Source: Fibrobacter sp. (GTDB lineage Bacteria; Fibrobacterota; Fibrobacteria; Fibrobacterales; Fibrobacteraceae). From it: DNA of 64,000 nt. Below are positions 1-64,000 of the stretch, one piece after another; position 1 is the stretch's first letter; every line of letters begins with the position of its first letter. The translations under genes were made by a program, and so were the position numbers. The notes under the pieces were generated by a model. The model had not been told where the DNA came from. It saw nothing but the letters and a program-made list of their open reading frames with translations, and ran no database searches. Where the stretch lies: positions 35,171-99,170 of the forward strand of contig JAKSIB010000012.1 in the NCBI GenBank assembly GCA_024399065.1, given 5' to 3'.

Positions 1-839
1 CTGCAGCTCTCATCGCCATGGCAATGACTGGCTGCGAAAAGACCGGCACCATCGAAGGTGTTGTTCTTGATCCGTTTACTGGCAAGGCTATTGAAATGCC
101 CACCGTTTGGATGGACTCTACCATCTACGGTACCCAGAACCCCAAGTATCCGTACAAGGGTGAACTCCAGCAGGGTAAGTTCAAGTTCGAAAAGGTTCCT
201 GTTGGTCAGTATTTGATCAAGGCCCGTCGTTCCAAGTATGTTCTCGGTCAGTCCCGCATTGCCACTACCGATGAAAATCCGAACTTGAGCGTGACTTTGT
301 ACGAATATAGCGATCAGGTGAAGCCGGGTCTCTACAAGAGCGGCACCACCGAAGGTCCTGAAAAGATTGAAAACCAGTGGGTCGTTTATTCCACTAGCTG
401 CAATGAATCCGTTGCAGGTTACCGTTTGACCATGCCTATCAACACCGACGCCGCTAAGGTTCCGGGCAAGAAGGCTGACAAGAAGAAGAAGAAGGGTGCC
501 AAGGAAGCTGTCAAGGTTTCCAACCTCCCGGCTCCGTTGGCAATGGGTTCTGCAATCGACGTGTTCTACGTCAATGCTAGCTCTGTTACTTCTCCGCTGG
601 TTGCAACCCTTTACGCTGCAGTTGAAGGCAAGGTTGCTGATCATGCTGACTGTAAGGGCTTTGGCGCCGACGAAAAGACCGGTCTCTTCGTAGACAAGTC
701 TAAGAGCGCAACTCTCGAAGTCGAATACAAGGCTGAAAACCTGTTCGAAATCAAGGGTAGCCTCATGTCTGGCAAGCAGATCATGCAGTTGTCTCAGGAC
801 GGCAAGACTGTTCAGACCTATTACTTTGAAGCAAAGTAA
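1..839 (+). CDS. Lipoprotein with carboxypeptidase-regulatory-like fold, 5' end cut off
   Basis: The reading frame is open from the window edge and the upstream codons give a hydrophobic stretch ending in a lipobox (M-T-G-C, Cys at about position 33-35). The gene therefore starts outside the window and the internal ATG at 18 is not the real start. After the Cys, residues resembling a peptidase-regulatory-like beta-sandwich (EGVVLDPFTGKAI, then FEKVPVGQYLIKAR) suggest a CarboxypepD_reg-type domain. A Lys-rich segment (GKKADKKKKKGAKE) sits in the middle. The rest is not recognised. It is probably an envelope-anchored lipoprotein. A strong terminator follows at 1067-1100, after a hairpin-repeat tract. 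Confidence 0.6.
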   Translation, partial: AALIAMAMTGCEKTGTIEGVVLDPFTGKAIEMPTVWMDSTIYGTQNPKYPYKGELQQGKFKFEKVPVGQYLIKARRSKYVLGQSRIATTDENPNLSVTLYEYSDQVKPGLYKSGTTEGPEKIENQWVVYSTSCNESVAGYRLTMPINTDAAKVPGKKADKKKKKGAKEAVKVSNLPAPLAMGSAIDVFYVNASSVTSPLVATLYAAVEGKVADHADCKGFGADEKTGLFVDKSKSATLEVEYKAENLFEIKGSLMSGKQIMQLSQDGKTVQTYYFEAK

Positions 840-842
840 GGT

Positions 843-958
843 GAGTGTCGCTGCCATGCTTGCATGGCTATGACCGAGCCGCGCGGAGCTGCAGCGAAGC
901 TGCAAGCAAAGTAACCGAAAACCGAGTGTCGCGCGAACACTTGTGTTCGCATGACCGA
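843..958 (+). repeat. Tandem TT-loop hairpin repeats directly after a stop codon
   Basis: Two 35-nt units (843-877 and 924-958) have the same flanks, GAGTGTCGC on the left and ATGACCGA on the right. They enclose different 18-nt cores that fold into perfect stems with a TT loop (GCCATGC-TT-GCATGGC and GCGAACAC-TT-GTGTTCGC). The gene's final bases, GCAAAGTAA (831-839), recur at 906-914 just before the second unit. Smaller inverted repeats continue to about 1050 (GACC/GGTC, AGTGC/GCACT, CCACC/GGTGG). A related unit lies after typA at about 34.9 kb. Confidence 0.75.
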
Positions 959-1066
959 CCTTTGGTCACTTAGTGCTTTAGCACTTATGTGATTCATGGC
1001 CACCTTTAGGTGGGGCGAGGATTACTGCGTTAGCAAGTAATAGCTCGTTGAGTTAAAATCTTTAAG

Positions 1067-1100
1067 AATCCGGTAACCGATGGTTGCCGGATTTTTTTTG
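1067..1100 (+). terminator. Rho-independent terminator
   Basis: AATCCGG and AACC pair with GGTT and CCGGATT around a GAT loop, followed by eight T residues. It ends the transcript of the first lipoprotein gene. Confidence 0.85.
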
Positions 1101-1179
1101 TGTCCTTGTCAAAAAAAATCACCTCAAGGGCGATTTTTTCATGGTTTTGAATGACAAGATTAGTGAGGCAATGAAAGGT

Positions 1180-1914
1180 CTAGAGGTCGCTATAGTGGAT
1201 GATTTTACGCGTGCTAAGCCCAATACGAATCAGGTCGCGGATTTCCTCGCGCAGGTGGGGGAAGTCGCAAGGATGCAGGGCGACTCGGGGCGTTCCTACC
1301 GGCAGTTTCAAGAAAGTTCTTGCCAAGGCCATCATTGCCTTTTCGGTCTTCCTGGGTATGCCTGCGAAACTTGCCACAGGCGAAATGATTTTTTTACCGC
1401 GGGTGCTTGTCAGGGTGAAACGGCTTTCGTAGGCCATTTTGGCGCCCTTGACCTGACGGGGGAGGAACTTGTTGCTGTACCAGGTGGGCGGGATGAATGC
1501 GGAGGGGCGTATGGCGCTTCCGTCGTTTTCCTCACTGGCGCAATTCATAAGCTTGTCCCAGGCGCTAATTGCCTGTTGCAAAACTCTGCTGGATTCGTAT
1601 TCGGAGAGCCCTGCAAATTCGGCTTCACGATGGGTAAGGACCATTGCGGCTAGGCCTGTGTAGCTGCGACCCTGACTGAATTCTGCCTTGTGCATGTAGC
1701 CGTGGAGGGCGAGCTCAAAGCCTTCGTCCTTTAACTCGGCCAAAGTCTTGCGGAAACCTTCAATGGCTTCGTCGCTGGCTCCTTCGGTGCCTGGAATGAC
1801 AAGTACGCTGAAGGGGCAACCTGCCAGATCTCTGAGTTCACGCAAAATAGGCGTAACGGACTCGAAGTTCCATACGCTAAAATCGTGAAAGCACAGTAGA
1901 TAGTTGCGGTTCAT
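1180..1914 (-). CDS. DUF2334 polysaccharide deacetylase-like protein
   Basis: A 244-aa cytoplasmic protein of the DUF2334 family, related to polysaccharide/carbohydrate deacetylases. The N-terminal CFHDFS (residues 8-13) supplies the His-Asp pair that usually opens the active site, and LHGYMH near residue 70 supplies the metal-binding His pair. A late LHPCDF motif fits the conserved C-terminal histidine. No signal peptide is seen. It probably removes acetyl groups from a sugar or lipid-linked sugar, but the substrate cannot be read from sequence. It is divergent from uppP; both start codons lie about 7 nt from a TATCTT box, so both may be leaderless. Confidence 0.75.
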   Translation of the reverse strand: MNRNYLLCFHDFSVWNFESVTPILRELRDLAGCPFSVLVIPGTEGASDEAIEGFRKTLAELKDEGFELALHGYMHKAEFSQGRSYTGLAAMVLTHREAEFAGLSEYESSRVLQQAISAWDKLMNCASEENDGSAIRPSAFIPPTWYSNKFLPRQVKGAKMAYESRFTLTSTRGKKIISPVASFAGIPRKTEKAMMALARTFLKLPVGTPRVALHPCDFPHLREEIRDLIRIGLSTRKIIHYSDL

Positions 1915-1994
1915 GGTTTGGAAGATAATTAATTTTTTCCGTAAGCGGAGAATTTTATTTTGTTTATAATTCCGATTTTGCTATCTTTCACACC

Positions 1995-2846
1995 ATGATC
2001 GAATCTATCATTTTGGGCCTCTTGCAGGGCCTGGCAGAATTTCTCCCCATTTCCAGTTCCGGCCATCTTGTTTTGGGCGAAAAGCTCCTGAACATGAAAG
2101 AAGCGGGCATGTTCTTCGACATCATGCTCCACGCAGGAACCCTCCTTTCCATTTTCGTCGTGTTCCGCAAGAAGATAGTGGACATGATTGTGGGCTGCAT
2201 CCATCGTGATCCGGCTCAGCTGAAGGAAGTTGGCTACATTGTGCTGGCTTCCATTCCCACAGCTATCATCGGTATTGGTTTCAAGAAGCCGCTGGAAAGC
2301 CTCTTTGAAAATCCCAAGGCCGTTTGCTGCGCCATGCTCTTTACCGCCACCTTGCTTTTCGTCTCCCAGTGGGGGAAGACCGGTAGCAAGCATCCCGAAT
2401 GCGAAGGCGTCAAGATGAACTGGTGGCGCGCCCTGGTTACTGGCGTTGTGCAGGGCATTGCCTGCATCCCGGGTATCAGCCGTAGCGGTTCTACCATCAG
2501 TGGCATGATTTTCCTGGGCGTGAACCGCAAGTATGCCGGCGAATTCAGCTTCCTCATGAGCATCCCTGCGGTGGGTGGCGCCGCCCTCCTGGATTGCATC
2601 AAGTGGATCAAGTGCCAGGACCCCGATACAGTTGCTCGCTACGCCATTGAAAAGCCTGAAAAGGCCCTGGCCTGTGCCGATGCCTCCGGCTTCACCCCGG
2701 AACTTCTGGTGGGTATGGTCGTTGCCTTCATCTTTGGCATCATCGCCCTCAAGTGGCTCATGGCTTTCGTGCAGAAGGGCAAGTTCCACTACTTCAGCTA
2801 CTACCTGTGGGTGGCCGGCATTCTGGGCTTGATTTTTATTAAGTAG
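1995..2846 (+). CDS. uppP: Undecaprenyl-diphosphatase UppP (BacA)
   Basis: A 283-aa polytopic membrane protein that hydrolyses undecaprenyl diphosphate to the monophosphate, recycling the lipid carrier for peptidoglycan and surface glycans. The family signatures are clear: QGLAEFLPISSSGHL near the N-terminus and GISRSGSTI about residue 160, with the catalytic Glu, Ser, His and Arg present. Length is normal (about 270-290 aa). A TATCTT -10-like box at 1982-1987 lies only 7 nt upstream of ATG 1995, with TTGTTT about 16 nt further up and no Shine-Dalgarno sequence, so the message may be leaderless. An acyltransferase gene follows after 12 nt. Confidence 0.95.
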   Translation: MIESIILGLLQGLAEFLPISSSGHLVLGEKLLNMKEAGMFFDIMLHAGTLLSIFVVFRKKIVDMIVGCIHRDPAQLKEVGYIVLASIPTAIIGIGFKKPLESLFENPKAVCCAMLFTATLLFVSQWGKTGSKHPECEGVKMNWWRALVTGVVQGIACIPGISRSGSTISGMIFLGVNRKYAGEFSFLMSIPAVGGAALLDCIKWIKCQDPDTVARYAIEKPEKALACADASGFTPELLVGMVVAFIFGIIALKWLMAFVQKGKFHYFSYYLWVAGILGLIFIK

Positions 2847-2858
2847 CTTTATCCGCCT

Positions 2859-3884
2859 ATGGAGAAACAGCGATTCCTTAATATGGATTTAATGAGGTAT
2901 GTGCTGTCTACGGCAGTCATCGTAACTCATTTCAACATTTTGACGAACGCTGATATCCTGTTTCCCATTGGTTCCGGAACTGCGGTTGGTGTTTTCTTCG
3001 GCTTAAGTGGCTTTCTTGTTTATGGAAGCTACTTGAAGTATCCGAATTTCAAGAGCTATCTCAAGTCCAGGGCTAAGCGAATCCTGCCGCCTTACTTGTT
3101 TATCGTACTTTTGTGTGCCTTTGGCTTGGCCGCAATTTCGAAATGCTCAATGGGGGAGTATTTCTTCAGCGTAGAGTTCTGGAAGTATCTTCTTTCTAAC
3201 GCCTGCTTTCTTAATTTCGTTCAACCTTCCTTGCCCGGAGTATTCGAGGATGGTGTGGTCAATGCGGTTAACGGATCCTTGTGGACTCTAAAAGTAGAAT
3301 GGGCTTTGTACCTGAGCATTCCCGTGTTCTTTTGGGGTGTCAAAAAATACAAGTGGAACGTTCCTATCGCCGTTATAGTCATCAGCGTTTTTTCGTTTCT
3401 GTACTCTTTGGTGATGACGAAAATTTCTGATGCTCTTGGAAATCCGTTATATTACAAGTTGTCATATCAGTTTGTTGGACAATTGGCTTATTTTTATACA
3501 GGAGTTCTGGTATACCATTTCCGCGAACGTTTGATCAATTGCAAATGGTGGAATTCCTTGGCTCTTGTTGCTTCGCTCTGCGTCTTTCTAGAAATTAATC
3601 CCCTGGGTATTGATTTTACGTACGTCAGTTTTCTTTGCCAAATGCTCTGGGTCTTTGGTGCGTTGCTATTTTGCTTAAGCCGGCCCGTAAGCCAGCATAC
3701 ATCGAAACTGGGGAATGTTTCCTATGAAATGTACCTGTTCCATTTTCCGGTAATTCAGCTGTTGGTGTATTTTGGCTTGGACAAATCTTTGCCTGCGTAT
3801 GCAGCCTTTCTGGTTGCACTGTTGCTGATAGTTGCCTTGTCTGTTCTTTTCCATAAGGCTAACAAATTAATTCTTGCGGGTTAG
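2859..3884 (+). CDS. Acyltransferase family 3 membrane protein
   Basis: A 341-aa integral membrane protein of the acyltransferase-3 (OafA/NodX-like) family. The N-terminal DLMRYVLSTAVIVTHFN carries the conserved His of this family, followed by about ten hydrophobic helices and the typical SLWTLKVEWALYL segment. Members transfer acetyl or other acyl groups to surface polysaccharides. It lies 12 nt after uppP and is probably co-transcribed, fitting a role in envelope glycan modification. The acceptor is unknown. Base composition is slightly more AT-rich than uppP. Confidence 0.8.
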   Translation: MEKQRFLNMDLMRYVLSTAVIVTHFNILTNADILFPIGSGTAVGVFFGLSGFLVYGSYLKYPNFKSYLKSRAKRILPPYLFIVLLCAFGLAAISKCSMGEYFFSVEFWKYLLSNACFLNFVQPSLPGVFEDGVVNAVNGSLWTLKVEWALYLSIPVFFWGVKKYKWNVPIAVIVISVFSFLYSLVMTKISDALGNPLYYKLSYQFVGQLAYFYTGVLVYHFRERLINCKWWNSLALVASLCVFLEINPLGIDFTYVSFLCQMLWVFGALLFCLSRPVSQHTSKLGNVSYEMYLFHFPVIQLLVYFGLDKSLPAYAAFLVALLLIVALSVLFHKANKLILAG

Positions 3885-3984
3885 CTTCGTAGAAGCTATA
3901 CCCTAATTCGCGTAGGTCGGATAATTAATTGGAACCATTGTTCCCAAACGACTTGTTTTTCTAGTTCACTGTTCCACTGTGGAC

Positions 3985-3990
3985 TATAAT
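3985..3990 (+). promoter_or_regulatory. Candidate promoter -10 (TATAAT)
   Basis: A perfect TATAAT lies about 95 nt upstream of the metallophosphoesterase start and overlaps the edge of a short inverted repeat (TCCAC-T-GTGGA, about 3971-3983). No convincing -35 at 17 nt was found, so this is a weak call. Confidence 0.35.
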
Positions 3991-4083
3991 TTTTTGGGTA
4001 TGAACGAAAGATTTCTTTTTTTGAAATTATGTTATCTGTATCGCCATGTGGCGGTGTATTGCTGCAGCAACCGGAGGGATACG

Positions 4084-5520
4084 ATGTCTGCCTTGAATAT
4101 AGTTAAACAATTTGCGCTTGGTGCGGTTGTTGTGGTTGCTGCGGGACTTTCTGCCTGTGGTGATGATTCCGGAACGGATGCTGTTGTTGGTGTTAGAACT
4201 CTTCCTGCAGGAGCGAGATTGCAGGGATGTTCTACTGAAAACTTTGGGGAGATGGTCTATGTGGAAGATTCCTCTTCCGTTTTCTTTTGTGCCAATGGTA
4301 AGTGGCAACCTATGAACGGCTCAGATACGGTAACGGTTTCCTCGACAGACACGGTTGTTGTATCGAAACTAGACACTTTACTTGTAAGTAATGTAGATTC
4401 GGTTCTGGTTACAAAATCTGATACAATGTATGTTACAAACGTTGATACGTTGTATGTTAGCAATACTGATACTCTATACTTGGAAAAAACGGAAGTTACC
4501 GGCTCCGGAATTTTAGACTTTAATCCTGAGTCGGAAATTATTCCTATTATGGAAAACCTTGTACATCAAAAGAGAGGCGATGGGTATAAGTTGCAGGCTC
4601 AGCAGGTTGTCCTTCTCCATTTTACGGATATTCATGGGGATGGAGAAAATCTTGCCCGCATAAAAGAGTTCAAGGATGCTTATTCCGAATATATTGATGT
4701 AGGAGTCCATACTGGAGACAATGTCTACGAAAACTGGGATGATTCTTTTGATTACTGGTTCAAGGCCGATGCTGGTGAATTTCTGAATACTTTGGGAAAT
4801 CACGATGCCTATTATAAATGGGGTACAAGCGAACATGGAATGGTTCCCCAGAATGAGGCTTATGTTAGAATTTTTGCTCCATTCATTACGTCTTGGGGCG
4901 TCGTACAACCGGATGATGCCGCGGCAAAATCCCTCATGTATTATTATAAGGATGTTGTAAAAGGCAGTGGTACAGAACTTACGAAAGTAAGACTGATTAT
5001 TTTGGATGAATACCACTGGGATGAAAGCCAGTCCAGTTGGCTGGTTGCAACTCTAGAGGATGCCCGAGTTAATGATTTTGCGGTGGTGATTTGCCGCCAT
5101 GAAGGCTTTGATGCTGTACCGTTAAAAAACAATCCCTTCTCGTCTCTGGAACATATGGGTTCTTCCGAAAAGCTGGCTGATGCTCAGGCTGCGGTAGATG
5201 AGTTTATGAAGAAAGGTGGTGAATTTGTAGTGTGGCTTGGTGGACATGGTCATCAGGACGCTGTGGGACGCTTGCAGGATTATCCGAAGCAAATTGTATT
5301 CCTGGGAGATTTGTCCAGTATGAATTGGACTGGCTGGAATGATTCTTGGAGGGAAGTTGGCACAGAATCTCAGGATTGCTTTACGCTAATAGGTATAGAT
5401 CGATTCGAAAAGGTAATTCGCTTCGTGCGAATTGGTGCAGATAGGGATAGATACGGAAGAGTAAAAGATGCTATGAGCATCAATTACGCTACAGCAGAAG
5501 CTATTTATCCTGCAGAATAA
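4084..5520 (+). CDS. Calcineurin-like metallophosphoesterase lipoprotein
   Basis: The start is set at ATG 4084 because GGAGGG sits 6 nt upstream and a lipoprotein signal peptide begins there (LSAC lipobox); an in-frame extension back to 3979 has neither. The 478-aa product has a stalk of about eight V-x-x-x-D-T type repeats (residues ~75-135), then a metallophosphoesterase domain. That domain has the expected metal ligands: FTDIHGD, GDNVYENWDD, GNHDAYY, CRHEG and GGHGHQD. It probably acts as a surface- or periplasm-anchored phosphatase, nuclease or phosphodiesterase; the substrate is unknown. Confidence 0.8.
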   Translation: MSALNIVKQFALGAVVVVAAGLSACGDDSGTDAVVGVRTLPAGARLQGCSTENFGEMVYVEDSSSVFFCANGKWQPMNGSDTVTVSSTDTVVVSKLDTLLVSNVDSVLVTKSDTMYVTNVDTLYVSNTDTLYLEKTEVTGSGILDFNPESEIIPIMENLVHQKRGDGYKLQAQQVVLLHFTDIHGDGENLARIKEFKDAYSEYIDVGVHTGDNVYENWDDSFDYWFKADAGEFLNTLGNHDAYYKWGTSEHGMVPQNEAYVRIFAPFITSWGVVQPDDAAAKSLMYYYKDVVKGSGTELTKVRLIILDEYHWDESQSSWLVATLEDARVNDFAVVICRHEGFDAVPLKNNPFSSLEHMGSSEKLADAQAAVDEFMKKGGEFVVWLGGHGHQDAVGRLQDYPKQIVFLGDLSSMNWTGWNDSWREVGTESQDCFTLIGIDRFEKVIRFVRIGADRDRYGRVKDAMSINYATAEAIYPAE

Positions 5521-5528
5521 GTAAACTT

Positions 5529-5553
5529 GCCGCTGCAATGCAGCGGCTTTTTC
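5529..5553 (+). terminator. Rho-independent terminator
   Basis: GCCGCTGC-AAT-GCAGCGGC followed by TTTTTCTTT, directly after the metallophosphoesterase stop codon. Confidence 0.9.
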
Positions 5554-5554
5554 T

Positions 5555-7387
5555 TTAGCGGTTAAATTCGCGGAACTTTTCGAAATAATTGTTCCTGATA
5601 AGAGCTCCGGATATTCTGTATCCGGTTTCTTCGTCTAAACCAGTAGCTCCTTCAGAAAGAATGTCCTTGCCGACTCCCTTCCAGTAGTAGGAACTGTCTC
5701 CAATTAAACCAAGTATTGTTGGGAAAAGGTCGGATTGGAAGAAGATGTCGTTCTTTTCAATTTTAGCCGGGATAGATGGAGAGTGAACAATTAACGGAAC
5801 GTAGTTCTTTTTGTCCTTTAAGGATATGTTTGCCTTGTTGGCGTAATCAACAAATTCCTCAATCATCTGTTCCTTGAATACGATATGGTCACCGACGATA
5901 ACCAACGTGGTGTTTTTCCACTTGGGGTCGGTTTCGATTTTGGAAATTAGCTTTCCAAGGGCCAAGTCTGTATGGTTGATGCAGGTGAGGTAATTCTGCA
6001 GTGTTTTGGGCATGCCGCTAGAGAGCTTCGGAGCTTCTGTGTTTTCGTTGCATTTAAACGGACTATGAGAAGCGATAGTAATGCCTAACAGGAAAAATGG
6101 ATCATTTGCGCTGTCGCCAACGGCAATAAGGGAATCTACCATTTGTTCGTCATTCCCCTCAAATTCATGCAGCTGCTGGATGCCGTAATTGGGGTTGATT
6201 TCAACCTGGTTCCAGGAACCGGGGGCGGGATTGATAGTGGCAGAGGTACTGAAAAGATGTGCGTAGTTAGGATAACTGTTCTTTCCGTATAATCGGCATG
6301 CGGCACCGGTGTTAAGAGGAAGAATACCGGTCAGGGCGATCATTTGACCATCACCGGAATTGCCCTGCTTTGTTTGGCTTGTGACGCGTGGCGCAAACAA
6401 AGTATTATCCTTTTCTATGAGTTTCTTCAGATTTGGGGCGATGCCTTCTGCACCTTCGTAGTCTTCAAAGATCCAACCTTCCAAAGATTCAAATAGAATC
6501 ACGACCAAATTGGTTTGGGGAACCGGGGCTGTATTTTCTTTTTTAATCAAGCTTTCCAGAAGTTCCTTGTCGGAAGGAGAAATAGGAACTTCATACTTGA
6601 TTTCCTTCAGCTTGCTTTCAAAATGTACTTTGCTGATGAAATAAGATACGTCGGCGAAGAAATAGTCTGCGATGGAGTATTTGCTTATATAGCTCTTTTC
6701 CCAATCCATAAAGGTGCCGTGGGTAAAATATGTCCTGGCGGCTCTATATGCGTCGTATTGGGAATCAAATATGACTCGTACAGCTTCGGCGGTGTCGCCT
6801 TTAATGATGTTTTGTCTAATGGACGTCTTGTGGTTGCTGTAGTTAATCGCTGATCTTGAAACGAATGCCAGCAATACGATGATGATAAAGCAACCAAAGC
6901 TTCTCTGTCGTTCTTTTTTGTTTAATCTAAAGACAAAAATGGCGTAGATGACAGATATGAAGACGGGGAAAAATTCCTTCCATGAAAGGTAAATGAGGAT
7001 ACTGTCCCAAAATCCGTTCATGTTGTCAGCCATCTGCAATGCGTCGGCGTTAATCAGGAATCCGCTGGCGCGGTAGTAGACGACGTTCGCACCCATCCAA
7101 TAATCCAAAGCAAGGGACAACAGAATTGTCCACCATCCTTTCTTTGAAAGGAAGATGAAAGCGGCTATGAATGCGGCGCAGGTTGCCTTTGCAATGATTC
7201 TGTTGGCAGCGCGGCTGGGGGAGGCGTATTCTTCAAAGGAAAATAGCGTTCCTTGGAACCAGAACAATTTAAACAAAACAATTGTTGCGAAAACGACGAA
7301 TAAGGGAAAATTCGGATTTTCCTTTATCGACTTGGCTGCGTCAAAAAGTCTTTTTTGCAGAGTATTGAGCAATTTCTTGATTTGCAT
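5555..7387 (-). CDS. LTA synthase-like membrane sulfatase/phosphoglycerol transferase
   Basis: A 610-aa protein with about five N-terminal membrane helices (residues ~25-185) and an extracytoplasmic alkaline-phosphatase-like (sulfatase) domain. Metal-site motifs of the LTA synthase/OpgB group are present: VVILFESLEGW (Glu ligand), QGNSGDGQ at the nucleophile position, and VGDHIVF near the end. In Gram-negative bacteria such enzymes transfer phosphoglycerol or phosphoethanolamine to glycans or lipids. The nucleophile appears to be Ser or an adjacent residue rather than the usual Thr, so activity should not be assumed. It is single and convergent with the preceding gene. Confidence 0.75.
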   Translation of the reverse strand: MQIKKLLNTLQKRLFDAAKSIKENPNFPLFVVFATIVLFKLFWFQGTLFSFEEYASPSRAANRIIAKATCAAFIAAFIFLSKKGWWTILLSLALDYWMGANVVYYRASGFLINADALQMADNMNGFWDSILIYLSWKEFFPVFISVIYAIFVFRLNKKERQRSFGCFIIIVLLAFVSRSAINYSNHKTSIRQNIIKGDTAEAVRVIFDSQYDAYRAARTYFTHGTFMDWEKSYISKYSIADYFFADVSYFISKVHFESKLKEIKYEVPISPSDKELLESLIKKENTAPVPQTNLVVILFESLEGWIFEDYEGAEGIAPNLKKLIEKDNTLFAPRVTSQTKQGNSGDGQMIALTGILPLNTGAACRLYGKNSYPNYAHLFSTSATINPAPGSWNQVEINPNYGIQQLHEFEGNDEQMVDSLIAVGDSANDPFFLLGITIASHSPFKCNENTEAPKLSSGMPKTLQNYLTCINHTDLALGKLISKIETDPKWKNTTLVIVGDHIVFKEQMIEEFVDYANKANISLKDKKNYVPLIVHSPSIPAKIEKNDIFFQSDLFPTILGLIGDSSYYWKGVGKDILSEGATGLDEETGYRISGALIRNNYFEKFREFNR

Positions 7388-7457
7388 AAGCCTATTTCAA
7401 CTCTCTTCCCCAATGTAGCAGGGAAATATAGCTTTTAGTTTAAATGACTCCTCTTAG

Positions 7458-7474
7458 TTGGCACGGTTCTTGCA
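7458..7474 (+). promoter_or_regulatory. Sigma-54 (RpoN) promoter of htpG
   Basis: The sequence TTGGCACGGTTCTTGCA matches the -24/-12 consensus at every key position: GG (7460-7461) and GC (7472-7473) are separated by exactly 10 nt. It lies about 140 nt upstream of htpG, on the same strand, with no other gene between. It is nearly identical to the promoter upstream of the PII gene at 46389. Confidence 0.85.
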
Positions 7475-7567
7475 ATTATATCTGCGAAAACAAAAGAAAA
7501 GTGGCTTTTTGTTTCATTTTGAAACTTGCGGGCCCGTGCAATGTTTAAAAATAAAATGAAGGTTTAA

Positions 7568-7606
7568 GAACCTCGAGCCTCGCTCCTGGAACCTCGAACC
7601 TAATAG
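7568..7606. repeat. Heptad repeat run in the htpG leader
   Basis: On the complementary strand the bases fall into 7-bp units (AGGTTCG, AGGTTCC, AGGAGCG, AGGCTCG, AGGTTCT). It lies just before the htpG ribosome-binding site and belongs to the same family as runs at about 12650, 22717 and 40036. Confidence 0.7.
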
Positions 7607-7615
7607 GAGATAAAA

Positions 7616-9499
7616 ATGGCAACTGAAAAAATGGAGTTCCAAACTGAAGTTCGCGACATGCTGAACTTGATGATCAACTCTCTTTATAGCAACAAGGAAA
7701 TCTTCCTACGCGAACTGGTTTCCAACGCTGCTGACGCACTGGACAAGCGTCGTTTCCTTTCCCTCTCTGATTCCAATCTTTTGCCCAACGGCACCCAGCT
7801 TCGTATCGATATCGAAGTGAACAAGGACCAGAAGAAGTTGATGATTACCGATAACGGTATCGGTATGAACAAGGAAGACTTGATCAACTGCCTGGGTACC
7901 ATCGCCCGTTCCGGCACCAAGAATTTTATCAAGAACCTGAAGGACGCCGACAAGGCAAGCGTCGATCTCATCGGTCAGTTCGGTGTGGGTTTCTACTCCA
8001 TCTTCATGGTGGCAAAGAAGGTTGAAGTCCTGACCCTCAAGGCTGGTGAATCCCAGGGCTACCTCTGGACCTCCGAAGGTACCGGCGAATTTGAAATTTC
8101 TGAATGCCCCCGCAACGAAGTGGGTACCAAGATTACCTTGTACCTGAAGGACGACGAAGATGCCGAAGACTTCACCAGCGAATGGAAAATCAAGGACATC
8201 GTCAAGAAGTACAGCGGTTTCGTAAACTACGGCATTTACTTCCACCCGGAACAGACTACCAACGACAAGGGCGAAATCGAAGTCAAGGAAGAAGAAAAAC
8301 TGAACGACAAGACCGCTCTCTGGCGCCAGTCCGAAAAGGATGTGAAGGAAGAAGAATACAAGGAATTCTATAACGTCATTTGCCACGACGGTGGCGAACC
8401 CGCTTGCTGGAGCCACAGCCACGCTGAAGGCTCTTTGGAATTCTGGAACCTAGTGTACATTCCGTCCAAGGCTCCTTACAACATTTGGCAGAACGATGCC
8501 TTGCATGGCCTCAAACTCTATGTGAAGAAGACCTTCATCATGGACGATTGCAAGGACCTGCTTCCGCCTTGGCTCCGCTTCGTCCGCGGCGTGGTGGAAT
8601 CCGAAGACTTGCCCCTGAACGTGAGCCGCGAAATTCTGCAGTCCAACAAGATCGTGACCAACATCCGTAAGCATGTCATCAAGAAGACTCTGGAAGCCTT
8701 GCAGAACATGTCCAAGGACGAAGAAAAGTATACAGCCTGGTGGAAGGAACTTGGCATGGTTCTTAAGGAAGGCTTCTACATGAACTGGGAACATCTTGAT
8801 GAACTGAAGAAGCTGATCCGCTTCGAAAGCACCAAGACTGAAGAAGGCAAGTTGGTAAGCCTGGAACAGTATGTGGAACGCATGCCGGAAGGCCAGAAGG
8901 AAATCTACTACCTCATTGGCGACAAGAATGCCGTGAAGTCCAACCCCATGCTGGAGGCTTTCAAGGCCAAGGGCTACGAAGTGCTTCTCATGAGCGATGG
9001 CATCGACGAATTCATGATGTCTTCTCTCACCGAATTCGGCGACAAGAAGTTCCACGACATCTCCCGCGGTGATGTGGACTTCGAAAAGACTGAAGACGAA
9101 AAGAAGGCTGAAGAAGAAAACAAGGGCATCTTCAAGGGCCTTTGCGAAGACTTGCAGAAGGTTTTGGACGAAGACATCAAGGAAGTCCGCGTGTCTAGCC
9201 GCCTGAAGGATAGCCCCTGCTGCCTCGTGACTAGCGACGACGCCATGAGCGCCCAGATGGAACGTATGATGAAGGCCATGGGTCAGGCCAATGTGCCTAA
9301 GTCCAAGCGCATCCTGGAAATCAACCCCACGCACCCCATCTGCGCCATGCTGAAGGCTAAGGCTGAAGCCAAGGAAGATCTGGGTGACTGGCCCAAGGCT
9401 CTCTACGGCCAGGCTCTCCTTGCCGAAGGTTCTCCGCTTCCCAACCCGGCAGAATACGTTGCAGCCATTACCAAGCTGCTGACCGCCGCTGCAAAGTAA
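7616..9499 (+). CDS. htpG: Molecular chaperone HtpG (Hsp90)
   Basis: A 627-aa cytosolic ATP-dependent chaperone. The GHKL ATP-binding domain is intact: ELVSNAADALDK (Glu/Asn), DNGIGM and GQFGVGFYS. The middle domain contains SREILQ with the catalytic Arg region, and the C-terminal dimerisation domain ends about residue 620. Length is typical. AGGAG lies 7 nt before ATG 7616. The leader of roughly 130 nt contains a heptad repeat run and is driven by a sigma-54 promoter, an unusual control for this gene; no CIRCE element was seen. Confidence 0.97.
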   Translation: MATEKMEFQTEVRDMLNLMINSLYSNKEIFLRELVSNAADALDKRRFLSLSDSNLLPNGTQLRIDIEVNKDQKKLMITDNGIGMNKEDLINCLGTIARSGTKNFIKNLKDADKASVDLIGQFGVGFYSIFMVAKKVEVLTLKAGESQGYLWTSEGTGEFEISECPRNEVGTKITLYLKDDEDAEDFTSEWKIKDIVKKYSGFVNYGIYFHPEQTTNDKGEIEVKEEEKLNDKTALWRQSEKDVKEEEYKEFYNVICHDGGEPACWSHSHAEGSLEFWNLVYIPSKAPYNIWQNDALHGLKLYVKKTFIMDDCKDLLPPWLRFVRGVVESEDLPLNVSREILQSNKIVTNIRKHVIKKTLEALQNMSKDEEKYTAWWKELGMVLKEGFYMNWEHLDELKKLIRFESTKTEEGKLVSLEQYVERMPEGQKEIYYLIGDKNAVKSNPMLEAFKAKGYEVLLMSDGIDEFMMSSLTEFGDKKFHDISRGDVDFEKTEDEKKAEEENKGIFKGLCEDLQKVLDEDIKEVRVSSRLKDSPCCLVTSDDAMSAQMERMMKAMGQANVPKSKRILEINPTHPICAMLKAKAEAKEDLGDWPKALYGQALLAEGSPLPNPAEYVAAITKLLTAAAK

Positions 9500-9534
9500 G
9501 GTTATGTGGCGCGAATCGCGTCGCTCCTACGAAA

Positions 9535-9566
9535 AAATCCTGCGATGAACTCGCAGGATTTTTTGT
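9535..9566 (+). terminator. Rho-independent terminator of htpG
   Basis: ATCCTGCGA-TGAAC-TCGCAGGAT followed by TTTTTGTTTTT. Confidence 0.9.
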
Positions 9567-9614
9567 TTTTTAAAGACAACGTAGGGTGCTTACATCGGCG
9601 CTGCTTTGGGGGCC

Positions 9615-11603
9615 TTACATCTCCGGAATGGTTACGTCGTAAGAGACTTTGTGGCCGGCTTCGTCGACGATTTGCACGGTAATGTCTTCTCCGGCATCTG
9701 GAAGCTTTTCGCCTTCGATAGCGATTTCACGAGGTTCAGAATCGTATTCAGCGGCAAGCCACTTGTTCTTGTACTTCACGGTGATTGCGTTGCCGTCAGC
9801 TACGCCATCGTACTTGAACATCAGAGGAATCTTCAAGGCCGGCTGTCTTACGCCGCCGATCATGATGGCGTCCCAGTAGGGGAAGCCGAGGGTTGGCGGT
9901 TCCTGGTTGTCGATGCTTGCGATGTCGCGAAGTTCGTTTGCGCTGGCGCAGCGGTTCTTGCCCTTGGTCTGCTTGCTAAAGATGAACCAGTTGCGGCTGG
10001 TTTCGCCAAGCCAGTAAAGCGGAGCCGGATTGGACTTATTTTCCACGCAGACGTTCCAGTTCTTCAACTGCAAACCCTTGGGATGGAATTCCAGATAGTC
10101 GAGGCTGTCGGTGCGGGTCTTGGTTACTGCAAGAACGCGGATTGCGGTATCCTTGCTGGCGGCGATTCCAGAGAACTTCTGGGTGATGTCGATGTCGCCC
10201 ATGGAAACCTTCCAGTTCACATTGCTCTGGTATTTTCCGAAGCCCAATACAGCAATATTTTCATCTACGGCCTTGCCGTCACCTGTAGAAGATGCATCGG
10301 CGGTGTAGTGGATGTCTGTCATTTCAGGATAGGTTTCAAGAATCTTTGCGATGAGCATCGGCTTGTGGTCCTTGTAGACGCTGCAAAGATTTTCGGAAAG
10401 AACTTCGTCCTTCTTCATGGCGGTAAAGGTCATTCCGGATTCGCAACGGAACAAGTCCAGCATGGGGCGGCTCAAGTAAGTAAATACAGGAGCGGTCTGG
10501 ACCTTGGTCATCTGAAGGTCAACATTGCCTTTGCACTTGGGGTGGAAACTGAACTTCTTGGAAGTTACGTTACCGGCGAAGTCCTCGATTTCCAAAGTGT
10601 AGGTGGAAAGCGGGGCGATCTTAGTATTGATCACGTGCCAATCGCCGGCGGTGTCCGCTTCTTCTGCCCAAAGCAGCTGGTCGCGGATATTGAGCATCTT
10701 GCTGAAACGCAGGGTGTCCAAGGTTTCGTCGTAAATCTTTTCGTCGTAACGCCACATGGAAATGCGACGGACCGACATGGGGTTATCCTTGGGTTCGCGG
10801 CTGTAATCCACGATCTTTACAGCCATGTTCAGCTTAAATTCGTTCTTGACGGGGGTGACGACGCAGCCCTTGTTGATGGCTTCTGCGGAAGTGAAGGCCA
10901 GTTCGTTGTCCTGCCAGACGGCGGCGCCGAAAACTTGGGGGGCGATGGAATCAGAAACCACGGTATTCATCAGGCGGGGATTGATGACGCGGTCGTTGTC
11001 CAGACGGACTTCCAGATGCAAATGGGGGTTGCCGATGCCCGAGCTGCCGGAGTATGTGAGCACGTCGCCTTTCTTATAGGCTTTGCCCGGCTTCAAGGTG
11101 ACATCGTTTTTCTTTGTAGCGTATTGCTGACGTATGACAGCGTCATCCAATTCACCGAAACTGCTCTGATGGGCGAATACCCAAGTCTTTCCGCTCTTGC
11201 CTTGGAAGAACATCACCTTTCCGTAGCCGAAGGGGGAGACTCGAATTTCCTTGACCACGCCGTTTTCAGGTGCGTAAATTGGCCAACCTTCTTCCATTTG
11301 GGTGGAGTAATCCAAACCGGCGTGGTAACGGGTACCGCGGTTTTCGCCAAAGGATGATGTCAAGTAGGCGTCTCTGCCAAATGGAGAGTATTTTTCTTCT
11401 TCAGCAACAGGGACTTTTGTTTCGGGGGCGTTGCTGCCGAAATTGGTTTCATCGATGACGGCACCTTTCTGTGCATTGATGCAGTCTTCGTAGGCGAATG
11501 CGTCCATGGTTTCTTCGTTACATTCTTCGGCGAATGCTGCGGCGGAGAACGAAATGACGCTTCCTAAAATAATCTTAGAAAAGGAGTTCCAAACCTTGGT
11601 CAT
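9615..11603 (-). CDS. Secreted M23 family metallopeptidase
   Basis: A 662-aa exported protein with an N-terminal signal peptide (cleavage near AAAFA-EE). The LytM/M23 domain lies in the first third, about residues 75-205. It has GTRYHAGLDYST (H-x3-D zinc ligands), a lone His in VFAHQSS and HLHLEVR, so all four expected metal and catalytic positions are present. M23 enzymes cut peptidoglycan cross-bridges or act as LytM regulators. The remaining 450 residues look like beta-rich extracellular domains and are not recognised. It is transcribed alone; AGAGGA precedes the ATG. Confidence 0.85.
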   Translation of the reverse strand: MTKVWNSFSKIILGSVISFSAAAFAEECNEETMDAFAYEDCINAQKGAVIDETNFGSNAPETKVPVAEEEKYSPFGRDAYLTSSFGENRGTRYHAGLDYSTQMEEGWPIYAPENGVVKEIRVSPFGYGKVMFFQGKSGKTWVFAHQSSFGELDDAVIRQQYATKKNDVTLKPGKAYKKGDVLTYSGSSGIGNPHLHLEVRLDNDRVINPRLMNTVVSDSIAPQVFGAAVWQDNELAFTSAEAINKGCVVTPVKNEFKLNMAVKIVDYSREPKDNPMSVRRISMWRYDEKIYDETLDTLRFSKMLNIRDQLLWAEEADTAGDWHVINTKIAPLSTYTLEIEDFAGNVTSKKFSFHPKCKGNVDLQMTKVQTAPVFTYLSRPMLDLFRCESGMTFTAMKKDEVLSENLCSVYKDHKPMLIAKILETYPEMTDIHYTADASSTGDGKAVDENIAVLGFGKYQSNVNWKVSMGDIDITQKFSGIAASKDTAIRVLAVTKTRTDSLDYLEFHPKGLQLKNWNVCVENKSNPAPLYWLGETSRNWFIFSKQTKGKNRCASANELRDIASIDNQEPPTLGFPYWDAIMIGGVRQPALKIPLMFKYDGVADGNAITVKYKNKWLAAEYDSEPREIAIEGEKLPDAGEDITVQIVDEAGHKVSYDVTIPEM

Positions 11604-11740
11604 AATGATCCTCTTGATTCCGTCGCAAAAGATACAAAATTCTTACTTTGGAGTTAAGGGGCAACAGACAAACTAGCGTTGTAAGAACTACAAAATTTCT
11701 GCTGGGTGTGGAGGCTTGCGATTGACGTGTTTTGGAAAAC

Positions 11741-11772
11741 AAAAAAGACCCGCTTTGAAGCGAGTCTTTTTT
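11741..11772 (-). terminator. Bidirectional-looking terminator downstream of tRNA-Ala
   Basis: AAAAGAC-CGCTT pairs with AAGCG-GTCTTTT, with A/T runs on both sides. It directly follows the 3' end of the minus-strand tRNA gene. Confidence 0.8.
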
Positions 11773-11774
11773 AG

Positions 11775-11847
11775 TGGAGCTAAGGAGATTCGAACTCCTG
11801 ACCCCCACGCTGCCAGCGTGGTGCTCTACCAACTGAGCTATAACCCC
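11775..11847 (-). tRNA. tRNA-Ala (anticodon GGC)
   Basis: The minus strand gives a full cloverleaf of 73 nt: acceptor GGGGTTA pairing with TAGCTCC (two G-U pairs), D arm GCTC...GAGC, anticodon stem CCACG/CGTGG with loop CTGGCAG, and T arm AGGAG-TTCGAAT-CTCCT. The anticodon GGC reads GCC codons, so it is tRNA-Ala. CCA is not encoded. Confidence 0.95.
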
Positions 11848-11859
11848 GAGGGTGACTCA

Positions 11860-11888
11860 AATATTGAAATTTATTAGTAATCTGTCAA
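11860..11888 (-). promoter_or_regulatory. Sigma-70-type promoter of tRNA-Ala
   Basis: On the minus strand TTGACA (11888-11883) and AATATT (11865-11860) are spaced by 17 nt. The -10 ends 12 nt before the mature tRNA 5' end. Confidence 0.7.
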
Positions 11889-11925
11889 GGGGGGAGGGTG
11901 GAAAAATCTGAAGATTTTTCCACAG

Positions 11926-11975
11926 TTATGAATTATGAAGTATGAATTATGGAATGAGAACTATGAATTGCGAGC
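11926..11975. repeat. AT-rich heptad repeat run (GAATTAT type)
   Basis: A run of degenerate 7-bp units with consensus GAATTAT (GAATTAT, GAAGTAT, GAATTAT, then GAACTAT after an irregular stretch, GAATTGC) in the gap between tRNA-Ala and the cyclophilin terminator. Same period as the GC-rich runs but a different unit. Confidence 0.6.
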
Positions 11976-12024
11976 TTGTCGCATCGTTTGGAACGGAACA
12001 TTTTGAGTTGCGTTGGCTCAAAAC

Positions 12025-12056
12025 AAAAAAAAACGCAGGTTTTACCCTGCGCTTTT
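12025..12056 (-). terminator. Terminator of the cyclophilin gene
   Basis: On the minus strand GCGCAGGG-TAAAA-CCTGCG is followed by a run of nine T residues, 28 nt after the stop codon. Confidence 0.85.
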
Positions 12057-12083
12057 ATCGTTAATTTGTTGCTTTTTAACGAA

Positions 12084-12629
12084 TTAGACGGTTTCGATGG
12101 TCACGGATTCGATGGTGACGTCTTCGAACGGTGCATCGCGACGGTCGGTCTTGACACCTGCGATTTCGTCGAGAACTTCGAAACCTTCATAGAGCTGGCC
12201 AAAAACAGAGTAGCCTTCGTTCTTGCCGCCGTTTGCCGGATGGTCCAAGAAATGGACGTCGTCGCCATGGACAATGTAGAACTGGGAACCGATGGAGTGG
12301 GGCATCATGGTCTTTGCCCAGGCAAGAGCACCGCGCATGTGGGTGAGGCAAGGATCGTACTTGTCGTCGATGGTGGTGCCCGGGCCGCCAGCTGCGTGGC
12401 CACCGGTACCGTTGCGGTTGGTAAAGTCGCCGCCCTGGATCATGAAACCAGAGATAATGCGGTGGAAGGGGGCGCCGTCGTACTTGCCCTGCTTTGCAAG
12501 TTCAATGAAGTTGGTTGCGCATTCGCCAACGCGTTCCGGGAAGAGGCGGAGCTTCATAACGCCGAAGTTTGTCTTCATGATGGCGACAGTTTCGCCTGCC
12601 TGGGGCTTATCCAGCTGATTAAATGCCAT
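12084..12629 (-). CDS. Cyclophilin-type peptidyl-prolyl cis-trans isomerase
   Basis: A 181-aa cyclophilin that catalyses cis-trans isomerisation of prolyl bonds during folding. The catalytic signature FHRIISGFMIQGGDF (with the Arg) and the GSQFYIVHGDDVHFLD pocket region are clear, followed by GYSVFGQLYEGFEVLDEI. There is no signal peptide, so it is probably cytosolic. AGGAGA lies 8 nt before the ATG. The leader contains a heptad repeat run at 12650-12690. Confidence 0.92.
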   Translation of the reverse strand: MAFNQLDKPQAGETVAIMKTNFGVMKLRLFPERVGECATNFIELAKQGKYDGAPFHRIISGFMIQGGDFTNRNGTGGHAAGGPGTTIDDKYDPCLTHMRGALAWAKTMMPHSIGSQFYIVHGDDVHFLDHPANGGKNEGYSVFGQLYEGFEVLDEIAGVKTDRRDAPFEDVTIESVTIETV

Positions 12630-12649
12630 GGAATTATCTCCTGTGATGT

Positions 12650-12690
12650 TTCAGGCTCCAGGCTCCAGGCACGAGAGGCGAGGAACTGGA
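12650..12690. repeat. Heptad repeat run in the cyclophilin leader
   Basis: Units CAGGCTC, CAGGCTC, CAGGCAC, then GAGAGGC and GAGGAAC follow each other with a 7-bp period. The run sits immediately upstream of the cyclophilin ribosome-binding site. Confidence 0.7.
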
Positions 12691-12784
12691 CCTTGAGTTG
12701 ATTGTTTCTAGAACGCAATATATATAAAAAAGAAACTTTGTAGTCTGTTGTAATGAAAAAAACGAGAAATCCTTTTATAACTCT

Positions 12785-12928
12785 ATGATATTCAATGAGT
12801 TAGATTCGATGAAGTGGTTGATGGGCGCTTTTCCCTTATTTTTGCCGTGCATCGAAGAACTCTTGAACCTGCCTAAAATCGGTCTTTTCTTGCATTTTAG
12901 GCCGTTTTCCAATATTCAAATAATCTAA
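12785..12928 (+). other. Possible pyr leader ORF (47 codons)
   Basis: An open frame of 47 codons (MIFNELDSMKWLMG...) lies between the cyclophilin and pyrR genes. Its 3' part overlaps the hairpin at 12871-12902, and a T-rich stretch (CTTTTCCCTTATTTTTGCC) precedes that hairpin. This recalls the leader-peptide attenuators of enterobacterial pyrBI operons, but there is no clear ribosome-binding site and it may be chance. Confidence 0.25.
12871..12910 (+). promoter_or_regulatory. Hairpin upstream of pyrR, candidate attenuator
   Basis: GCCTAAAAT (12871-12879) pairs perfectly with ATTTTAGGC (12894-12902) and is followed by CGTTTTCC. It lies about 65 nt before pyrR. A T tail of four is weak for a terminator. 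A consensus PyrR-binding loop was looked for and not seen, so UTP-sensitive or PyrR-dependent control is only inferred. Confidence 0.4.
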
Positions 12929-12966
12929 ATTCGGGAGTTAGAAAACCGAAAAAAGTCAGATTGAAT

Positions 12967-13524
12967 ATGAAAGATAACTGCAAAAAAATCCGTGAGCTTC
13001 TAAGTGCTCAGGCCATGGAATTCGCCTTGGACGAAATGGCCGCTAAGATTGCAAAAATTCACCCCACAGCCGATGACGTGGTAATCCTTGGTATGGCTAG
13101 CCGCGGCATTCCTCTGGCAAAAAAGTTGAAGGAACGTCTGGAAGCCAAGTTCGGCAAGTCCATTTCCTTCGGCAGCCTGGATGCCACATTCTACCGCGAT
13201 GACTTCCACTACCGTAAGCACGTTTCTACCGAAATGCGCATTACTGAAATGCCCGCTTCCGTAGAAGGCAAGACCGTGATCCTGGTGGACGATGTTCTTT
13301 ATACCGGCCGCTCCGTGCTGGCCGCCATGCGCGCAGTTCTGGATCTTGGTCGTCCGGCTGCTATCCGCCTTTGCGTTCTTGTTGACCGCGGTCATCGTGA
13401 ACTGCCCATTGCACCCGACTGCGTCGGTCTCTCTGTGGAAACCGCCCAGGACCAGGAAGTCCGTGTGCAAATCGAACCTATTGATCAAGAAAATTCTGTA
13501 TATCTCGTAGAAGTGGAGGCTTAA
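12967..13524 (+). CDS. pyrR: Bifunctional pyr operon regulator/uracil phosphoribosyltransferase PyrR
   Basis: A 185-aa phosphoribosyltransferase-fold protein. The PRPP-binding signature VILVDDVLYTGRSVLAAM is intact, and the PyrR-type LGMASRGIPLAKKL and LVDRGHRELPI segments are present. PyrR binds pyr leader RNA in response to UMP and often has uracil phosphoribosyltransferase activity. ATG 12967 is preferred over TTG 12961, although neither has a good Shine-Dalgarno sequence. It is followed after 1 nt by pyrB, so the unit is pyrR-pyrB-pyrC'. A possible attenuator lies upstream. Confidence 0.88.
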   Translation: MKDNCKKIRELLSAQAMEFALDEMAAKIAKIHPTADDVVILGMASRGIPLAKKLKERLEAKFGKSISFGSLDATFYRDDFHYRKHVSTEMRITEMPASVEGKTVILVDDVLYTGRSVLAAMRAVLDLGRPAAIRLCVLVDRGHRELPIAPDCVGLSVETAQDQEVRVQIEPIDQENSVYLVEVEA

Positions 13525-13525
13525 A

Positions 13526-14479
13526 GTGAGCGCTTTGCAAATCAAGCATTTGTTCGGGCTCCAGGGCGTGTCCAAGCAGGACATCCGCACTATTCTCGAC
13601 AACGCAAAACAGTTCCGTGAAATTTTGGAACGTCCCGTAAAGAAGGTTCCGAGCCTTCGCGGTCTCACTGTGGTGAACTTGTTCTTTGAAAACAGCACCC
13701 GCACCCGCACCAGTTTTGAACTGGCTGAAAAGCGCCTCTCTGCTGACACCGTGAACTTCACTACCGCAAGCTCCAGTGTGAAGAAGGGCGAAACTCTGGT
13801 GGACACTCTCCGCAACATTGAGTCCATGAAGATTGATATCGTGGTGGTCCGCCACAAGGGAACTGGCGTTCCTAAGTTCCTTGCCGAACACAGCAACGCC
13901 ATCGTGGTGAACGCAGGCGACGGTGCTCATGAACATCCGACCCAGGGTCTTCTGGACATGCTCACCATCGAAGAAAAACTTGGCACTCTGGAAGGCAAGA
14001 AGGTGGCAATCATCGGTGACATCCGCCACAGCCGCGTGGCTCGCTCCAACATCTGGGGCATGACCACCATGGGCGCTCATGTCACTCTCTGCGGTCCGTC
14101 CACTCTGGTTCCCCGCAATACCGAACTGCTGCAGTATCCTGAACTGGCTGGCTCCGTCAGCTGGGAAACCGATGTGAAGAAGGCTGTCGCCGACGCTGAC
14201 GCCGTCATCGCTCTTCGTTTGCAGAACGAACGTATGGACGATGCGCTTTTGCCTAGCACTCGCGAATACCGCAACTTCTTCGGTATCACCGACGAAGTTC
14301 TCGCTTGCTGCAAGGACAAGGTAATCATCATGCACCCGGGTCCCATCAACCGCGGCGTGGAACTTGATTCCGACATCGCCGACGGCGAACATTCTGTAAT
14401 CCTTGACCAGGTGACCAACGGCGTGGCTGTACGTATGGCTGTGCTTTACCTTTTGGCTGGAGGTCGTGCAAATGACTAA
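13526..14479 (+). CDS. pyrB: Aspartate carbamoyltransferase catalytic subunit
   Basis: A 317-aa enzyme that condenses carbamoyl phosphate with aspartate, the first committed step of pyrimidine synthesis. Carbamoyl-phosphate motif FFENSTRTRTSFELAEKRL and the later HPTQGLLDMLT and HPGPINRGVE motifs are intact. The start is GTG 13526, with GGAGG 6 nt upstream and the pyrR stop 1 nt before. The end overlaps the next gene by 8 nt (ATGACTAA). No pyrI regulatory subunit is present; the neighbour is a non-catalytic dihydroorotase homologue, as in the pyrBC' type of complex. Confidence 0.95.
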   Translation: MSALQIKHLFGLQGVSKQDIRTILDNAKQFREILERPVKKVPSLRGLTVVNLFFENSTRTRTSFELAEKRLSADTVNFTTASSSVKKGETLVDTLRNIESMKIDIVVVRHKGTGVPKFLAEHSNAIVVNAGDGAHEHPTQGLLDMLTIEEKLGTLEGKKVAIIGDIRHSRVARSNIWGMTTMGAHVTLCGPSTLVPRNTELLQYPELAGSVSWETDVKKAVADADAVIALRLQNERMDDALLPSTREYRNFFGITDEVLACCKDKVIIMHPGPINRGVELDSDIADGEHSVILDQVTNGVAVRMAVLYLLAGGRAND

Positions 14480-15767
14480 GGCATGCGAAAAGAAAATTGA
14501 AAATGTTGTTTTGAAGAACGTCCGCGTTTGGGACGGTGCAAAGTTTGTCCAGAAGGACGCTATTGCAATTGCTAACGGTTATGAAGTTGAACCGGACTAC
14601 TTCACCAAGAATCCTGCCGAACTGGATGGGGAAGTTGACTGCGCTGGCGCCATGGTGATGCCTGCGCTATTCGCCCTTGGTGTTGATTTCCGTGAACCGC
14701 TTCGCGACGATATCTACACAGCAAAGGATGGTATCAAGGCTATGCGTAAGGGTGGCTTCTACGGCGCTCTCTACGAAAGTTCTGCAAATCCGGTGGACGA
14801 CAGCGAAAAGCTTGCCGCTCTTGAAAATCGCTTGGCTGGCCAGAACATGAAGTTCGCCGTACTTGGCGCCTACAGCGTTGAATTCGGTAGCGACCGCTTG
14901 GCTGAAATGCTTGAACTCGCAGAAGGCAACGAAGACCTGGACGTGAAGGGTGTTGCTGGCTTCGGTGATGGCAATGCAAGTATTCCGCACAACCGCTTCA
15001 TCCGCCTTGCCATGGAATACGGCAAGATGACCGGCAAGCGTTTCTTCTTCCAGCCCATGGACAAGACACTCCGCAAGAGCGGTTGCGTTCACGAAGGTGC
15101 CTACTCCGACATGATGGGTATGAAGGGTATTCCACGTATTGCAGAAACAATTGCGGCATACACCGTTCTTGAAAACGCTCGCTTCCTGCAGGTGCCGGTT
15201 CACTTCAAGCAGGTGACCTGCGGTGAAACTCTGGACTTGATCCGCGACGCCCGCAAGAAGGGCATCGACGTCACTTGCGACGTGGACATGTACCACTTGC
15301 TGTTTGACGACTCCGTCCTTACCTCAACGGATTCCGCATTCCATCTGCTTCCGCCCCTCCGTGCCGCGGCAGACCGTGAAGCCTTGTTGAAGGGCCTTGA
15401 AGACGGAACCATCAACGCTATTAGCGTGAACCATACTCCGGTGCTCCGTCAGGACAAACAAGTTAATTTCGAAGATTCCGTACCAGGTGCAGTTTCCCTG
15501 GAAGTTGCTTTGCCTGCTCTTTGGAAGTTGCTCAGCGAACGCTTCGGCGAAGCCAAGACAATTGAACTTCTCTCTACCGCACCGGCAAAGATTGCTGGTG
15601 TGACAGCAGATGAAAAGCTCATGAACATTGTTGTTCTTGCCGACAAACCTCACACTGTTGCTGAATCTGACTTTGCAGGTCATGTCTGCAACTCTCCGCT
15701 GGTGGGTACAGAACTTTCTACGACAATCGTTGGCTCCTACATCGGTGGTGTCTGGACTAACGCATAG
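14472..15767 (+). CDS. Dihydroorotase homologue, probably non-catalytic (PyrC'/PyrX type)
   Basis: A 431-aa amidohydrolase-fold protein aligned to dihydroorotase over its length. ATG 14472 is chosen because GGAGG lies 8 nt upstream. The defining metal motif HxHxREP is replaced: residues 70-76 read G-V-D-F-R-E-P, so both His ligands are gone. The late DHAPH motif is NHTPV, losing the catalytic Asp. It overlaps pyrB by 8 nt. Family knowledge: inactive dihydroorotases encoded with pyrB stabilise the aspartate carbamoyltransferase complex, for example in Pseudomonas. A structural role here is inferred, with a true dihydroorotase expected elsewhere in the genome. Confidence 0.8.
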   Translation: MTKACEKKIENVVLKNVRVWDGAKFVQKDAIAIANGYEVEPDYFTKNPAELDGEVDCAGAMVMPALFALGVDFREPLRDDIYTAKDGIKAMRKGGFYGALYESSANPVDDSEKLAALENRLAGQNMKFAVLGAYSVEFGSDRLAEMLELAEGNEDLDVKGVAGFGDGNASIPHNRFIRLAMEYGKMTGKRFFFQPMDKTLRKSGCVHEGAYSDMMGMKGIPRIAETIAAYTVLENARFLQVPVHFKQVTCGETLDLIRDARKKGIDVTCDVDMYHLLFDDSVLTSTDSAFHLLPPLRAAADREALLKGLEDGTINAISVNHTPVLRQDKQVNFEDSVPGAVSLEVALPALWKLLSERFGEAKTIELLSTAPAKIAGVTADEKLMNIVVLADKPHTVAESDFAGHVCNSPLVGTELSTTIVGSYIGGVWTNA

Positions 15768-15780
15768 CTAGAGGTTGTCG

Positions 15781-16788
15781 TTGATCGTTGTTGAACCGTT
15801 ACAATTAGTCTGGATCGCGTTCATCATCTTCTTGTTCTTGCTGTTGTTGATTTTGTTGGAAATCCATCGAATCAACTACCGTCGCGACAACGAGGAGATG
15901 TTTGGCTCGGAAGCCTTTGACGAAAAGGTCAAGGACTTTGCGTTTACTGCCAAGGAAAAACGAACTCTGGAGAAGATGGTCCGTACGTCGTCCTTTGAAA
16001 ACAAGGATGCGGTCATCAATTCTTCTGGTTTGTTCGAACAGGCCGTAACAAATTTTTATGACTATCGTAACGTTTTCACGATTCGTGACGAAACCGTTGA
16101 TGCCGTTGAGAGCATCCGCGAAAAGATGGGATTCACTGCGGCGAATCCTTTGACGCAGGTTTGCTCTACGCGTCAGTTCTGCGTGGGAGACCGCATAGAC
16201 TTGTTCCTTGACGACGGGAAGGTTTTTAAGCATTCGGAAATTATCCATCGCTCCGAGAAGGAATGGTTCATTGCCTACGATGAAAGCTATGGACCTGCGT
16301 TGTCGTTTGTTGGCAAGACTGTTCTTGTCCGTTGGACGCGTCCTGACGACGCTGTGTATTCCGCACGTTTGCAAGTTCGATCCTGTTTGCCGGGGCAATT
16401 GATTCTTCCTCATACGGCAATTCTTGATAAGAAACAGTTGCGTCGTTGGGTTCGTGAACTTGTTTCGTTCCCGGTGGTGGCTACATTCCCGGATGGATCG
16501 TCCTGCAGTGGCTCTTTGCTGGACCTTTCCGCAGGCGGTATTATGATCGGTTTGCCTGTGGAATGCCATTCCGGCCAGCATCTCCATATCGAATTTGAGT
16601 TGCCGAGTTTCGGTGAAGAGAACGTGGAAATTGAAATTCTGCGTAATCTTGGCCATAAAAACAGTAATTACCCCGATTACTTCTGTCTGACCGCCTCCTT
16701 CACTGGTGAGTTCGGTTGGACTCAGGAAAGGGTGCTTCAGTACATTTTTGAGGTGAATAAGAACAAAAAACAGGGGGTTAAGGCGTAG
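15781..16788 (+). CDS. Membrane-anchored PilZ domain protein
   Basis: About 335 aa with one N-terminal transmembrane helix (residues ~8-28), a long middle region and a C-terminal PilZ domain. The cyclic-di-GMP motifs are visible: an Arg-rich LRRWVREL and, about 30 residues on, DLSAGGIMIGLP (D-x-S-x-x-G). TTG 15781 is preferred over TTG 15775 because GAGG at 15771 then has 6-nt spacing. It lies 13 nt after pyrC' but functionally fits the pilus operon that follows 110 nt later. It probably senses c-di-GMP and influences pilus or motility behaviour (inference). Confidence 0.75.
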   Translation: MIVVEPLQLVWIAFIIFLFLLLLILLEIHRINYRRDNEEMFGSEAFDEKVKDFAFTAKEKRTLEKMVRTSSFENKDAVINSSGLFEQAVTNFYDYRNVFTIRDETVDAVESIREKMGFTAANPLTQVCSTRQFCVGDRIDLFLDDGKVFKHSEIIHRSEKEWFIAYDESYGPALSFVGKTVLVRWTRPDDAVYSARLQVRSCLPGQLILPHTAILDKKQLRRWVRELVSFPVVATFPDGSSCSGSLLDLSAGGIMIGLPVECHSGQHLHIEFELPSFGEENVEIEILRNLGHKNSNYPDYFCLTASFTGEFGWTQERVLQYIFEVNKNKKQGVKA

Positions 16789-16836
16789 AAAATGGTCATA
16801 ACTTGTTCATTTTCAACGACTTAGCGGAAAATTCGC

Positions 16837-16865
16837 TTGACATTCGTCGTTTATAAAGGTAGAAT
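16837..16865 (+). promoter_or_regulatory. Sigma-70-type promoter of the pilM-pilQ operon
   Basis: TTGACA (16837-16842), a 17-nt spacer and TAGAAT (16860-16865) lie 33 nt upstream of the pilM start. This is one of the best consensus promoters in the window. Confidence 0.8.
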
Positions 16866-16898
16866 TTACATTGTATTGTTTCCTCTTGGAGTTTTATT

Positions 16899-18044
16899 TT
16901 GGCTTTAGGATTAATTGCGAAAATTCGTGGTGTGCGCGAAACGGTCGGTATTGATGTTGGTCATTACAGCATCAAGTACGTCAAGGTTTTGCATAACGCC
17001 AACGGGGATCGTATCGTTGTGGATGCGGACTTAGAGCGCGTTCCTGATGGAGCCATCGTCAACGGTGAAATTCAGGTGCGTGATAGTGAAGCCTCGACCG
17101 AGGGTGATGGTCCGCGCGAAAAAGATGGCAGCGATCTGCTGGGCGAAGCTCTCGCTAAGTTGTTGCTGCGTCATCCTTTGGATGAATCCAGCGACGTTGT
17201 CGTCTCTGTAAATTGCGGTGCTGGTGCCGGTGGTATCCTCGTGGATAAGCTCTCTGTGAAGGTGCCTAAGAACGGTAACGAAGCGGCTATTATTCTTCAG
17301 ACCGCCCAGTCCCGTCCGCCCTTTGATGACCAGGATAACGTCATCGACTATGAAGTTTATTCTCGCGAAGGCGACGAACTTAAGGTGAACGTCGTCGCCG
17401 CAAAGAACGCCTTGCTCGACTCCTGGGCCAAGTTCTTTACTCGTCGCGATGTTCGCATTTCTGCCATGGATGTGGATATTTTTGGTCTTCTCAATGCTTA
17501 TGTAGCAACGGCAGACTCCAAGGAACTCGAAAATACAACAGCCGTTTTCAACATTGGCGAAAAGAAGATGAGTGTGGCTTTCTTGCAGGATGGCAAGTTC
17601 CATTCCATGCGTGCCATGACTGGTGGTTCGCTGGATATGGTGGTCAACAAGACCTGCATGAATCTTGGCATTGATGCCGAAAAATGTCACGAAATTTTTG
17701 ACAAGGGTGACATGTCCATCGTTGATGGATTCTCTGAAGCAGAAGTGGAAGCCGCTCTTAAGATTGCATACGAAGACTTGATGGCACAGATCGATTTCGG
17801 TATCCGCTACTTCTCGTCTTCCGAAGATTCCAAAACCCTCAACAAGATCCTGCTGGGAGGCGGTGGCGCCGCAATTCCTGGCCTTAAGGAATACATTGCT
17901 GAACGTACTGGTGTTGAAACGGATACAGTTAATCCGTTCCGCCTTGCAGAATGCGATGCCAAGGTCTTTGGTGAAGGCGGTATCTCCGTTGCTCTGTCCA
18001 ACATTTACGCCCCGGCTTTGGGCCTGGCTATGAGGAAATTCTAA
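16899..18044 (+). CDS. pilM: Type IV pilus assembly protein PilM
   Basis: A 381-aa cytoplasmic actin/FtsA-fold ATPase. The N-terminal TVGIDVGHYSIKYVKV is the phosphate-1 motif of PilM, and LLGGGGAAIPGLKEYI near the C-terminus is the adenosine motif. PilM binds the cytoplasmic tail of PilN and links the inner-membrane platform to the pilus motors. The start is TTG 16899 with TTGGAG 7 nt upstream. It is the first gene of a tightly packed pilMNO-pilP-like-pilQ operon; its stop overlaps the pilN start (TAATG). Confidence 0.92.
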   Translation: MALGLIAKIRGVRETVGIDVGHYSIKYVKVLHNANGDRIVVDADLERVPDGAIVNGEIQVRDSEASTEGDGPREKDGSDLLGEALAKLLLRHPLDESSDVVVSVNCGAGAGGILVDKLSVKVPKNGNEAAIILQTAQSRPPFDDQDNVIDYEVYSREGDELKVNVVAAKNALLDSWAKFFTRRDVRISAMDVDIFGLLNAYVATADSKELENTTAVFNIGEKKMSVAFLQDGKFHSMRAMTGGSLDMVVNKTCMNLGIDAEKCHEIFDKGDMSIVDGFSEAEVEAALKIAYEDLMAQIDFGIRYFSSSEDSKTLNKILLGGGGAAIPGLKEYIAERTGVETDTVNPFRLAECDAKVFGEGGISVALSNIYAPALGLAMRKF

Positions 18045-18655
18045 TGGCAGCGAAGAAAAAAGAATCTCCTAGGAATGCTCTAGCCATTTCCATCAACCTC
18101 ATGCCGGTGGAATTCCGAAAGAAGCAGAAAGACTTCTCTTGGGCCACCGACCGTCGCACTATTTGGCCTACCGTTGCTCTTATCGTAGCTGCAGTTTGCA
18201 TTTACATGCTGAGCACCTTTATGACTGAAACGACCAGTGCATTGAACGAAGAATTGACTCGCGTCAAGGCCGAGGTTGAACGTGAACGTCCCCTTCTTTC
18301 CAAGATCAGCGATCTTGAACAGAAACAGGGTATCGTGAATACAAAAATTAATGCACTGAAGTCCATTCAGGTGAGCAAGAAGCGTTGGGTTGTTTTGTTC
18401 GAAAACATCTCTTCCGTGTTGCCGCCGAACATGTGGTTGACTAGCATCAACCAGATGGGTGAATATGACCTGGAAATGAAGGGCACTACTTTTGACTTCT
18501 CGGAAGTTGCCGAATACATGGTCAAGCTGGAAAAACAGCCTAGTGTACAGAACGTGTCTTTGGTGACAATCTCTACCATAAAAGTGGATGGAGAAGAAGC
18601 CTATAGCTTTACCATCAAGGTTGTCCTGAATAAGGATATCGGACAGGAGGGCTAA
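18044..18655 (+). CDS. pilN: Type IV pilus inner-membrane protein PilN
   Basis: A 203-aa bitopic membrane protein. A short N-terminal cytoplasmic segment contains SINLMPVEFRKKQ, matching the conserved PilN N-terminal INLLP-like motif that binds PilM. A transmembrane helix follows (about residues 45-63), then a coiled coil and a ferredoxin-like periplasmic domain. It overlaps pilM by one base and is followed by pilO after 1 nt. Confidence 0.9.
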   Translation: MAAKKKESPRNALAISINLMPVEFRKKQKDFSWATDRRTIWPTVALIVAAVCIYMLSTFMTETTSALNEELTRVKAEVERERPLLSKISDLEQKQGIVNTKINALKSIQVSKKRWVVLFENISSVLPPNMWLTSINQMGEYDLEMKGTTFDFSEVAEYMVKLEKQPSVQNVSLVTISTIKVDGEEAYSFTIKVVLNKDIGQEG

Positions 18656-18656
18656 T

Positions 18657-19259
18657 ATGGGTAATATTGACTTTAAAGACAAAAAGAACATATACGCCAT
18701 TGCAATCATCCTCCTGATTCTGGGTGCGGCATACTACGTGTACGACTACATGTGGAATCCGTTTGTGATGGAACGTGAACGCCTGGAAAATGAACTCCAG
18801 TCCGCCCAGGGTGAACTTGACAAGATCAATGCCAAGAAGCATCGTGTTGCTGAATTGGAATTGCAGCTTGTCCAGGCCGAGAAGGATTTCGAAAAACTGA
18901 AGGAAATGTTCCCGGAAGAAGAAAAGGTTCCTCTGCGCCTGCAGGACCTCTATTCAGTGCTTCGCAGCTCCGGTGTCCAGATTCAGAAGTTTAATCCTGA
19001 AGGTCGCGGTGTTGCTCGTGAACACTACATTGAAAACCGTTACTCCATTGCTGTGAATTCCGGTTATCATATGTTGGGTTATCTGTTTGCTGAAATTGCA
19101 AACTTCAATTATCCCACGGCAATCACGAATCTTAGACTTTCTCGCTATTCTGGCATTGCTGCTGAAATCCAGAAGGCTGAAACTCACGGTTGGACTCCGA
19201 TTACCATGTCTGTGTCCTTCAATCTGACCACCTATACATCCAAGAAGGTGGGCCAATGA
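18657..19259 (+). CDS. pilO: Type IV pilus inner-membrane protein PilO
   Basis: A 200-aa protein with a transmembrane helix at about residues 13-30, a coiled coil (about 40-85) and a C-terminal periplasmic domain, the PilO architecture. PilO pairs with PilN and contacts PilP, aligning the inner-membrane complex with the secretin. GGAGG lies just before ATG 18657. Its last codons overlap the start of the next gene by 4 nt. Confidence 0.9.
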   Translation: MGNIDFKDKKNIYAIAIILLILGAAYYVYDYMWNPFVMERERLENELQSAQGELDKINAKKHRVAELELQLVQAEKDFEKLKEMFPEEEKVPLRLQDLYSVLRSSGVQIQKFNPEGRGVAREHYIENRYSIAVNSGYHMLGYLFAEIANFNYPTAITNLRLSRYSGIAAEIQKAETHGWTPITMSVSFNLTTYTSKKVGQ

Positions 19260-21106
19260 TGAAATGTAAGTTCCTTATTTTGTTCATGTTGGCAGCTGTC
19301 GCATCCTATGCGGCACAGATCAACGATGTCCGCTTTGTCTGCGACAAGGGCTGCCGTTTGGTGTTCTCCTTTGCATCTGACAAGGACTTGCCGACATTCT
19401 TCCAGAAGTATGATGCTGCTACAAAGAAGTTCACTGTGGGCTTCTCTGAAACCAGCTTTGCTCTTGGCGAAGGCTCTTTCAATGTGGATGGCAAGTCCAA
19501 GTTCGTGAAGAGCATGAAGGTCTTTAAGGAAACCTTCCGCGGAACAAACTTCCTGAAGATTGAAATGGAAGTTGGTGAAGCCGTTTCTTCTGACAAGAAC
19601 GAAATTTCTTTGGATAAGGCTAACTTCCTTGTGAAATTCAAGGGCAAGGGCGGCAAGGATTGGACTTTGTCCAAGATGTACGCAAGCCGCAAGAAAGCTG
19701 CCGAAGCAGAAGCTGCAAAGCAGACCGTTCTTGACAAGAAGGCTGCAGCCAAGGCCGCCAAGGAAGAAAAGCTTCGTCTTGCTGCAGAAAAGAAAGCTGC
19801 AGAAAAGGCTGCCAAGGAAGAAAAGCTCCGCTTAGCTGCAGAAAAGAAGGCTGCAGAAAAGGCTGCTCTTGAAGAAAAGAAGCGCCTTGCTGCAGAAAAG
19901 AAGGCTGCTGAAAAGCAGGCTCTCCTTGACAAGAAGGCTGCAGAAAAGGCTGCCAAGGAAGAAGAAAAACGTATCGCTGAAGAACAGAAACAGTTGGAAA
20001 AGGCCATCAAGGAAGGTGGTGCTATTTCTGCCCTTCTCCCGAACTTGAAGGAAATGACCGTCTTGATTGGTTCCGGCATGGAACAGTTCCGACTGGTTGC
20101 TACTTCTCCCATCGAAATCAAGAACGTTACTGGTCCGGATAAGGCTTCCATCATTACTGTTGGTATGTCTGGTCCGCAGAAGTCTCCGGTCTTTAAGATT
20201 GGTGCAGGCTCCATGATCAAGTATGTGACCTGGGGTGCTAATGGTCTTAAGATTCAGCTCCAGACTGGTGTGAATCCCGTGATGATGGTTCAGGAAGGTG
20301 CTTTGATTCTTCAGATTCAAGAAAACAAGGTCAAGAAGGATGGCTTTGTTTTCTGGTCTGCTCAGCCCACTGGTATTTATATCAGAGACTGGATGAAGGC
20401 TGTTGAAGAAAAGCCGAGCTTTGATGTGTTTGTGAAGAAATTTGAAAAGGACAGCAAGAAGATTGTTTCTGGTTCTCAGACTTTCCACCTGCGTCCGGTT
20501 GTTCGTGAACTGATTGTGGTTTCCGATGAAATTGAATTCTATGCAGCACCTAACGAAAACGCTCAGGTCTTGCATCGTCTTGTATTCGGTGACCGCCTTG
20601 TCAGCATTGACTTGAATGGTCTTTATCGTAAGGTCCAGTTTGGCAATCGCGTTGGTTACGTTAACAAGCGCTCTGTTAGTTTCCGTGATGAACTTTCCTC
20701 TGTTCAGGCAGAACGTTTGAAGCAGGTGGATAAGGAACGTGGGGAAGAACTGAATGCTATTGAAGGCCCCACAAGCAAGCTTGAAGATCTTTATGAAGAT
20801 CGTGTTACCTATAGCTCTTTCGGTCGCCGTGATCCGTTTGTTGAAATTAAGGGTCTTGTCGAAGAAGGCATTAACATTGACCAGGTTGAACTTGTCGGTA
20901 TTATTTGGGAATCTGAAGTTCCCATGGCAATTTTGGTTGAAACCAAGAATCCGTCTGTTTCCTACACTGTTAAGGAAGGCGATAAGATTCTCAACGGAAA
21001 GGTCTTGAAAATTACACAAACTGACGTGCTCTTCCTTATCCAGGAATTTGGTGTGAGCCGTCGCTACTCCATGGGTCTCCCTGATAAATTTGGAGGTCAA
21101 AAGTGA
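19256..21106 (+). CDS. PilP-like protein fused to AMIN-like, Lys/Ala/Glu repeat and SH3 regions
   Basis: A 616-aa exported protein starting at ATG 19256 (signal peptide ends near SYA-AQ). The N-terminal ~120 residues resemble an AMIN domain (RFVCDKGCRLVFSF). About 120 residues of KKAAEKAAKEEKLRLAAE-type repeats form a predicted coiled coil. A beta-rich region follows, then a bacterial SH3-like domain (YAAPNENAQVLHRL...GYVNKRSV, ~residues 430-480). The C-terminal ~90 residues match PilP (FGRRDPFVEI, VELVGIIW, VKEGDKI). It takes the pilP position in the operon but is about three times the usual PilP length. Confidence 0.7.
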   Translation: MMKCKFLILFMLAAVASYAAQINDVRFVCDKGCRLVFSFASDKDLPTFFQKYDAATKKFTVGFSETSFALGEGSFNVDGKSKFVKSMKVFKETFRGTNFLKIEMEVGEAVSSDKNEISLDKANFLVKFKGKGGKDWTLSKMYASRKKAAEAEAAKQTVLDKKAAAKAAKEEKLRLAAEKKAAEKAAKEEKLRLAAEKKAAEKAALEEKKRLAAEKKAAEKQALLDKKAAEKAAKEEEKRIAEEQKQLEKAIKEGGAISALLPNLKEMTVLIGSGMEQFRLVATSPIEIKNVTGPDKASIITVGMSGPQKSPVFKIGAGSMIKYVTWGANGLKIQLQTGVNPVMMVQEGALILQIQENKVKKDGFVFWSAQPTGIYIRDWMKAVEEKPSFDVFVKKFEKDSKKIVSGSQTFHLRPVVRELIVVSDEIEFYAAPNENAQVLHRLVFGDRLVSIDLNGLYRKVQFGNRVGYVNKRSVSFRDELSSVQAERLKQVDKERGEELNAIEGPTSKLEDLYEDRVTYSSFGRRDPFVEIKGLVEEGINIDQVELVGIIWESEVPMAILVETKNPSVSYTVKEGDKILNGKVLKITQTDVLFLIQEFGVSRRYSMGLPDKFGGQK

Positions 21107-22710
21107 AAAAGTTGACGAAAATTTTAACAGTTCTTCTTTTGGTCGCTGGCATCGCTACGACTTGGGCCGCTCCTGCCTCAGGTACCGTTGCTCCGAACAA
21201 AAAGTTGTATGACTTTAACTTCGTGAATATGGATTACGAAGCGGTCTTCAGATCTATTTCTGTGATTGCCGGCGTTGACATTCTTATGGCTCCCGATGTC
21301 AAGGGTAAAACCAGCCTCCGCGTCACCAAGAAGACCTGGCAGGAAACTTTGGACATTCTCTGTAGCTTGAATGACCTGACTTGGGTGATCCAGGATAAGT
21401 ACATCACCATCCAGCGCCAAGCCACCTACCAGGCAAAGCAGAAGAAGATTGCCGACGAAGAAGCTCAGGCTGAACAGAATGCTCCGCTGGTTCGTAAGAA
21501 CTTCCAGGTGCATCATGCAAAGGCTGACGAACTCGTGAAGGTTCTCGAAAGCATGAAGTCTCCCCGTGGTAAGATCACCACCGTTGAACGCACCAATTCC
21601 ATTATCGTTTACGATACCGATGCTAAGATTGAGCAGATGGAAAATGCCATGACTGAATTGGATATCGAAACCTTGCAGATCATGATTACCGCAAAGCTCG
21701 TTGTGGTGAACAGCGAACGCGCTCGTGAACTTGGTGTTGACTGGGCTATGAATGCTGGCAATGTTGCTCTTACTCCGGGTACCGCTGTTGCAGGAACTGG
21801 TTCCGCTGCAGGAAATACTCGTACCAGCGCTGCAATCCAGTCTTTCCCCCATGGTGGCGCTTCTCCTTCCGTTGCAGGCGCAACGACTGCTATTACCGCA
21901 AGCCTCTTGGACAACAACCTTCAGATTGCTATCAGCAACTTGATGGGTGACGCTTCTACTGAAGTTCTCGCTAGCCCCCAGGTTTCTACTCTCGACAATA
22001 CTCAGGCAGAAGTCTTCATGGGTGACCAGGTCTCCATCCGTGTGATTGACGATAGTGGTGAATCTTCCAACCAGATGGTTGAAACTGGTATCAAGCTGAC
22101 TGTTACTCCTCATGTTTCTGGCGACAACCGCATCTTGCTTGACTTGAATCCGCAGAACAACTCCTACGACTATGACTCCAAGGGTCAGATCGTTATCAGT
22201 AAGCAGGAAGCAAAGACCAAGGTCGTTGTGGCTGATGGTGAAACTATCGTGATCGGTGGTCTTACCCGTAACGAAACCCAGGAATCTGAAAGCGGTATTC
22301 CGTTCTTGAAGGACATTCCGCTTATCGGTAACCTCTTCAAGTACACTCGTAAGTCTGTTGTGAAGAAGGACCTGGTTATCTTCGTTACTCCGCGTATCAT
22401 TCGCAACTACGTTGGCAACGTTGACATTTCCGAAGCTCCTATCCGCATCGCTAAGGATGAAAAGGAAGAAGGCAAGTCCGCTCCTGAAGCCAAGAAGGTT
22501 GAAGAAGCTCCTGCTCAGGAAACTGTCGAACAGGAACAGCCTGCAGCACAGCCTGTTGAAGAACCGGCTCCTGCTCAGGAAGAAGTGGTTGAAGAACCCG
22601 TTGCTGAAGAACCGGCTCCTGCTGCAGAGCCTGTGGCAGAAGAACCTGCTCCTGAAGCACCGGCTGCTCCGGCTGCGGAAGAAGAAGATGACGACGACGG
22701 ATGGGACTGA
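21103..22710 (+). CDS. pilQ: Type IV pilus secretin PilQ
   Basis: A 535-aa outer-membrane secretin. After a signal peptide come an STN/N0-like domain (FNFVNMDYEAVFRSISVIAGVDILMAPDVKG), an N1 domain (VHHAKADELVKVLES) and the secretin core ending in DGETIVIGGL and DLVIFVTPRII. The C-terminal ~80 residues are an acidic Ala/Pro/Glu tail ending EEDDDDGWD. N-terminal AMIN domains usual in PilQ are absent; an AMIN-like region lies in the preceding protein instead. GTG 21103 with GGAGG 6 nt upstream overlaps the previous stop by 4 nt. Confidence 0.92.
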   Translation: MKKLTKILTVLLLVAGIATTWAAPASGTVAPNKKLYDFNFVNMDYEAVFRSISVIAGVDILMAPDVKGKTSLRVTKKTWQETLDILCSLNDLTWVIQDKYITIQRQATYQAKQKKIADEEAQAEQNAPLVRKNFQVHHAKADELVKVLESMKSPRGKITTVERTNSIIVYDTDAKIEQMENAMTELDIETLQIMITAKLVVVNSERARELGVDWAMNAGNVALTPGTAVAGTGSAAGNTRTSAAIQSFPHGGASPSVAGATTAITASLLDNNLQIAISNLMGDASTEVLASPQVSTLDNTQAEVFMGDQVSIRVIDDSGESSNQMVETGIKLTVTPHVSGDNRILLDLNPQNNSYDYDSKGQIVISKQEAKTKVVVADGETIVIGGLTRNETQESESGIPFLKDIPLIGNLFKYTRKSVVKKDLVIFVTPRIIRNYVGNVDISEAPIRIAKDEKEEGKSAPEAKKVEEAPAQETVEQEQPAAQPVEEPAPAQEEVVEEPVAEEPAPAAEPVAEEPAPEAPAAPAAEEEDDDDGWD

Positions 22711-22716
22711 TAGATT

Positions 22717-22751
22717 AGAGGCACGAGGCTCGAGGTTCGAGGCTCGAAGGT
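22717..22751. repeat. Heptad repeat run after pilQ
   Basis: GAGGCAC, GAGGCTC, GAGGTTC, GAGGCTC and GAAGG follow one another with exact 7-bp period between the pilQ stop and its terminator. It is the clearest copy of the family. Confidence 0.8.
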
Positions 22752-22765
22752 GCTAAATCAAGTAT

Positions 22766-22796
22766 AAAGGCTCCGCGATGCGGGGCCTTTTTTATA
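22766..22796 (+). terminator. Terminator of the pil operon
   Basis: AAGGCTCCGC-GAT-GCGGGGCCTT (one G-U pair) followed by TTTT. Confidence 0.88.
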
Positions 22797-22801
22797 CAAG
22801 A

Positions 22802-22831
22802 AAACCGCCGGATGAATTGGCGGTGTTTTTC
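22802..22831 (-). terminator. Terminator of greA-holA
   Basis: AAACCGCC and GGCGGTGTTT form an imperfect stem with an A/T tract on both sides. It is placed about 60 nt beyond the holA stop codon on the minus strand. Confidence 0.55.
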
Positions 22832-22890
22832 TTATTCCGTTTGATGAATGCCGGAATGGCTGCGGGTGCGCTGACGTTTTCGGGAGTGGG

Positions 22891-23856
22891 TTAGCGGACC
22901 ACGAGGGCGGCGAGAGCCAGTTCCTGACTGACGGTAGTCCAGCTGGAACTCTTGAATTCGTAGTTCAGTTCTGCCAAGCGATTGATGACGCGGCAGAGGA
23001 GCGGCTTGCCCCAACGGCGGCAGCATTCGGCGGCGTTGCCTTGCTTGCAGAAAATGTAGGCGTTCTTGCCCAATTCCTGGGCTGCGTCTTCCTGGGATTT
23101 ACCCTTGGCGGTAAGGGACATGAAGTTCAGCAAATCGACGGCATGGCTGTAGAGAGCATTTGCGACTCTGATGGCGTCACCACCACCGTAGAGAATTTCG
23201 TGAAGTTTCTTGGTGTAGCCAGCTGGGTCGCGCATCCCGAAGAAATTAAGGATTTCGTAGGGAGGAATTTCGCGCTGGGGAACCACAAGCATCTTGACCA
23301 GGTCCAATGTAATCTTGGCACAGTCGGGCTTGTACAGCAGAACCTTTTCGATTTCTTCGCTGACGAGGCGGGTGTTTGTGCCTAAGGCGTCGGCCAGATA
23401 TAGGCTTGCGTTGGGATCGATGGCCTTATGGAAATGGGTCGGCACCATGGCTGAGATCCATTCCTGCATTTTGTATTGCTTGGGTTCCTCGTATTTTTCG
23501 ACTTTGCCAACCTTAGCGAGAATCTTGTACAATTCGGAGTTGGCGCGAAGTTCTTCGAAGTCCAGCAACAGCTTGCAGTCGGGGGCGTCCTTGAGCCAGC
23601 GGGCGAGAGCCTTGGATTCCTCGGCTTTCATGGCATCGGCCTTGCGGACTACCACCGCCTGTTCTGGAGCGAACATGGAGACCGCTCCACAGCTTTCCAT
23701 GATGAGCCCTGCCACGGAAGGAATATTGGTATCAGATGCATACACGATCTGCTTGGAAAGCGGGTCGTCTTTGCGGTCACCAAGAGCGTCAAGCAGGAAC
23801 TTGTCGATCAGCTTGTCCTTGGTGAACTGGTCCTTGCCGATGAGGGCTAAAATCAT
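22891..23856 (-). CDS. holA: DNA polymerase III delta subunit
   Basis: A 321-aa protein of the HolA family, the clamp-loader delta subunit that opens the beta sliding clamp. The N-terminal LALIGKDQFTKDKLIDKFL corresponds to the family start (G-x-D-x-Y/F...), and ANALYSHAVDLLNFMSLTAKG and later helices fit the collar domain. Length is normal. It lies 9 nt after greA on the same strand, so the two are probably co-transcribed. Confidence is lower than for enzymes because delta is poorly conserved. Confidence 0.8.
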   Translation of the reverse strand: MILALIGKDQFTKDKLIDKFLLDALGDRKDDPLSKQIVYASDTNIPSVAGLIMESCGAVSMFAPEQAVVVRKADAMKAEESKALARWLKDAPDCKLLLDFEELRANSELYKILAKVGKVEKYEEPKQYKMQEWISAMVPTHFHKAIDPNASLYLADALGTNTRLVSEEIEKVLLYKPDCAKITLDLVKMLVVPQREIPPYEILNFFGMRDPAGYTKKLHEILYGGGDAIRVANALYSHAVDLLNFMSLTAKGKSQEDAAQELGKNAYIFCKQGNAAECCRRWGKPLLCRVINRLAELNYEFKSSSWTTVSQELALAALVVR

Positions 23857-23865
23857 AGCTGTAGC

Positions 23866-24330
23866 TTACTTGAAGTCGACGATTTCGAACTTGTTCTTGC
23901 CCTTGGGGGTAACAACTTCGACGATTTCGCCCTTCTTTTTGCCCATGAAAGCAGAACCCATGGGGCTCTTGAAGCTGATCTTGCCATTCATAGGATCAAC
24001 ACCTTCGGGGCTAACCAACTGGTAAGTCACTTCGCGCTTGGTGGCCAAGTTCTTGGCAATGACGGTAGCGCCAAAGCGGACGGTGTCGGAATTTGCATCA
24101 AATTCAACGATGATTGCATTGGAAATCTGGTCTTCCAGCTTGGGAATTTCCAGATCGATATGAGCCAGCATTTCCTTGGCGGCATGATATTCTGCGTTTT
24201 CGCTCAGGTCGCCTTGCTTGCGGGCTTCTTCCATTTCGTCAACAACGCGGGGACGTTCAATCTTCTTGAGGAAATTGTAACGTTCAACCAGCTTGTCGTA
24301 AGTTTCTTTAGTACAGGGTGTTTTTGCCAT
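23866..24330 (-). CDS. greA: Transcription elongation factor GreA
   Basis: A 154-aa factor that stimulates RNA polymerase to cleave backtracked RNA. The N-terminal coiled coil carries the acidic tip in RKQGDLSENAEYHAAKE, matching the family signature, and the C-terminal FKBP-like domain ends SPMGSAFMGKKKGEIVEV. Length is typical. It is first in a two-gene unit with holA. Confidence 0.95.
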   Translation of the reverse strand: MAKTPCTKETYDKLVERYNFLKKIERPRVVDEMEEARKQGDLSENAEYHAAKEMLAHIDLEIPKLEDQISNAIIVEFDANSDTVRFGATVIAKNLATKREVTYQLVSPEGVDPMNGKISFKSPMGSAFMGKKKGEIVEVVTPKGKNKFEIVDFK

Positions 24331-24433
24331 AGCCTTAAATTAGAATTTTTTTAGGGGAGTAAACCAGGTAAAGGCTAGCGAGGAGGCTTTTTTTGTTGTA
24401 TATTTAGCGTGTAAAAAATCAATAGGAGATACT

Positions 24434-25651
24434 ATGTATACTGTGTTGGAAAAAGGCGGCGTCTGCTCTCCCAAGGGCTTTACCGCAGCCGGTATTTGTG
24501 CCGGCATCAAGGCCAGCGGCAATGCTGATATGGCTCTTCTGAAGAGTGAAAAGGCTGCACGCTGCTTCGCTGTTTTCACAACCAATAAGGTTAAGGCTGC
24601 CCCGGTCCTTTACGACAAAGCAGCCTTGGAACACGCTCACTTTGCTTCTGCTGTTATCGTGAACAGCGGTAACGCAAATGCATGCACTGGCGAACAGGGT
24701 TACAAGGATGCCGAACGCATGGCTGCTCTTACCGAAGAAGCTCTCGGCCTTACTCCGAAGAGCGCTCTCGTTTGCAGCACCGGCGTTATTGGTCACCTGA
24801 TGCCCATGGACAAGATCGAAGCTGGTATTCCTCGCTTGGTGGAAAAGCTTCGCGCTGATGCTTCCGAAGAATTCGGCCGCGCAATTCTTACTACTGACTT
24901 GGCTTTGAAGAGCCACGCTGTTGAAATCCAGACCGAAAAGGGTGTGGTCACCATCGGTGGCGCCTGCAAGGGTAGTGGCATGATCCACCCCAACATGGCT
25001 ACCATGCTGGCTTTCATTACCACTGACCTTGGTTTGCCTATCGACTTCTTTGCTGAATTCCGTGCAAACATCGCAGACTCCTTCAACGCTATTACCGTTG
25101 ATGGCGACACCAGCACCAACGATACTTGCATCCTCCTTGCCAACGGCATGAGCGGCATCAAGTACGAAGATCTTACCTTGTCTGAACAGGGCGAATTCCG
25201 CGCAGCTCTCACCATGATTATGCAGAGCCTCGCTAAGGATATCGTTCGCGACGGTGAAGGTGCTACTAAGCTTATCGAACTCCGCATTGAAAAGGCTGAA
25301 TCCCACGAAGAAGCTTTGAAGATGGCTCGTTTCATCGGTACCAGTAACTTGGCCAAGTGCGCCATGTTCGGCGAAGACCCCAACTGGGGCCGTATCCTGA
25401 GCTCTGCTGGTTCCAGCGGCTGCAACATGGTTGCTGAACATACCGACCTTTACTTCGGCGATGTCCAGGTTCTTGAAGGCGGCCGTCCGGTGCAGCTTTC
25501 CAAGGAACAGATGGATGCTCTTCATGCGGTTGTTCGTCAGCGTGAATACAAGGTTACCTTGGTGCTGAACATCGGTCATGCTAGCGCTAGCGCATTCACT
25601 TGCGACTTGAGCTACGACTATGTGAAGATCAACGCTGAGTACACAACGTAA
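24434..25651 (+). CDS. argJ: Bifunctional glutamate N-acetyltransferase/N-acetylglutamate synthase ArgJ
   Basis: A 405-aa enzyme of the arginine pathway. It transfers acetyl from N-acetylornithine to glutamate and often also makes N-acetylglutamate from acetyl-CoA. The self-cleavage site KGSGMIHPNMATMLAF is intact; the Thr after MA becomes the N-terminal nucleophile of the beta chain. DGDTSTNDT and GEDPNWGRI motifs also fit. ATAGGAG lies 7 nt upstream of the ATG. A TATATT box is at 24399-24404. It is a single gene here, ended by a strong terminator. Confidence 0.95.
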   Translation: MYTVLEKGGVCSPKGFTAAGICAGIKASGNADMALLKSEKAARCFAVFTTNKVKAAPVLYDKAALEHAHFASAVIVNSGNANACTGEQGYKDAERMAALTEEALGLTPKSALVCSTGVIGHLMPMDKIEAGIPRLVEKLRADASEEFGRAILTTDLALKSHAVEIQTEKGVVTIGGACKGSGMIHPNMATMLAFITTDLGLPIDFFAEFRANIADSFNAITVDGDTSTNDTCILLANGMSGIKYEDLTLSEQGEFRAALTMIMQSLAKDIVRDGEGATKLIELRIEKAESHEEALKMARFIGTSNLAKCAMFGEDPNWGRILSSAGSSGCNMVAEHTDLYFGDVQVLEGGRPVQLSKEQMDALHAVVRQREYKVTLVLNIGHASASAFTCDLSYDYVKINAEYTT

Positions 25652-25670
25652 TTTTTGCCGTTCGTCTGTA

Positions 25671-25703
25671 AAAAAAGCCTCGGGTAAAACCGAGGCTTTT
25701 TCG
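25671..25703. terminator. Bidirectional terminator between argJ and rmuC
   Basis: AAAAAGCCTCGG-GTAAAA-CCGAGGCTTTTT. It has T runs in both directions and serves the convergent argJ and rmuC genes. Confidence 0.9.
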
Positions 25704-26936
25704 TTATTCTTGAGGATCGCTTTTTAGCAAGGCTTCGTCTATGTCAAGAAGCCCAGGAACGAGATGCTTGTCGCTTTGTTTTGCGCCGAGTTGAACCAAT
25801 TTACCACAGGTGGTGATGATGCTTTGGCCACGAGGGCTAAGTTTCTTTTCTCCGTCTTCATAGGCGCTTTGTGCCTTGTTCAGTGCTGCCCCAATAGCTT
25901 GATATTTTTCCATAAACAGGCCTACACGTTCAATCATTTCATTTGCCAGTTCAAAGACTTGTTCGTGGTTCTGCGCTTGGGCGATTTGGGTCCAGGTAAG
26001 ATCAATCATGCGAAGCGCTGCGTACAAGGTCTGTTCATCTACAATGTACACGTGCTTTGCCATGGCGTCGCGCCATAGGGACGGTGCTTCGTTCAATGCG
26101 GTCCATAGGGCTGCTGAATGGGGTACGAACATGATAACATAATCCATCTTGACCTTGGGTGCCATGATGTAGGAGGAATAATCCTTTCGGGAAAGCTCGT
26201 CTACATGTTTCTTGAGGCTGGTAACGTGGGCAGCCAGGGCTGCTGCACGCTGTTCCTCTGTTTCTGCATTGACGAAGTCCATAAAGGCTGTCATGGAAAC
26301 CTTGGAGTCGATGATGACTTCGCGCCTGTTGTCCAAATGGAGGATGAAATCGGGACGGAGGCTATGGCCTTTTTCGTTTTTGATAAGGTTGCCTTGTGAA
26401 TCTCGCAGGGTTTCCTGGGAATCGTAGTGGGCTCCTTGTCCATCAAGAAGATCCTTGAGAACGGTTTCGCCCCAGTCGCCCTGAATTTTGGAGCTATGCT
26501 TAAACACACGGCTTAGTTCTTCGGCGCTGGCTTTTGCATTTTCGCTCATTTTGATGGCGTTTTCAATTTGGGTTTTCAAAGCCCCGCTTAATTCAGAGTG
26601 CTCTTTGGTGGAAACCTTCATGGCTTCTTCCATCTTTTTGATGGTTTCCTTCAGAGGGCTTACGATTTGCTCCATATTCTGGCCATTGGTCTTTGCAAAT
26701 TCCTGTTGGCGTTGCTTAAGCATTTCATCTGTGGCAATTTTCAATTGCTCCTGAACCTTGGCGATGGTTTCGTCAAAGCGAAGTTGCTGTTCCTTCAGGG
26801 CAAAATCTCTCAATTCCTTGGACGACTGTAGTTGCGCCTGCAAAAGGGCTTGCTTATTGCGAGAGGCTAGAATGCCGATGATGACGCCAAGAATTGCGCC
26901 GAGGATTATGCCGATGATGATGGGTAAAATTTCCAT
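25704..26936 (-). CDS. rmuC: RmuC family DNA recombination protein
   Basis: A 410-aa protein with one N-terminal membrane helix (Gly/Ile-rich), a long coiled coil (residues ~30-130) and a PD-(D/E)XK-like nuclease core. Core motifs include KIQGDWGETVLKDLL, RPDFILHLDNRREVIIDSKVS (Asp and Glu-x-Lys-like residues) and VIMFVPHSAAL. RmuC limits inversions at short inverted repeats in E. coli. The start is ATG at 26936 with GGAG 8 nt upstream rather than the longer frame from 26984. That role is notable in a genome region rich in short inverted repeats. Confidence 0.9.
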   Translation of the reverse strand: MEILPIIIGIILGAILGVIIGILASRNKQALLQAQLQSSKELRDFALKEQQLRFDETIAKVQEQLKIATDEMLKQRQQEFAKTNGQNMEQIVSPLKETIKKMEEAMKVSTKEHSELSGALKTQIENAIKMSENAKASAEELSRVFKHSSKIQGDWGETVLKDLLDGQGAHYDSQETLRDSQGNLIKNEKGHSLRPDFILHLDNRREVIIDSKVSMTAFMDFVNAETEEQRAAALAAHVTSLKKHVDELSRKDYSSYIMAPKVKMDYVIMFVPHSAALWTALNEAPSLWRDAMAKHVYIVDEQTLYAALRMIDLTWTQIAQAQNHEQVFELANEMIERVGLFMEKYQAIGAALNKAQSAYEDGEKKLSPRGQSIITTCGKLVQLGAKQSDKHLVPGLLDIDEALLKSDPQE

Positions 26937-26993
26937 GAACGATTCTCCATTTACACTTGTAAATCTATTATCGTAAAATGGCACTGGAATGAC

Positions 26994-27026
26994 AAAAAGA
27001 AAACTCCCGGAAAAATTCCGAGAGCT
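26994..27026 (-). terminator. Terminator downstream of the MORN/TIGR02145 lipoprotein gene
   Basis: On the minus strand CTCTCGGAA-TTT-TTCCGGGAG is followed by TTTTCTTTTTG. It lies about 100 nt after the stop, beyond the heptad run. Confidence 0.75.
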
Positions 27027-27064
27027 TAAGTTTTTATCAAAGACTACTAGGTTTCCGACTTAGG

Positions 27065-27120
27065 AATTAAAAATCGGAATTCGTAACCTGCAATTTGTAA
27101 TTCGCAATTCGTAATTAGAA
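27065..27120. repeat. AT-rich heptad repeat run (CGAATTA/G type)
   Basis: On the minus strand the bases read CTAATTA, CGAATTG, CGAATTA, CAAATTG, CAGGTTA, CGAATTC with a 7-bp period. It sits directly downstream of the stop codon at 27122, before the terminator. Confidence 0.65.
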
Positions 27121-27121
27121 T

Positions 27122-28054
27122 CTAGTCCTTGATGCAGCGGAGACTTGCTGCGTGTTCGGGCTTGAACTTCTCGAACTTGGCAATGTCCTTGTCGTGGAAG
27201 AAGGTGAGGACTTCTCCGTTGCTAACCCAGAAATAAGCCTTTTGACCCGCGCCTTCAAACTTACGGTCCTTGAGGGCTACATCACTCTTGGCGAAATGAC
27301 CGCCACCGGCCTTTGCGCCAAAGCCCAGTTCATCCTTGCCGTTGCCGTAGTTTGCGGTTCCCTTCAGCGGGTCCCAACCATAGCCAGCCTTGAGGGCAAT
27401 ACCTGCTTTAGTTTCTACGCTAGCGTAGGTCAGCAAGACTTGCCACTCATCCTTGGATGGCATATGGAATCCTTCAAGACAAGCCTTCTGTGCGTTTTCG
27501 AAATCGTATAGGCGTCCCCAGTGGTTGCACTGTGCGCAGAGAGAACCGCTAGCGGTAGCGTAGTTCATGTTTTCCGCAGTCCAGAGCTGGGTGCCGATGC
27601 GAATCCATTCGTAGGAAATGCCATCGCGAGGATCCTTGTAGCTGCCGCTTGTGGCCGGGTTGCCATCTTCGCCGTAGTATTCGCCGAATTCAATTTGCTT
27701 GTTCTGCTTGTAGTTTGCCTTGGAGGCCATCTTGCCGTTCTTATGGTAACGGGTTACAAGACCTTCGATGTAGCCGTCTTCGTAGTTGTACTCAGCCTGC
27801 AAGGTGCCGTCTTCGTAGTATTCCTTGGAAACTCCCTGGCGACGGTCGTTTACGTAAGAGGCTTCACGCTTGACATTGCCGTTTTCGTAGAATTCCTTTT
27901 CAGGACCTTGTTTCTTGTTGTCTACGTAAGTTGCTTGGGAACGGATCTTTCCGCTGGGGTAGGTTTCCGTACGGATGTCGTCTCCACAAGCAGACAAGGT
28001 GGATAGTGCAAAAATGCAACCGACAATGGGCAACATCTTGGTGAACTTGTTCAT
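27122..28054 (-). CDS. Lipoprotein with MORN-like repeats and Fibrobacter major paralogous domain
   Basis: A 310-aa lipoprotein (LSAC lipobox at about residue 22). Residues ~28-135 hold five or so copies of a Y-x-x-G-K/N-x-x-x-x-x-x-Y repeat of the YwqK/MORN antitoxin-like type (EFYENGNVKREASY, KEYYEDGTLQAEY). From about residue 145 there is a TIGR02145 domain (Fibrobacter succinogenes major paralogous domain): WTAENMNYA, GRLYDFENAQKACLEGFHMPSKDEW, SLRCIKD. The function of this family is unknown; it is typical of Fibrobacter envelopes. It lies 18 nt after the GH8 gene on the same strand. Confidence 0.85.
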   Translation of the reverse strand: MNKFTKMLPIVGCIFALSTLSACGDDIRTETYPSGKIRSQATYVDNKKQGPEKEFYENGNVKREASYVNDRRQGVSKEYYEDGTLQAEYNYEDGYIEGLVTRYHKNGKMASKANYKQNKQIEFGEYYGEDGNPATSGSYKDPRDGISYEWIRIGTQLWTAENMNYATASGSLCAQCNHWGRLYDFENAQKACLEGFHMPSKDEWQVLLTYASVETKAGIALKAGYGWDPLKGTANYGNGKDELGFGAKAGGGHFAKSDVALKDRKFEGAGQKAYFWVSNGEVLTFFHDKDIAKFEKFKPEHAASLRCIKD

Positions 28055-28072
28055 TCTTAACTCCCGTTTTTT

Positions 28073-29185
28073 TTAGAAAGAAATTTTGCCTGCGGTAGCA
28101 AGCAAACCGATCATGTATAACATGCCGTCGTAGTATCGCCAAATTCTGCAAGGCACGGAAAGCGCCGCAAGATCTTTGACAAAGGGTTTGAGAAGGGCGT
28201 CGTCTGCGCTCAAAACCTGGGTGGCTGCTGCGTTCATTGCAATAACACCCGGGGTTGCGGCTCTTCCCTGGCGGGGGAATGCGCCGCCGTCTACAGAGTA
28301 GTCTGCAAGGTAGGGTCGATTGCTTTCGCAGAAGAAAAGGATTCTTTCGCAAATGTCCTTTTCGCACTTGTGGCCGCGGAACAAGGCGTAGTCCAGGCCA
28401 AGGTTCATGGCAACTCGCCATGCGTCACCACTGAAGCAGTTGCTTTCGGGGTACCAGGGGGTTGCGCGCGGAGTGCCGTCAAATTCTGAGTATTCGGAGC
28501 AAAGACCTGTTTCGAAGTGGGCTGCTTTCTGGATGTACTCAATACTCTTGTCTGCAATGGATAGCCATGTGTCGTCGCCGGTGGCTTCTGCAAACGCGCG
28601 GTAGAAGGCGATGGTGTGGTAACTGGGGTCGGTAAAGTCGTTGCCGGTGACCGGGGAAAAACGAACCATGAGGCGTTTCGGGTCGATAATGGGTCGGACT
28701 TCTCCGTTGTCGGGTTTGTTCCGCATCCAGTTGATCAGTTCTACGGCCTCCTGCTTGAGTTCCGGACGCCCAAATTTTTCGGCGGCAATAAGCAAGGCCA
28801 TGGCAAAATATTCTTCGCCATCGGGGGCTGCTCCTGGATCCATCATGCTGAAATCAGTGGTGGATACCTGCCAGGAAAAATAACCCTGGTGAGGACCGTC
28901 GTTGTTGCGTAAATAACGCTTGGTAAAATTCCAGAGTTTGTCGAACTGCTTTTCGTGACCGGTGAGAGCGCAGATGTACATGCCGTAGCTCATGCCCTCG
29001 GAACGGATATCATCGTGGCCGATATCTACGATGTAGGACATGTCGTCGGAAGCATCGAAGCAGACTCTTTCATCTATGGGATCGCCTTCAAAAAGCTTGC
29101 TATAGGCATTTTGAATCAACTGGTTAGCAAAGTTCGGGCCGTAACCCGCTTCAACAAACATGTCTCTTGGCTTAAATCGTTCCAT
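28073..29185 (-). CDS. Glycoside hydrolase family 8, probable reducing-end xylose-releasing exo-oligoxylanase
   Basis: A 370-aa (alpha/alpha)6-barrel enzyme. GH8 features include DIGHDDIRSEGMSYGM with the acid Glu, PDGEEYFAMAL and DPSYHTIAFYRAFAE, and AWRVAMNLGLDY. There is no signal peptide, so it is probably intracellular and acts on imported xylo-oligosaccharides, as family Rex enzymes do; cellulase or chitosanase specificities of GH8 are less likely from the overall pattern. ATG 29185 with AAGGGA 5 nt upstream is chosen over TTG 29209. Upstream of and likely co-transcribed with the TIGR02145 lipoprotein. Confidence 0.88.
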   Translation of the reverse strand: MERFKPRDMFVEAGYGPNFANQLIQNAYSKLFEGDPIDERVCFDASDDMSYIVDIGHDDIRSEGMSYGMYICALTGHEKQFDKLWNFTKRYLRNNDGPHQGYFSWQVSTTDFSMMDPGAAPDGEEYFAMALLIAAEKFGRPELKQEAVELINWMRNKPDNGEVRPIIDPKRLMVRFSPVTGNDFTDPSYHTIAFYRAFAEATGDDTWLSIADKSIEYIQKAAHFETGLCSEYSEFDGTPRATPWYPESNCFSGDAWRVAMNLGLDYALFRGHKCEKDICERILFFCESNRPYLADYSVDGGAFPRQGRAATPGVIAMNAAATQVLSADDALLKPFVKDLAALSVPCRIWRYYDGMLYMIGLLATAGKISF

Positions 29186-29237
29186 AGAAGTCCCTTTTTT
29201 ATTCCCCAAAAACTTGCTACTAAGATAAATAAATTCA

Positions 29238-29245
29238 TATCTTTG
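29238..29245 (+). promoter_or_regulatory. TAnnTTTG promoter element
   Basis: TATCTTTG lies 14 nt upstream of the thioredoxin-reductase-like start and just before its AAGGAGG. It matches the Bacteroidetes -7 box TAnnTTTG. Confidence 0.5.
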
Positions 29246-29259
29246 TAAGGAGGTTTTTT

Positions 29260-30123
29260 ATGTCAGATATGTTGATTTTAGGTTATGGTCCGGCTGGTGT
29301 TTCTGCCGCCTTGTATGGTTTGCGCTCAAATCTGGAGGTTCAGCTAGTGGGAAAGGATAGTGGATCCCTCCAGAAGGCCCATTTGATTGAAAATTACTAT
29401 GGCTTGGAAAAGCCTCTGACTGGTTCCGAACTTGTGGAAGTGGGCAAGAAGCAGGCCCTGGCACTTGGGGCCCGGATTGCCGAAGATGAAATCACAGACC
29501 TGATGTTTGATGGTTCTGAATTTGTTGCTACAGGCCTGAAGGGAGAATACCGCGGCAAGGTTTGCATTATGGCTACGGGTTCTGCCCGTAAAAAGCAGCC
29601 TCTTGCCGGTATGGCAGAAATGGAGGGTCATGGCGTCAGCTACTGCGCTGTTTGTGATGCCTTTTTCTATCGTCAGAAGAACGTGGCCGTTCTCGGTTCT
29701 GGTGAATACGCTCTGCACGAAGCTACTGAACTTTTGCAGGTGGCTTCTAGCGTGACCTTGCTTACCAATGGCGAACCGCTGAGCGCTCAATTCCCTGAAA
29801 CCATTAAAGTTGAAACCCGCAAGTTGAAGGGCTTGGTAGGTGAGGGTGTTTTCAAGGGCGTTACCTTTGATGACGAAAGTGTCGGCGAATTCGACGGTCT
29901 GTTCGTGGCTCTTGGCAGCGCGAATTCGACGGACCTGGCTCTGAAGGCAGGTGCTGCTTTTGATCAGGGTAAACTTGTACTGGACGAAAACTTGATGTCT
30001 ACTGTACCTGGGCTCTATGCTGCAGGCGATTGTACCGGTGGCGTTCTCCAGGTTTCTGTGGCTGTTGGCGAAGGTGCTAGAGCAGGTCTCGCTGCAATTA
30101 AATATTTGCGAGAGAATCGATAA
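29260..30123 (+). CDS. Thioredoxin reductase-like flavoprotein
   Basis: A 287-aa two-domain flavoprotein. The FAD-binding GYGPAGVSAALYG, redox pair YCAVCDAFFY (C-x-x-C) and C-terminal TVPGLYAAGDCTGG are intact. The NADPH side is atypical: the usual GGGDSA is GSGEYA and the HRRxxxR phosphate-binding motif is replaced by LLTNGE. It may use another electron donor, as ferredoxin- or flavin-dependent thioredoxin reductases do, or NADH. AAGGAGG lies 8 nt before the ATG. It is about 20-30 aa shorter than typical TrxB. Confidence 0.85.
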   Translation: MSDMLILGYGPAGVSAALYGLRSNLEVQLVGKDSGSLQKAHLIENYYGLEKPLTGSELVEVGKKQALALGARIAEDEITDLMFDGSEFVATGLKGEYRGKVCIMATGSARKKQPLAGMAEMEGHGVSYCAVCDAFFYRQKNVAVLGSGEYALHEATELLQVASSVTLLTNGEPLSAQFPETIKVETRKLKGLVGEGVFKGVTFDDESVGEFDGLFVALGSANSTDLALKAGAAFDQGKLVLDENLMSTVPGLYAAGDCTGGVLQVSVAVGEGARAGLAAIKYLRENR

Positions 30124-30226
30124 TTGTTGCGGCTGCTGGTTTGATTATTGCGCCTGATGAATAAACCGTCGCCGCAACCATTGGAATTTTGAATAAAGTA
30201 AATCCGCCGAGCGCTTAGTTGGATTG

Positions 30227-31138
30227 ATGCGTCGAATCACTCTTCTCACGAATCCTGATAAATGCAACTTGCATTGCCCTCTTTGCTTTTTGAATCAGCG
30301 GGGGAGTGACTTTGGCATGGGTGAAATGAGTTGGGATGTGGCCAAAGCTGCTGTGGAAAAGTATGCCGCTGAAAACGCCTCGAGCTCGAGGAATGCTGCT
30401 GAAAACGCTTCACGTTCGGGACTGCGCGAAGTGATTCCCAGTACCATGGGGGAACCTTTACTTTATTCGTACTTTGAAGAGCTATTGAACCTTTGTGTGG
30501 AACGTGGCATTTCGCTTAACTTGACCACCAACGGAACGTTTCCAGGAATCTGGGGAACTGACGAAGGAATGCGTAGGCTGCTGAAGGCTTGCAATGACAT
30601 TAAGGTTAGTTCCTTGGCTTCGGAATGCTTTGGGGATTGGAAACGTAACATAGAACGACTGGTTGAAATCCGGAAGAACTTTGCAAATTTGACGGAGCCT
30701 GCCGCAACCATATCCCTTCAAGTAACGCTTCACAAGGAAAACTTGATGATGATTCCTGAAATCATAGCCTGGGCGGAAGCCATCGGCATCGAACGCATCA
30801 AATGGAATACTGCAGTGTTCTTGAGCGTTGCGCCGGTCGCGCTGCGGGAACGCTATGCTTTGCCTTTGGAACGAGTATCGGAAATTCGCAATTATGTAAA
30901 AGGCTTTGCAGCACTTGGTTCTCGCGTGAAGCATGAAGGAAACTTGTTCTTTGAAAGGCGAGGAAACGAAACTGCGCAAGGTTCCGTGCAAAGCTCGAAT
31001 GGAGAAATCTGCGGTTTTGACGATGAACTTTGGATTCTTCCGGATGGTTCTGAACAGCACTGCCCTAATCCGGAAAGACGTTTCGGAAATAGGAATGCGC
31101 CCGAGGCGCTTTGCGTAAACTGCCCCATGAGACGCTAG
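30227..31138 (+). CDS. Radical SAM protein with C-terminal cysteine cluster
   Basis: A 303-aa protein with C-x3-C-x2-C (C13, C17, C20 in KCNLHCPLC) binding the SAM [4Fe-4S] cluster. TMGEPLLY is the expected GEP-like motif of the SAM site. C-terminal cysteines (ICGFDDELWILPDGSEQHCPNP...CVNCPMRR) resemble a SPASM-like auxiliary cluster, found in maturases of peptides or proteins. ATG 30227 is preferred over TTG 30224. A 2x10-residue Ala/Ser-rich insert (residues ~46-65) coincides with a repeat related to the intergenic heptads. The substrate is unknown. Confidence 0.75.
   Translation: MRRITLLTNPDKCNLHCPLCFLNQRGSDFGMGEMSWDVAKAAVEKYAAENASSSRNAAENASRSGLREVIPSTMGEPLLYSYFEELLNLCVERGISLNLTTNGTFPGIWGTDEGMRRLLKACNDIKVSSLASECFGDWKRNIERLVEIRKNFANLTEPAATISLQVTLHKENLMMIPEIIAWAEAIGIERIKWNTAVFLSVAPVALRERYALPLERVSEIRNYVKGFAALGSRVKHEGNLFFERRGNETAQGSVQSSNGEICGFDDELWILPDGSEQHCPNPERRFGNRNAPEALCVNCPMRR
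30362..30421 (+). repeat. Two tandem 30-bp units inside the radical SAM gene
   Basis: GCCGCTGAAAACGCCTCGAG... and GCTGCTGAAAACGCTTCACG... are adjacent imperfect 30-bp copies that keep the reading frame and encode AAENASSSRN and AAENASRSGL. The first contains CCTCGAGCTCGAGG, resembling the intergenic CTCGAGG heptads. Confidence 0.65.
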
Positions 31139-31146
31139 TGCATTTC

Positions 31147-31154
31147 TATCTTTG
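31147..31154 (+). promoter_or_regulatory. TAnnTTTG promoter element
   Basis: TATCTTTG lies 20 nt upstream of the start of the next gene (31175). Confidence 0.45.
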
Positions 31155-31174
31155 CGGGAAAACTTGAAGGCCCT

Positions 31175-31837
31175 ATGATTCGTTATCTTGTTCACATCAC
31201 TTTGTCTGTACTGCTGGCAACTCCCGTTTTGGCAGCTAAAACACCCTCCAAGAAATCTGCGAAGGCTAAACCAGCGACTGCATCTGTTGCGAAGGCTCCC
31301 AAGGCTAATCAGCTGGTGGATTCCCGCGACAAGCAGAAGTATCGCACCGTTACAATCGCAGACCTTGAATGGATGGGCGACAACCTCAATTACGAAACCG
31401 CCGGCAGTTCCTGTTACAAGGATGAAGAGGATCAATGCATGGCCTATGGCCGCCTGTATACTTGGGACGCCGCTAAAAGTGCGTGCCCCGCGGGATTTCG
31501 CCTGCCTACCCATGAGGATTTTGAAAGTCTTTGGACTGCTGCCGGCGCCGATTTCAATGCGGGCTATCTGCTGAAAACGGATTATGGCTGGAACGGCGAC
31601 ACCAATGGTAACGATACTTTGAAATTCAGCGCCATGCCTGCAGGCAACCGCTTTGACGACGAAACCTATGGCAACATGATGAAGTTCGCCTTCTTCTGGA
31701 GTGCCGATGATTCCTCCGAAGGCATCGCCGAAGGTAGCGCCCGCGTGTGGTATCTGACTTCCAAATCCATGGCTTTCGGCTACATGTCCAAGCCCAAGGA
31801 TTTCGGTTTCTCCGTAAGGTGCGTTCGAGAAAAGTAA
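31175..31837 (+). CDS. Secreted TIGR02145 (Fibrobacter major paralogous domain) protein
   Basis: A 220-aa exported protein with a signal peptide (cleavage near VLA-AK), a Lys/Ala/Pro-rich linker to about residue 50 and then a TIGR02145 domain. Characteristic motifs are ADLEWMGDNLNYETAG, YGRLYTWDAAKSACPAGFRLPTHEDFESL, and a terminal FSVRCVREK. The Cys pairs suggest disulfides outside the cytoplasm. No catalytic function is known for the family. It stands alone, with AAGG before the ATG and a strong terminator after. Confidence 0.85.
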   Translation: MIRYLVHITLSVLLATPVLAAKTPSKKSAKAKPATASVAKAPKANQLVDSRDKQKYRTVTIADLEWMGDNLNYETAGSSCYKDEEDQCMAYGRLYTWDAAKSACPAGFRLPTHEDFESLWTAAGADFNAGYLLKTDYGWNGDTNGNDTLKFSAMPAGNRFDDETYGNMMKFAFFWSADDSSEGIAEGSARVWYLTSKSMAFGYMSKPKDFGFSVRCVREK

Positions 31838-31879
31838 TTCCCAGCCAGATTTGCGACAATCGTACATCATTTTGCAACG

Positions 31880-31911
31880 AAAAGGCCCGCCTCAAAAGCG
31901 GGCTTTTTTTA
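31880..31911 (+). terminator. Rho-independent terminator
   Basis: GCCCGC-CTCAAAA-GCGGGC followed by eight T residues. Confidence 0.9.
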
Positions 31912-32046
31912 TAAAACAAGAATTATGTTTCATATAAAACAAAATTATTAATGTTTATTAAAAACTTTGAAATTTTATTAAAAATTATGCTTTTTGTTCT
32001 ATAAAATTGTTGTTTTTTATAAAATTCTTAGCTATATTGGTTCTTG

Positions 32047-32871
32047 ATGAGACCTATAATCGAATATAAAGATTACCGTGTTTATATAAATGATTATTAC
32101 CGGGAACGCAAGGAACGTTCCGGATTTACTTGGCGTGAATTTGCGAAGGTTGCGGGTTATGCTTCGGGTTCTTATTTGAAACTTGTGTGTGGTGGAAAGA
32201 CTCGTCTCACTCAAGAGGGAGCTGCAAAGACTGCTGAGGCCATGGGGCTTGCTGGTTATGAACAGAAATATTTTCTGTTGATGGTGGAATATAACGATGC
32301 TAAAGGTCGCGAAGAAAAACGGACCGCTTTCGAAAAAATGATTACCTTGGGAAAGGAACATAAGGTAAAAATCGCAGGCGATGAATTCTTCAATTACTTT
32401 TCGTCTTGGCGTAATCCGGTACTTCGCGAATTGGTGCCGGCAATGCCTAATGCCAAACCTTCTGAAATTGCTGATCAGTGCTATCCAAGAGTCAGTGCTG
32501 CGGAAGTTGTAGAAACAATCAAGTTTTTGAAGGATCGCGAATTGCTATGCCAAGATAACGAAGGCTGTTATCATTTGACTGACCGCGTGATTTCTACGGG
32601 TCCGATGGATGTGGTGCCTGAAGCTGTTCATGCAATGCAGTTGGAAATGGCTGAACTGGCAAAGAATGCCTTGATGGATTTGCCCATAACGGAACGAAAC
32701 TTTAGCGGTCTCACTCTTGGAATTACGAAAAAAGCCTACGGAAAGATTCTTGAAGAAATGGCGGAGTTCCGTAGAAGAGTTATTGCGATCGCAACAGACG
32801 ATGATGAAACAGATCAGGTTTATCGATTGAACTTGCAACTGTTTCCGTTGACAAAATCTTTGAATGATTAG
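32047..32871 (+). CDS. TIGR02147 family protein
   Basis: A 274-aa cytoplasmic protein of the TIGR02147 family, known mainly from Fibrobacter and relatives. Conserved features are the N-terminal IEYKDYRVYINDYYRERK, a helix-turn-helix-like segment (FTWREFAKVAGYASGSYLKLV), and the C-terminal RVIAIATDDDETDQVYRLNLQLFPL. The N-terminal part resembles a DNA-binding winged helix, so a regulator is plausible. ATG 32047 has no Shine-Dalgarno sequence and lies 8 nt after TATATT (32033-32038). A lipoprotein gene follows after 12 nt, an arrangement repeated at 48-50 kb. Confidence 0.85.
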   Translation: MRPIIEYKDYRVYINDYYRERKERSGFTWREFAKVAGYASGSYLKLVCGGKTRLTQEGAAKTAEAMGLAGYEQKYFLLMVEYNDAKGREEKRTAFEKMITLGKEHKVKIAGDEFFNYFSSWRNPVLRELVPAMPNAKPSEIADQCYPRVSAAEVVETIKFLKDRELLCQDNEGCYHLTDRVISTGPMDVVPEAVHAMQLEMAELAKNALMDLPITERNFSGLTLGITKKAYGKILEEMAEFRRRVIAIATDDDETDQVYRLNLQLFPLTKSLND

Positions 32872-32883
32872 GAGGAACCTTTT

Positions 32884-34773
32884 ATGAAATACTTGAATAA
32901 CATGCTATGCTTGGTGGGTTTGTGTGGACTTGCTTTCTGGGCCTGCGGCGACGATAAGACCGCAGGCGGAGTTACTGAAGAAACTCAGGGTATTGCCATT
33001 GTAGACAAGACCGTTTCCGGTGTATCTCAGAAAGGACCGTTTGTGAAAGGCTCTAGTGTTCATCTTTATGGACTTAATCCTAGAACTCTTGCACAGACTG
33101 GTTCCGTTTTTATGGGAAAGGTTAACAGCGACAAGGGTGATTTCTCTTTCTCGGATGTGAACCTGAAATCACAATATGTCTTGCTGGAAGCGGATGGCTT
33201 CTACCGAAATGAAATTACCGGCGAAAAATCAAATGCTCCCATAACGCTTCTTGCTGTATCGGATTTGAGTAAACGAGAAACAGTGAACATTAACCTTTTG
33301 ACAAACATCTCTTTTGACCGAGTTCTTTACCTAGTAAAGAATGGAATGTCTGTTGCGCAAGCAAAGAAACAGGCGGAAGAGGAAGTTCTGAAAGCCTTCT
33401 ATATGGATAATGTTCAAGCCGATTTTGAAGACCTGAATATTTTCAACGAGGAAGAAGGTGACGCAGCTTTGTTGGGCATTTCAATTTTGCTGCAGCAGGG
33501 TTGTAACCAAATAGCGATGTTGCAATCGCGATCCGAGGCTGATCTGGTTGCATTGATGTCTGATATTTCGTTGGACCTGGAGAAGGATGGCTTGTGGAAC
33601 AACGATTCTGTGAAAACCCAAATTGCAGACTGTTTCTCTAGCAGCAATCCGGATTTCTATATGGCTGAATATAGACGACATATTGAGTCCTGGAATTTGG
33701 GGGCTGCTTCTAATTTTGAAAAGTACGCACATCGCTACTGGTGGTATAATTATGGTTTAGGAGATTGCAGCGAAAAGAATCGAGGTGAAACAAAGCCTAA
33801 TTTGAACGCTATTAGTTCGAATGCGAATTCAACATTCACTTGTGACGAAAATGGTTGGCGAGAAGCAACAGATAAGGAAATTAAGGATTATCAGATCGAT
33901 GCTCAGAGAAAATTAGATACCGAAGGCTGGGATAACGACGCCGAAGCTGGGGAAATCCGTCATGGTGATGTTGATCCTAGGAGGATCTATGTTTTTGATG
34001 GCGAAAAATGGTTTGCTGGTGATGATGTGGATTCCATAATGATCGCCAATGGTGGTGCTGCCTGTGCTGTTCACAAGAAACCTGGACAATCAACGTCGGA
34101 TAAAATTGCTGCAGTGTGGGATACAAGTTCCGTGACCTACCTGAATCAGTATTTCGTCTGTGACTCCGCTACAGGTCATTGGAATGAGGCTCCTATGATT
34201 TATACCAATACCGTTGACTTGAGAGATAGTTGCCGTAAACTTACCGAGCCAACGCTGTTGAATGGAACCGTGTACAGGAACAACGTGTATTGGTGCGCTG
34301 ACGGGGTGATTCGCGAATTCAGTGCCGTGGAAAAGGCTGTGGAAAATCAAGTCTGCGACGAGAATAATATCGGTGAGTATGTCTTGAAAACTTTAGGGGT
34401 TGGAACCCAGTATGAAAAGATCACTTATGCTCGTTGTTCACGAAATGGTTGGATGGTTGATGAACCTTTATGTAAGTCAGAATATTGTACTACAAATTGT
34501 TTAACATTTGAAAAAGTTTGTACCGATGGTCAATTGAAATGCTTTACTGTAAACAATGCTTTTTCGGGAACTTTGTTGAAGTGCAATGAAAACTTGAAGG
34601 ATTCTGTTGTTTTCGTAGAATCTCCGGCTTATACCCGAATGTATAGTTTTCATGGAGGCTGTAATGGAAATGAAACTGTGCAAGCTATAAGTGGGGGCAA
34701 TCCGATGGGTTCGGGCGCGGTTAGTGATACTGTCGTGTGCGACGGCCAAAAATGGCGTAAGTACGAAGAATAA
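32884..34773 (+). CDS. Large lipoprotein paired with TIGR02147 gene
   Basis: A 629-aa lipoprotein (lipobox FWAC at about residue 21, followed by GDD). Residues ~45-125 (GVSQKGPFVKGSSVHLYGL...KGDFSFSDVNLKSQYVLLEADG) resemble a carboxypeptidase-regulatory-like/transthyretin-type beta domain. The C-terminal half is rich in paired cysteines and Trp (SNANSTFTCDENGWREAT-like units recurring about four times), suggesting disulfide-bonded extracellular modules. AGGAGG lies 6 nt before the ATG. Co-transcribed with the TIGR02147 gene. Function unknown. Confidence 0.75.
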   Translation: MKYLNNMLCLVGLCGLAFWACGDDKTAGGVTEETQGIAIVDKTVSGVSQKGPFVKGSSVHLYGLNPRTLAQTGSVFMGKVNSDKGDFSFSDVNLKSQYVLLEADGFYRNEITGEKSNAPITLLAVSDLSKRETVNINLLTNISFDRVLYLVKNGMSVAQAKKQAEEEVLKAFYMDNVQADFEDLNIFNEEEGDAALLGISILLQQGCNQIAMLQSRSEADLVALMSDISLDLEKDGLWNNDSVKTQIADCFSSSNPDFYMAEYRRHIESWNLGAASNFEKYAHRYWWYNYGLGDCSEKNRGETKPNLNAISSNANSTFTCDENGWREATDKEIKDYQIDAQRKLDTEGWDNDAEAGEIRHGDVDPRRIYVFDGEKWFAGDDVDSIMIANGGAACAVHKKPGQSTSDKIAAVWDTSSVTYLNQYFVCDSATGHWNEAPMIYTNTVDLRDSCRKLTEPTLLNGTVYRNNVYWCADGVIREFSAVEKAVENQVCDENNIGEYVLKTLGVGTQYEKITYARCSRNGWMVDEPLCKSEYCTTNCLTFEKVCTDGQLKCFTVNNAFSGTLLKCNENLKDSVVFVESPAYTRMYSFHGGCNGNETVQAISGGNPMGSGAVSDTVVCDGQKWRKYEE

Positions 34774-34799
34774 ATAGCTCGTATAACTTTTTGGAATAA

Positions 34800-34836
34800 C
34801 AAAAAAAAGACCCGCATTGCTGCGGGCCTTTTTAAT
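34800..34836. terminator. Bidirectional terminator between the lipoprotein gene and typA
   Basis: AAAAAAGACCCGCA-TTGC-TGCGGGCCTTTTT, with T runs in both directions. It is shared by the two convergent genes. Confidence 0.88.
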
Positions 34837-34846
34837 AGGTGAACTG

Positions 34847-34950
34847 CGGGTCGCTACGCGACTCTCGGCTTAGTCCTCTTGACGCCTACGGCGTCCCGGA
34901 CGTGCGCCTCGGATATGCGAACGAGTAAACTCGTTCGCGCATCACTCGGC
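34847..34950 (-). repeat. TT-loop hairpin repeat after typA with duplicated gene end
   Basis: On the minus strand, immediately after the typA stop, GAGTGATGC is followed by a perfect 10-bp stem with TT loop (GCGAACGAGT-TT-ACTCGTTCGC) and ATATCCGA. This matches the units at 843-958. A GACGCC-GTA-GGCGTC hairpin follows. Then a second copy of the typA terminal bases AAGAGGACTAAGCCGAG appears, followed by GTCGC-GTA-GCGAC. Confidence 0.75.
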
Positions 34951-36783
34951 TTAGTCCTCTTCAACCGGCTTCTTGGAGAGCTGCTTTCTCTTGATGGGAT
35001 CCAGCTCGGTCTTGCGGAGGCGCAGCACTTCCGGAGTGACTTCGATGCATTCGTCTTCGTTAATGAAGGTGACGCATTCTTCCAAAGTTAGGCGGCGGTA
35101 CGGAGTCAACTGAATCATGTCATCAGCGGACTTGGAACGCATGTTGGTGAGGTGCTTACCCTTGGTAACGTTAACGGTAATATCGACGTCACGGTTGTGT
35201 TCACCCACGATCATGCCCGGATAAACTTCTGCACCCGGTCCGATGATGAGGTAGCCGCGATCTTCCAGGTTGGAAAGAGCGTAGCTTGCAGCTTCACCCG
35301 GTTCCTTAGCGATGAGCACGCCGTTGATACGGGCGGGAATTTCTCCCTTGTACGGTTCGTAACCCTTGAAGATGGACTGGGAAACTGCATAACCCTTGGA
35401 GAGGGAGAGGAGCTTCGGACGGATACCGATAAGGCCGCGGGACGGAACGTTGAATTCCAAAGTGACGCGATCGTTTTCATCGGTTGTCATGTTGGTCATT
35501 TCGCCCTTACGGGTCTGGATTTCCTGGATGCAAGCGCCAGAGAATTCGCTGGGCACTTCAACCTTGAATTCTTCAACCGGTTCCAAGAGCTTGCCATTTT
35601 CATCGTTCTGGAAAATCACCTGGGGAGAACCGATGGTGAATTCGTAAAGTTCACGACGCATGTTTTCGACCAGGATGGTCAAGTGGAGAATACCACGGCC
35701 GGACACCTTGAAGTTGGATGCGCCGTCAGCCTTTTCCACCAAGAGGGCCGGGTCAGCCATGTGTGCGCGTTCCAGACGTTCCTGGAGCTGGTTACCAGTC
35801 ATGAACTTGCCGCCGTACTTACCAGCCAAGGGGGAGGTGTTCACGGTGAACATCATGGAGATGGTGGGCGGGTCGATATGGATACGGGGAAGTTCCTGAG
35901 GATTCTTCGGATCGGACAGGGTATCGCCGATGTCGAAGTTGTCGAAACCTGCCAAAAGAACGATGTCGCCCGGACCGGCTTCTTCAACCGGCTGCGGAGA
36001 AAGACCGTCGTAGCGGAGAACCTTCTGGAGACGGACATTCTTGAACTTGCCGTCGGCAGTGGACTGTGCAACAGTCAGACCCGGCTTGAAAATGCCGTTC
36101 TGGACGCGGCCCACGGCCAAGCGACCAAGGAAGCCGGAGTATTCCAGAGAAGTGATCTGCATGAGGGGTTCTGCATTCGGATCGCCCTTGGGAGCCGGGA
36201 TGCGTTCGATGATCTTGTCCATCAAGATGGAGAAGTCGCCATCCGGGTCTTCCATTTCTGCCTTGCAGATACCGCGACGGCCGGAACCGAACACCTTGTC
36301 GAAGTCCAACTGTTCTTCAGTTGCATCGAGTTCGCAGAACAGGTCGAAGACCTTGTCCAGTGCGCCGTGGGGATTACAACCGTCACGGTCGATCTTGTTC
36401 ACAACGACGATAGGAATAAGGCCCATCTGAAGAGCCTTCTGGGTCACGAAACGGGTCTGGGCCATAGGACCTTCGAAAGCGTCCACCACCAGGATAACAC
36501 CGTCAACGGTACCGAGAACACGTTCCACCTGACCACCGAAGTCAGCATGCCCCGGGGTATCCACGATGTTCACGCGGTAGCCCTTGTACATCACGTTGGT
36601 GTTCTTGGAAAGGATGGTAATGCCGCGTTCGCGTTCCAGGTTGTCGGAGTCCATCACGCGTTCATTGACTTCTTCACCTTCGTGGAAAGTTCCGCACTGC
36701 TTGAGGAGCTGGTCCACCAGGGTGGTTTTACCGTGGTCAACGTGGGCGATAATGGCTACGTTTCTGATTTTAGACTGATCCAT
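34951..36783 (-). CDS. typA: Translational GTPase TypA/BipA
   Basis: A 610-aa ribosome-binding GTPase. G motifs are intact: [15 protein letters not shown] (G1), RGITI (G2), [10 protein letters not shown] (G3) and VNKIDRDG (G4). The EF-G-like domains and the TypA-specific C-terminal domain ([30 protein letters not shown]) follow. It is linked to ribosome assembly and stress or cold adaptation. A good promoter lies just upstream, overlapping a perfect palindrome. The last bases are duplicated downstream within a hairpin repeat. Confidence 0.96.
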
Positions 36784-36824
36784 AGGGCCTCTTTAAATAA
36801 GAGATGTTGTATTTTTTTTGCGCG

Positions 36825-36855
36825 CAAAGATAGAAAAATGCCATATATATGGCAA
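36825..36855 (-). promoter_or_regulatory. typA promoter with overlapping 16-bp palindrome
   Basis: On the minus strand TTGCCA (36855-36850), a 17-nt spacer and TATCTTTG (36832-36825) form a promoter; the -10 also fits TAnnTTTG. TGCCATATATATGGCA (36839-36854) is a perfect 16-bp palindrome covering most of the -35 and the spacer, a likely operator between the divergent genes. Confidence 0.65.
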
Positions 36856-36875
36856 GTTTTTAGAAGGAGTTTTAC

Positions 36876-36883
36876 TATATTTG
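36876..36883 (+). promoter_or_regulatory. TAnnTTTG promoter element, possibly leaderless
   Basis: TATATTTG ends 7 nt before ATG 36891. The nearest GGAG is about 20 nt from the ATG, too far to act as a ribosome-binding site. Confidence 0.5.
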
Positions 36884-36890
36884 GGTCACT

Positions 36891-37343
36891 ATGGCAAAGA
36901 ATATTGAAGATTTTGAAGATGAAGAAATGGACGAATCCGCCGAAGCTTTCCTCGCGGATGAAGCTGAAAGTTCTGCCCCTGTAGTTCGTGACTATAGCGA
37001 TCGCCGTATCCTCATTTGGGAAGAAGACGATACTCGTCGCGAAACTTGCCTCGAAGTGCTTACCGATTTGCTGGTTGGCGCTACTTTCAAGGCTGTAAAG
37101 ACCGAAGCCGAAGCCCAGGAACAGCTTGAAAACGATGACTGGGATACCTTTGTTGTGGACTTCTACACTGATGGCGTTTCTTCCAGTGAATTCGTCAAGA
37201 ATGCCAACAATTATCCGGGTTCCATCCTGGTTGCCATTAACATGGCTCCGCTGACTCTTCAGGAAGAACGCGATCCGGCTCGCACAGAACTCCTCCGTCG
37301 TCTCTTCGACGTGGAACGTGCAAACACCCAAATTCACGCGTAG
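36891..37343 (+). CDS. Degenerate response-regulator receiver-like protein
   Basis: A 150-aa protein with an acidic N-terminal tail (about 35 residues) and a receiver-like domain. RRILIWEEDDTRRE supplies the acidic pair, DTFVVDFYTDG the phospho-acceptor-like Asp, and SILVAINM the fourth strand. The switch Thr/Ser is replaced and no conserved Lys is seen after strand 5, so phosphorelay function is doubtful. No output domain or kinase is nearby. It is divergent from typA across a shared palindrome. Function unknown; a protein-protein adaptor is possible. Confidence 0.6.
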   Translation: MAKNIEDFEDEEMDESAEAFLADEAESSAPVVRDYSDRRILIWEEDDTRRETCLEVLTDLLVGATFKAVKTEAEAQEQLENDDWDTFVVDFYTDGVSSSEFVKNANNYPGSILVAINMAPLTLQEERDPARTELLRRLFDVERANTQIHA

Positions 37344-37380
37344 AGTAACGCGCATACTTGTCTGCAACAGTTAAGTTTAA

Positions 37381-37421
37381 GAAGCCCCGCGGCAATCGCT
37401 GCGGGACTTCTTGCTTTTTAC
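37381..37421 (+). terminator. Rho-independent terminator
   Basis: GAAG-CCCCGC pairs imperfectly with GCGGG-CTTC around GGCAATCGCT, followed by TTGCTTTTT. Confidence 0.65.
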
Positions 37422-37436
37422 GGAGAAAACTTCATT

Positions 37437-38687
37437 TTAATCGCAGAAGGATAGTTTTCCTGGGGTTGGCGTGCCCAAGCACCAGGCACTGGAGTCTTGT
37501 CTACTTTCCCATCGGTCTATGTTCAGCTGGCCGCTGCTTCCGTACTTGCTGGAACCCATGGCGGGGACCACGTTGGTGTGGAGAGAGTCCGGTGTGCTGG
37601 AATAGTAAAGGGAATCCAGTGTGATTCCGTCGCACTTCAATATGACCTGTCCCTTGCTGTTGCCCATGTCCACCCATCCGTCGGTATTGACGAATAGGGG
37701 TGGAGTATTCTTTCCGTTGGGATTGCCGAGAACGATAACTTGGCTTGGGGCAATTTCGCTCACGGTCAGGGGGAAGTGCTTGGTGGACGATGAACTGGTG
37801 ATGCCCAGGCTACAGTCGTCAAGAATCAATGTGTCCAGGCTGCCGTTGTAAATTTCCACGAATTCGAACTGGGTCGTGTCGTTGGTACTTGGTGCGGAGA
37901 AGTATTCCGTGATGAGGATTTCTTCGGCCTTGGGCTTTCGGTAACCGGCTGGCAGCGGAAGAGACAACTCGATGTTTTTATCTGCCGCCGCCTGAATGGC
38001 TAGGTCCACCTGGGCACGCAAGGATTTCAGCTGGAGGCTGGGTACGGGGCTGTCTTCGGTGAGGTCAAACGTGTCGGACAGTTCGTAGATTGTCTTGTTG
38101 TTGGAATCCTTTAGTGCGATGGTAATATTGTAGGTTTCTCCAAGCTTAAGGCTGTTGCTTTTGAATACACCTCGGTTTGCAGAAAATTCCATGGGGATGG
38201 TGTAGTTTTCGCTCTTCGAGGTGAGTTTCATTTCGCCGCTGTGAATGCCGGCTTCGTTATGCAGGCCCAAGGGAACGTCGATGTAGACGAACCCAACGAT
38301 GGCGTGCATCTTGATGTTGAGATTGACGGTGGATCCTGCCTCGAGCTTGGTCTCAAGTTCGCCTACTTGCATAAGAGTTCCGTTGGCGTAGATTTTCGCC
38401 TTGAAACTCCAGTGGTCGCTAGGGAACAGTTCCATGCTGAAAGCCGCGTCCTCCGTGGAATGGACGTAGTGCAAAGTGTCTGCGCCATAGCAGTCCAGTA
38501 CAAGACTGTCCAGCAAGGGCGTGGTTGCGTAATCCAGTTTTAAGGCGACATTTGCGATGTTGCCTTCTACCATGACTTCGCTACTTTGTATGGACTTGTC
38601 GTTGCCACAATTCCAGATGGTTGCGGCGCAAAGGGCTGCAGTTGCTGTTTTGAACAACGTAGCCTTGTTTACTTTTGGTATTTGCAT
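37437..38687 (-). CDS. Lipoprotein with C-terminal lamin-tail domain
   Basis: A 416-aa lipoprotein (lipobox IWNC near residue 27). The N-terminal half is beta-rich and unrecognised. The C-terminal ~150 residues form a lamin-tail domain (LTD): EILITEYFSAPSTNDTTQFEFVEIYNGSLDTLILDDCSLGI, then IVLGNPNG and a final CLGTPTPGKLSFCD. LTDs are common in secreted or surface proteins of FCB bacteria, often next to nucleases or adhesins. It is transcribed alone from the minus strand; the terminator at 37381 may serve both directions. Confidence 0.8.
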   Translation of the reverse strand: MQIPKVNKATLFKTATAALCAATIWNCGNDKSIQSSEVMVEGNIANVALKLDYATTPLLDSLVLDCYGADTLHYVHSTEDAAFSMELFPSDHWSFKAKIYANGTLMQVGELETKLEAGSTVNLNIKMHAIVGFVYIDVPLGLHNEAGIHSGEMKLTSKSENYTIPMEFSANRGVFKSNSLKLGETYNITIALKDSNNKTIYELSDTFDLTEDSPVPSLQLKSLRAQVDLAIQAAADKNIELSLPLPAGYRKPKAEEILITEYFSAPSTNDTTQFEFVEIYNGSLDTLILDDCSLGITSSSSTKHFPLTVSEIAPSQVIVLGNPNGKNTPPLFVNTDGWVDMGNSKGQVILKCDGITLDSLYYSSTPDSLHTNVVPAMGSSKYGSSGQLNIDRWESRQDSSAWCLGTPTPGKLSFCD

Positions 38688-38805
38688 TTTTCCTCCATGT
38701 TGTAAAATGCGCTATCATTAACACGCAGGAAAAATTTTTTCGGGCACTTTTTTTTGAAAAAAATTGATTATGTCGCTTTTTGCGCGATTTTTTGGTGGCT
38801 ATAAT

Positions 38806-39273
38806 CTACAAATGCAATTTCTTTTGGCCATTTTCCTGGCGATTGCCTTGAAGTTTGGCGGCGCAGGCTTTGTCTTGGCGGAGAATTTTTACCAGGGCAC
38901 TGGGGGAAATGCCAAAAGCTGCTGCTGCGGCCTTGGTGTCGCCGCCCTTGGAACACATGATGTCAAAAACATGGGCTATGAAAAGGGGAAACTGCGGATT
39001 GGACGGTTGAATGTGCCCGTTGCTTCCGGGAAAGCGCATTTCCGGGTTTGCAGGCTCTTCGCGAACTTGTAAAGCCAAGGCCATCTGCATTCTATGCAGT
39101 GCATGGGTCTTATTTTCCAAGGCGCTTCTCCCTTCGCAGGATTTGATTTCTAAATTGAATTCACGAAGTGTAAGCAAGACTCCCGTATTTGTCTTGTTTC
39201 GGTGCTGGCCACCGGGACCGCTGCCCTGGTACCCTTTGAGGGTGCAGGCTCGCAAAAGTTCGTCGAGAGTCAT
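38806..39273 (-). CDS. Peptide chain release factor-like GGQ protein
   Basis: A 155-aa protein (from ATG 39273; ATG 39297 is also possible) with an RF-1 type domain. LKGYQGSGPGGQHRNKTNTGVLLT carries the GGQ motif that triggers peptidyl-tRNA hydrolysis. There is no codon-recognition domain. It therefore resembles ArfB/RF-H-like rescue factors, but the C-terminus (AAAAFGISPSALVKILRQD) looks like a small helix-turn-helix rather than the basic tail of ArfB. A longer in-frame extension to 39984 is only antisense to the neighbouring lipoprotein gene. Confidence 0.75.
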   Translation of the reverse strand: MTLDELLRACTLKGYQGSGPGGQHRNKTNTGVLLTLREFNLEIKSCEGRSALENKTHALHRMQMALALQVREEPANPEMRFPGSNGHIQPSNPQFPLFIAHVFDIMCSKGGDTKAAAAAFGISPSALVKILRQDKACAAKLQGNRQENGQKKLHL

Positions 39274-39291
39274 TTTAAGGTAGGTATCGCG

Positions 39292-40035
39292 ATGCATGTA
39301 CTGAAAAATAAAATAGTTGCAGCCGCTGTCATCGGCTCCTTGGCATTTTTTGCCGGTTGTGCAGGAACTTCTAACGGTTCTGCCGACGGTGCAAAAAAGG
39401 AAAGTTCTTCCTTCATGGATGAATCCGCTTCTGTAAAGGATGCAAAGCATCAGGGACAGGAACAGGATAAGCAGGCCATGCTTGAAAACATGTTCCAGGA
39501 ATTTATTGCCGCCACCCGTACGGATACTCCGGCAGAACAGCTCTTGGCCATGATGACCGATACTTCTGAATATTGGTTGGATACTTTGGAAAATCGTGCC
39601 AAGGTCTATACTTCCGAAGATTTGGACAATAGCCAGTTCTACGAAGTCTTTGCAATTCTTATGTATCGTCTTTATGAACGTGAACATTTGTTCGAAGTTT
39701 CTGAAGACCGCATGCTTTGGCTCCTTATGTCCAAGGAAGGACTTTTTCAAAAATTCACAAATTTGAAGCTGGGCCCCATGAAGGTGAAGAACGATCGTGG
39801 AAGCATTGGTCTTGCCAGCAGCCCCGAAGTTCCCATTATGCTTTTCGAATGGGATGACACCGCATGGAAGCTGAACCTTGCAGAAACCATTCCGCTGATT
39901 ACAAAGGGCATGGAAGCCACAGCATCCAAGAAAAACTGGAGCAACAAGAAACTTGCTCTGTACTGGATTGACAATGAATATCATATGCAGTACAGCCGTT
40001 TGGATGAATCTCTTTGCGAACCTATTGGATTTTAG
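39292..40035 (+). CDS. Lipoprotein of unknown function
   Basis: A 247-aa lipoprotein starting at ATG 39292 (AAGGTAGG 7 nt upstream; lipobox FAGC at about residue 22). A Ser/Lys/Gln-rich linker precedes a helical globular domain with no recognised motif. It is first in a run of four same-strand genes leading to the C25 peptidase and a membrane protein, suggesting an envelope or secretion role. Its start region overlaps that of the divergent RF-like gene. Confidence 0.7.
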   Translation: MHVLKNKIVAAAVIGSLAFFAGCAGTSNGSADGAKKESSSFMDESASVKDAKHQGQEQDKQAMLENMFQEFIAATRTDTPAEQLLAMMTDTSEYWLDTLENRAKVYTSEDLDNSQFYEVFAILMYRLYEREHLFEVSEDRMLWLLMSKEGLFQKFTNLKLGPMKVKNDRGSIGLASSPEVPIMLFEWDDTAWKLNLAETIPLITKGMEATASKKNWSNKKLALYWIDNEYHMQYSRLDESLCEPIGF

Positions 40036-40065
40036 GCCTGAGGCTCCAGGTTCGAGGCCCGAGAA
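40036..40065. repeat. Heptad repeat run before the next start codon
   Basis: GAGGCTC, CAGGTTC, GAGGCCC, GAG fill the whole 30-nt gap between the lipoprotein stop and the next ATG, so the run also has to provide any ribosome-binding site. Confidence 0.75.
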
Positions 40066-40962
40066 ATGATTTTTAGAATGAAAATTTGGTGTGCAGTGTT
40101 GCTGGCTGCTGCAATTTGCATTGCGGCTCCGACGAAGTCTAGCAAGAATGCTCCCGCGGCATACACTTCAGGTTCTGCGAAAATTGTTGGTGCCGTAGAC
40201 TCCAAGACACCTTTTGACGGAGGCCGTCTTTTCGCAGTACTGGATTCTATGGGCGGTTCTGGTACATGGATGGAATGGGACGTGAACAGCGTCCGTGACC
40301 CGTCGTTGATGGACGTCATTGATCCGATGCTGAAGGCGAACAATAAACCGGAAATGGTCTGGGTGATTGTTGAACGCACAAAACCTTTGGTTGCGGTTCT
40401 TTTGCAAAAGGGACGTGGCGAAGTTATCATATTCTATGAACTTCAGAAACTGGACGCTACACCGGTTCCTCTTGAAATTAACCCGGTGCTTTCCCCGGAC
40501 GTGGTGTTCCGCGATTACGAACAAATTTCTGAAACAGAATTTGTTCACAGGGACAAGAAAAATTTAAAGGTCCTGGTAACGCCCAAGAGTATTAGATTTT
40601 CATATACAATAGGCGGGGAAGATCCGTTGCGAATTCCTCCCGACTATTCCTCCAAGACTTTTGTTGAAAAAAGCTCCGTGTTGAGGGATTTCGAGGACTA
40701 CTTCAAGTATGAATATTCCTTGATGCTCAGGGCTTTTGTCCAGTCTACTCGAGCTATTTTCAATTGGCAGCCTTGGCATTGGTATTTGAAGGAATGGAAT
40801 GGCAAGTTTATGATGCCTCGTGCTGAATTGGAAGCCATTCTTTCTAGCGGAATTACTCCTCAGTCCTTTACATTGTTTTCTGCAAAAACAAAGAAAGGGG
40901 AGACTATCCAGTTTAATACCAATGGAAGCGGTTTTTCTGAACTAGTTATAACTCGCCCTTAG
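40066..40962 (+). CDS. Exported protein of unknown function
   Basis: A 298-aa protein with a signal peptide (MKIWCAVLLAAAICIAA-P). The remainder has alternating beta strands and a Trp-rich segment (NWQPWHWYLKEWNGKFMM). No known domain is recognised. The 5' leader is a heptad repeat run. It lies between a lipoprotein gene and the C25 peptidase gene on the same strand and is likely co-transcribed. Confidence 0.65.
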   Translation: MIFRMKIWCAVLLAAAICIAAPTKSSKNAPAAYTSGSAKIVGAVDSKTPFDGGRLFAVLDSMGGSGTWMEWDVNSVRDPSLMDVIDPMLKANNKPEMVWVIVERTKPLVAVLLQKGRGEVIIFYELQKLDATPVPLEINPVLSPDVVFRDYEQISETEFVHRDKKNLKVLVTPKSIRFSYTIGGEDPLRIPPDYSSKTFVEKSSVLRDFEDYFKYEYSLMLRAFVQSTRAIFNWQPWHWYLKEWNGKFMMPRAELEAILSSGITPQSFTLFSAKTKKGETIQFNTNGSGFSELVITRP

Positions 40963-40984
40963 TCAAATTTTGTATTTTGGAAGG

Positions 40985-43900
40985 GTGAAAATTTTAAGCT
41001 CCTATATTCGTTTTGTTGCTGCGATGGCGTTGCTTGCAATGCCGTCCTTTGCGGCCAAGATTGTTGAAGATTCCAGGACGAAATTTATTCTTGATGACGA
41101 AGTCCTGGAGTCTAGCACCCATGCTTGCGAAAATGGCTCAAAGAAAGAAGGACGCTACCTTCCGGAACGCGCACTCTACCTTGATGACAACGCGGTCCCT
41201 TACAGAAATTACTTTGTTGCTCTGCCTTCAAATAATGCACCATCAGTTTCCGTAATAGATTTGAAAACGGTTGCCTTGGGCAAAGCCTATTGCAAGGATG
41301 TGCCGCTGAATTATTTGCCGGTGACTGCGTCGACTCCGGTTTACAAAGACGGTCTTTGGATAACCGAAGTTCGTGTCCCGCTCATTTTGCAACAGGGTGC
41401 TTCTGCTTCGATTCGCAAGAGCTTTAGACTTCGAGTTGATTTCAACGGAACTGCAAATGGCGTCAATCCGGGAAAAAGAGCTCTGTCTCGCGTAGAAAAC
41501 CAGGCTGGAGCCTCTCGTTTCGGTGTTTCGCAGACGACTCTCCGTAAGGGCCTTCGTAAAGCCGCTGCGGATCAAATGGCTAATGTTTCCCTTCTTGCAG
41601 AATTCATTCTTGGTGATAAAAATATTGCCACTTTTTCTGAAGACGGTGTTTATGCCGTAGAATATAAGACCATCCGTAATGCTTTGGCTTCTAAGCTGCG
41701 TCAAGGTGAACTTGAAGGCGTCAAGGTGGATGAAATCTGCCTGTTTGGCGCTTCTCCAGATACGTTGGCTGATATGGGACCTAACGAGGCTCTGCGCAAT
41801 CCTAATCAGCTGTTTGAAATGCCTATTGAAATTAGGGACCACTCCTCTGACGGTTCTTCGCCTGATGGTATTTTCGGTAATGGCGACTCTCTGATCTTTG
41901 TGGGCTATGGCAATGCTTTCTGGAAGCGTTTTGATAAGGAGGATCCGTCTTTTGTTAATGGAAAGATGGACTATTTCCATTCTTACTCTCCTTATTCCTA
42001 CTACCAGCACTTTGTGTTTGGCCGAAAGGTCGGTGGAAAAGGTCTTCGCCTGAAGGATAAGCTTAAGGCTCCTGCAGCATTCGGAAAGAATGTAGAATGG
42101 ATGCGCTATGTTCGTGCGGAAAAGGATGTTCTTCTTCGTGATACTTATTATGGTCGATCTCTGAATTGGGAGTCTTCTTCCGGCAAGGAATGGTTCTGGT
42201 TGTGGCATGACAGAGGTGAAGTCACGGAAGTGCCTTCGTCAGTTTTGAATACCTCGGAAACGGTGAACTTGCCTGGCATGGTCAAGGATGGCCGCCAGTA
42301 TGTCGGCGTAACATTCTTCCCCCATCGATCCTTGTATGCTATGGGTGAGGGGGTAAACCAGACCCCGGACAAAAGGCTGTCTTCCAAGAGCTATGAAGAG
42401 CGAATGAGTAGAATTCGTTTTGCCTTTGATGTGAACGGCGCTTCTGCGGATTCTTCAACATTGACTCTTTTGCCTGCTGGAAATTATAGGGTTGATAATC
42501 CTAACTTGAAATCCTCTGGAAATGAATATTCCATGACGATGCAGAAGAACGATCGTCAGTATGACCGCTTTGATGGCTATACTGTAGCGTACCAATGGAA
42601 TCCTGTCGTGGATAGTGCTGAATGGCTTCTTCCGGGAGCGGTTTCTGGAGTTATTAAAATTCCAGTAGAGTCTGGTGTTCAAGTGATGAAGTTCAAGAAT
42701 TACCAGCCGATGGGACTTCTCTCTGTGACTGACGGCTTTGCGAAGGACAGTGTTTCTGCAGACGATGACGTCCGCTACCTTGCTTACCGTGAGAAGGCTT
42801 ATCGTTCGACATTGGACGTTTCGGGCTTGGACAAAAAGCATGAGAATGTGCTTTCCGACTTGACCTCCCCTAATTCAAAATTGGAGTATTTGATTATTGC
42901 TCCTGAAGAATTGCTGGACGGTGCTGTTGCCTTGGCCGAATTCCGTTCTGGAGGATCCGCTGTTTCTACAATTCCCACGACGGTTGTAGCCGTTGAGGAC
43001 ATTTATAGGCGCTACACGGCGGGCCGACTTTCCCCGGTGGCAATCCGAAACTACATATCCTACGTTTATTCTGTATGTCCGAACTTGAAATATGTTCTTT
43101 TGGCCGGGGCTGGCAATTACGACTATCGTGGCTCAAATGGCAAATTGAATAGAAATCTGGTTCCTCCTTTTGAAAAGGAATCTGCCGTAACGGAAGACTT
43201 CTACGCTGCCCTGGATTCGGGTGAAATTGTAGGCTACGGAACTTACGACCTTGATGTTGCTGTTGGTCGTTTGCCTGTGCTTGACATGGACGAATTCAAC
43301 AATTACCTGGAAAAGGTCAAGGAGTACGAGAAGCTTGGCGTGATGGATTATTCCGATTGGCGTTCAACTTTGCTGATGACCGCAGACGATGCGAAAAATT
43401 CCGGTAAACAAGATAACTCCAAACATTCTGAAGTTCAAGAATTCGTTGCCAATGCTATCGATAGTCTGGCTGCGAGAAAGAAGCAGCGTTGGAACATGAA
43501 GAAAGTGTATCTCCTGGATTATCCGGAAGATGCTGCTGGCCAGAAAAAGGAAGCCGCAGATGACTTTATAAATGTCCTGAATCAAGGAGCCTTGTTTGCG
43601 ACCTATTTTGGTCATGGTTCCAAGATTGAATGGGCATCGGAAGGCTTGCTGAAGTCTAGCTACGTCGCTCGACTGAGCAACAAGAAACGCTACACCATTC
43701 TTGGTTCGTTCTCTTGTACTGTAGGCCGTTTTGATGAAGGCAATACCCGCTCGCTTTCCGAAGAGTTCATGGTGGCTTCTGGTGTCGGCTCCATTGCTTC
43801 TGTTGGTGCGACCCGAGAAACGTTTAAGGATACGAACAGGTCTTTTGCATTGACGTTTATGCTGGGTGCCTTAAGTGGAGACAACCAGTACCTTGGTGAT

Positions 43901-45103
43901 GCTCTCTTTAAAACGAAGCTTACTGCCGGGACCGCTTACTCTGACACTAGATACGAATACGAAAAGTACGTGCTGATTGGGGAACCTGTAATCAAGTTGC
44001 CTCAGTCAACTTTGCCCGTGAAGTTCGATCAGAAAATTGATACCCTGAAGGCCTTGGATAAAATGAAGTTGTCAGGCTCTGTCGACGGCCTGCGCGACGG
44101 CTTTGTCAATCTGGTTATTACGGAAGGTCGTACGGAAAAGCGCCTGGACCTGCAAGTGACGAAGTTGGTTTCTCGTGATTCGTTGCCCCCGCTTGAGGTG
44201 AATGATACCATTGATGTTTCCTATGAAGGAAACTTGGTTTTCTCCGAAGAAATCCCTGTAAAGAACGGTCGCTTTGAAACGGAATTTATTACACCGCGCA
44301 AACTTTCTTTTGGTGATACTGCCGCAGAAATGAGGGCTTGGGCTTATTCTACGAACAGTCCTGTTGTTGGCCGTGATTGGAAAAATGGAATCGTGATTGC
44401 TGGGGTTTCCTCCTATGCGGATTCTTTGAAGGATACGGTTCCTCCGACGATTCAAATCCAGTCTTGCTACAACGACGGCTTTGCTACGGATTTCTATAAC
44501 GGCCAGGAAGTAAAGTTGCAGAGCCCCGCTTGCCTGCAGGTCGTTGTTTCTGATTCTACAGCTCTTGACTTTAGGGAGCAGGCCGATGAAGGCTTGTCAC
44601 TTGAGATCCTTGGCGTCTTGGATCCGTTCCATCCCAGTCCGTTCCTGGAACAGAATTCTAAGCGTGCCAAGGTAAGAATGAACTTCTCTTCGGAACAGTA
44701 TCCTGCAGGAAAGTACTTGTTTAAGGTTCGTGCGCAGGATGTCCTGGGCAATTCCAGCGTTAAAATGGTGAACCTTGAAATTACCGAAGGTATGGTTGCC
44801 GGCCTCGCTGATGTTTTCAATGCGCCCAATCCCATGGGGAAGAAGGGAACGAACTTCTACTTTAAGAATTTGGCCGTAAATAATTCGTCCAAGGTGAACA
44901 TTTTCATCTATAACCAGAACGGAAAACTGGTACAGGTGTTGAAAAATGTAGAATCCGGCGTTCATTGGAATGGCCGTGATATGCATGGTCGTTTGTTGGC
45001 AAATGGTCTTTATCATTATGTTGTGCGCAGTGAAGTTTCTGCTGCCGGAAATTCTGGTAAAAAGACCTGGACAAAGAAACAAAAATTGTTGATTTCGAGG
45101 TAA
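40985..45103 (+). CDS. C25 family cysteine peptidase, PorU-like T9SS sortase candidate
   Basis: A 1372-aa exported protein (signal peptide ends near SFA-AK). The gingipain-type catalytic domain spans roughly residues 640-1020. His877 in YFGHGS and Cys911 in GSFSCTVGRFD form the catalytic dyad, and VLIGEPVIKLP closes the domain. The C-terminus (FNAPNPMGKKG...IYNQNGKLV...WNGRDMHGRLLANGLYHYVV) resembles a FlgD-like/T9SS module. In T9SS bacteria PorU is the C25 sortase that removes C-terminal signals of cargo. GTG 40985 is preferred; TATTTT lies 6 nt before it, so the message may be leaderless. Confidence 0.82.
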   Translation: MKILSSYIRFVAAMALLAMPSFAAKIVEDSRTKFILDDEVLESSTHACENGSKKEGRYLPERALYLDDNAVPYRNYFVALPSNNAPSVSVIDLKTVALGKAYCKDVPLNYLPVTASTPVYKDGLWITEVRVPLILQQGASASIRKSFRLRVDFNGTANGVNPGKRALSRVENQAGASRFGVSQTTLRKGLRKAAADQMANVSLLAEFILGDKNIATFSEDGVYAVEYKTIRNALASKLRQGELEGVKVDEICLFGASPDTLADMGPNEALRNPNQLFEMPIEIRDHSSDGSSPDGIFGNGDSLIFVGYGNAFWKRFDKEDPSFVNGKMDYFHSYSPYSYYQHFVFGRKVGGKGLRLKDKLKAPAAFGKNVEWMRYVRAEKDVLLRDTYYGRSLNWESSSGKEWFWLWHDRGEVTEVPSSVLNTSETVNLPGMVKDGRQYVGVTFFPHRSLYAMGEGVNQTPDKRLSSKSYEERMSRIRFAFDVNGASADSSTLTLLPAGNYRVDNPNLKSSGNEYSMTMQKNDRQYDRFDGYTVAYQWNPVVDSAEWLLPGAVSGVIKIPVESGVQVMKFKNYQPMGLLSVTDGFAKDSVSADDDVRYLAYREKAYRSTLDVSGLDKKHENVLSDLTSPNSKLEYLIIAPEELLDGAVALAEFRSGGSAVSTIPTTVVAVEDIYRRYTAGRLSPVAIRNYISYVYSVCPNLKYVLLAGAGNYDYRGSNGKLNRNLVPPFEKESAVTEDFYAALDSGEIVGYGTYDLDVAVGRLPVLDMDEFNNYLEKVKEYEKLGVMDYSDWRSTLLMTADDAKNSGKQDNSKHSEVQEFVANAIDSLAARKKQRWNMKKVYLLDYPEDAAGQKKEAADDFINVLNQGALFATYFGHGSKIEWASEGLLKSSYVARLSNKKRYTILGSFSCTVGRFDEGNTRSLSEEFMVASGVGSIASVGATRETFKDTNRSFALTFMLGALSGDNQYLGDALFKTKLTAGTAYSDTRYEYEKYVLIGEPVIKLPQSTLPVKFDQKIDTLKALDKMKLSGSVDGLRDGFVNLVITEGRTEKRLDLQVTKLVSRDSLPPLEVNDTIDVSYEGNLVFSEEIPVKNGRFETEFITPRKLSFGDTAAEMRAWAYSTNSPVVGRDWKNGIVIAGVSSYADSLKDTVPPTIQIQSCYNDGFATDFYNGQEVKLQSPACLQVVVSDSTALDFREQADEGLSLEILGVLDPFHPSPFLEQNSKRAKVRMNFSSEQYPAGKYLFKVRAQDVLGNSSVKMVNLEITEGMVAGLADVFNAPNPMGKKGTNFYFKNLAVNNSSKVNIFIYNQNGKLVQVLKNVESGVHWNGRDMHGRLLANGLYHYVVRSEVSAAGNSGKKTWTKKQKLLISR

Positions 45104-45105
45104 AT

Positions 45106-46038
45106 ATGGATTTGAGAGAAAAGCCGGGCAAGGTTCAAACAGTAATGGAATTGTTGCTCCGTTTCCGTTTGATTTCTGTTGTGGCGATTGTTGTTGCTAC
45201 TGCGGCTTTTGTCGCTACCAAATGGCAAGAAATTGTGAGCTTGCCCCTGGGCGCTTCTGAAGCTTTGGGAATGTGGATTGCTGAAATTGAGGATGTGGCC
45301 TCTGTGTGGGCTTCGGCCCAGTATTTGGCGGTCGCTGGCATCGCTGCGGTGGTTCTGTTCTTTGTCTTTGGCGGAATTCGCAGTGGCTTTGCTTCCATCG
45401 TTTCCTTTGGTCTTGCTTTTGGGGCTTTGTTCCTGCTGGGCGGCAACGAGGAAATGCCGCTGATGATGATGGGAGGCTTGGCTCTGGTGGCGGCGCTGTC
45501 CATGATCGTCTTGAAGTTAAGCGTTGCTTGCGGCTTGTTCCCCTTCGTTTTGGGTTGGTGCTTCTTTAGTGGTTTAATGGCGGCATTGCCTGAGGCACTG
45601 GAGCCCAGCTGGCGTGTTTGGGCTCTCCTTTCTGCACTTGGTTTTGCAGGCTCTATGGCACTGTCTGTTTCTGCAGGCAAGCATCTTGGTGCTGGCGTTC
45701 CCCAGGCGGGTTCCTTGGTAAAGGCAGCTAAGCAGACCCTGATGCCCATGCTTCTGTCCTCCTTTGTGGTTCTTGGAGCCTTGGCTTTTGATATGTATAC
45801 TGCCGCTATTGCGACAAATGCTGCAGGGGAGGCTTCTGAGGTGGTTGATCCTACGAACAATATTTGGGGTGCGGTCCTTTACTTCTTCGTATTTAATATC
45901 TGGTTCTTTGGATTTGTCTATCCCACCATGTCCTTTGCTCCGTGGGAGCGTCTCCGTGCTGGTTCTCGCCGAGTGGAAATGAAGGACAAGAAAAAGAAGA
46001 CTGAAAAGAAAGGCGACAAGAAGTCTTCCAAGAAGTAA
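45106..46038 (+). CDS. Polytopic membrane protein with Lys-rich tail
   Basis: A 310-aa protein with about eight hydrophobic helices rich in Ala, Gly, Leu and Met and a basic tail (KDKKKKTEKKGDKKSSKK). It starts 2 nt after the C25 peptidase stop codon with AGG 5 nt upstream, so translation may be coupled. No family is recognised. Co-transcription suggests a link with surface protein secretion or maturation (inference). Confidence 0.65.
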   Translation: MDLREKPGKVQTVMELLLRFRLISVVAIVVATAAFVATKWQEIVSLPLGASEALGMWIAEIEDVASVWASAQYLAVAGIAAVVLFFVFGGIRSGFASIVSFGLAFGALFLLGGNEEMPLMMMGGLALVAALSMIVLKLSVACGLFPFVLGWCFFSGLMAALPEALEPSWRVWALLSALGFAGSMALSVSAGKHLGAGVPQAGSLVKAAKQTLMPMLLSSFVVLGALAFDMYTAAIATNAAGEASEVVDPTNNIWGAVLYFFVFNIWFFGFVYPTMSFAPWERLRAGSRRVEMKDKKKKTEKKGDKKSSKK

Positions 46039-46085
46039 AATGGAATATTGATTGACGCTGGGCGTCGAAACGTTTGGCGGAAAAA

Positions 46086-46115
46086 GAGAACTCTCGAAAG
46101 GGAGTTTTTTTGTTT
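46086..46115 (+). terminator. Terminator after the C25 peptidase operon
   Basis: AACTC-TCGAAAG-GGAGTT followed by seven T residues; the stem is short. Confidence 0.6.
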
Positions 46116-46217
46116 TAGTGTGTATTACAAATTTTGAAAATTACAAAAATGTGTTATTTGGAAATCTTGGGTCGCAAAACCATATATTCCAAGTTGTAAT
46201 AAGAAAAATCTGAATAA

Positions 46218-46272
46218 TTTACACAAATTGTAAATGCAGATAAATTTCTTGTTCACAAAGTGTAAGTGTGAA
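46218..46272. promoter_or_regulatory. Candidate activator sites upstream of the sigma-54 promoter
   Basis: Two inverted repeats, TTTACA-N5-TGTAAA (46218-46234) and TTCACA-N9-TGTGAA (46252-46272), lie about 120-170 nt upstream of the -24/-12 element, the usual distance for enhancer-binding proteins. They do not match the classic NtrC site, so the activator is unknown. The rest of the 46115-46388 gap is AT-rich with no gene. Confidence 0.4.
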
Positions 46273-46388
46273 ATGGCTGGCGCGCAGTAGTGCCGAGAGT
46301 TCTTTTGAAAAATAAAAATCCTTGAAATTCGCTTAAAAATGACGTTTTTGCTAGCGCAAGGTTTGTGTTTTCGGTGCCTTTTTTTAAG

Positions 46389-46405
46389 TTGGCACGGTCT
46401 TTGCG
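46389..46405 (+). promoter_or_regulatory. Sigma-54 (RpoN) promoter of PII gene-amtB
   Basis: TTGGCACGGTCTTTGCG has GG (46391-46392) and GC (46403-46404) separated by 10 nt, a perfect -24/-12 promoter, 47 nt upstream of the PII gene. Control of PII-amtB by RpoN under nitrogen limitation is well established in other bacteria. Confidence 0.9.
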
Positions 46406-46452
46406 AATGGGGTGCGGAAACAAAAAAGTAAAACCCTAACAAGGACGAAAAC

Positions 46453-46794
46453 ATGAAGCTCATTACAGCTTACATTCAACCTGAAAGGCTCAATAGCGTA
46501 AAGCAGTCGCTTTATGAAGCCGAAATCTTTAAAATGTCTGTTACCAACGTTCTGGGTTGCGGCCAGCAAAAGGGTCACACTCAGGTTTATCGTGGTGTCG
46601 AAACCGAAGTTAACCTGCTGAAGAAGATTTGCATCCGTATCGCTGTGAACGACGAATACGTTCAGCCCTGCATCGACGCTATCATCAAGGGCGCACGCTC
46701 TGGCAACATCGGCGACGGCAAGATTTTCGTCACTAACCTTGAACAATGTATTCGTATCCGCACTGGTGAAACCGGCCCGGACGCTATCGGCTAA
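46453..46794 (+). CDS. PII nitrogen regulatory protein (GlnK/GlnB type) lacking Tyr51
   Basis: A 113-aa trimeric signal protein that senses 2-oxoglutarate and ATP/ADP and controls AmtB and nitrogen enzymes. The C-terminal signature [22 protein letters not shown] is intact. The T loop reads [13 protein letters not shown]: Tyr46 is kept but position 51, the uridylylated Tyr in proteobacteria, is Thr. GlnD-type uridylylation at that site is therefore excluded. It is paired with amtB (14-nt gap, AAGGAGG between), so it is GlnK-like by context. Confidence 0.92.
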
Positions 46795-46808
46795 GGAGGT
46801 AACTGAAT

Positions 46809-48143
46809 ATGTCTAGAATGCTTTCCACTTCCGCTATTCTTGTTGCAGCTCTTGCCGCATTTGCTTCCGCTGAAGAAGCTGCTCCCGCTCCCACTGTTGG
46901 CGATGCAATTTTCATGACCGAAAACATCTGGATCATGATTTCCGCCATGCTGGTGTTCATCATGGGCCTTGGCTTTGCCTGCGTTGAATCCGGTCTCTGC
47001 CGCGCAAAGAGCGCAACCAACATTTGCTTTAAGAACGTCGCTGTTCCGGCTATCGGTATTTCCGTTTACGCCGCCATCGGTTTCGGTCTCATGTACCCGG
47101 GTGAATTCAACGGCATCATCGGTTTCCGCGGCTTCGGCATCGGTGACTGGCTGAACGCTGCAAACTTCACCAGCGCTTACAACGGCCACTTCACCCTCTT
47201 CACTGACTGGCTGTTCCAGGCTATGTTCGCTGCAACTGCCGCTACCATCGTTTCCGGTGCTGTTGCTGAACGTATCAAGCTCTCCTCCTTCCTGGTGTTC
47301 ACCCTCTTCTACGTAGCCTTCGTCTACCCGATCGTTGGCTCCTGGGTATGGGGCGGCGGCTGGCTCTCTAGCTTCACTGCTTTCGGTGCTGAAGGCTTCC
47401 ACGACCTGGCTGGTTCTGAACTGGTTCACTCTGTGGGTGGCTGGGGTGCATTGGCTGGCGTGCTGATTCTCGGACCCCGTATCGGCAAGTATGTGAACGG
47501 CAAGGCTCACGCTATTCCGGCTCACAACGTTCCCCTTGCAACCATCGGTGTGTTCATCCTCTGGTTCGGTTGGTGGGGATTCAACGGTGGTTCCGCTCTC
47601 TCTGGCAACCCCTTCGATACTTCTCTCATCCTTGTGACCACAAACCTCGCTGCTGTCGCTGGCATCATCACCGCAACCGCAACTTCCTGGATCATTGCAA
47701 AGAAGCCCGATGCTACCATGGCTTTGAACGGTTGCTTGGCTGGCCTCGTAGCCATCACTGCTCCGGCTGATACTGTTAGCCCCATGAGCGCTTGGATCAT
47801 TGGTGCAATCGGTGGTGTGATCGTTGTGCTGGCTGTGTACATGTTCGAAAAGCTCCGCTTGGATGACCCGGTTGGTGCTCTCTCTGTTCACCTTGTCAAC
47901 GGTATCTGGGGTACTCTCGCTGTCGGTCTCTTTGACTACACCGGTCGCTTCAACGTTGCAACTCAGGCTCTCGGCGTAGTTGCTTACGCAATCCCCTGCT
48001 TCCTCTCTGCATGCTTGATCTTCATCGTCATCAAGAAGACTATGGGTCTCCGCGTCAGCGAAAAGGAAGAACTGAAGGGCCTTGACCTTGCCGAACACGG
48101 TCAGGAATCTTACGGTGGCTTCCAGATCTTTAGCAACACCTAA
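46809..48143 (+). CDS. amtB: Ammonium transporter AmtB
   Basis: A 444-aa trimeric ammonium channel with about eleven helices and an N-terminal signal sequence (MSRMLSTSAILVAALAAFASA). Family signatures include ENIWIMISAMLVFIMGLGFACVESGLCRAKSA and the twin-His pair in LVHSVGGWGALAG and HLVNGIWGTLAVG. The C-terminal cytoplasmic tail (LRVSEKEELKGLDLAEHGQESYGGFQ) is the part that interacts with PII. It is co-transcribed with the PII gene from the sigma-54 promoter. Confidence 0.96.
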   Translation: MSRMLSTSAILVAALAAFASAEEAAPAPTVGDAIFMTENIWIMISAMLVFIMGLGFACVESGLCRAKSATNICFKNVAVPAIGISVYAAIGFGLMYPGEFNGIIGFRGFGIGDWLNAANFTSAYNGHFTLFTDWLFQAMFAATAATIVSGAVAERIKLSSFLVFTLFYVAFVYPIVGSWVWGGGWLSSFTAFGAEGFHDLAGSELVHSVGGWGALAGVLILGPRIGKYVNGKAHAIPAHNVPLATIGVFILWFGWWGFNGGSALSGNPFDTSLILVTTNLAAVAGIITATATSWIIAKKPDATMALNGCLAGLVAITAPADTVSPMSAWIIGAIGGVIVVLAVYMFEKLRLDDPVGALSVHLVNGIWGTLAVGLFDYTGRFNVATQALGVVAYAIPCFLSACLIFIVIKKTMGLRVSEKEELKGLDLAEHGQESYGGFQIFSNT

Positions 48144-48166
48144 TCTTTAAAGCCATAATAAAAACC

Positions 48167-48203
48167 AGAACCTCGCCTCGAATGGGGCGGGGTTCTTTTT
48201 TTT
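48167..48203 (+). terminator. Rho-independent terminator of PII gene-amtB
   Basis: AGAACC-CGCC pairs with GGCG-GGTTCT around TCGAATG, followed by a long T run. Confidence 0.85.
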
Positions 48204-48999
48204 ATTGACAGTCGTCGATAATGAATTGGCTTAAGCTTGACCAGCTGGGGTCTGTGTAGGAATTGTTCCCGTTGGGTTGTTCCGTGCGGGAAAGCTCCAA
48301 GCTACAGATGCGCGATCCAGAATCCGTGGTGATGAATCTACCGGATTCAGAGTAGCAGCTTTGTTCAAACGTGTCTATGGTTACCATGTCACTGGAATTC
48401 AAGACCTTGTTGACGAAGGTTCCGCTTACAGTGACCTTGTAGCTTGTGGTTCCGTTGACATTGTTTTCGCAGGAAATGCTTTCCTTTGATTCTTCAAGCG
48501 TATAAGTGATTTCACCCTTATCCGTTTTGAAGCTGATGGTTGTGTCCACCGGCGTGATGGGGCTTCCTATGGGCCCTTCTACATCGGTTAGGTTACCGTT
48601 TAACTGGTTCCCAGTTGTAGCCATGTCGACGAAGTCTTCCCATACCAATGTGCTAGTGGAGGGGTCGTGAGCAGGATCGTCATCAGCAACAGAACTGCTT
48701 GAGACCGTGGAAGTTCCGCTGCTGGGACTAATTGAAAGGCTGCTGCTGGACAACGGAATAATATCTTCGTTGCCGGAGCTCGGTATGTCGGGGGTTGTCT
48801 GAACGTCCTTCGAAGAACTTGAGTGCGAAGCCTGGCTGGAACTTGATTCGTTGTCGTCATTTCCAACGGCAATGGTGTTTTCCTGCTCGTCAGTGCCTGC
48901 GACTTGATTCTCGGAACATGCGAAAAAGGAGGTGGATAGGCAAAGGCAGATTGCTGCCGGAATGGCCGCAGAAATATGTTTTGATTTTCTCGGGAACAT
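48202..48999 (-). CDS. Lipoprotein with Ser-rich linker, paired with TIGR02147 gene
   Basis: A 265-aa lipoprotein (lipobox FFAC near residue 28). Residues ~45-115 are a low-complexity Ser/Asp-rich linker (SSSSQASHSSSS, LSSSSLSISPSSG) typical of Fibrobacter surface lipoproteins. The last ~130 residues form a small beta-rich domain with five Cys (SISCENN, QSCYSES, RICSLEL, final DDCQ). Function unknown. It follows the TIGR02147 gene after 12 nt, with AGGAGA before the ATG. Confidence 0.75.
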   Translation of the reverse strand: MFPRKSKHISAAIPAAICLCLSTSFFACSENQVAGTDEQENTIAVGNDDNESSSSQASHSSSSKDVQTTPDIPSSGNEDIIPLSSSSLSISPSSGTSTVSSSSVADDDPAHDPSTSTLVWEDFVDMATTGNQLNGNLTDVEGPIGSPITPVDTTISFKTDKGEITYTLEESKESISCENNVNGTTSYKVTVSGTFVNKVLNSSDMVTIDTFEQSCYSESGRFITTDSGSRICSLELSRTEQPNGNNSYTDPSWSSLSQFIIDDCQ

Positions 49000-49011
49000 T
49001 TCGCCTATCTC

Positions 49012-49827
49012 CTAAATTTTTTCAGTTAGTGGGAACAACTGTAAATTTAATCGATAAACACGGTCTATGTCTTGGCACTTGTTTGCAATAGCTATGATTT
49101 TCTTGCGGCAAGCCGTCAATTCCTGAACAATTTGCTTATAGGTTTCCGCGTCAATGCCCATGGTAACCCCGGAAATGTTCCTTTCATCGGTGCCCACTTT
49201 GTCCAAAGCTTCCCTTGCCAGGTCAATCATCTGTCTGTTCATGGATCGGATTGCCAGGGGGATAGCTTCTCCGGAACCGGTAATGGCCTTGTCTGTCTGT
49301 TCGTAGGTGTTGGTACCTGTTTCGCGAAGGAGATTTGCCTTGACCAGGAATGCCAAGGATTCTCGGACGTGCTGTGCGGAGAACGTATGCTTGATTTTCT
49401 TGGTGATTTCGTTGGGGAGGGCGCCTGGCATAAGTGGAGCCAGTTCACGGACAATGGAGTTGACTGCAGAATCGTAGTAGGCGAAGGTTTCGGCGTTCAA
49501 TACGCGGACTCGCTGCTCCGAAGCGATTTGGGTCATTTCGTTAAAGAATACGCTTTTCTTTTTATCGTCCTTGGCGTTGCCGAATTCCACCAAATTTACG
49601 AAGTAGTCGTGCTCTGCACCTGTGTAACCCATGGCTGCAGCCACCTTAGGAATACCAACGCGACTCAAGGAACTCTTGCCATCGCATACCAGCTTCAAGT
49701 AGGAGGGAGAGGCGAAGCCCGCAGCCTTGGAAAAGTCGCGCCAGGTAAAGGCGGACTTTTTCTTGCGGTCCTTGTAATAGTCCATCATACAGACTCGGTA
49801 ATCTTGGTATTCAAAAACAGGCTTCAT
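49012..49827 (-). CDS. TIGR02147 family protein
   Basis: A 271-aa paralogue of the protein at 32047-32871. Shared features are EYQDYRVCMMDYYKDRK at the N-terminus, FTWRDFSKAAGFASPSYLKLV (helix-turn-helix-like), ERNISGVTMGI and a terminal DRVYRLNLQLFPL. It is flanked by lipoprotein genes on both sides (16 nt after the upstream one, 12 nt before the downstream one), so it is the middle of a three-gene operon. A regulatory role is inferred from the fold only. Confidence 0.85.
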   Translation of the reverse strand: MKPVFEYQDYRVCMMDYYKDRKKKSAFTWRDFSKAAGFASPSYLKLVCDGKSSLSRVGIPKVAAAMGYTGAEHDYFVNLVEFGNAKDDKKKSVFFNEMTQIASEQRVRVLNAETFAYYDSAVNSIVRELAPLMPGALPNEITKKIKHTFSAQHVRESLAFLVKANLLRETGTNTYEQTDKAITGSGEAIPLAIRSMNRQMIDLAREALDKVGTDERNISGVTMGIDAETYKQIVQELTACRKKIIAIANKCQDIDRVYRLNLQLFPLTEKI

Positions 49828-49843
49828 AATTTTTGTCTGGTTA

Positions 49844-50914
49844 TTAGAAAAGGTTTTCTAAGCAGTTGTAGAAGGCGTTTCGATTGTTGATGTAATTTGA
49901 ATTTTCGCCAAGCTTAAAACTGCAAGTTTTGTCATTGCTGGTTACGGCGAAGGACAGTTTTTCTTCTACGAAGGGATCGGGGTAGGAAGAGTACTTGTGA
50001 CCCAGGGGGTAGACGTTTGCTTCTTCCACGACGATTGTTACGGTCTTACCGGAAACGACGAAGGTTTCACTGGTGTTGGTCTTTTCTGCAACCTCGATGC
50101 CGTATCTCTCGATGGAACTGTCGATGTTATATGGACTCTTTTGCAATAGTTCAGTGGGAGCGGGGGTTCGGAAATTGCTTTTGGGTTCGTTAATGGATTT
50201 GTAGGCGAATTTGTAGAATGCATACATGAAGGTCGAATTCATCAAGTCGTCGGAATTTGCCATATCAACGGGATCGGATTCCTTGATGCTCAGGTTGTAA
50301 ACGCCTTCGCTTATGGACTTGATGGTGTAGGTGGCTCCCCTCATGTTGTTGACGGTAATTGTTTCTTCGGTGCCGTAGGAAGAAGAAAGGTATGTGGGGA
50401 GCATTGTCCATTCGCCTTCCAACTTGTCGGATTTTCCGCCTACAAATTGGATGCCGTCTGCGGTTCCATAGCAGTCAGGGCCGCAATCCATGGCCGGTCG
50501 CATATCGCGCCAGCGGATAACCAAGGTGTCGCCCTTAAAGCTAAAATCTGCGGTGCGGTCGGTAGCGGTGTATTTGAAGGAAGTCTTGTTCTCCAGAATT
50601 CTCAAGTTCACGTTAGGGTCGTCGGGCAATTCTTCCGTATAGGAATTGGTATCTGCCGAAACCGTGTCTGTGGTGACAGGGTTGACGGGGATGCTGTCGC
50701 AGGGAGTTTCGATTTCGCTGGAGTCTTGGGAAAGGTTTTCGTCTTGCTCCTTCGAAATATCGTTTGCAGGATCATCGTTTGCGGGAACATCTTTTGCCGG
50801 TTCGTCATTTACAGGAACGTCGTTTGCGGACACGTTCTCGGAACAGCCCGCAAACAAAAAAGCGGAACATGCGATGGCGGAAACGCTCAAGATGATTTTA
50901 GATGCTTTGTTCAT
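49844..50914 (-). CDS. Lipoprotein with Asn-Asp-Pro-rich linker
   Basis: A 356-aa lipoprotein starting at ATG 50914 (AGAGG upstream; lipobox FAGC near residue 23). The longer frame to 51133 has no signal peptide at its start. The linker contains repeats of V/A-P-x-N-D (NDVPVNDEPAKDVPANDD). The C-terminal ~250 residues are beta-rich and unrecognised, with a CGPDCYG motif. It is the first gene of an operon with TIGR02147 and another lipoprotein. Confidence 0.75.
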   Translation of the reverse strand: MNKASKIILSVSAIACSAFLFAGCSENVSANDVPVNDEPAKDVPANDDPANDISKEQDENLSQDSSEIETPCDSIPVNPVTTDTVSADTNSYTEELPDDPNVNLRILENKTSFKYTATDRTADFSFKGDTLVIRWRDMRPAMDCGPDCYGTADGIQFVGGKSDKLEGEWTMLPTYLSSSYGTEETITVNNMRGATYTIKSISEGVYNLSIKESDPVDMANSDDLMNSTFMYAFYKFAYKSINEPKSNFRTPAPTELLQKSPYNIDSSIERYGIEVAEKTNTSETFVVSGKTVTIVVEEANVYPLGHKYSSYPDPFVEEKLSFAVTSNDKTCSFKLGENSNYINNRNAFYNCLENLF

Positions 50915-51069
50915 AACCAACCTCTTATAATTTAAAATTCTTTTCTTATAAGATAGGTTGTTTGATGATACAAAAGTGATGAAAAAAGATATGATTTTGA
51001 AGATTTTTAACAAAAATGTGTTAAAATTTTCTATGAATGAAACAAAATCTGTGTAAATGATACAAACCG

Positions 51070-52245
51070 CTAATGCTGGGAGATACCTTCCTTCCAGGCA
51101 TTTAGGGCATCTTCGGAAGTATCGATGCCCCAATCCGCTTCGTGACTCTTGCTTTGGCTAAAGATTACCAGACCCTTGATTTTCGGGAATTCCGTGGGCA
51201 ATACCTCGAACATGTTCTTGAACCATTCCGCCTTGCTGCCGCCGTGTTCGGTGCAGGAAAATTCTGCGATGAACATGGGCTTGTTGAAACCTTCGATGGC
51301 TCTGTATGCAGCCTTGAACACTTGGGAGAAGCTTTGCCAGCTAGACCAGCTTTGTGCGGTGCCCCAGTTGTAGCCGTCGATGGAAGTGTAGTCTACGTAG
51401 TCGTTGCCAGGGTAGGAACCCTTCAATGTGGACTTTGCACCGCTGTTGCTAGCGTTGGTCGTCCAGACCCACTTTACGTTGGTGACGTTCTTGGCACGGA
51501 AGCGTTCAACAATATAGCGGAAGGCTGCGGCCACCTTGTCTTCGGCATTTTTGACGGGGTCCTTGCCGGTGCTCCAGGTGTACCAATCGCCGTTGGATTC
51601 GTGGAGCGGTCGCAGCCAGATTTCGTCTTGGAAATTCTTGACGCCGTCGGCGAAATCGTCAAGGTAATCATCGGTGATGCCGTCGAGAATGTCCTGTGCT
51701 GTGTAGGGCTGGGGCATCCAGGTGATCATCATGATGGAGCCACGGCTCCTTGCCATTTCGGCGTAGGGTTGGGTCCATGCCCAGTCATTGTACTGCCACA
51801 GGACAAAATGATGGATGATATCCAGGTGGCGGCCTTGTAATTTTTCAAAGGCCTCTACGTTGGCGACCGTAGGCTGGGGAACTTCTTCAGGACCGCCAAC
51901 CCATGCGCCAAAGAACATGGAATCGAATGTCTCGGAATTCTGAGACATTGGATTTTGCTGTTCCGAGGATGAACTAACTGAATTGATCAGCTGCGACGAA
52001 GAACTTGCAGGGTTGATTAATTGCGAAGATGAGCTTGTGAGGTCCTGTGCCATGGAGCTAAGGGGTGTTTCTGTTGTGGAACTGCTAAGGCCTGCAATGG
52101 CTGAACTGCCAGGCAATTCGAAAGAAGAACTGGATTCTCCTGGAATAGGGCTGTCGCTGGGAGCAGAAGGCTTGTCTGAACCGCAACCGATGACAAGGCC
52201 GCAAACACAGGCTGCGACCAGAGATTTAAAAAAAGAATGTTTCAC
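51070..52245 (-). CDS. GH26 glycoside hydrolase lipoprotein (probable beta-mannanase), Ser-linker form
   Basis: A 391-aa lipoprotein (lipobox VIGC near residue 21). A Ser-rich linker (repeats of SSSSQLINP type) spans residues ~35-105. The GH26 domain covers ~110-388: acid/base Glu about residue 216 in RPLHESNGDWYTW and nucleophile Glu about 328 in FIAEFSCTEHGG, with HHFVLWQYNDW and SIDGYNWGT lining the cleft. GH26 enzymes are mostly endo-beta-1,4-mannanases; other beta-glycan specificities exist. It is anchored outside the cytoplasm, next to a close paralogue. Confidence 0.9.
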   Translation of the reverse strand: MKHSFFKSLVAACVCGLVIGCGSDKPSAPSDSPIPGESSSSFELPGSSAIAGLSSSTTETPLSSMAQDLTSSSSQLINPASSSSQLINSVSSSSEQQNPMSQNSETFDSMFFGAWVGGPEEVPQPTVANVEAFEKLQGRHLDIIHHFVLWQYNDWAWTQPYAEMARSRGSIMMITWMPQPYTAQDILDGITDDYLDDFADGVKNFQDEIWLRPLHESNGDWYTWSTGKDPVKNAEDKVAAAFRYIVERFRAKNVTNVKWVWTTNASNSGAKSTLKGSYPGNDYVDYTSIDGYNWGTAQSWSSWQSFSQVFKAAYRAIEGFNKPMFIAEFSCTEHGGSKAEWFKNMFEVLPTEFPKIKGLVIFSQSKSHEADWGIDTSEDALNAWKEGISQH

Positions 52246-52341
52246 TTGTTATCCTCCAATTCCCCAAAAATAAGGAATTCTCGGCAAGAAAACACTCTTT
52301 TTAACGACTCTTGAAAGAAAAATTGTTATAACTGTTTTGGG

Positions 52342-53310
52342 CTATTTCGCGCTAGCGGCGGGGAAGGCGGCGATGCCGTCCTTCCAGGCCTTTAAGGCTT
52401 CTTCGGAAGTGTCAACGCCCCAGTCGGCTTCGTAGCTCTTGCTTTGGCTAAAGATGACGAGACCCTTGATGCGGGGGAATTCCGTGGGCAGAACTTCGAA
52501 CATGTTCTTGAACCATTCTGCCTTGCTGCCGCCGTGTTCGGTGCAGGAGAATTCTGCCAGGAACATGGGCTTGTCGTAAGCGGAAAGAGCGTCGTAGGCG
52601 GGCTTAAAAACTTCGGAGAAGGATTGCCAATGGGACCAGCTCTGTGCGGTTCCCCAGTTGTAGCCATCGATGGATGTGTAATCTACATAGTCGTCGCCAG
52701 GATAGGAGCCGGTGAGAGAGGCGCCCGCGCTGCTGCCTGCGTTGGTTGTCCAGATCCATTTCGCGTTAGTGGCGCCTTGTGCGCGGAAACGTTCCACGAT
52801 GTGGCGGAATGCTGCGGCCACCTTTTCTTCGGCGTTGTTTGCGGGATCCTTGCCGGTTCCCCAGGTGTACCAGTCTCCATTGGATTCGTGGAGGGGACGC
52901 AACCAGATTTCTGCACCGAATTCCTTGACGCCCTTGGCGAAGTTATCTAGGTAGGCGTCGGTCTTGCCGTCCAGAATGTCCTGGGCGGTGTAGGGCTGTG
53001 GCATCCAGGTGATCATCATGATGGAGCCGCGGCTCCTTGCCATTTCGGCGTAGGGCTTGGTCCAGGCCCAGTCATTGTACTGCCAGAGAACAAAATGGTT
53101 GATAACATCCAGATGGTGGCCTTGTAATTTTTCGAAAGCCTCCACGTTGGCTTCTGTTGGCTGGGGAATTTCTTCGGGGCCGCCCACCCAGGCACCGATG
53201 AACAAATTGTCGAAGTTTTCGGAAGAAGGGGCTGGCTTGGTGGAGCTGCAACCAGCGGCGAGTAGGCATGCAGCCGCTGTAACCAAAGTCTTAAGAAAAT
53301 TATGCTTCAT
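52342..53310 (-). CDS. GH26 glycoside hydrolase lipoprotein (probable beta-mannanase), short form
   Basis: A 322-aa lipoprotein (lipobox AAGC near residue 21) with the same GH26 domain as its downstream neighbour but almost no linker. Catalytic Glu residues are about 142 (RPLHESNGDWYTW) and 253 (FLAEFSCTEHGG). The two proteins are nearly identical over long stretches and lie 96 nt apart in the same direction, so they arose by tandem duplication. The linker difference suggests different reach from the membrane. Confidence 0.9.
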   Translation of the reverse strand: MKHNFLKTLVTAAACLLAAGCSSTKPAPSSENFDNLFIGAWVGGPEEIPQPTEANVEAFEKLQGHHLDVINHFVLWQYNDWAWTKPYAEMARSRGSIMMITWMPQPYTAQDILDGKTDAYLDNFAKGVKEFGAEIWLRPLHESNGDWYTWGTGKDPANNAEEKVAAAFRHIVERFRAQGATNAKWIWTTNAGSSAGASLTGSYPGDDYVDYTSIDGYNWGTAQSWSHWQSFSEVFKPAYDALSAYDKPMFLAEFSCTEHGGSKAEWFKNMFEVLPTEFPRIKGLVIFSQSKSYEADWGVDTSEEALKAWKDGIAAFPAASAK

Positions 53311-53413
53311 AATAAAATCCTTTAGTATGCAAAATAAGGAAATTAGAAAATAATGGAAATTTTAAATTGAATGTGAATAATAAAATTGTCTTAACTGTTT
53401 AAGAAAAAATCGT

Positions 53414-53452
53414 CAAAAAAAGAGACTGCCAAAACGATAATTGGCAGTCTCC
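53414..53452 (-). terminator. Terminator of the QueD-like gene
   Basis: On the minus strand GAGACTGCCAA-N8-TTGGCAGTCTC is followed by TTTTTTT. Confidence 0.88.
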
Positions 53453-53489
53453 GTGAACATTGTTTTGCACCGAGTGGGCGAATTGCAAA

Positions 53490-54059
53490 TTACGCTTTTT
53501 CCTTGTAGCCGCACTTGGGGCAAACGCCGTTTTCGTCCAGGGCGATTCCGCAGAGAGGGCAGCGCTTGACCGTGCCTGCAACAGGGAATTCCTGGGAGGC
53601 GGCGTTCACTCCGCTGGTGAAAGTAATCTTTGCGATGTTCAGCTTCATTTTCAGAAGGTCGTAGACAATCTTGATCATGCCTTCCACCGTCATGGTCTCC
53701 TTCGTCACCACTAGGCGACAATCCGGGTAAGCCGTGGCCAGTGCCGTCTTGAACGCAGGCCCCTTCATCTTGTTTTGCGGGTGGCCGTTCCTGATGCCCT
53801 GCTTTTCATAGACATCGAGAATCGCGGGGAGCAGCGGGTCGTCTTCACGCAGAATGAGTGCGTGGTCGAAATTCCGCAGAATGTCCCAGGCCGTCTTCTG
53901 GATTTCGTTGCAGGGGAACACCATGTTCACCCCCGCGTTGATGGAATCCTCCACCTCGATGGTGAGTATTCCCGTGTGGCCGTGAAGGTACTGGGCCTCT
54001 CCCTTGAAACCGTAGAAACGGTGGGCGTACTGCAGGCTGAACGTTGTGTAGCTTCTCAT
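53490..54059 (-). CDS. 6-pyruvoyl tetrahydropterin synthase/QueD family protein with C-terminal zinc ribbon
   Basis: A 189-aa protein starting at ATG 54059 (AAGGAG 7 nt upstream). The QueD/PTPS zinc site is present: His in QYAHRFYGF and the pair in YLHGHTG, with FDHALIL later. After the fold, residues ~165-186 form a zinc ribbon (CPLCGIALDENGVCPKCG, two C-x-x-C pairs), not usual in QueD. QueD makes 6-carboxytetrahydropterin for queuosine; no other queuosine gene is near. Specificity is uncertain because the canonical catalytic Cys region is not clear. Confidence 0.75.
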   Translation of the reverse strand: MRSYTTFSLQYAHRFYGFKGEAQYLHGHTGILTIEVEDSINAGVNMVFPCNEIQKTAWDILRNFDHALILREDDPLLPAILDVYEKQGIRNGHPQNKMKGPAFKTALATAYPDCRLVVTKETMTVEGMIKIVYDLLKMKLNIAKITFTSGVNAASQEFPVAGTVKRCPLCGIALDENGVCPKCGYKEKA

Positions 54060-54109
54060 GATTTCTCCTTGTCCGCATAGCGAACGTTGATGGTTATACC
54101 TGCAGTATA

Positions 54110-54352
54110 TCAAACGGGGAGAGGGGAGGACAAGGGGAAAATTTTGCAGTTTGGGTGTGGAGATCGCTCTGTTTCAGGGATGGTCAAATCAAAGTTATTA
54201 ACGGACTTTCCAAGGCTTTGATATAAACCTGTTTCCATTTGATGGACTAAAACGGTACGGCTCCAGTAGAATTCCAGCATGCCGCTATTTACGCGAATGG
54301 CTGTCTGAATTTGAGTATTGCGGAATCTTTGGACTTCTTGAAGGGTGCTCAA
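54110..54352 (-). pseudogene. Fragment of a DUF1016 (YhcG-like) nuclease gene
   Basis: The 80-codon frame begins with VQRFRNTQIQTAIRVNSGMLEFYWS, which is almost the same as part of the larger remnant at 57.2-57.8 kb. It then jumps directly to RTVLVHQMETGLYQSLGKSVNNFDLT, which in intact DUF1016 proteins lies about 70 residues further on, and then loses similarity. This is a remnant with internal deletion, located next to the first surface-protein module. Confidence 0.65.
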
Positions 54353-54386
54353 TCTTTACAAAAATCTTACGGGCAACTATATTTGT
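54331..54386 (+). promoter_or_regulatory. Shared promoter block of surface module 1
   Basis: A 56-nt block nearly identical to 58758-58813. It contains TTTACA (54355-54360), a 17-nt spacer and TATATTTG (54378-54385), an excellent promoter that also fits TAnnTTTG. The leader to the ATG is about 65 nt. Confidence 0.75.
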
Positions 54387-54454
54387 TTTGAATCAATAAT
54401 GCTTGTAGAGGGCCGGATTCCGCGCCCTTTTTGATTTTGAGGAGAAAATAAATC

Positions 54455-56869
54455 ATGATGCGAAATAGCATTAACTCTTGTTTGACCACGCTGGTCATAA
54501 CTTTGGCGTGTGTGGTGTCTGCAAGTGCAAGTGAAAAACAGTTTTATCTGGTTAATGGTTCTCAAGAGTTTAGTGAGTCCGCTATAGTTGCGGAAGGTAA
54601 CAATACTTTAAGGCTTAATGTTGATGAATCCAATGACTTCTATATCTATGACGAAACCACTGATAGTTGGGGAAACTTTGGATCTGATTTGAAAGTGCCT
54701 TACTCAGGAGAGGGATCGTTTGGGGCTGATAAAATTGGATTTGAAGTAAAAACGGCGGGCTACTATGACATTTATCTTGAAGATCGAGGCTCTGGAGCCT
54801 GGTATGTTTCCTTTACAGAAACTAAGGCGGAAATTGAAAGTGTTGCCGACCTAATTTATACAGGAAAAGCAATTACACCAAAGCCAGCTGTGATTCTTGG
54901 AACGCTTGATATTTCGGAAGGTACTGACTACGAGTATTCATATACCAACAATGTAAATGTTGGCTCTTCTGCAACTGTAACGGTTACATTCAAGGGCGAT
55001 TATGCGGAGTTCGGTTCTGTTTCAAAATCCTTTAATATCACGATGGCTACGCCTACAGTTGAACCTCCGACTTCTGCTAATCCGAAGTACGCTGGTACAT
55101 GTGTCGTGCTTGTTACCGCCGGAACTACAGACTTTGGAACGATGCTTTACAGTTTGGATGGTGACGATTACTCGGAAAATATTCCTTGTGCGGATAAAGG
55201 CGGCGATTATACGGTTTACTACGAGGTTGAAGAAAGTGGCAACTGGTTTGCTGCCGCAGGGAGTGTTGAAATTCAGGTGCCGGTTCGTGTTGATGTGACC
55301 GTGGTTGGCGACGGTTCTGTAAGTGGCTACGATCCCGACGAATTCTACCCTGTTGGTACAGTACTTACCCTTACCGCGGAGCCTGCAGACGGATACAAGT
55401 TCCTTAGCTGGAACAGTGATGTCGATGTTCCTGCAACATTTGAATACACGGTTGATGCTGAACAGAATAGCCTAGAAGCAACTTTCAGCAATCACTATAT
55501 TGCCTACACAACCAGCGACGGTGATACTGCTTTGCCTGTGCTTTCATCTATGTATGATATTAAGAAAAATATGTGCGAGGACGGTCTGTGTGTCATGTTT
55601 TTGGGCGATGGTGTTACAGAACTAGACGATGGCGCATTTAATAATAATAAACGCTTGACTAGTATTGAAATCTCGAGCAGTATTGAAACTATTGGGCATT
55701 TCGCTTTTGCAGAAACTCCTTTGATTCGTGTGGATATGAAGTCAAAAGAGCCCCCTCAATTGGGGGAATGGCTGACTTTCCTCAACGTTCCTGATGAATT
55801 TTTGATTCACGTGCCTCATGGTTCAGCCGATGCCTACAGGTCTGCCGATGGCTGGAAGGATTACAAGGACCACATTGTTGATCACGACGCATCTATGCTG
55901 GTCTGGACCGATGATGCTGTAGTACCCACATGCTCTGAAACAGGTTGGGAAGCAGGCTATGTCTGCAATGAGTGCCACAAGCGCTTTGCCGATGTGGATG
56001 GCCATGTTGAAATGTCCCCGGTGGCCGCCCTTGGAACAACATACGGTGCAGTTTGTGCTTACAATGACGATAGCAAGGCAATTATCGACGGAAACTCCGA
56101 AACCTCCGTACTGCTCCCTTGGAATATCGATGTGGACGCAATTGAGCTGAATAGGACCTTTGCCGCTGGCACAATCTCCACCATTACGCTGCCTTTTAGC
56201 ATGTATGTGGAAAATGTGGAGGGCGCTGTATTCTACAGATTTAAGTATGTTTCTTCGGATGACTGGACTGTTCACGTAGGTTCCGTTCGTGACGAACTGG
56301 TCGCAAACACCCCGTACCTAGTGAAAACTACTGGCGAGACCATCTCCTTTAAGACTGGGGCTACCTTGGAACGTACATTGGATGCCTCTCCCACGGACCT
56401 GGGCCAGGATGAAGGTGATGGCTGGGAACTTCGCGGAACCTATGGAAAAATGGTCTGGAAGGAAGGTCATCCGGATCTTGGGTATGTTTATGGTTTTGCC
56501 GCCGAGAATGTTGTCGATGTCCATATTGGCGAATTTGTGAAAGCTACCGCTGGTGCAAACCTGTCGCCTATGCGAGCCTACCTCTATTACAATCCTGTCG
56601 CAACTCCGGCACCTTCTCCGGAACCGTCCTTCCGTGGTATGGCTCCCATGGCTCGTTCGACTTCCAGTATCGAGACCCCGAATTACTTGGATGTGGTCGT
56701 GGATGACGATGAGGGCGGAACTCTGTATATTGGTAAGCTCAATACCCGCACCGGCGAGTTCAACGCCGCGGGAGAACGCTGGTTCGACATGAAGGGCCGT
56801 AAACTCAACGGCAAGCCCAGCGCTAAGGGTTCCTACTTCAATAACAGGAGCAAGGTTATCGTAAAATGA
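54455..56869 (+). CDS. Large secreted surface protein 1 with T9SS-like C-terminal tail
   Basis: An 804-aa exported protein (signal peptide to about residue 26). In order: a beta domain (~27-125), an Ig-like block nearly identical to one in the 1453-aa paralogue (~128-275), an InlB-like repeat (DVTVVGDGSVSGYDPDEF, ~277-350), a BspA-type leucine-rich segment (~370-460), a C-x-x-C ribbon-like unit (VCNECHKRFAD) and a C-terminal region. The tail (RWFDMKGRKL, then KGSYFNNRSKVIVK) resembles T9SS sorting signals. GAGGAG precedes ATG 54455. Its stop overlaps a small ORF by 4 nt. Probably an adhesin or surface binding protein. Confidence 0.8.
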   Translation: MMRNSINSCLTTLVITLACVVSASASEKQFYLVNGSQEFSESAIVAEGNNTLRLNVDESNDFYIYDETTDSWGNFGSDLKVPYSGEGSFGADKIGFEVKTAGYYDIYLEDRGSGAWYVSFTETKAEIESVADLIYTGKAITPKPAVILGTLDISEGTDYEYSYTNNVNVGSSATVTVTFKGDYAEFGSVSKSFNITMATPTVEPPTSANPKYAGTCVVLVTAGTTDFGTMLYSLDGDDYSENIPCADKGGDYTVYYEVEESGNWFAAAGSVEIQVPVRVDVTVVGDGSVSGYDPDEFYPVGTVLTLTAEPADGYKFLSWNSDVDVPATFEYTVDAEQNSLEATFSNHYIAYTTSDGDTALPVLSSMYDIKKNMCEDGLCVMFLGDGVTELDDGAFNNNKRLTSIEISSSIETIGHFAFAETPLIRVDMKSKEPPQLGEWLTFLNVPDEFLIHVPHGSADAYRSADGWKDYKDHIVDHDASMLVWTDDAVVPTCSETGWEAGYVCNECHKRFADVDGHVEMSPVAALGTTYGAVCAYNDDSKAIIDGNSETSVLLPWNIDVDAIELNRTFAAGTISTITLPFSMYVENVEGAVFYRFKYVSSDDWTVHVGSVRDELVANTPYLVKTTGETISFKTGATLERTLDASPTDLGQDEGDGWELRGTYGKMVWKEGHPDLGYVYGFAAENVVDVHIGEFVKATAGANLSPMRAYLYYNPVATPAPSPEPSFRGMAPMARSTSSIETPNYLDVVVDDDEGGTLYIGKLNTRTGEFNAAGERWFDMKGRKLNGKPSAKGSYFNNRSKVIVK
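54917..55152 (+). repeat. Near-identical 236-bp block, copy 1
   Basis: Matches 61962-62197 without gaps with about ten mismatches by eye, far closer than the surrounding sequence of the two surface-protein genes. Confidence 0.85.
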
Positions 56870-57003
56870 AAAGGCTGGAACCGAAGAAACTGTATTGCAA
56901 ACCCCAGGTAAAAGTAATCAAGCTGAAACACCGTGCGAACCTGCTGCAAAACAGCGGTTTTGAAAATGACGGTCCCAAGGGTTATGGCGGCAAATTTCAG
57001 TAA
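56866..57003 (+). CDS. Small peptide 1 of the basic-leader family (45 aa)
   Basis: The ATG overlaps the surface-protein stop (ATGA), so translation is probably coupled. The 45-aa product begins MKRLEPKKLYCKPQ and continues VKVIKLKHRANLLQNSG, then a Gly/Asp-rich tail GFENDGPKGYGGKFQ. The first ~30 residues are shared with three other small ORFs in the window (57015, 63442, 63615) while the tails differ, a leader-plus-variable-tail design. No signal peptide or known domain is seen. Function unknown; a peptide precursor is one possibility. Confidence 0.7.
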   Translation: MKRLEPKKLYCKPQVKVIKLKHRANLLQNSGFENDGPKGYGGKFQ

Positions 57004-57014
57004 TAGGAGTAGAA

Positions 57015-57140
57015 ATGAAAAAGCAAGAACAGAAGAAACAGTACAAAAAGCCCCAGGTGAAGGTGATCAAGCTGAAGCACCGTTCAAACTTGCTGCAGAG
57101 CAGCCTTCCCGACAGAATGGGTGTTGTCGTTGACGATTAG
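57015..57140 (+). CDS. Small peptide 2 of the basic-leader family (41 aa)
   Basis: A 41-aa ORF with TAGGAG 5 nt before the ATG, 11 nt after small peptide 1. The leader (MKKQEQKKQYKKPQ, then VKVIKLKHRSNLLQSS) is nearly identical to that of peptide 1, and the tail LPDRMGVVVDD is unrelated. A hairpin identical in design to the one after peptide 4 follows. The conservation of leader codons against divergent tails, plus the good ribosome-binding site, supports real translation. Confidence 0.7.
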   Translation: MKKQEQKKQYKKPQVKVIKLKHRSNLLQSSLPDRMGVVVDD

Positions 57141-57175
57141 TTTGTTTTTACGATTTCGCCTTGATGTATAAAACG

Positions 57176-57205
57176 AAAGTCCTTCCGAACAAAATCGGAG
57201 GGACT
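57176..57205 (+). terminator. Module hairpin, T run lost
   Basis: AGTCC-TTCCGA pairs with TCGGAGGGACT around ACAAAA, the same hairpin as the terminator at 63801-63835, but it is followed by GGATTGTT instead of T6. It probably is a decayed terminator. Confidence 0.55.
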
Positions 57206-57216
57206 GGATTGTTCCT

Positions 57217-57775
57217 TTACAGTTCATCAATCTGCTTCTGCAAATCCTCCGCTTTTGGGAGCAGTTTATATTCAGCAACTCCAATAGGCGACACCATGTT
57301 TGCCAAGGACCATTCTACCACCGTTTTCTTTTTAGACTTGCAAATCAAAAGGCCAATGGTCGGGTGTTTCCATTTGATGGACTAAAACGGCACGGCTCCA
57401 GTTATTTTCAATGGTCTTATTGATGTAGAACAAAGCTTCGTCAACACCTTGGCACTTGGTGATGATTTCCGTATGGTGTCGCCAAGGAATCATTGCGAAA
57501 CTTTGGGGCATTTCTAAAACTGCACCAACTTGGTGCATTTTTGCAGAATAGAACAGGAACCATCTTTTCATATTCCACAGATTTCTTGTAGAAAAGCCCT
57601 TCGCCTCAGGAAATTCAGCTTTCAAATCAAGGGAAATCTGGTTTACGACGCCTGCGCCCCACTTTTCTTCTGCCTTCTGTTTTACAAGATCCTGGGCAAG
57701 GCTCCAGTAAAATTCCAGCATGCCACTATTTACGCGAATGGCTGTCTGAATTTGAGCATTGCGGAATCTTTGGAC
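57217..57775 (-). pseudogene. Decayed DUF1016 (YhcG/PDDEXK-type) nuclease gene
   Basis: The frame from 57775 reads VQRFRNAQIQTAIRVNSGMLEFYWSLAQDLV...VHQMETP, the DUF1016 N-terminal domain. At about 57360 similarity shifts frame and jumps to HPTIGLLICKSKKKTVVEWSLANM...IGVAEYKLLP, the end of the C-terminal nuclease domain. The middle of the gene, including most of the nuclease core, is missing and the junction is frameshifted. There is no start codon at the expected N-terminus. Non-functional; a mark of gene loss in this accessory stretch. Confidence 0.8.
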
Positions 57776-57895
57776 GGGCCCACAAGATTTTTCAAAAATG
57801 ATTTAGCAACAGTTGGTTTGACTGTGTTGACTCTACAAAAAAACTTGCAGCCGCGGCACTAGCCGACGTTCCCTTTTTTTAGAGTTCGCTCGGCG

Positions 57896-58207
57896 TCATC
57901 CAGCCATAGCCTTTAGAAGTTCTTTTTTGCTGGAGCCCAAAGAGAATAGAGCCCGAATTAACAATTCCAAAGACACGCTGGAATTTGCCTTTTCCATTTT
58001 TGCCAGGCGCGATTGGCTTGTTCCCGACATTCTTGCGACTTCTTCTTGAGACAATCCACTTTTCTTTCGCTTTGCCACAAGAGCCTTGGCGAGCGCAACC
58101 TTCATTTCGATAATCGCCATTTCAGCTTCGTTCAAGTCCAGAAATTCGTCGATGTCGCCAACCTTCCATCCGTTCTTTTCTAGCCTTTCTTTTTTTGCCT
58201 TTTCCAT
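57896..58207 (-). CDS. XRE/HigA-type antitoxin
   Basis: A 103-aa protein with a helix-turn-helix of the XRE type (KRKKSGLSQEEVARMSGTSQSRLAKMEKANSSVSLELL, residues ~47-85), preceded by a helical N-terminus. It lies 6 nt after the RelE-superfamily toxin gene, the toxin-first order typical of HigBA-like pairs. It should neutralise the toxin and repress the shared promoter. Confidence 0.85.
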   Translation of the reverse strand: MEKAKKERLEKNGWKVGDIDEFLDLNEAEMAIIEMKVALAKALVAKRKKSGLSQEEVARMSGTSQSRLAKMEKANSSVSLELLIRALFSLGSSKKELLKAMAG

Positions 58208-58213
58208 GCAGCC

Positions 58214-58546
58214 TCACTTTGCCTCGTAAGCGGAAAGCCGTTTCTTACAGAGTTCTATTACATCCTGCGGAGTTTTGTTTGTTTTCTTATCAACCCAATG
58301 AATCACGATTATCGCATCATCATCGATTCGATAAAAAATCCGCCACGTCTTGTTTTCGTCGTTGATACGCAATTCATGACAACGTGCGCCAATTGACGGC
58401 ATAGGTCGACTTTGCGGCATTGACAAAAATAAGCCTGATTGTAACAAGCGAAGTAGGTATCCTGTTTCAATTCTAGCTTTTTGCGACAACGGCGGAGATT
58501 TTGGTTGAGAACTCAACCAAGCCAAAGGTTTATGTTTTGGACTCAT
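58214..58546 (-). CDS. RelE/HigB-superfamily toxin (phage Gp49-like, PF05973)
   Basis: A 110-aa protein of the Gp49-like group: PPLSQKARIETGYLLRLLQ, MPSIGARCHELRINDENKTWRIFYRID and HWVDKKTNKTPQDVIELCKKRL match the family along its length. Members are ribosome-dependent or free mRNA interferases. The start (ATG 58546) lies only 2 nt from the -10 of its promoter, so either the message is leaderless or the promoter is slightly displaced. First gene of the pair. Confidence 0.85.
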   Translation of the reverse strand: MSPKHKPLAWLSSQPKSPPLSQKARIETGYLLRLLQSGLFLSMPQSRPMPSIGARCHELRINDENKTWRIFYRIDDDAIIVIHWVDKKTNKTPQDVIELCKKRLSAYEAK

Positions 58547-58548
58547 TA

Positions 58549-58577
58549 AATATATGTCATTTTTGACATAATGTCAA
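58549..58577 (-). promoter_or_regulatory. TA promoter with overlapping inverted repeats
   Basis: On the minus strand TTGACA (58577-58572), 17 nt and TATATT (58554-58549). The spacer contains alternating half-sites TGTCA-N4-TGACA-N3-TGTCA (58555-58576), a likely operator for the antitoxin-toxin complex. Confidence 0.65.
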
Positions 58578-58757
58578 GAGCTCTACGTTGGTCATCTGGG
58601 GCCGGCTTCCCCATAGGGTTCCTGTTGCCAGGTGTAAACTAAGGCAACGACGTCAAGCAGAGAGTTTTACTTGCCCCACGAATGGGGATTACTCACTCGG
58701 TTGACAATATACAAAAATGAAATATTAAAAATCAAGGCGCTGTAAAAAGCGGTTTTT

Positions 58758-58813
58758 GGCCTTCTTGAAGGGCGTTCAATCTTTACAAAAATCTTACGGG
58801 CAACTATATTTGT
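58758..58813 (+). promoter_or_regulatory. Shared promoter block of surface module 2
   Basis: Nearly identical to 54331-54386: TTTACA (58782-58787), 17-nt spacer, TATATTTG (58805-58812). Here the leader is about 290 nt, moderately GC-rich and without a recognisable gene. The 58578-58757 stretch holds nothing I can assign. Confidence 0.75.
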
Positions 58814-59105
58814 ACTGGATGAATATTGTTGCGTGTGATGGACTGAAGTTTATGGCGACCGCTGAGGGAGCCTTTGCGGGCTGTGGCTTTGTGGCGCAGG
58901 TCCGTAAGTCCATTACCCCCCCCATGTAACCAGAAGTTTACTTACCGGTTGTCATTCCGGTTCTTCCCATACATTAAAAATTTTCCCGTGCGAGTTGTTC
59001 GCCATGGGCTTTCTTGCGTTGTGCGCATTTTTGCGCCCGCTGTCGTGTTTTGCCGTGTCCGCTTTTTGCGGTCGCGGCTCTTTGATTTTAAGGAGAAAAT
59101 AAATC

Positions 59106-62100
59106 ATGATGCGTAATGGCATTAACTCTTATTTGACCTCGCTGGTCATGGTGCTGGCGCTGTTGTTCTCGGCAAATGCCTTTGCTGCAGAAACAGTACA
59201 ATCAACTATCGAGATAGATGGCAAAGACTACACTTTGTTCACAGGCTTTACAGCAACTGCGGGAATTGAAAAACCTAAGGTTACGACCGCTCTTCATTCG
59301 AATATGGTGGATGGAGATCCTTCTACAAGTTGGAGGGATGCCAGATCTGATGAAGCAGTTTCTTTTGGTTATACATATGTTGAATTTACATCAGATGTCC
59401 CTATTTTCTTAAAAGGATACATACTAAATTCATATAGTGTAAATTCTTACCATCCGTCAGAGTGGAGATTGTTCGCTAAGGCTGATGTAGATGGTGACTA
59501 TGTTTTAGTATCAGAATACACTGATCAAACCTATTCGGGAACAGAACATAAATACCCTGTTGTCAATGAAGAGAACAATCAATATAGATTTTTTCGCTTT
59601 GAATGTGCGAATGAAAATCTAATTATAGCTTTAACGGAGATTAGACTGTATGGCTATGATGAGTTGACCTATACTCATCTTACCCCACATGCTGCAACTT
59701 GCTCCCAGCAAGGTGTATTGAGAGAATGTTATCTTCGTAATGATGGCAAGTATTTCACAGATGAAACAGGGACGACAGAACTTGATGAGTTTGCTGTTGT
59801 AGAGCCGATGATACCTCACATAGACGTACATCATGAAGCTGATGCAAATCATATTGAATACTGGCAGTGCTCGGTGTGCGGTAAGTTTTTTGCTGATGCG
59901 GAGATGACAACAGAAATAGCAGAAGTGCAGACACAAAAAATTAAGTATTTGAATTCCACTGGGGATTTGGAGCAACTAAATGAGGTTGCAACAAAAGTTA
60001 CAAGTGACGCGACAATATGGAATGCAGGCTGGTATCTGGTATCTGAAAATGTAACAATATCTGATCGTATTATTGTAAACGGTGAAGTTCATTTGATATT
60101 GGCAAATGGAGTGACTCTTAATGCAAATAGAGGAATCACAGTATCAACAGATGCGTCGTTTAACATATATGCACAAACAGAAGATGAAGCGAATATGGGT
60201 GCGTTGAATGCTACAGTTCCAAATTATTTGTTTGAACCATATGCAGGAATCGGTTGTGCATATGGTAGTGGCGACGCTGGCTCGATAATGATTAATGGTG
60301 GAAAAATTACAGCACGAGGAAATGAAGGGGCTGGTATCGGTTCAGTTCAGTATAGATCGGTAGGAACGATTACGATAAATGGTGGAATTGTCGATGCTGC
60401 AGATACTGAGGGAAGTGGTGCTGGAATTGGCAGTGGTAAATCAGGAAAAGCTAGTGTCATTAATCTAAACGGCGGTGTTATTTACGCAAAGGGCATTGGA
60501 GCTGGAGTATACGGAACTGGCAGTATAACTATTAATGTTTCAAATGGAATTAAGAAAATCGTCGCAACATCTAATAATTCTGGATGTATAGGGAATAAAG
60601 AAAATATTACCGTTAATTTTAAGAATGAAGGAAGTATAGTGACTGGTGCTGCCAAGGATGCGATATTCTACGATTCTGGTGAAGGAGAACAACGGATTAT
60701 TCGAACCAAAGCATTGAATCATCATATTGTAATCGGTGATAATATTAAGGCTCATATAACAGCTGATACAGAATATGCTCTTGCAGGAGAGTTGATTACA
60801 CTGACCGTTGGTTTAACTGTGGATGCTTCATCAGTAAAGATAAATGGAGTAACAGGGTCATTGTCGGATGTAGAGGGTGGTACATACACCTTTGTTATGC
60901 CAGATGGTGATGTAAATGTGGCGGTAGATGAGGTCGCTGAAACATATTCTGTTGATTTCCCTGAGCAGATGGAAATTGTTAGAACATCCAATCCTGCAGA
61001 TGGTGATGGTAAATATATTTCTGGAACTGTAGTTGAGTTTAGACTCATGTTTCCTTATACAACAACTGATGTTTCTGATGGTACAAATACGTTGGTCGCA
61101 GCAAATGGTGTATATAGTGTGACTGTAGAAACATCTAACATAAATATTTCTGCATCTATAAATCGTGGAAACTCTATTAATTTGTCTGAGGCGACTAATA
61201 ATTTCACTGCTGTAGACGGAGATGTGCTTAGCGGTTCAACCCAATATACAGTGATGGTTGCAGATATGGCTAACATTACTCTTTCAGATGCAACGATTGA
61301 TGGTGGCATTATTTGTGATGGTTCTGCAACAATTACTCTTGAGGGTGAAAATAATGTAACTGGTGCTACTAATATGGCAGGTATTCAGGTTGGAGGTTTA
61401 GGAACAACTCTGACAATCAGGGGTGATGGTTCATTAACCGCATTGGGTAATTATTTTTCTGCTGGTATTGGCTTGAGTCAAGCACGGAAGGTTGATGCCA
61501 TAGGTGGAGATATTGTAATTGAAGGTGGAAATATCACGGCAATTGGACATTCCAAGTGGGGTTCTGGCATCGGAACTGGTGAGGCCTATAAAGCAACAGT
61601 GAGACTTGGAAACATCACGATCAAGGGCGGCGTGGTAAAGGCTATAGGCGGTGAGGATGCTGATGGTATAGGTATCGGTTATACATATACAAATTTAGGT
61701 TCTACGAATGAAATTGGTACAATAACCATTTATGATACTGCTGATATGGTAGATGCTTCAAGTGTTAGAAAAAATATTATCTATATGCACGATGATATTG
61801 ATGTGTCTGTAAGTAAAAATGATTATTTCGGCATTATTGAAAATGGAGAACGTAAAATCATATATACAGGAATCCCTGCTTTTGATGTCGAGGATCAGAC
61901 ATATACAGGAGAAGCGATTACACCAAAGCCAACGGTTTCATTAGGTTCTCTTAATTTTGAAGAAGGAACTGACTACGAATATTCATATACCAACAATGTA
62001 AATGTTGGCTCTTCTGCAACTGTTACGGTTACATTCAAGGGTGATTATGCGGAGTTCGGTTCTGTTTCAAAATCCTTTAATATCACGAAGGCTACGCCTA

Positions 62101-63467
62101 CAGTTGAACCTCCGACTTCTGCTAATCCGAAGTACACTGGTACATGTGTCGCGCTTGTTACCGCCGGATCTACGAACTTTGGAACGATGCTTTACAGCGT
62201 GTTAAGGGAAGGCGGGTCACAGACTGCTTATTACACCGGTATTCCTTGCGCCGATTGGGCTGGCCGTTATACGGTTTACTATAAGGTCGAGGAAAGTGAT
62301 AACTGGTTTGGCTTTGCTCCTCAATCTGTTGACGTGACTGTGGAAAACGAAATGTTCAAGATTACCTTTGTAGATGATGAGGGTGACGAAATCATCTCTC
62401 GTGAATACGAGTATGGCACTCCGGCTGAAGGCGTTGACTTGCCACCAGAAAATCCAGAAAAGGCTGACGATGAAATGTATGCCTACACCTTTGCTGGCTG
62501 GAGTCCTGAAATTCAGGAAGTGACTGGTGCTATGACATATAGTCCAATCTACGATAAAACCCGTATCGGTTTCGGTCCAATTACTATTGCAAAAGACAGT
62601 TCCTCGGCAATTATCGATGGAATGTCCAGAGATCCTATCGATAAGGCAATTAAGGACTGCATGATTAAAGGTGAAGTAACCCTCTATCGTCACTTTGCGG
62701 CAGGAAAGTATTCCACCCTTGTACTGCCTTTCTCGACGTTTACGGGTGCTTTTAGTGGCGTGTCTTTCTATTCGTTCAGGGGTGTGGAAAAGGAAAATGG
62801 CGTCTGGAAGACGGTTGTCTTCGGCTATGTTGACAAAGAAAATGAAGGTAATAAGCCCATTGAGGCAAATACCCCCTACATCGTGGTTGCCGATGCTGAT
62901 ATGGACGACCTGGTTGTAAAAGATGGTGTATTGTTTGATGCAGACGATCCCAAGAGTTCTTATGGAGCTACCTTGATTTGCTCTGAAGAAACTTGTGATG
63001 AAGTGCCTGACGAAAATAAAAGCTGGCAGTTCGTGGGTACCTATAATTACAGACAATGGGATTCCGGCAACAATGTCGAAGAAATTGGAACTACTTATGG
63101 CTTTGCTGGTGCTGCCGGTAACGGCGGTATGGAAATTGGCAAGTTTGGTAAAATCAAGGAAGGAGCCTACATCTATCCCATGCGAGCCTACCTGCGTTAC
63201 CAGCCTCCTTCGCTCCCATCCGTCCTATTCAAGGCGGCTCCAGCCTATGCTTCTGTCGCAAGTATCGATGAACTCCCTGAATCCATGGATGTGGTTATCA
63301 GGGGCGAAGAGGGTACAACGGTCATCGGAACCATCAACACCCGCACCGGTGAGTTCCGCTCCGCAGACAATCGCTGGTTCGACCTGAACGGCCGTTACCT
63401 CGGCAACAAAAAGCCCACCGTCAAAGGAACCTACTACAATAATGGAAAGAAAGTCATTGTCAAGTAA
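59106..63467 (+). CDS. Large secreted surface protein 2 with T9SS-like C-terminal tail
   Basis: A 1453-aa exported protein (signal peptide ends near AFA-AE). In order: a discoidin/F5-8C-like domain (~20-185), a C-x-x-C ribbon-like unit (QCSVCGKFFADAE, ~258), two Gly/Ile-rich beta-helix-like regions (GAGIGSGKSG..., ~300-540 and GSGIGTGEA..., ~690-900), the block shared with surface protein 1 (~925-1075), an InlB/MucBP-like repeat (ITFVDDEGDEIISREYEYG, ~1085-1150) and a C-terminal region. The tail (RWFDLNGRYLG, then KGTYYNNGKKVIVK) resembles a T9SS signal. AAGGAG precedes the ATG. Probably a carbohydrate-binding or adhesive surface protein. Confidence 0.8.
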   Translation: MMRNGINSYLTSLVMVLALLFSANAFAAETVQSTIEIDGKDYTLFTGFTATAGIEKPKVTTALHSNMVDGDPSTSWRDARSDEAVSFGYTYVEFTSDVPIFLKGYILNSYSVNSYHPSEWRLFAKADVDGDYVLVSEYTDQTYSGTEHKYPVVNEENNQYRFFRFECANENLIIALTEIRLYGYDELTYTHLTPHAATCSQQGVLRECYLRNDGKYFTDETGTTELDEFAVVEPMIPHIDVHHEADANHIEYWQCSVCGKFFADAEMTTEIAEVQTQKIKYLNSTGDLEQLNEVATKVTSDATIWNAGWYLVSENVTISDRIIVNGEVHLILANGVTLNANRGITVSTDASFNIYAQTEDEANMGALNATVPNYLFEPYAGIGCAYGSGDAGSIMINGGKITARGNEGAGIGSVQYRSVGTITINGGIVDAADTEGSGAGIGSGKSGKASVINLNGGVIYAKGIGAGVYGTGSITINVSNGIKKIVATSNNSGCIGNKENITVNFKNEGSIVTGAAKDAIFYDSGEGEQRIIRTKALNHHIVIGDNIKAHITADTEYALAGELITLTVGLTVDASSVKINGVTGSLSDVEGGTYTFVMPDGDVNVAVDEVAETYSVDFPEQMEIVRTSNPADGDGKYISGTVVEFRLMFPYTTTDVSDGTNTLVAANGVYSVTVETSNINISASINRGNSINLSEATNNFTAVDGDVLSGSTQYTVMVADMANITLSDATIDGGIICDGSATITLEGENNVTGATNMAGIQVGGLGTTLTIRGDGSLTALGNYFSAGIGLSQARKVDAIGGDIVIEGGNITAIGHSKWGSGIGTGEAYKATVRLGNITIKGGVVKAIGGEDADGIGIGYTYTNLGSTNEIGTITIYDTADMVDASSVRKNIIYMHDDIDVSVSKNDYFGIIENGERKIIYTGIPAFDVEDQTYTGEAITPKPTVSLGSLNFEEGTDYEYSYTNNVNVGSSATVTVTFKGDYAEFGSVSKSFNITKATPTVEPPTSANPKYTGTCVALVTAGSTNFGTMLYSVLREGGSQTAYYTGIPCADWAGRYTVYYKVEESDNWFGFAPQSVDVTVENEMFKITFVDDEGDEIISREYEYGTPAEGVDLPPENPEKADDEMYAYTFAGWSPEIQEVTGAMTYSPIYDKTRIGFGPITIAKDSSSAIIDGMSRDPIDKAIKDCMIKGEVTLYRHFAAGKYSTLVLPFSTFTGAFSGVSFYSFRGVEKENGVWKTVVFGYVDKENEGNKPIEANTPYIVVADADMDDLVVKDGVLFDADDPKSSYGATLICSEETCDEVPDENKSWQFVGTYNYRQWDSGNNVEEIGTTYGFAGAAGNGGMEIGKFGKIKEGAYIYPMRAYLRYQPPSLPSVLFKAAPAYASVASIDELPESMDVVIRGEEGTTVIGTINTRTGEFRSADNRWFDLNGRYLGNKKPTVKGTYYNNGKKVIVK
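61962..62197 (+). repeat. Near-identical 236-bp block, copy 2
   Basis: Second copy of the block at 54917-55152; same frame and length. Confidence 0.85.
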
Positions 63468-63600
63468 GCCGAAGTGTGGCTATGTCAAGCCGGAAATGAA
63501 AATCGTCAAGCTCAAGGCCCGCACAAGCCTGCTTCAGGGTAGCGGCTCTCACGACCCTGCTGACGATTTGCCGGAAACATTGAATGTTATAATCAGATAA
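63442..63600 (+). CDS. Small peptide 3 of the basic-leader family (52 aa)
   Basis: The ATG lies 26 nt inside the end of the surface-protein gene in another frame, so it depends on translational coupling. The 52-aa product reads MERKSLSSKPKCGYVKPE, then MKIVKLKARTSLLQGSG, then an acidic tail ending in NVIIR. The central part matches the other three small ORFs; the tail does not. An alternative start closer to KPKCGY is not available with ATG. Confidence 0.68.
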   Translation: MERKSLSSKPKCGYVKPEMKIVKLKARTSLLQGSGSHDPADDLPETLNVIIR

Positions 63601-63614
63601 GAATGGAGAACAAT

Positions 63615-63764
63615 ATGCAGAAGAAAGAATACAAGACTCCGAAAATGAAGGAAATCAAGCTGAAGTCCCGCGCAAACTTGCTTTGTGGAAGTGGCTGTGA
63701 AGAAGAGATTGGCGGGGAACTCAACTACAACGATTACGAACCCGTAGATCGTAAGAACGTTTAA
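63615..63764 (+). CDS. Small peptide 4 of the basic-leader family (49 aa)
   Basis: A 49-aa ORF with TGGAGA 5 nt before the ATG, 14 nt after small peptide 3. The leader MQKKEYKTPKMKEIKLKSR continues ANLLCGSG. The tail (CEEEIGGELNYNDYEPVDRKNV) is acidic and has no match to the others. A strong terminator follows 37 nt later, so peptides 3 and 4 end the surface-protein transcript. Confidence 0.7.
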   Translation: MQKKEYKTPKMKEIKLKSRANLLCGSGCEEEIGGELNYNDYEPVDRKNV

Positions 63765-63800
63765 CCTGTTCCTGTGCTATTGATTTGCTCATGAAGCGAA

Positions 63801-63835
63801 AAGTCCTTCCGACCAAAATCGGAGGGACTTTTTTA
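63801..63835 (+). terminator. Terminator of surface module 2
   Basis: AAGTCC-TTCCGA pairs with TCGGAGGGACTT around CCAAAA, followed by TTTTT. The same hairpin without the T run ends module 1. Confidence 0.9.
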
Positions 63836-63859
63836 TACTTTAGAGCGAAGAATTGATTT

Positions 63860-64000
63860 ATGGATTTTTCCCGATACGATAATTTTTTCCGTCTGTTGCG
63901 TATTGCGCTTGGGTGTCCGGGGGCAAGTGCTGACGTGTTTCCGCGGCTGTCTGCGGAAGAGTGGGAACGCATTTACAACGAGGCGGACCGGCAGACTCTT
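63860..64000 (+). CDS. Start of a nucleotidyltransferase-like (NTP_transf_5) protein, cut by the window
   Basis: From ATG 63860 an open frame runs off the window: MDFSRYDNFFRLLRIALG, then ...FPRLSAEEWERIYNEADRQTL. This resembles the N-terminus of the uncharacterised nucleotidyltransferase family PF14907 (FF-x-LLRxxL ... LSAEEWxxIYxxAxxQ). A TATACT box is 20 nt upstream. Only 47 residues are visible, so the call is tentative. Confidence 0.5.
   Translation, partial: MDFSRYDNFFRLLRIALGCPGASADVFPRLSAEEWERIYNEADRQTL

Follow-up and report, generated by a model that had tools for sequence, protein, structure and literature searches.

The closest described relatives of the locus analyzed here are the gene clusters for phosphorylated or phosphoglycosylated lasso peptides (paeninodin, pseudomycoidin, and Bradymonas bsf). 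In excerpts of the relevant literature (PMC8498205, PMC10368454), the Bradymonas, Paenibacillus, and Bacillus lasso clusters carry RRE, kinase, and nucleotidyltransferase genes, ABC exporter genes also occur with lasso-type peptides, and a Y-x-x-P-x-L-type motif is the part of the leader recognized by B1 (RRE) proteins (PMC10368454). The Fibrobacter cassettes share with these systems a leader of this type, a stand-alone PqqD-type RRE, HPr-kinase-like and nucleotidyltransferase genes, and an ABC exporter, but lack the transglutaminase-type B2 protease, the Asn-synthetase-type cyclase, and the ring motif, and contain instead an S24/S26-like peptidase and an association with surface proteins. An HprK-related kinase and a PqqD-family peptide chaperone are also shared, by model name, with the HPr-rel-A system (TIGR04352, TIGR04353) and SynChlorMet (TIGR04249); matches to these models fell far under the curated cutoffs (20.9 of 200 bits for TIGR04352 and 19.5 of 35 bits for TIGR04353). 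We know of no nucleotidyltransferase or surface-protein association in either system. The third comparison is with T9SS C-terminal domains (Por secretion tails and Fibrobacter BTD/Fpm-1), for which a T9SS role in F. succinogenes has been proposed (excerpt of PMC6851124). Like these, the Fibrobacter domain described here lies at the C terminus of secreted surface proteins, and the window's own genome encodes SprA, but the domain matches no T9SS tail model at E < 1 and mostly has a peptide gene behind it. To our knowledge, no T9SS cargo gene is followed by such a peptide gene. The association of surface domain, peptide, and RRE is undescribed in the excerpts of open-license PMC literature covered, including PMC10352776, PMC7533575, PMC8498205, PMC10368454, PMC13289728, PMC6851124, and PMC11285876.

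The window, a 64,000-nucleotide stretch of a Fibrobacter sp. contig (JAKSIB010000012.1), contains two surface-protein genes, each with a pair of tiny genes 3′ of it (Table 1). The first-pass annotation had described the first pair as 45- and 41-residue ORFs with a common leader and mutually unrelated tails, and they are present as described: peptides 1 and 2 share KPQVKVIKLKHR(A/S)NLLQ(N/S)S, while their tails, GFENDGPKGYGGKFQ in peptide 1 and LPDRMGVVVDD in peptide 2, show no relation to each other. The translational signals it noted are also there, with the peptide 1 ATG overlapping the stop codon of surface gene 1 (ATGA) and an AGGAG lying 5 nt 5′ of the peptide 2 ATG. Its "LLxxSG" leader end must be shortened to LLxxS, since peptide 2 reads LLQSSL. 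The likeness of the two peptides is above chance, because peptide 1 as query retrieves peptide 2 genome-wide at E 2e-8. Pfam and NCBIfam searches assigned none of the four window peptides to a family; a methanobactin match (E 0.15) was dismissed.

Table 1. Features of the surface protein–peptide loci, in window coordinates
Feature	Coordinates	Strand	Description	Source
Surface protein 1	54455..56869	+	804 aa with InlB-type B-repeat and BspA-type LRR; signal peptide of Sec type, judged by eye	
NYLDVVVDDD stretch	56681..56710	+	Start of surface protein 1 domain; resembled by peptide 2 tail	
C-terminal domain of surface protein 1	56690..56866	+	..WFDMKGRKLNGKPSAKGSYFNNRSKVIVK	Profile A5
Peptide 1	56866..57003	+	45 aa; tail GFENDGPKGYGGKFQ	ORF list, peptide comparison, family profile
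Peptide 2	57015..57140	+	41 aa; surface-strand-like tail LPDRMGVVVDD	ORF list, comparison, tail scan
Surface protein 2	59106..63467	+	1453 aa; weak Pfam matches below cutoff	
C-terminal domain of surface protein 2	63288..63464	+	ELPESM before it	Profile A5
Peptide 3	63442..63600	+	52 aa; tail ..DDLPETLNVIIR; start within surface gene 2 end	
Peptide 4	63603..63764	+	53 aa; tail ..GGELNYNDYEPVDRKNV	ORF list, family profile
Terminator-like hairpin	63798..63833	+	15-pair stem with T run, separating peptide 4 from the nucleotidyltransferase gene	
NTP_transf_5 (PF14907) nucleotidyltransferase gene	63860..64000	+	First 47 codons; cut by window and contig end	

The first-pass annotation had named homologues and selection among the checks on the peptides, and both were found. 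A profile of the four window peptides matched in 34 of 37 genomes of the genus and in 0 of 23 genomes outside it (E ≤ 1e-3). Four comparisons with the copies in Fibrobacter UBA1765 gave 9 synonymous changes over 112.7 sites and 4 nonsynonymous changes over 448.3 sites (Fisher p 1.4e-4); the peptides are under purifying selection. There are several paralogues per genome, and Y-x-x-P-x-(L/M/I/V), its last position mostly M, is present in 121 of 124 unique peptides. When 120 peptides are aligned in one register, Y is invariant (120/120), P is present in 119/120, and S after LLxx in 114/120, with a column entropy of 1.96 bits in the leader and 3.73 bits in the tails. This is the conserved leader and variable core expected of an RRE-guided RiPP precursor, and the earlier reading of the peptides as ribosomally made precursors is well supported by the Y-x-x-P motif and the neighboring cassette genes.

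The statement that no maturase or exporter adjoins the peptides does not stand. A nucleotidyltransferase gene begins 95 nt past the second peptide pair, its fragment being nearly identical to the N termini of complete relatives, and related loci also carry kinase, peptidase, RRE, and ABC genes. In several relatives the surface gene comes first, then one or more peptide genes, and the machinery follows as NTP_transf_5, HprK-fold kinase, S24/S26-like peptidase, stand-alone PqqD-type RRE, and ABC exporter; this full cassette is contiguous in eight genomes. The distance from peptide to machinery is at most 131 nt in 35 of 41 cases, or at 26 of 32 places once nine duplicates are removed; many peptides, including the first window pair, lie far from machinery. 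Family matches in the cassette reach E 1e-44 for PF14907 and E 1.9e-13 for PF05402. The kinase and peptidase, in some cases fused in one ORF, do not reach the curated cutoffs of named models; the predicted kinase model (pLDDT 86.7) matches PEPCK/HprK structures, and the candidate peptidase motifs G.SM.P and (V/I)(V/I)HR occur in 26 of 27 and 27 of 27 sequences. Of the 37 genomes of the genus, 34 have a stand-alone RRE (PF05402), which adjoins the ABC gene in 32 of those 34. One of the 34 (G032) has a divergent nucleotidyltransferase, kinase, and RRE set without these peptides, and in another with peptides (G018, contamination 7%) a search for the RRE found none. Thus, an RRE occurs in the same genome and locus, adjoining the peptides in full cassettes, and homology places probable modifying enzymes (NTP_transf_5 and the HprK-fold protein) beside the precursor genes.

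Both window surface proteins end in the same type of domain, and both sequences are themselves rows of profile A5, matched at E 9.3e-28 for surface protein 1 (G000:C12:91860-92036) and E 6.9e-26 for surface protein 2 (G000:C12:98458-98634). Surface protein 1 also matches PF18998 (2.4e-9) and PF13306 (1.6e-6). The earlier suggestion of a T9SS partner is favored only indirectly, by SprA (TIGR04189) in the peptides' own genome, the one genome checked (matched at 1105.6 and 211.7 bits within a single frame of 2305 aa), and by the conserved C-terminal domain, mostly accompanied by peptides; against it, T9SS tail models (Por secretion tail) gave no match at E < 1 to either surface protein. Across the genus, 112 of 126 peptides stand 3′ of a gene with this domain type when overlap and variant motifs are allowed, compared with 102 of 126 by a simpler motif count, and among the 14 peptides with no recognized upstream domain the motif missed the domain in at least two cases, L106 and L093 (start 8237). 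Viewed from the domains, three chosen genomes (G000, G003, and G030) suggested strict pairing, with a peptide behind 19 of 19 strong domains, which the genus-wide count rules out: of 149 listed domains, 106 are followed by a peptide, 31 have no family peptide within the next ~0.6 to 1.2 kb, 4 have a machinery gene instead, and the remaining 8 fell outside the check. These 31 come from a recheck of the 40 domains for which no peptide had been listed; it found a family peptide behind 9. One of the 31 (L226) is followed by a damaged-looking peptide start and then a nucleotidyltransferase. The same 3 of 37 genomes have neither peptides (E ≤ 1e-3) nor domain (E ≤ 1e-9), and the same pairing occurs in one Prevotella genome. 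The association of the peptides with one C-terminal domain type is therefore strong and incomplete, and the 31 peptide-less and 4 machinery-flanked domains indicate that many such surface proteins have no dedicated peptide.

That the tails share nothing is true between the two tails of the first pair but does not extend to the surface proteins: in each window pair one tail, that of peptide 2 or peptide 3, resembles its own surface protein. NYLDVVVDDD is the whole-protein best match of the peptide 2 tail and is predicted to form a strand in a domain model whose low confidence (mean pLDDT 52) makes it a hint at most, and the peptide 3 tail resembles LPESMDVVIR of surface protein 2. In a whole-protein scan, the best match of strand-like tails to their own neighbor fell in the pre-domain stretch in 15 of 17 cases against 2.4 expected, the strand-like pattern having been defined after examples had been looked at, whereas the other tails (92 of 109) gave 10 such matches against 4.7 expected, a small excess. 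An earlier test on the pre-domain stretch of 90 pairs gave own scores summing to 1791 against a permuted mean of 1591 (sd 37, 0 of 5000 permutations); relatedness among loci was incompletely removed in both tests.

We put at roughly two in three the probability that the tiny genes encode precursors whose leader is held by the RRE and whose tail is modified, cut, and exported to act with the neighboring surface protein. The leader-and-tail layout, the selection, the contiguous cassette, and the domain association are observed; homology suggests the steps. The stand-alone PqqD-type protein would hold the Y-x-x-P leader, the kinase and nucleotidyltransferase would modify the variable tail by phosphorylation or by nucleotidyl or glycosyl transfer, the signal-peptidase-like protease would free it by a cut after LLxxS, and the ABC exporter would carry it out to work with the surface protein. 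Tail resemblance further suggests that one tail class, once exported, may pair with the first strand of the C-terminal domain on the surface protein, or take its place. Against this explanation, a terminator-like hairpin separates peptide 4 from the nucleotidyltransferase gene; terminator-like sites of any strength number 11 in the region, with 8.9 expected from shuffles. In addition, Ser is terminal in only 5 of 124 peptides and Ser/Thr are absent from 17 of 120 tails, so that lasso-type phosphorylation of a C-terminal Ser cannot apply generally.

The same machinery could instead make bacteriocins or signals, the surface protein being an adhesin with no tie to them beyond a common operon. Such a product would suit the variable tails, the multiple paralogues, and the at least 31 of 149 domains with no peptide behind, as well as the RRE, kinase, nucleotidyltransferase, and ABC genes that accompany modified lasso-type peptides in excerpts of PMC8498205 and PMC10368454. 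However, the recurrence of one domain type before 112 of the 126 peptides, the joint absence from three genomes, the resemblance of one tail class to the neighbor's own sequence, and the acidity of the tails (mean −3.2) all speak against it, and we regard it as unlikely. Still less probable are unprocessed intracellular adaptors or chaperones, whose leader would bind the RRE machinery and whose tail would bind the domain, bringing the surface protein there. A two-ended design, with an RRE-motif half and a tail resembling the domain's first strand, and the translational overlap with the surface gene would fit this role, but most tails are not strand-like, and the surface proteins, which appear to have Sec signal peptides, would leave the cytoplasm, the expected site of the kinase and nucleotidyltransferase. 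That the products are lasso peptides is very improbable despite the leader, RRE, kinase, and nucleotidyltransferase shared with the Bradymonas, Paenibacillus, and Bacillus clusters. This reading is contradicted by the missing parts: the B2 protease (PF13471) exceeds its cutoff in 0 of 25 genus genomes, with three weak matches below it; the coordinates of the contiguous cassettes leave no room for a cyclase gene; and the ring motif (G or A/C start, D/E at the ring position) occurs in 21 of 120 tails, taken from after LLxxS. Finally, spurious ORFs or decaying surface-gene ends, as their shortness and their overlapping or adjoining the surface genes might suggest, are contradicted by purifying selection, the strict leader motif, and the genus-wide family, leaving them a negligible chance.

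Within the precursor explanation, a speculative extension, which we consider possible but rather improbable, is a two-part display signal: C-terminal sorting domains of this type would be completed by separately exported, RRE-guided tailored peptides, mostly encoded immediately 3′ of the surface gene, that supply a modified copy of the domain's first β-strand or the chemical group by which it is attached, with peptide-less domains served in trans. If true, protein secretion would depend on a RiPP-like peptide, a dependence that we know of in no secretion system. The genus offers a set of natural tail variants usable for tests. For PF14907, currently an "uncharacterised nucleotidyltransferase," the cassette suggests a substrate outside lasso peptides. 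With at least 7565 protein clusters related to the kinase at E ≤ 1e-10, the machinery may be common, and the precursor explanation, if true, would join RRE-guided peptide tailoring (RiPPs) to surface-protein sorting in Fibrobacterota and Bacteroidota, including fiber-degrading gut bacteria.

The two small ORFs that the first-pass annotation had described behind surface protein 1 proved to be real on ORF calling and sequence inspection, and a second pair, peptides 3 and 4, lies behind surface protein 2. The four window peptides share 12 invariant columns, which include Y10, P13, K16, K19, L20, K21, R23, L26, L27, and S30 (peptide 1 numbering). The homologue search and the test of selection that the annotation had proposed both gave positive results. 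A profile of the four peptides (A1), run against 60 genomes (37 of the genus, including the window's own, and 23 outside it), matched at E ≤ 1e-3 in 34 of the 37 genus genomes and in none of the 23 others. In the own genome the profile gives nine places, including a weak one (E 0.65). Comparison of the window peptides with their counterparts in Fibrobacter UBA1765 shows a majority of synonymous changes (9 at 112.7 synonymous sites, 4 at 448.3 nonsynonymous sites).

Features of the window around the two surface-protein genes and their peptides
Feature	Position	Strand	Remark
Peptide 1	56866-57003	+	start codon on stop codon of surface protein 1
Peptide 2	57015-57140	+	AGGAG 5 nt ahead of ATG
Surface protein 2	59106-63467	+	followed by peptides 3 and 4
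Peptide 3	63442-63600	+	start inside end of surface protein 2 gene
Peptide 4	63603-63764	+	behind surface protein 2
Terminator-like hairpin	63798-63833	+	between peptide 4 and NTP_transf_5 gene
NTP_transf_5 gene start	63860 (ATG)	+	47 codons, cut by window end, which is the contig end; nearly identical to N-termini of complete relatives
Promoter-like hexamers	54355-54383 and 58782-58810	+	same hexamers (TTTACA, 17 nt, TATATT) upstream of both surface-protein genes
Similar ORF pieces	54110-54352 and 57217-57721	-	..FYWS.., ..VLVHQMET..; adjoin both surface genes; presumably broken DUF1016-type genes
Adjacent genes for 103-aa and 110-aa proteins	57896-58546	-	taken to be XRE-type HTH (103 aa) and RelE/HigB-like (110 aa), probably a toxin-antitoxin pair

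From 80 stretches fetched around listed A1 places, own-genome paralogues, and Prevotella sites, together with the window, we collected 126 peptide ORFs (124 unique), a set that follows the E-value ranking and is not a random sample. The pattern Y..P.[LMIV] is present in 121 of the 124 unique peptides, and in a single-register alignment of 120 peptides the Y is found in 120, the P in 119, and a Ser after LLxx in 114. Over these 120, mean entropy is 1.96 bits for the leader columns and 3.73 bits for the tail positions. Mean charge is +1.8 for the part up to the Ser and −3.2 for the tail. Small residues predominate immediately before the Ser (G 31, A 23, S 18, C 12, and D 11, of 124), which would suit a signal-peptidase-like enzyme. 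A second class of tail, with a C-x-x-x-Y-C-D-E-L-G-like motif or G-E-(L/F)-G, occurs at many loci (for example YCDELGFNADSATSHKV in stretch L099; also L092, L075, and L073).

The peptides are associated with the C-terminal domain of the surface proteins. For 112 of the 126 peptides, the C-terminal motif is carried by an ORF whose end lies ≤450 nt upstream. From the domain side, with profiles of the domain (A5) and the peptide (A2) run against whole genomes, all 19 domains at E < 1e-10 in three chosen genomes (6 in G000, which is the own genome, 7 in G003, and 6 in G030) are directly followed by a peptide, and one weak domain match in G003 (E 0.0017) has none directly behind it. This direct order is not the rule everywhere. 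The listing covers 149 genus domains out of 169 at E ≤ 1e-9. Of these 149, a peptide lies behind 106 (103 by the automated pairing count and three added by hand) and a machinery gene takes its place behind four (G008, G031, and G021 twice); at 31 loci with the same domain (between L207 and L244) the stretch behind was fetched and holds no family peptide, and eight were outside the check. The peptide-less domains are concentrated in G002, G007, G016, G019, G022, and G028. The domain (E ≤ 1e-9) and the peptides (E ≤ 1e-3) are absent from the same three of 37 genomes (G001, G014, and G032), and their counts over the 37 correlate with a Spearman coefficient of 0.77.

In lasso peptides, according to an excerpt of PMC10368454, the leader motif YxxPxL is recognized by the B1 (RRE) protein, and we therefore searched for the RRE family PF05402. 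A stand-alone copy is encoded in 34 of the 37 genus genomes and is missing from G001, G014, and G018; the only match in G001 lies within a 489-aa frame. Around it recurs a set of genes for an NTP_transf_5 nucleotidyltransferase (PF14907, E 1e-44), a P-loop protein, an S24/S26-like protein, and an ABC exporter. The P-loop protein is kinase-like, ∼300 aa long, and retains the P-loop in 29 of 29 nonidentical copies; for a modelled Fibrobacter relative (pLDDT 86.7), the best structural matches are to PEPCK and HprK (E about 1e-5 to 1e-4, TM 0.2–0.5). For proteins of this family (database entries P0022–P0141), which has at least 7565 related clusters, the protein database gives a precomputed Pfam domain, PF27840, that our local Pfam scan did not show. 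The S24/S26-like protein (∼150 aa) carries G.SM.P in 26 of 27 copies and (V/I)(V/I)HR in 27 of 27, and we take it to resemble the Ser-His type of signal peptidase. Kinase and peptidase are fused in two genomes and one metagenomic protein. No C39 peptidase domain was detected in the two ABC exporter copies scanned.

Of the 34 genomes that encode a stand-alone RRE, 32 have the ABC gene directly beside it; the two others are G011 and G032. The full order surface gene–peptide(s)–NTP–kinase–S24–RRE–ABC is contiguous in eight genomes (G010, G030, G003, G005, G013, G020, G035, and G007) and in a ninth, G004, where the surface domain was found by profile. Incomplete cassettes lack the surface gene (G019), the peptide (G008 and G031), or both (G026), and in G009 the NTP gene has moved. 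Where a machinery gene comes next after a peptide (41 rows), it does so within 131 nt in 35, or in 26 of 32 once nine twice-fetched places are removed, with the tightest spacings −1 to 13 nt. The window itself contradicts the earlier statement that no maturase adjoins the peptides, as an NTP_transf_5 gene starts just inside its end; a terminator-like hairpin lies in between, and thus peptide 4 and this gene may be separate transcripts. Elsewhere in the own genome, contig 17 carries the kinase gene behind a further peptide (L113), and peptidase–RRE–ABC genes are on contig 6 (L145). The genome search found no NTP_transf_5 in G001 and G014 and a divergent one in G032. The PF05402 copy of G032 also belongs to a divergent set (L191, 3551-10783, with nucleotidyltransferase, kinase-like, PqqD-like, and S24-like genes), which, in a genome with neither the peptide family nor the surface domain, is probably a separate second system.

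Starting from RUG515, we reached a Prevotella genome, G060, that contains four such C-terminal domains at E ≤ 1e-9 and a peptide behind at least three surface proteins (L117, L118, and L119). It also encodes the nucleotidyltransferase, kinase, RRE, peptidase, and ABC exporter. In stretch L182 of this genome (5711-5878, +, and 5977-6108, −), a second PqqD type lies opposite a diverged peptide, MKKKYFAPEMEEVKLDEVVVLDDVVEPSKIDTVDCPPVGEEA, located behind another surface protein, which ends in WYNLNGQRIDTPTRKGLYIKNGKKVIVR.

Some tails resemble the stretch just before the C-terminal domain of their neighbor (MDVEFINRD beside MDVEFVNRE, LPETLNVIIR beside LPESMDVVIR). When 109 nonidentical tails were each scanned along the whole upstream ORF, with ten shuffles per tail giving the expectation, the best match fell in the pre-domain stretch for 25 (7.1 expected). 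This holds for 15 of the 17 strand-like tails (2.4 expected) and for 10 of the other 92 (4.7 expected). The strand-like pattern was picked after examples had been seen, and relatedness among some of the 17 loci further reduces the effective evidence below the raw numbers. A low-confidence model of the domain places a strand at the pre-domain stretch.

A precursor peptide system is the most economical account of these data. The RRE protein would hold the leader, the kinase and nucleotidyltransferase would modify the tail, the S26-like enzyme would cut the leader off after LLxxS, and the ABC protein would export the tail. For pseudomycoidin, an excerpt of PMC8498205 describes phosphorylation of the C-terminal Ser by a kinase and the addition of hexoses to the phosphate by the nucleotidyltransferase. 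In the present family, a C-terminal Ser is found in only 5 of 124 peptides, and 17 of 120 tails contain neither Ser nor Thr; judged from these sequences, the acceptor must therefore differ from that of pseudomycoidin or vary.

The component parts are of known kinds. In the open-licence PMC papers searched, we did not find their combination without a lasso cyclase and with an S26-like peptidase, dispersed precursors, and a surface-domain association. Because the peptides are associated with one domain type, we infer that they serve these surface proteins instead of acting alone. Peptide-less domains would use peptides in trans, or none, and one tail class may pair with, or replace, the first strand of the C-terminal domain. 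We class the system with the RRE-guided peptide systems, the combination of parts being what is new; a peptide-dependent sorting signal would be a bolder reading, which we keep apart from this classification.
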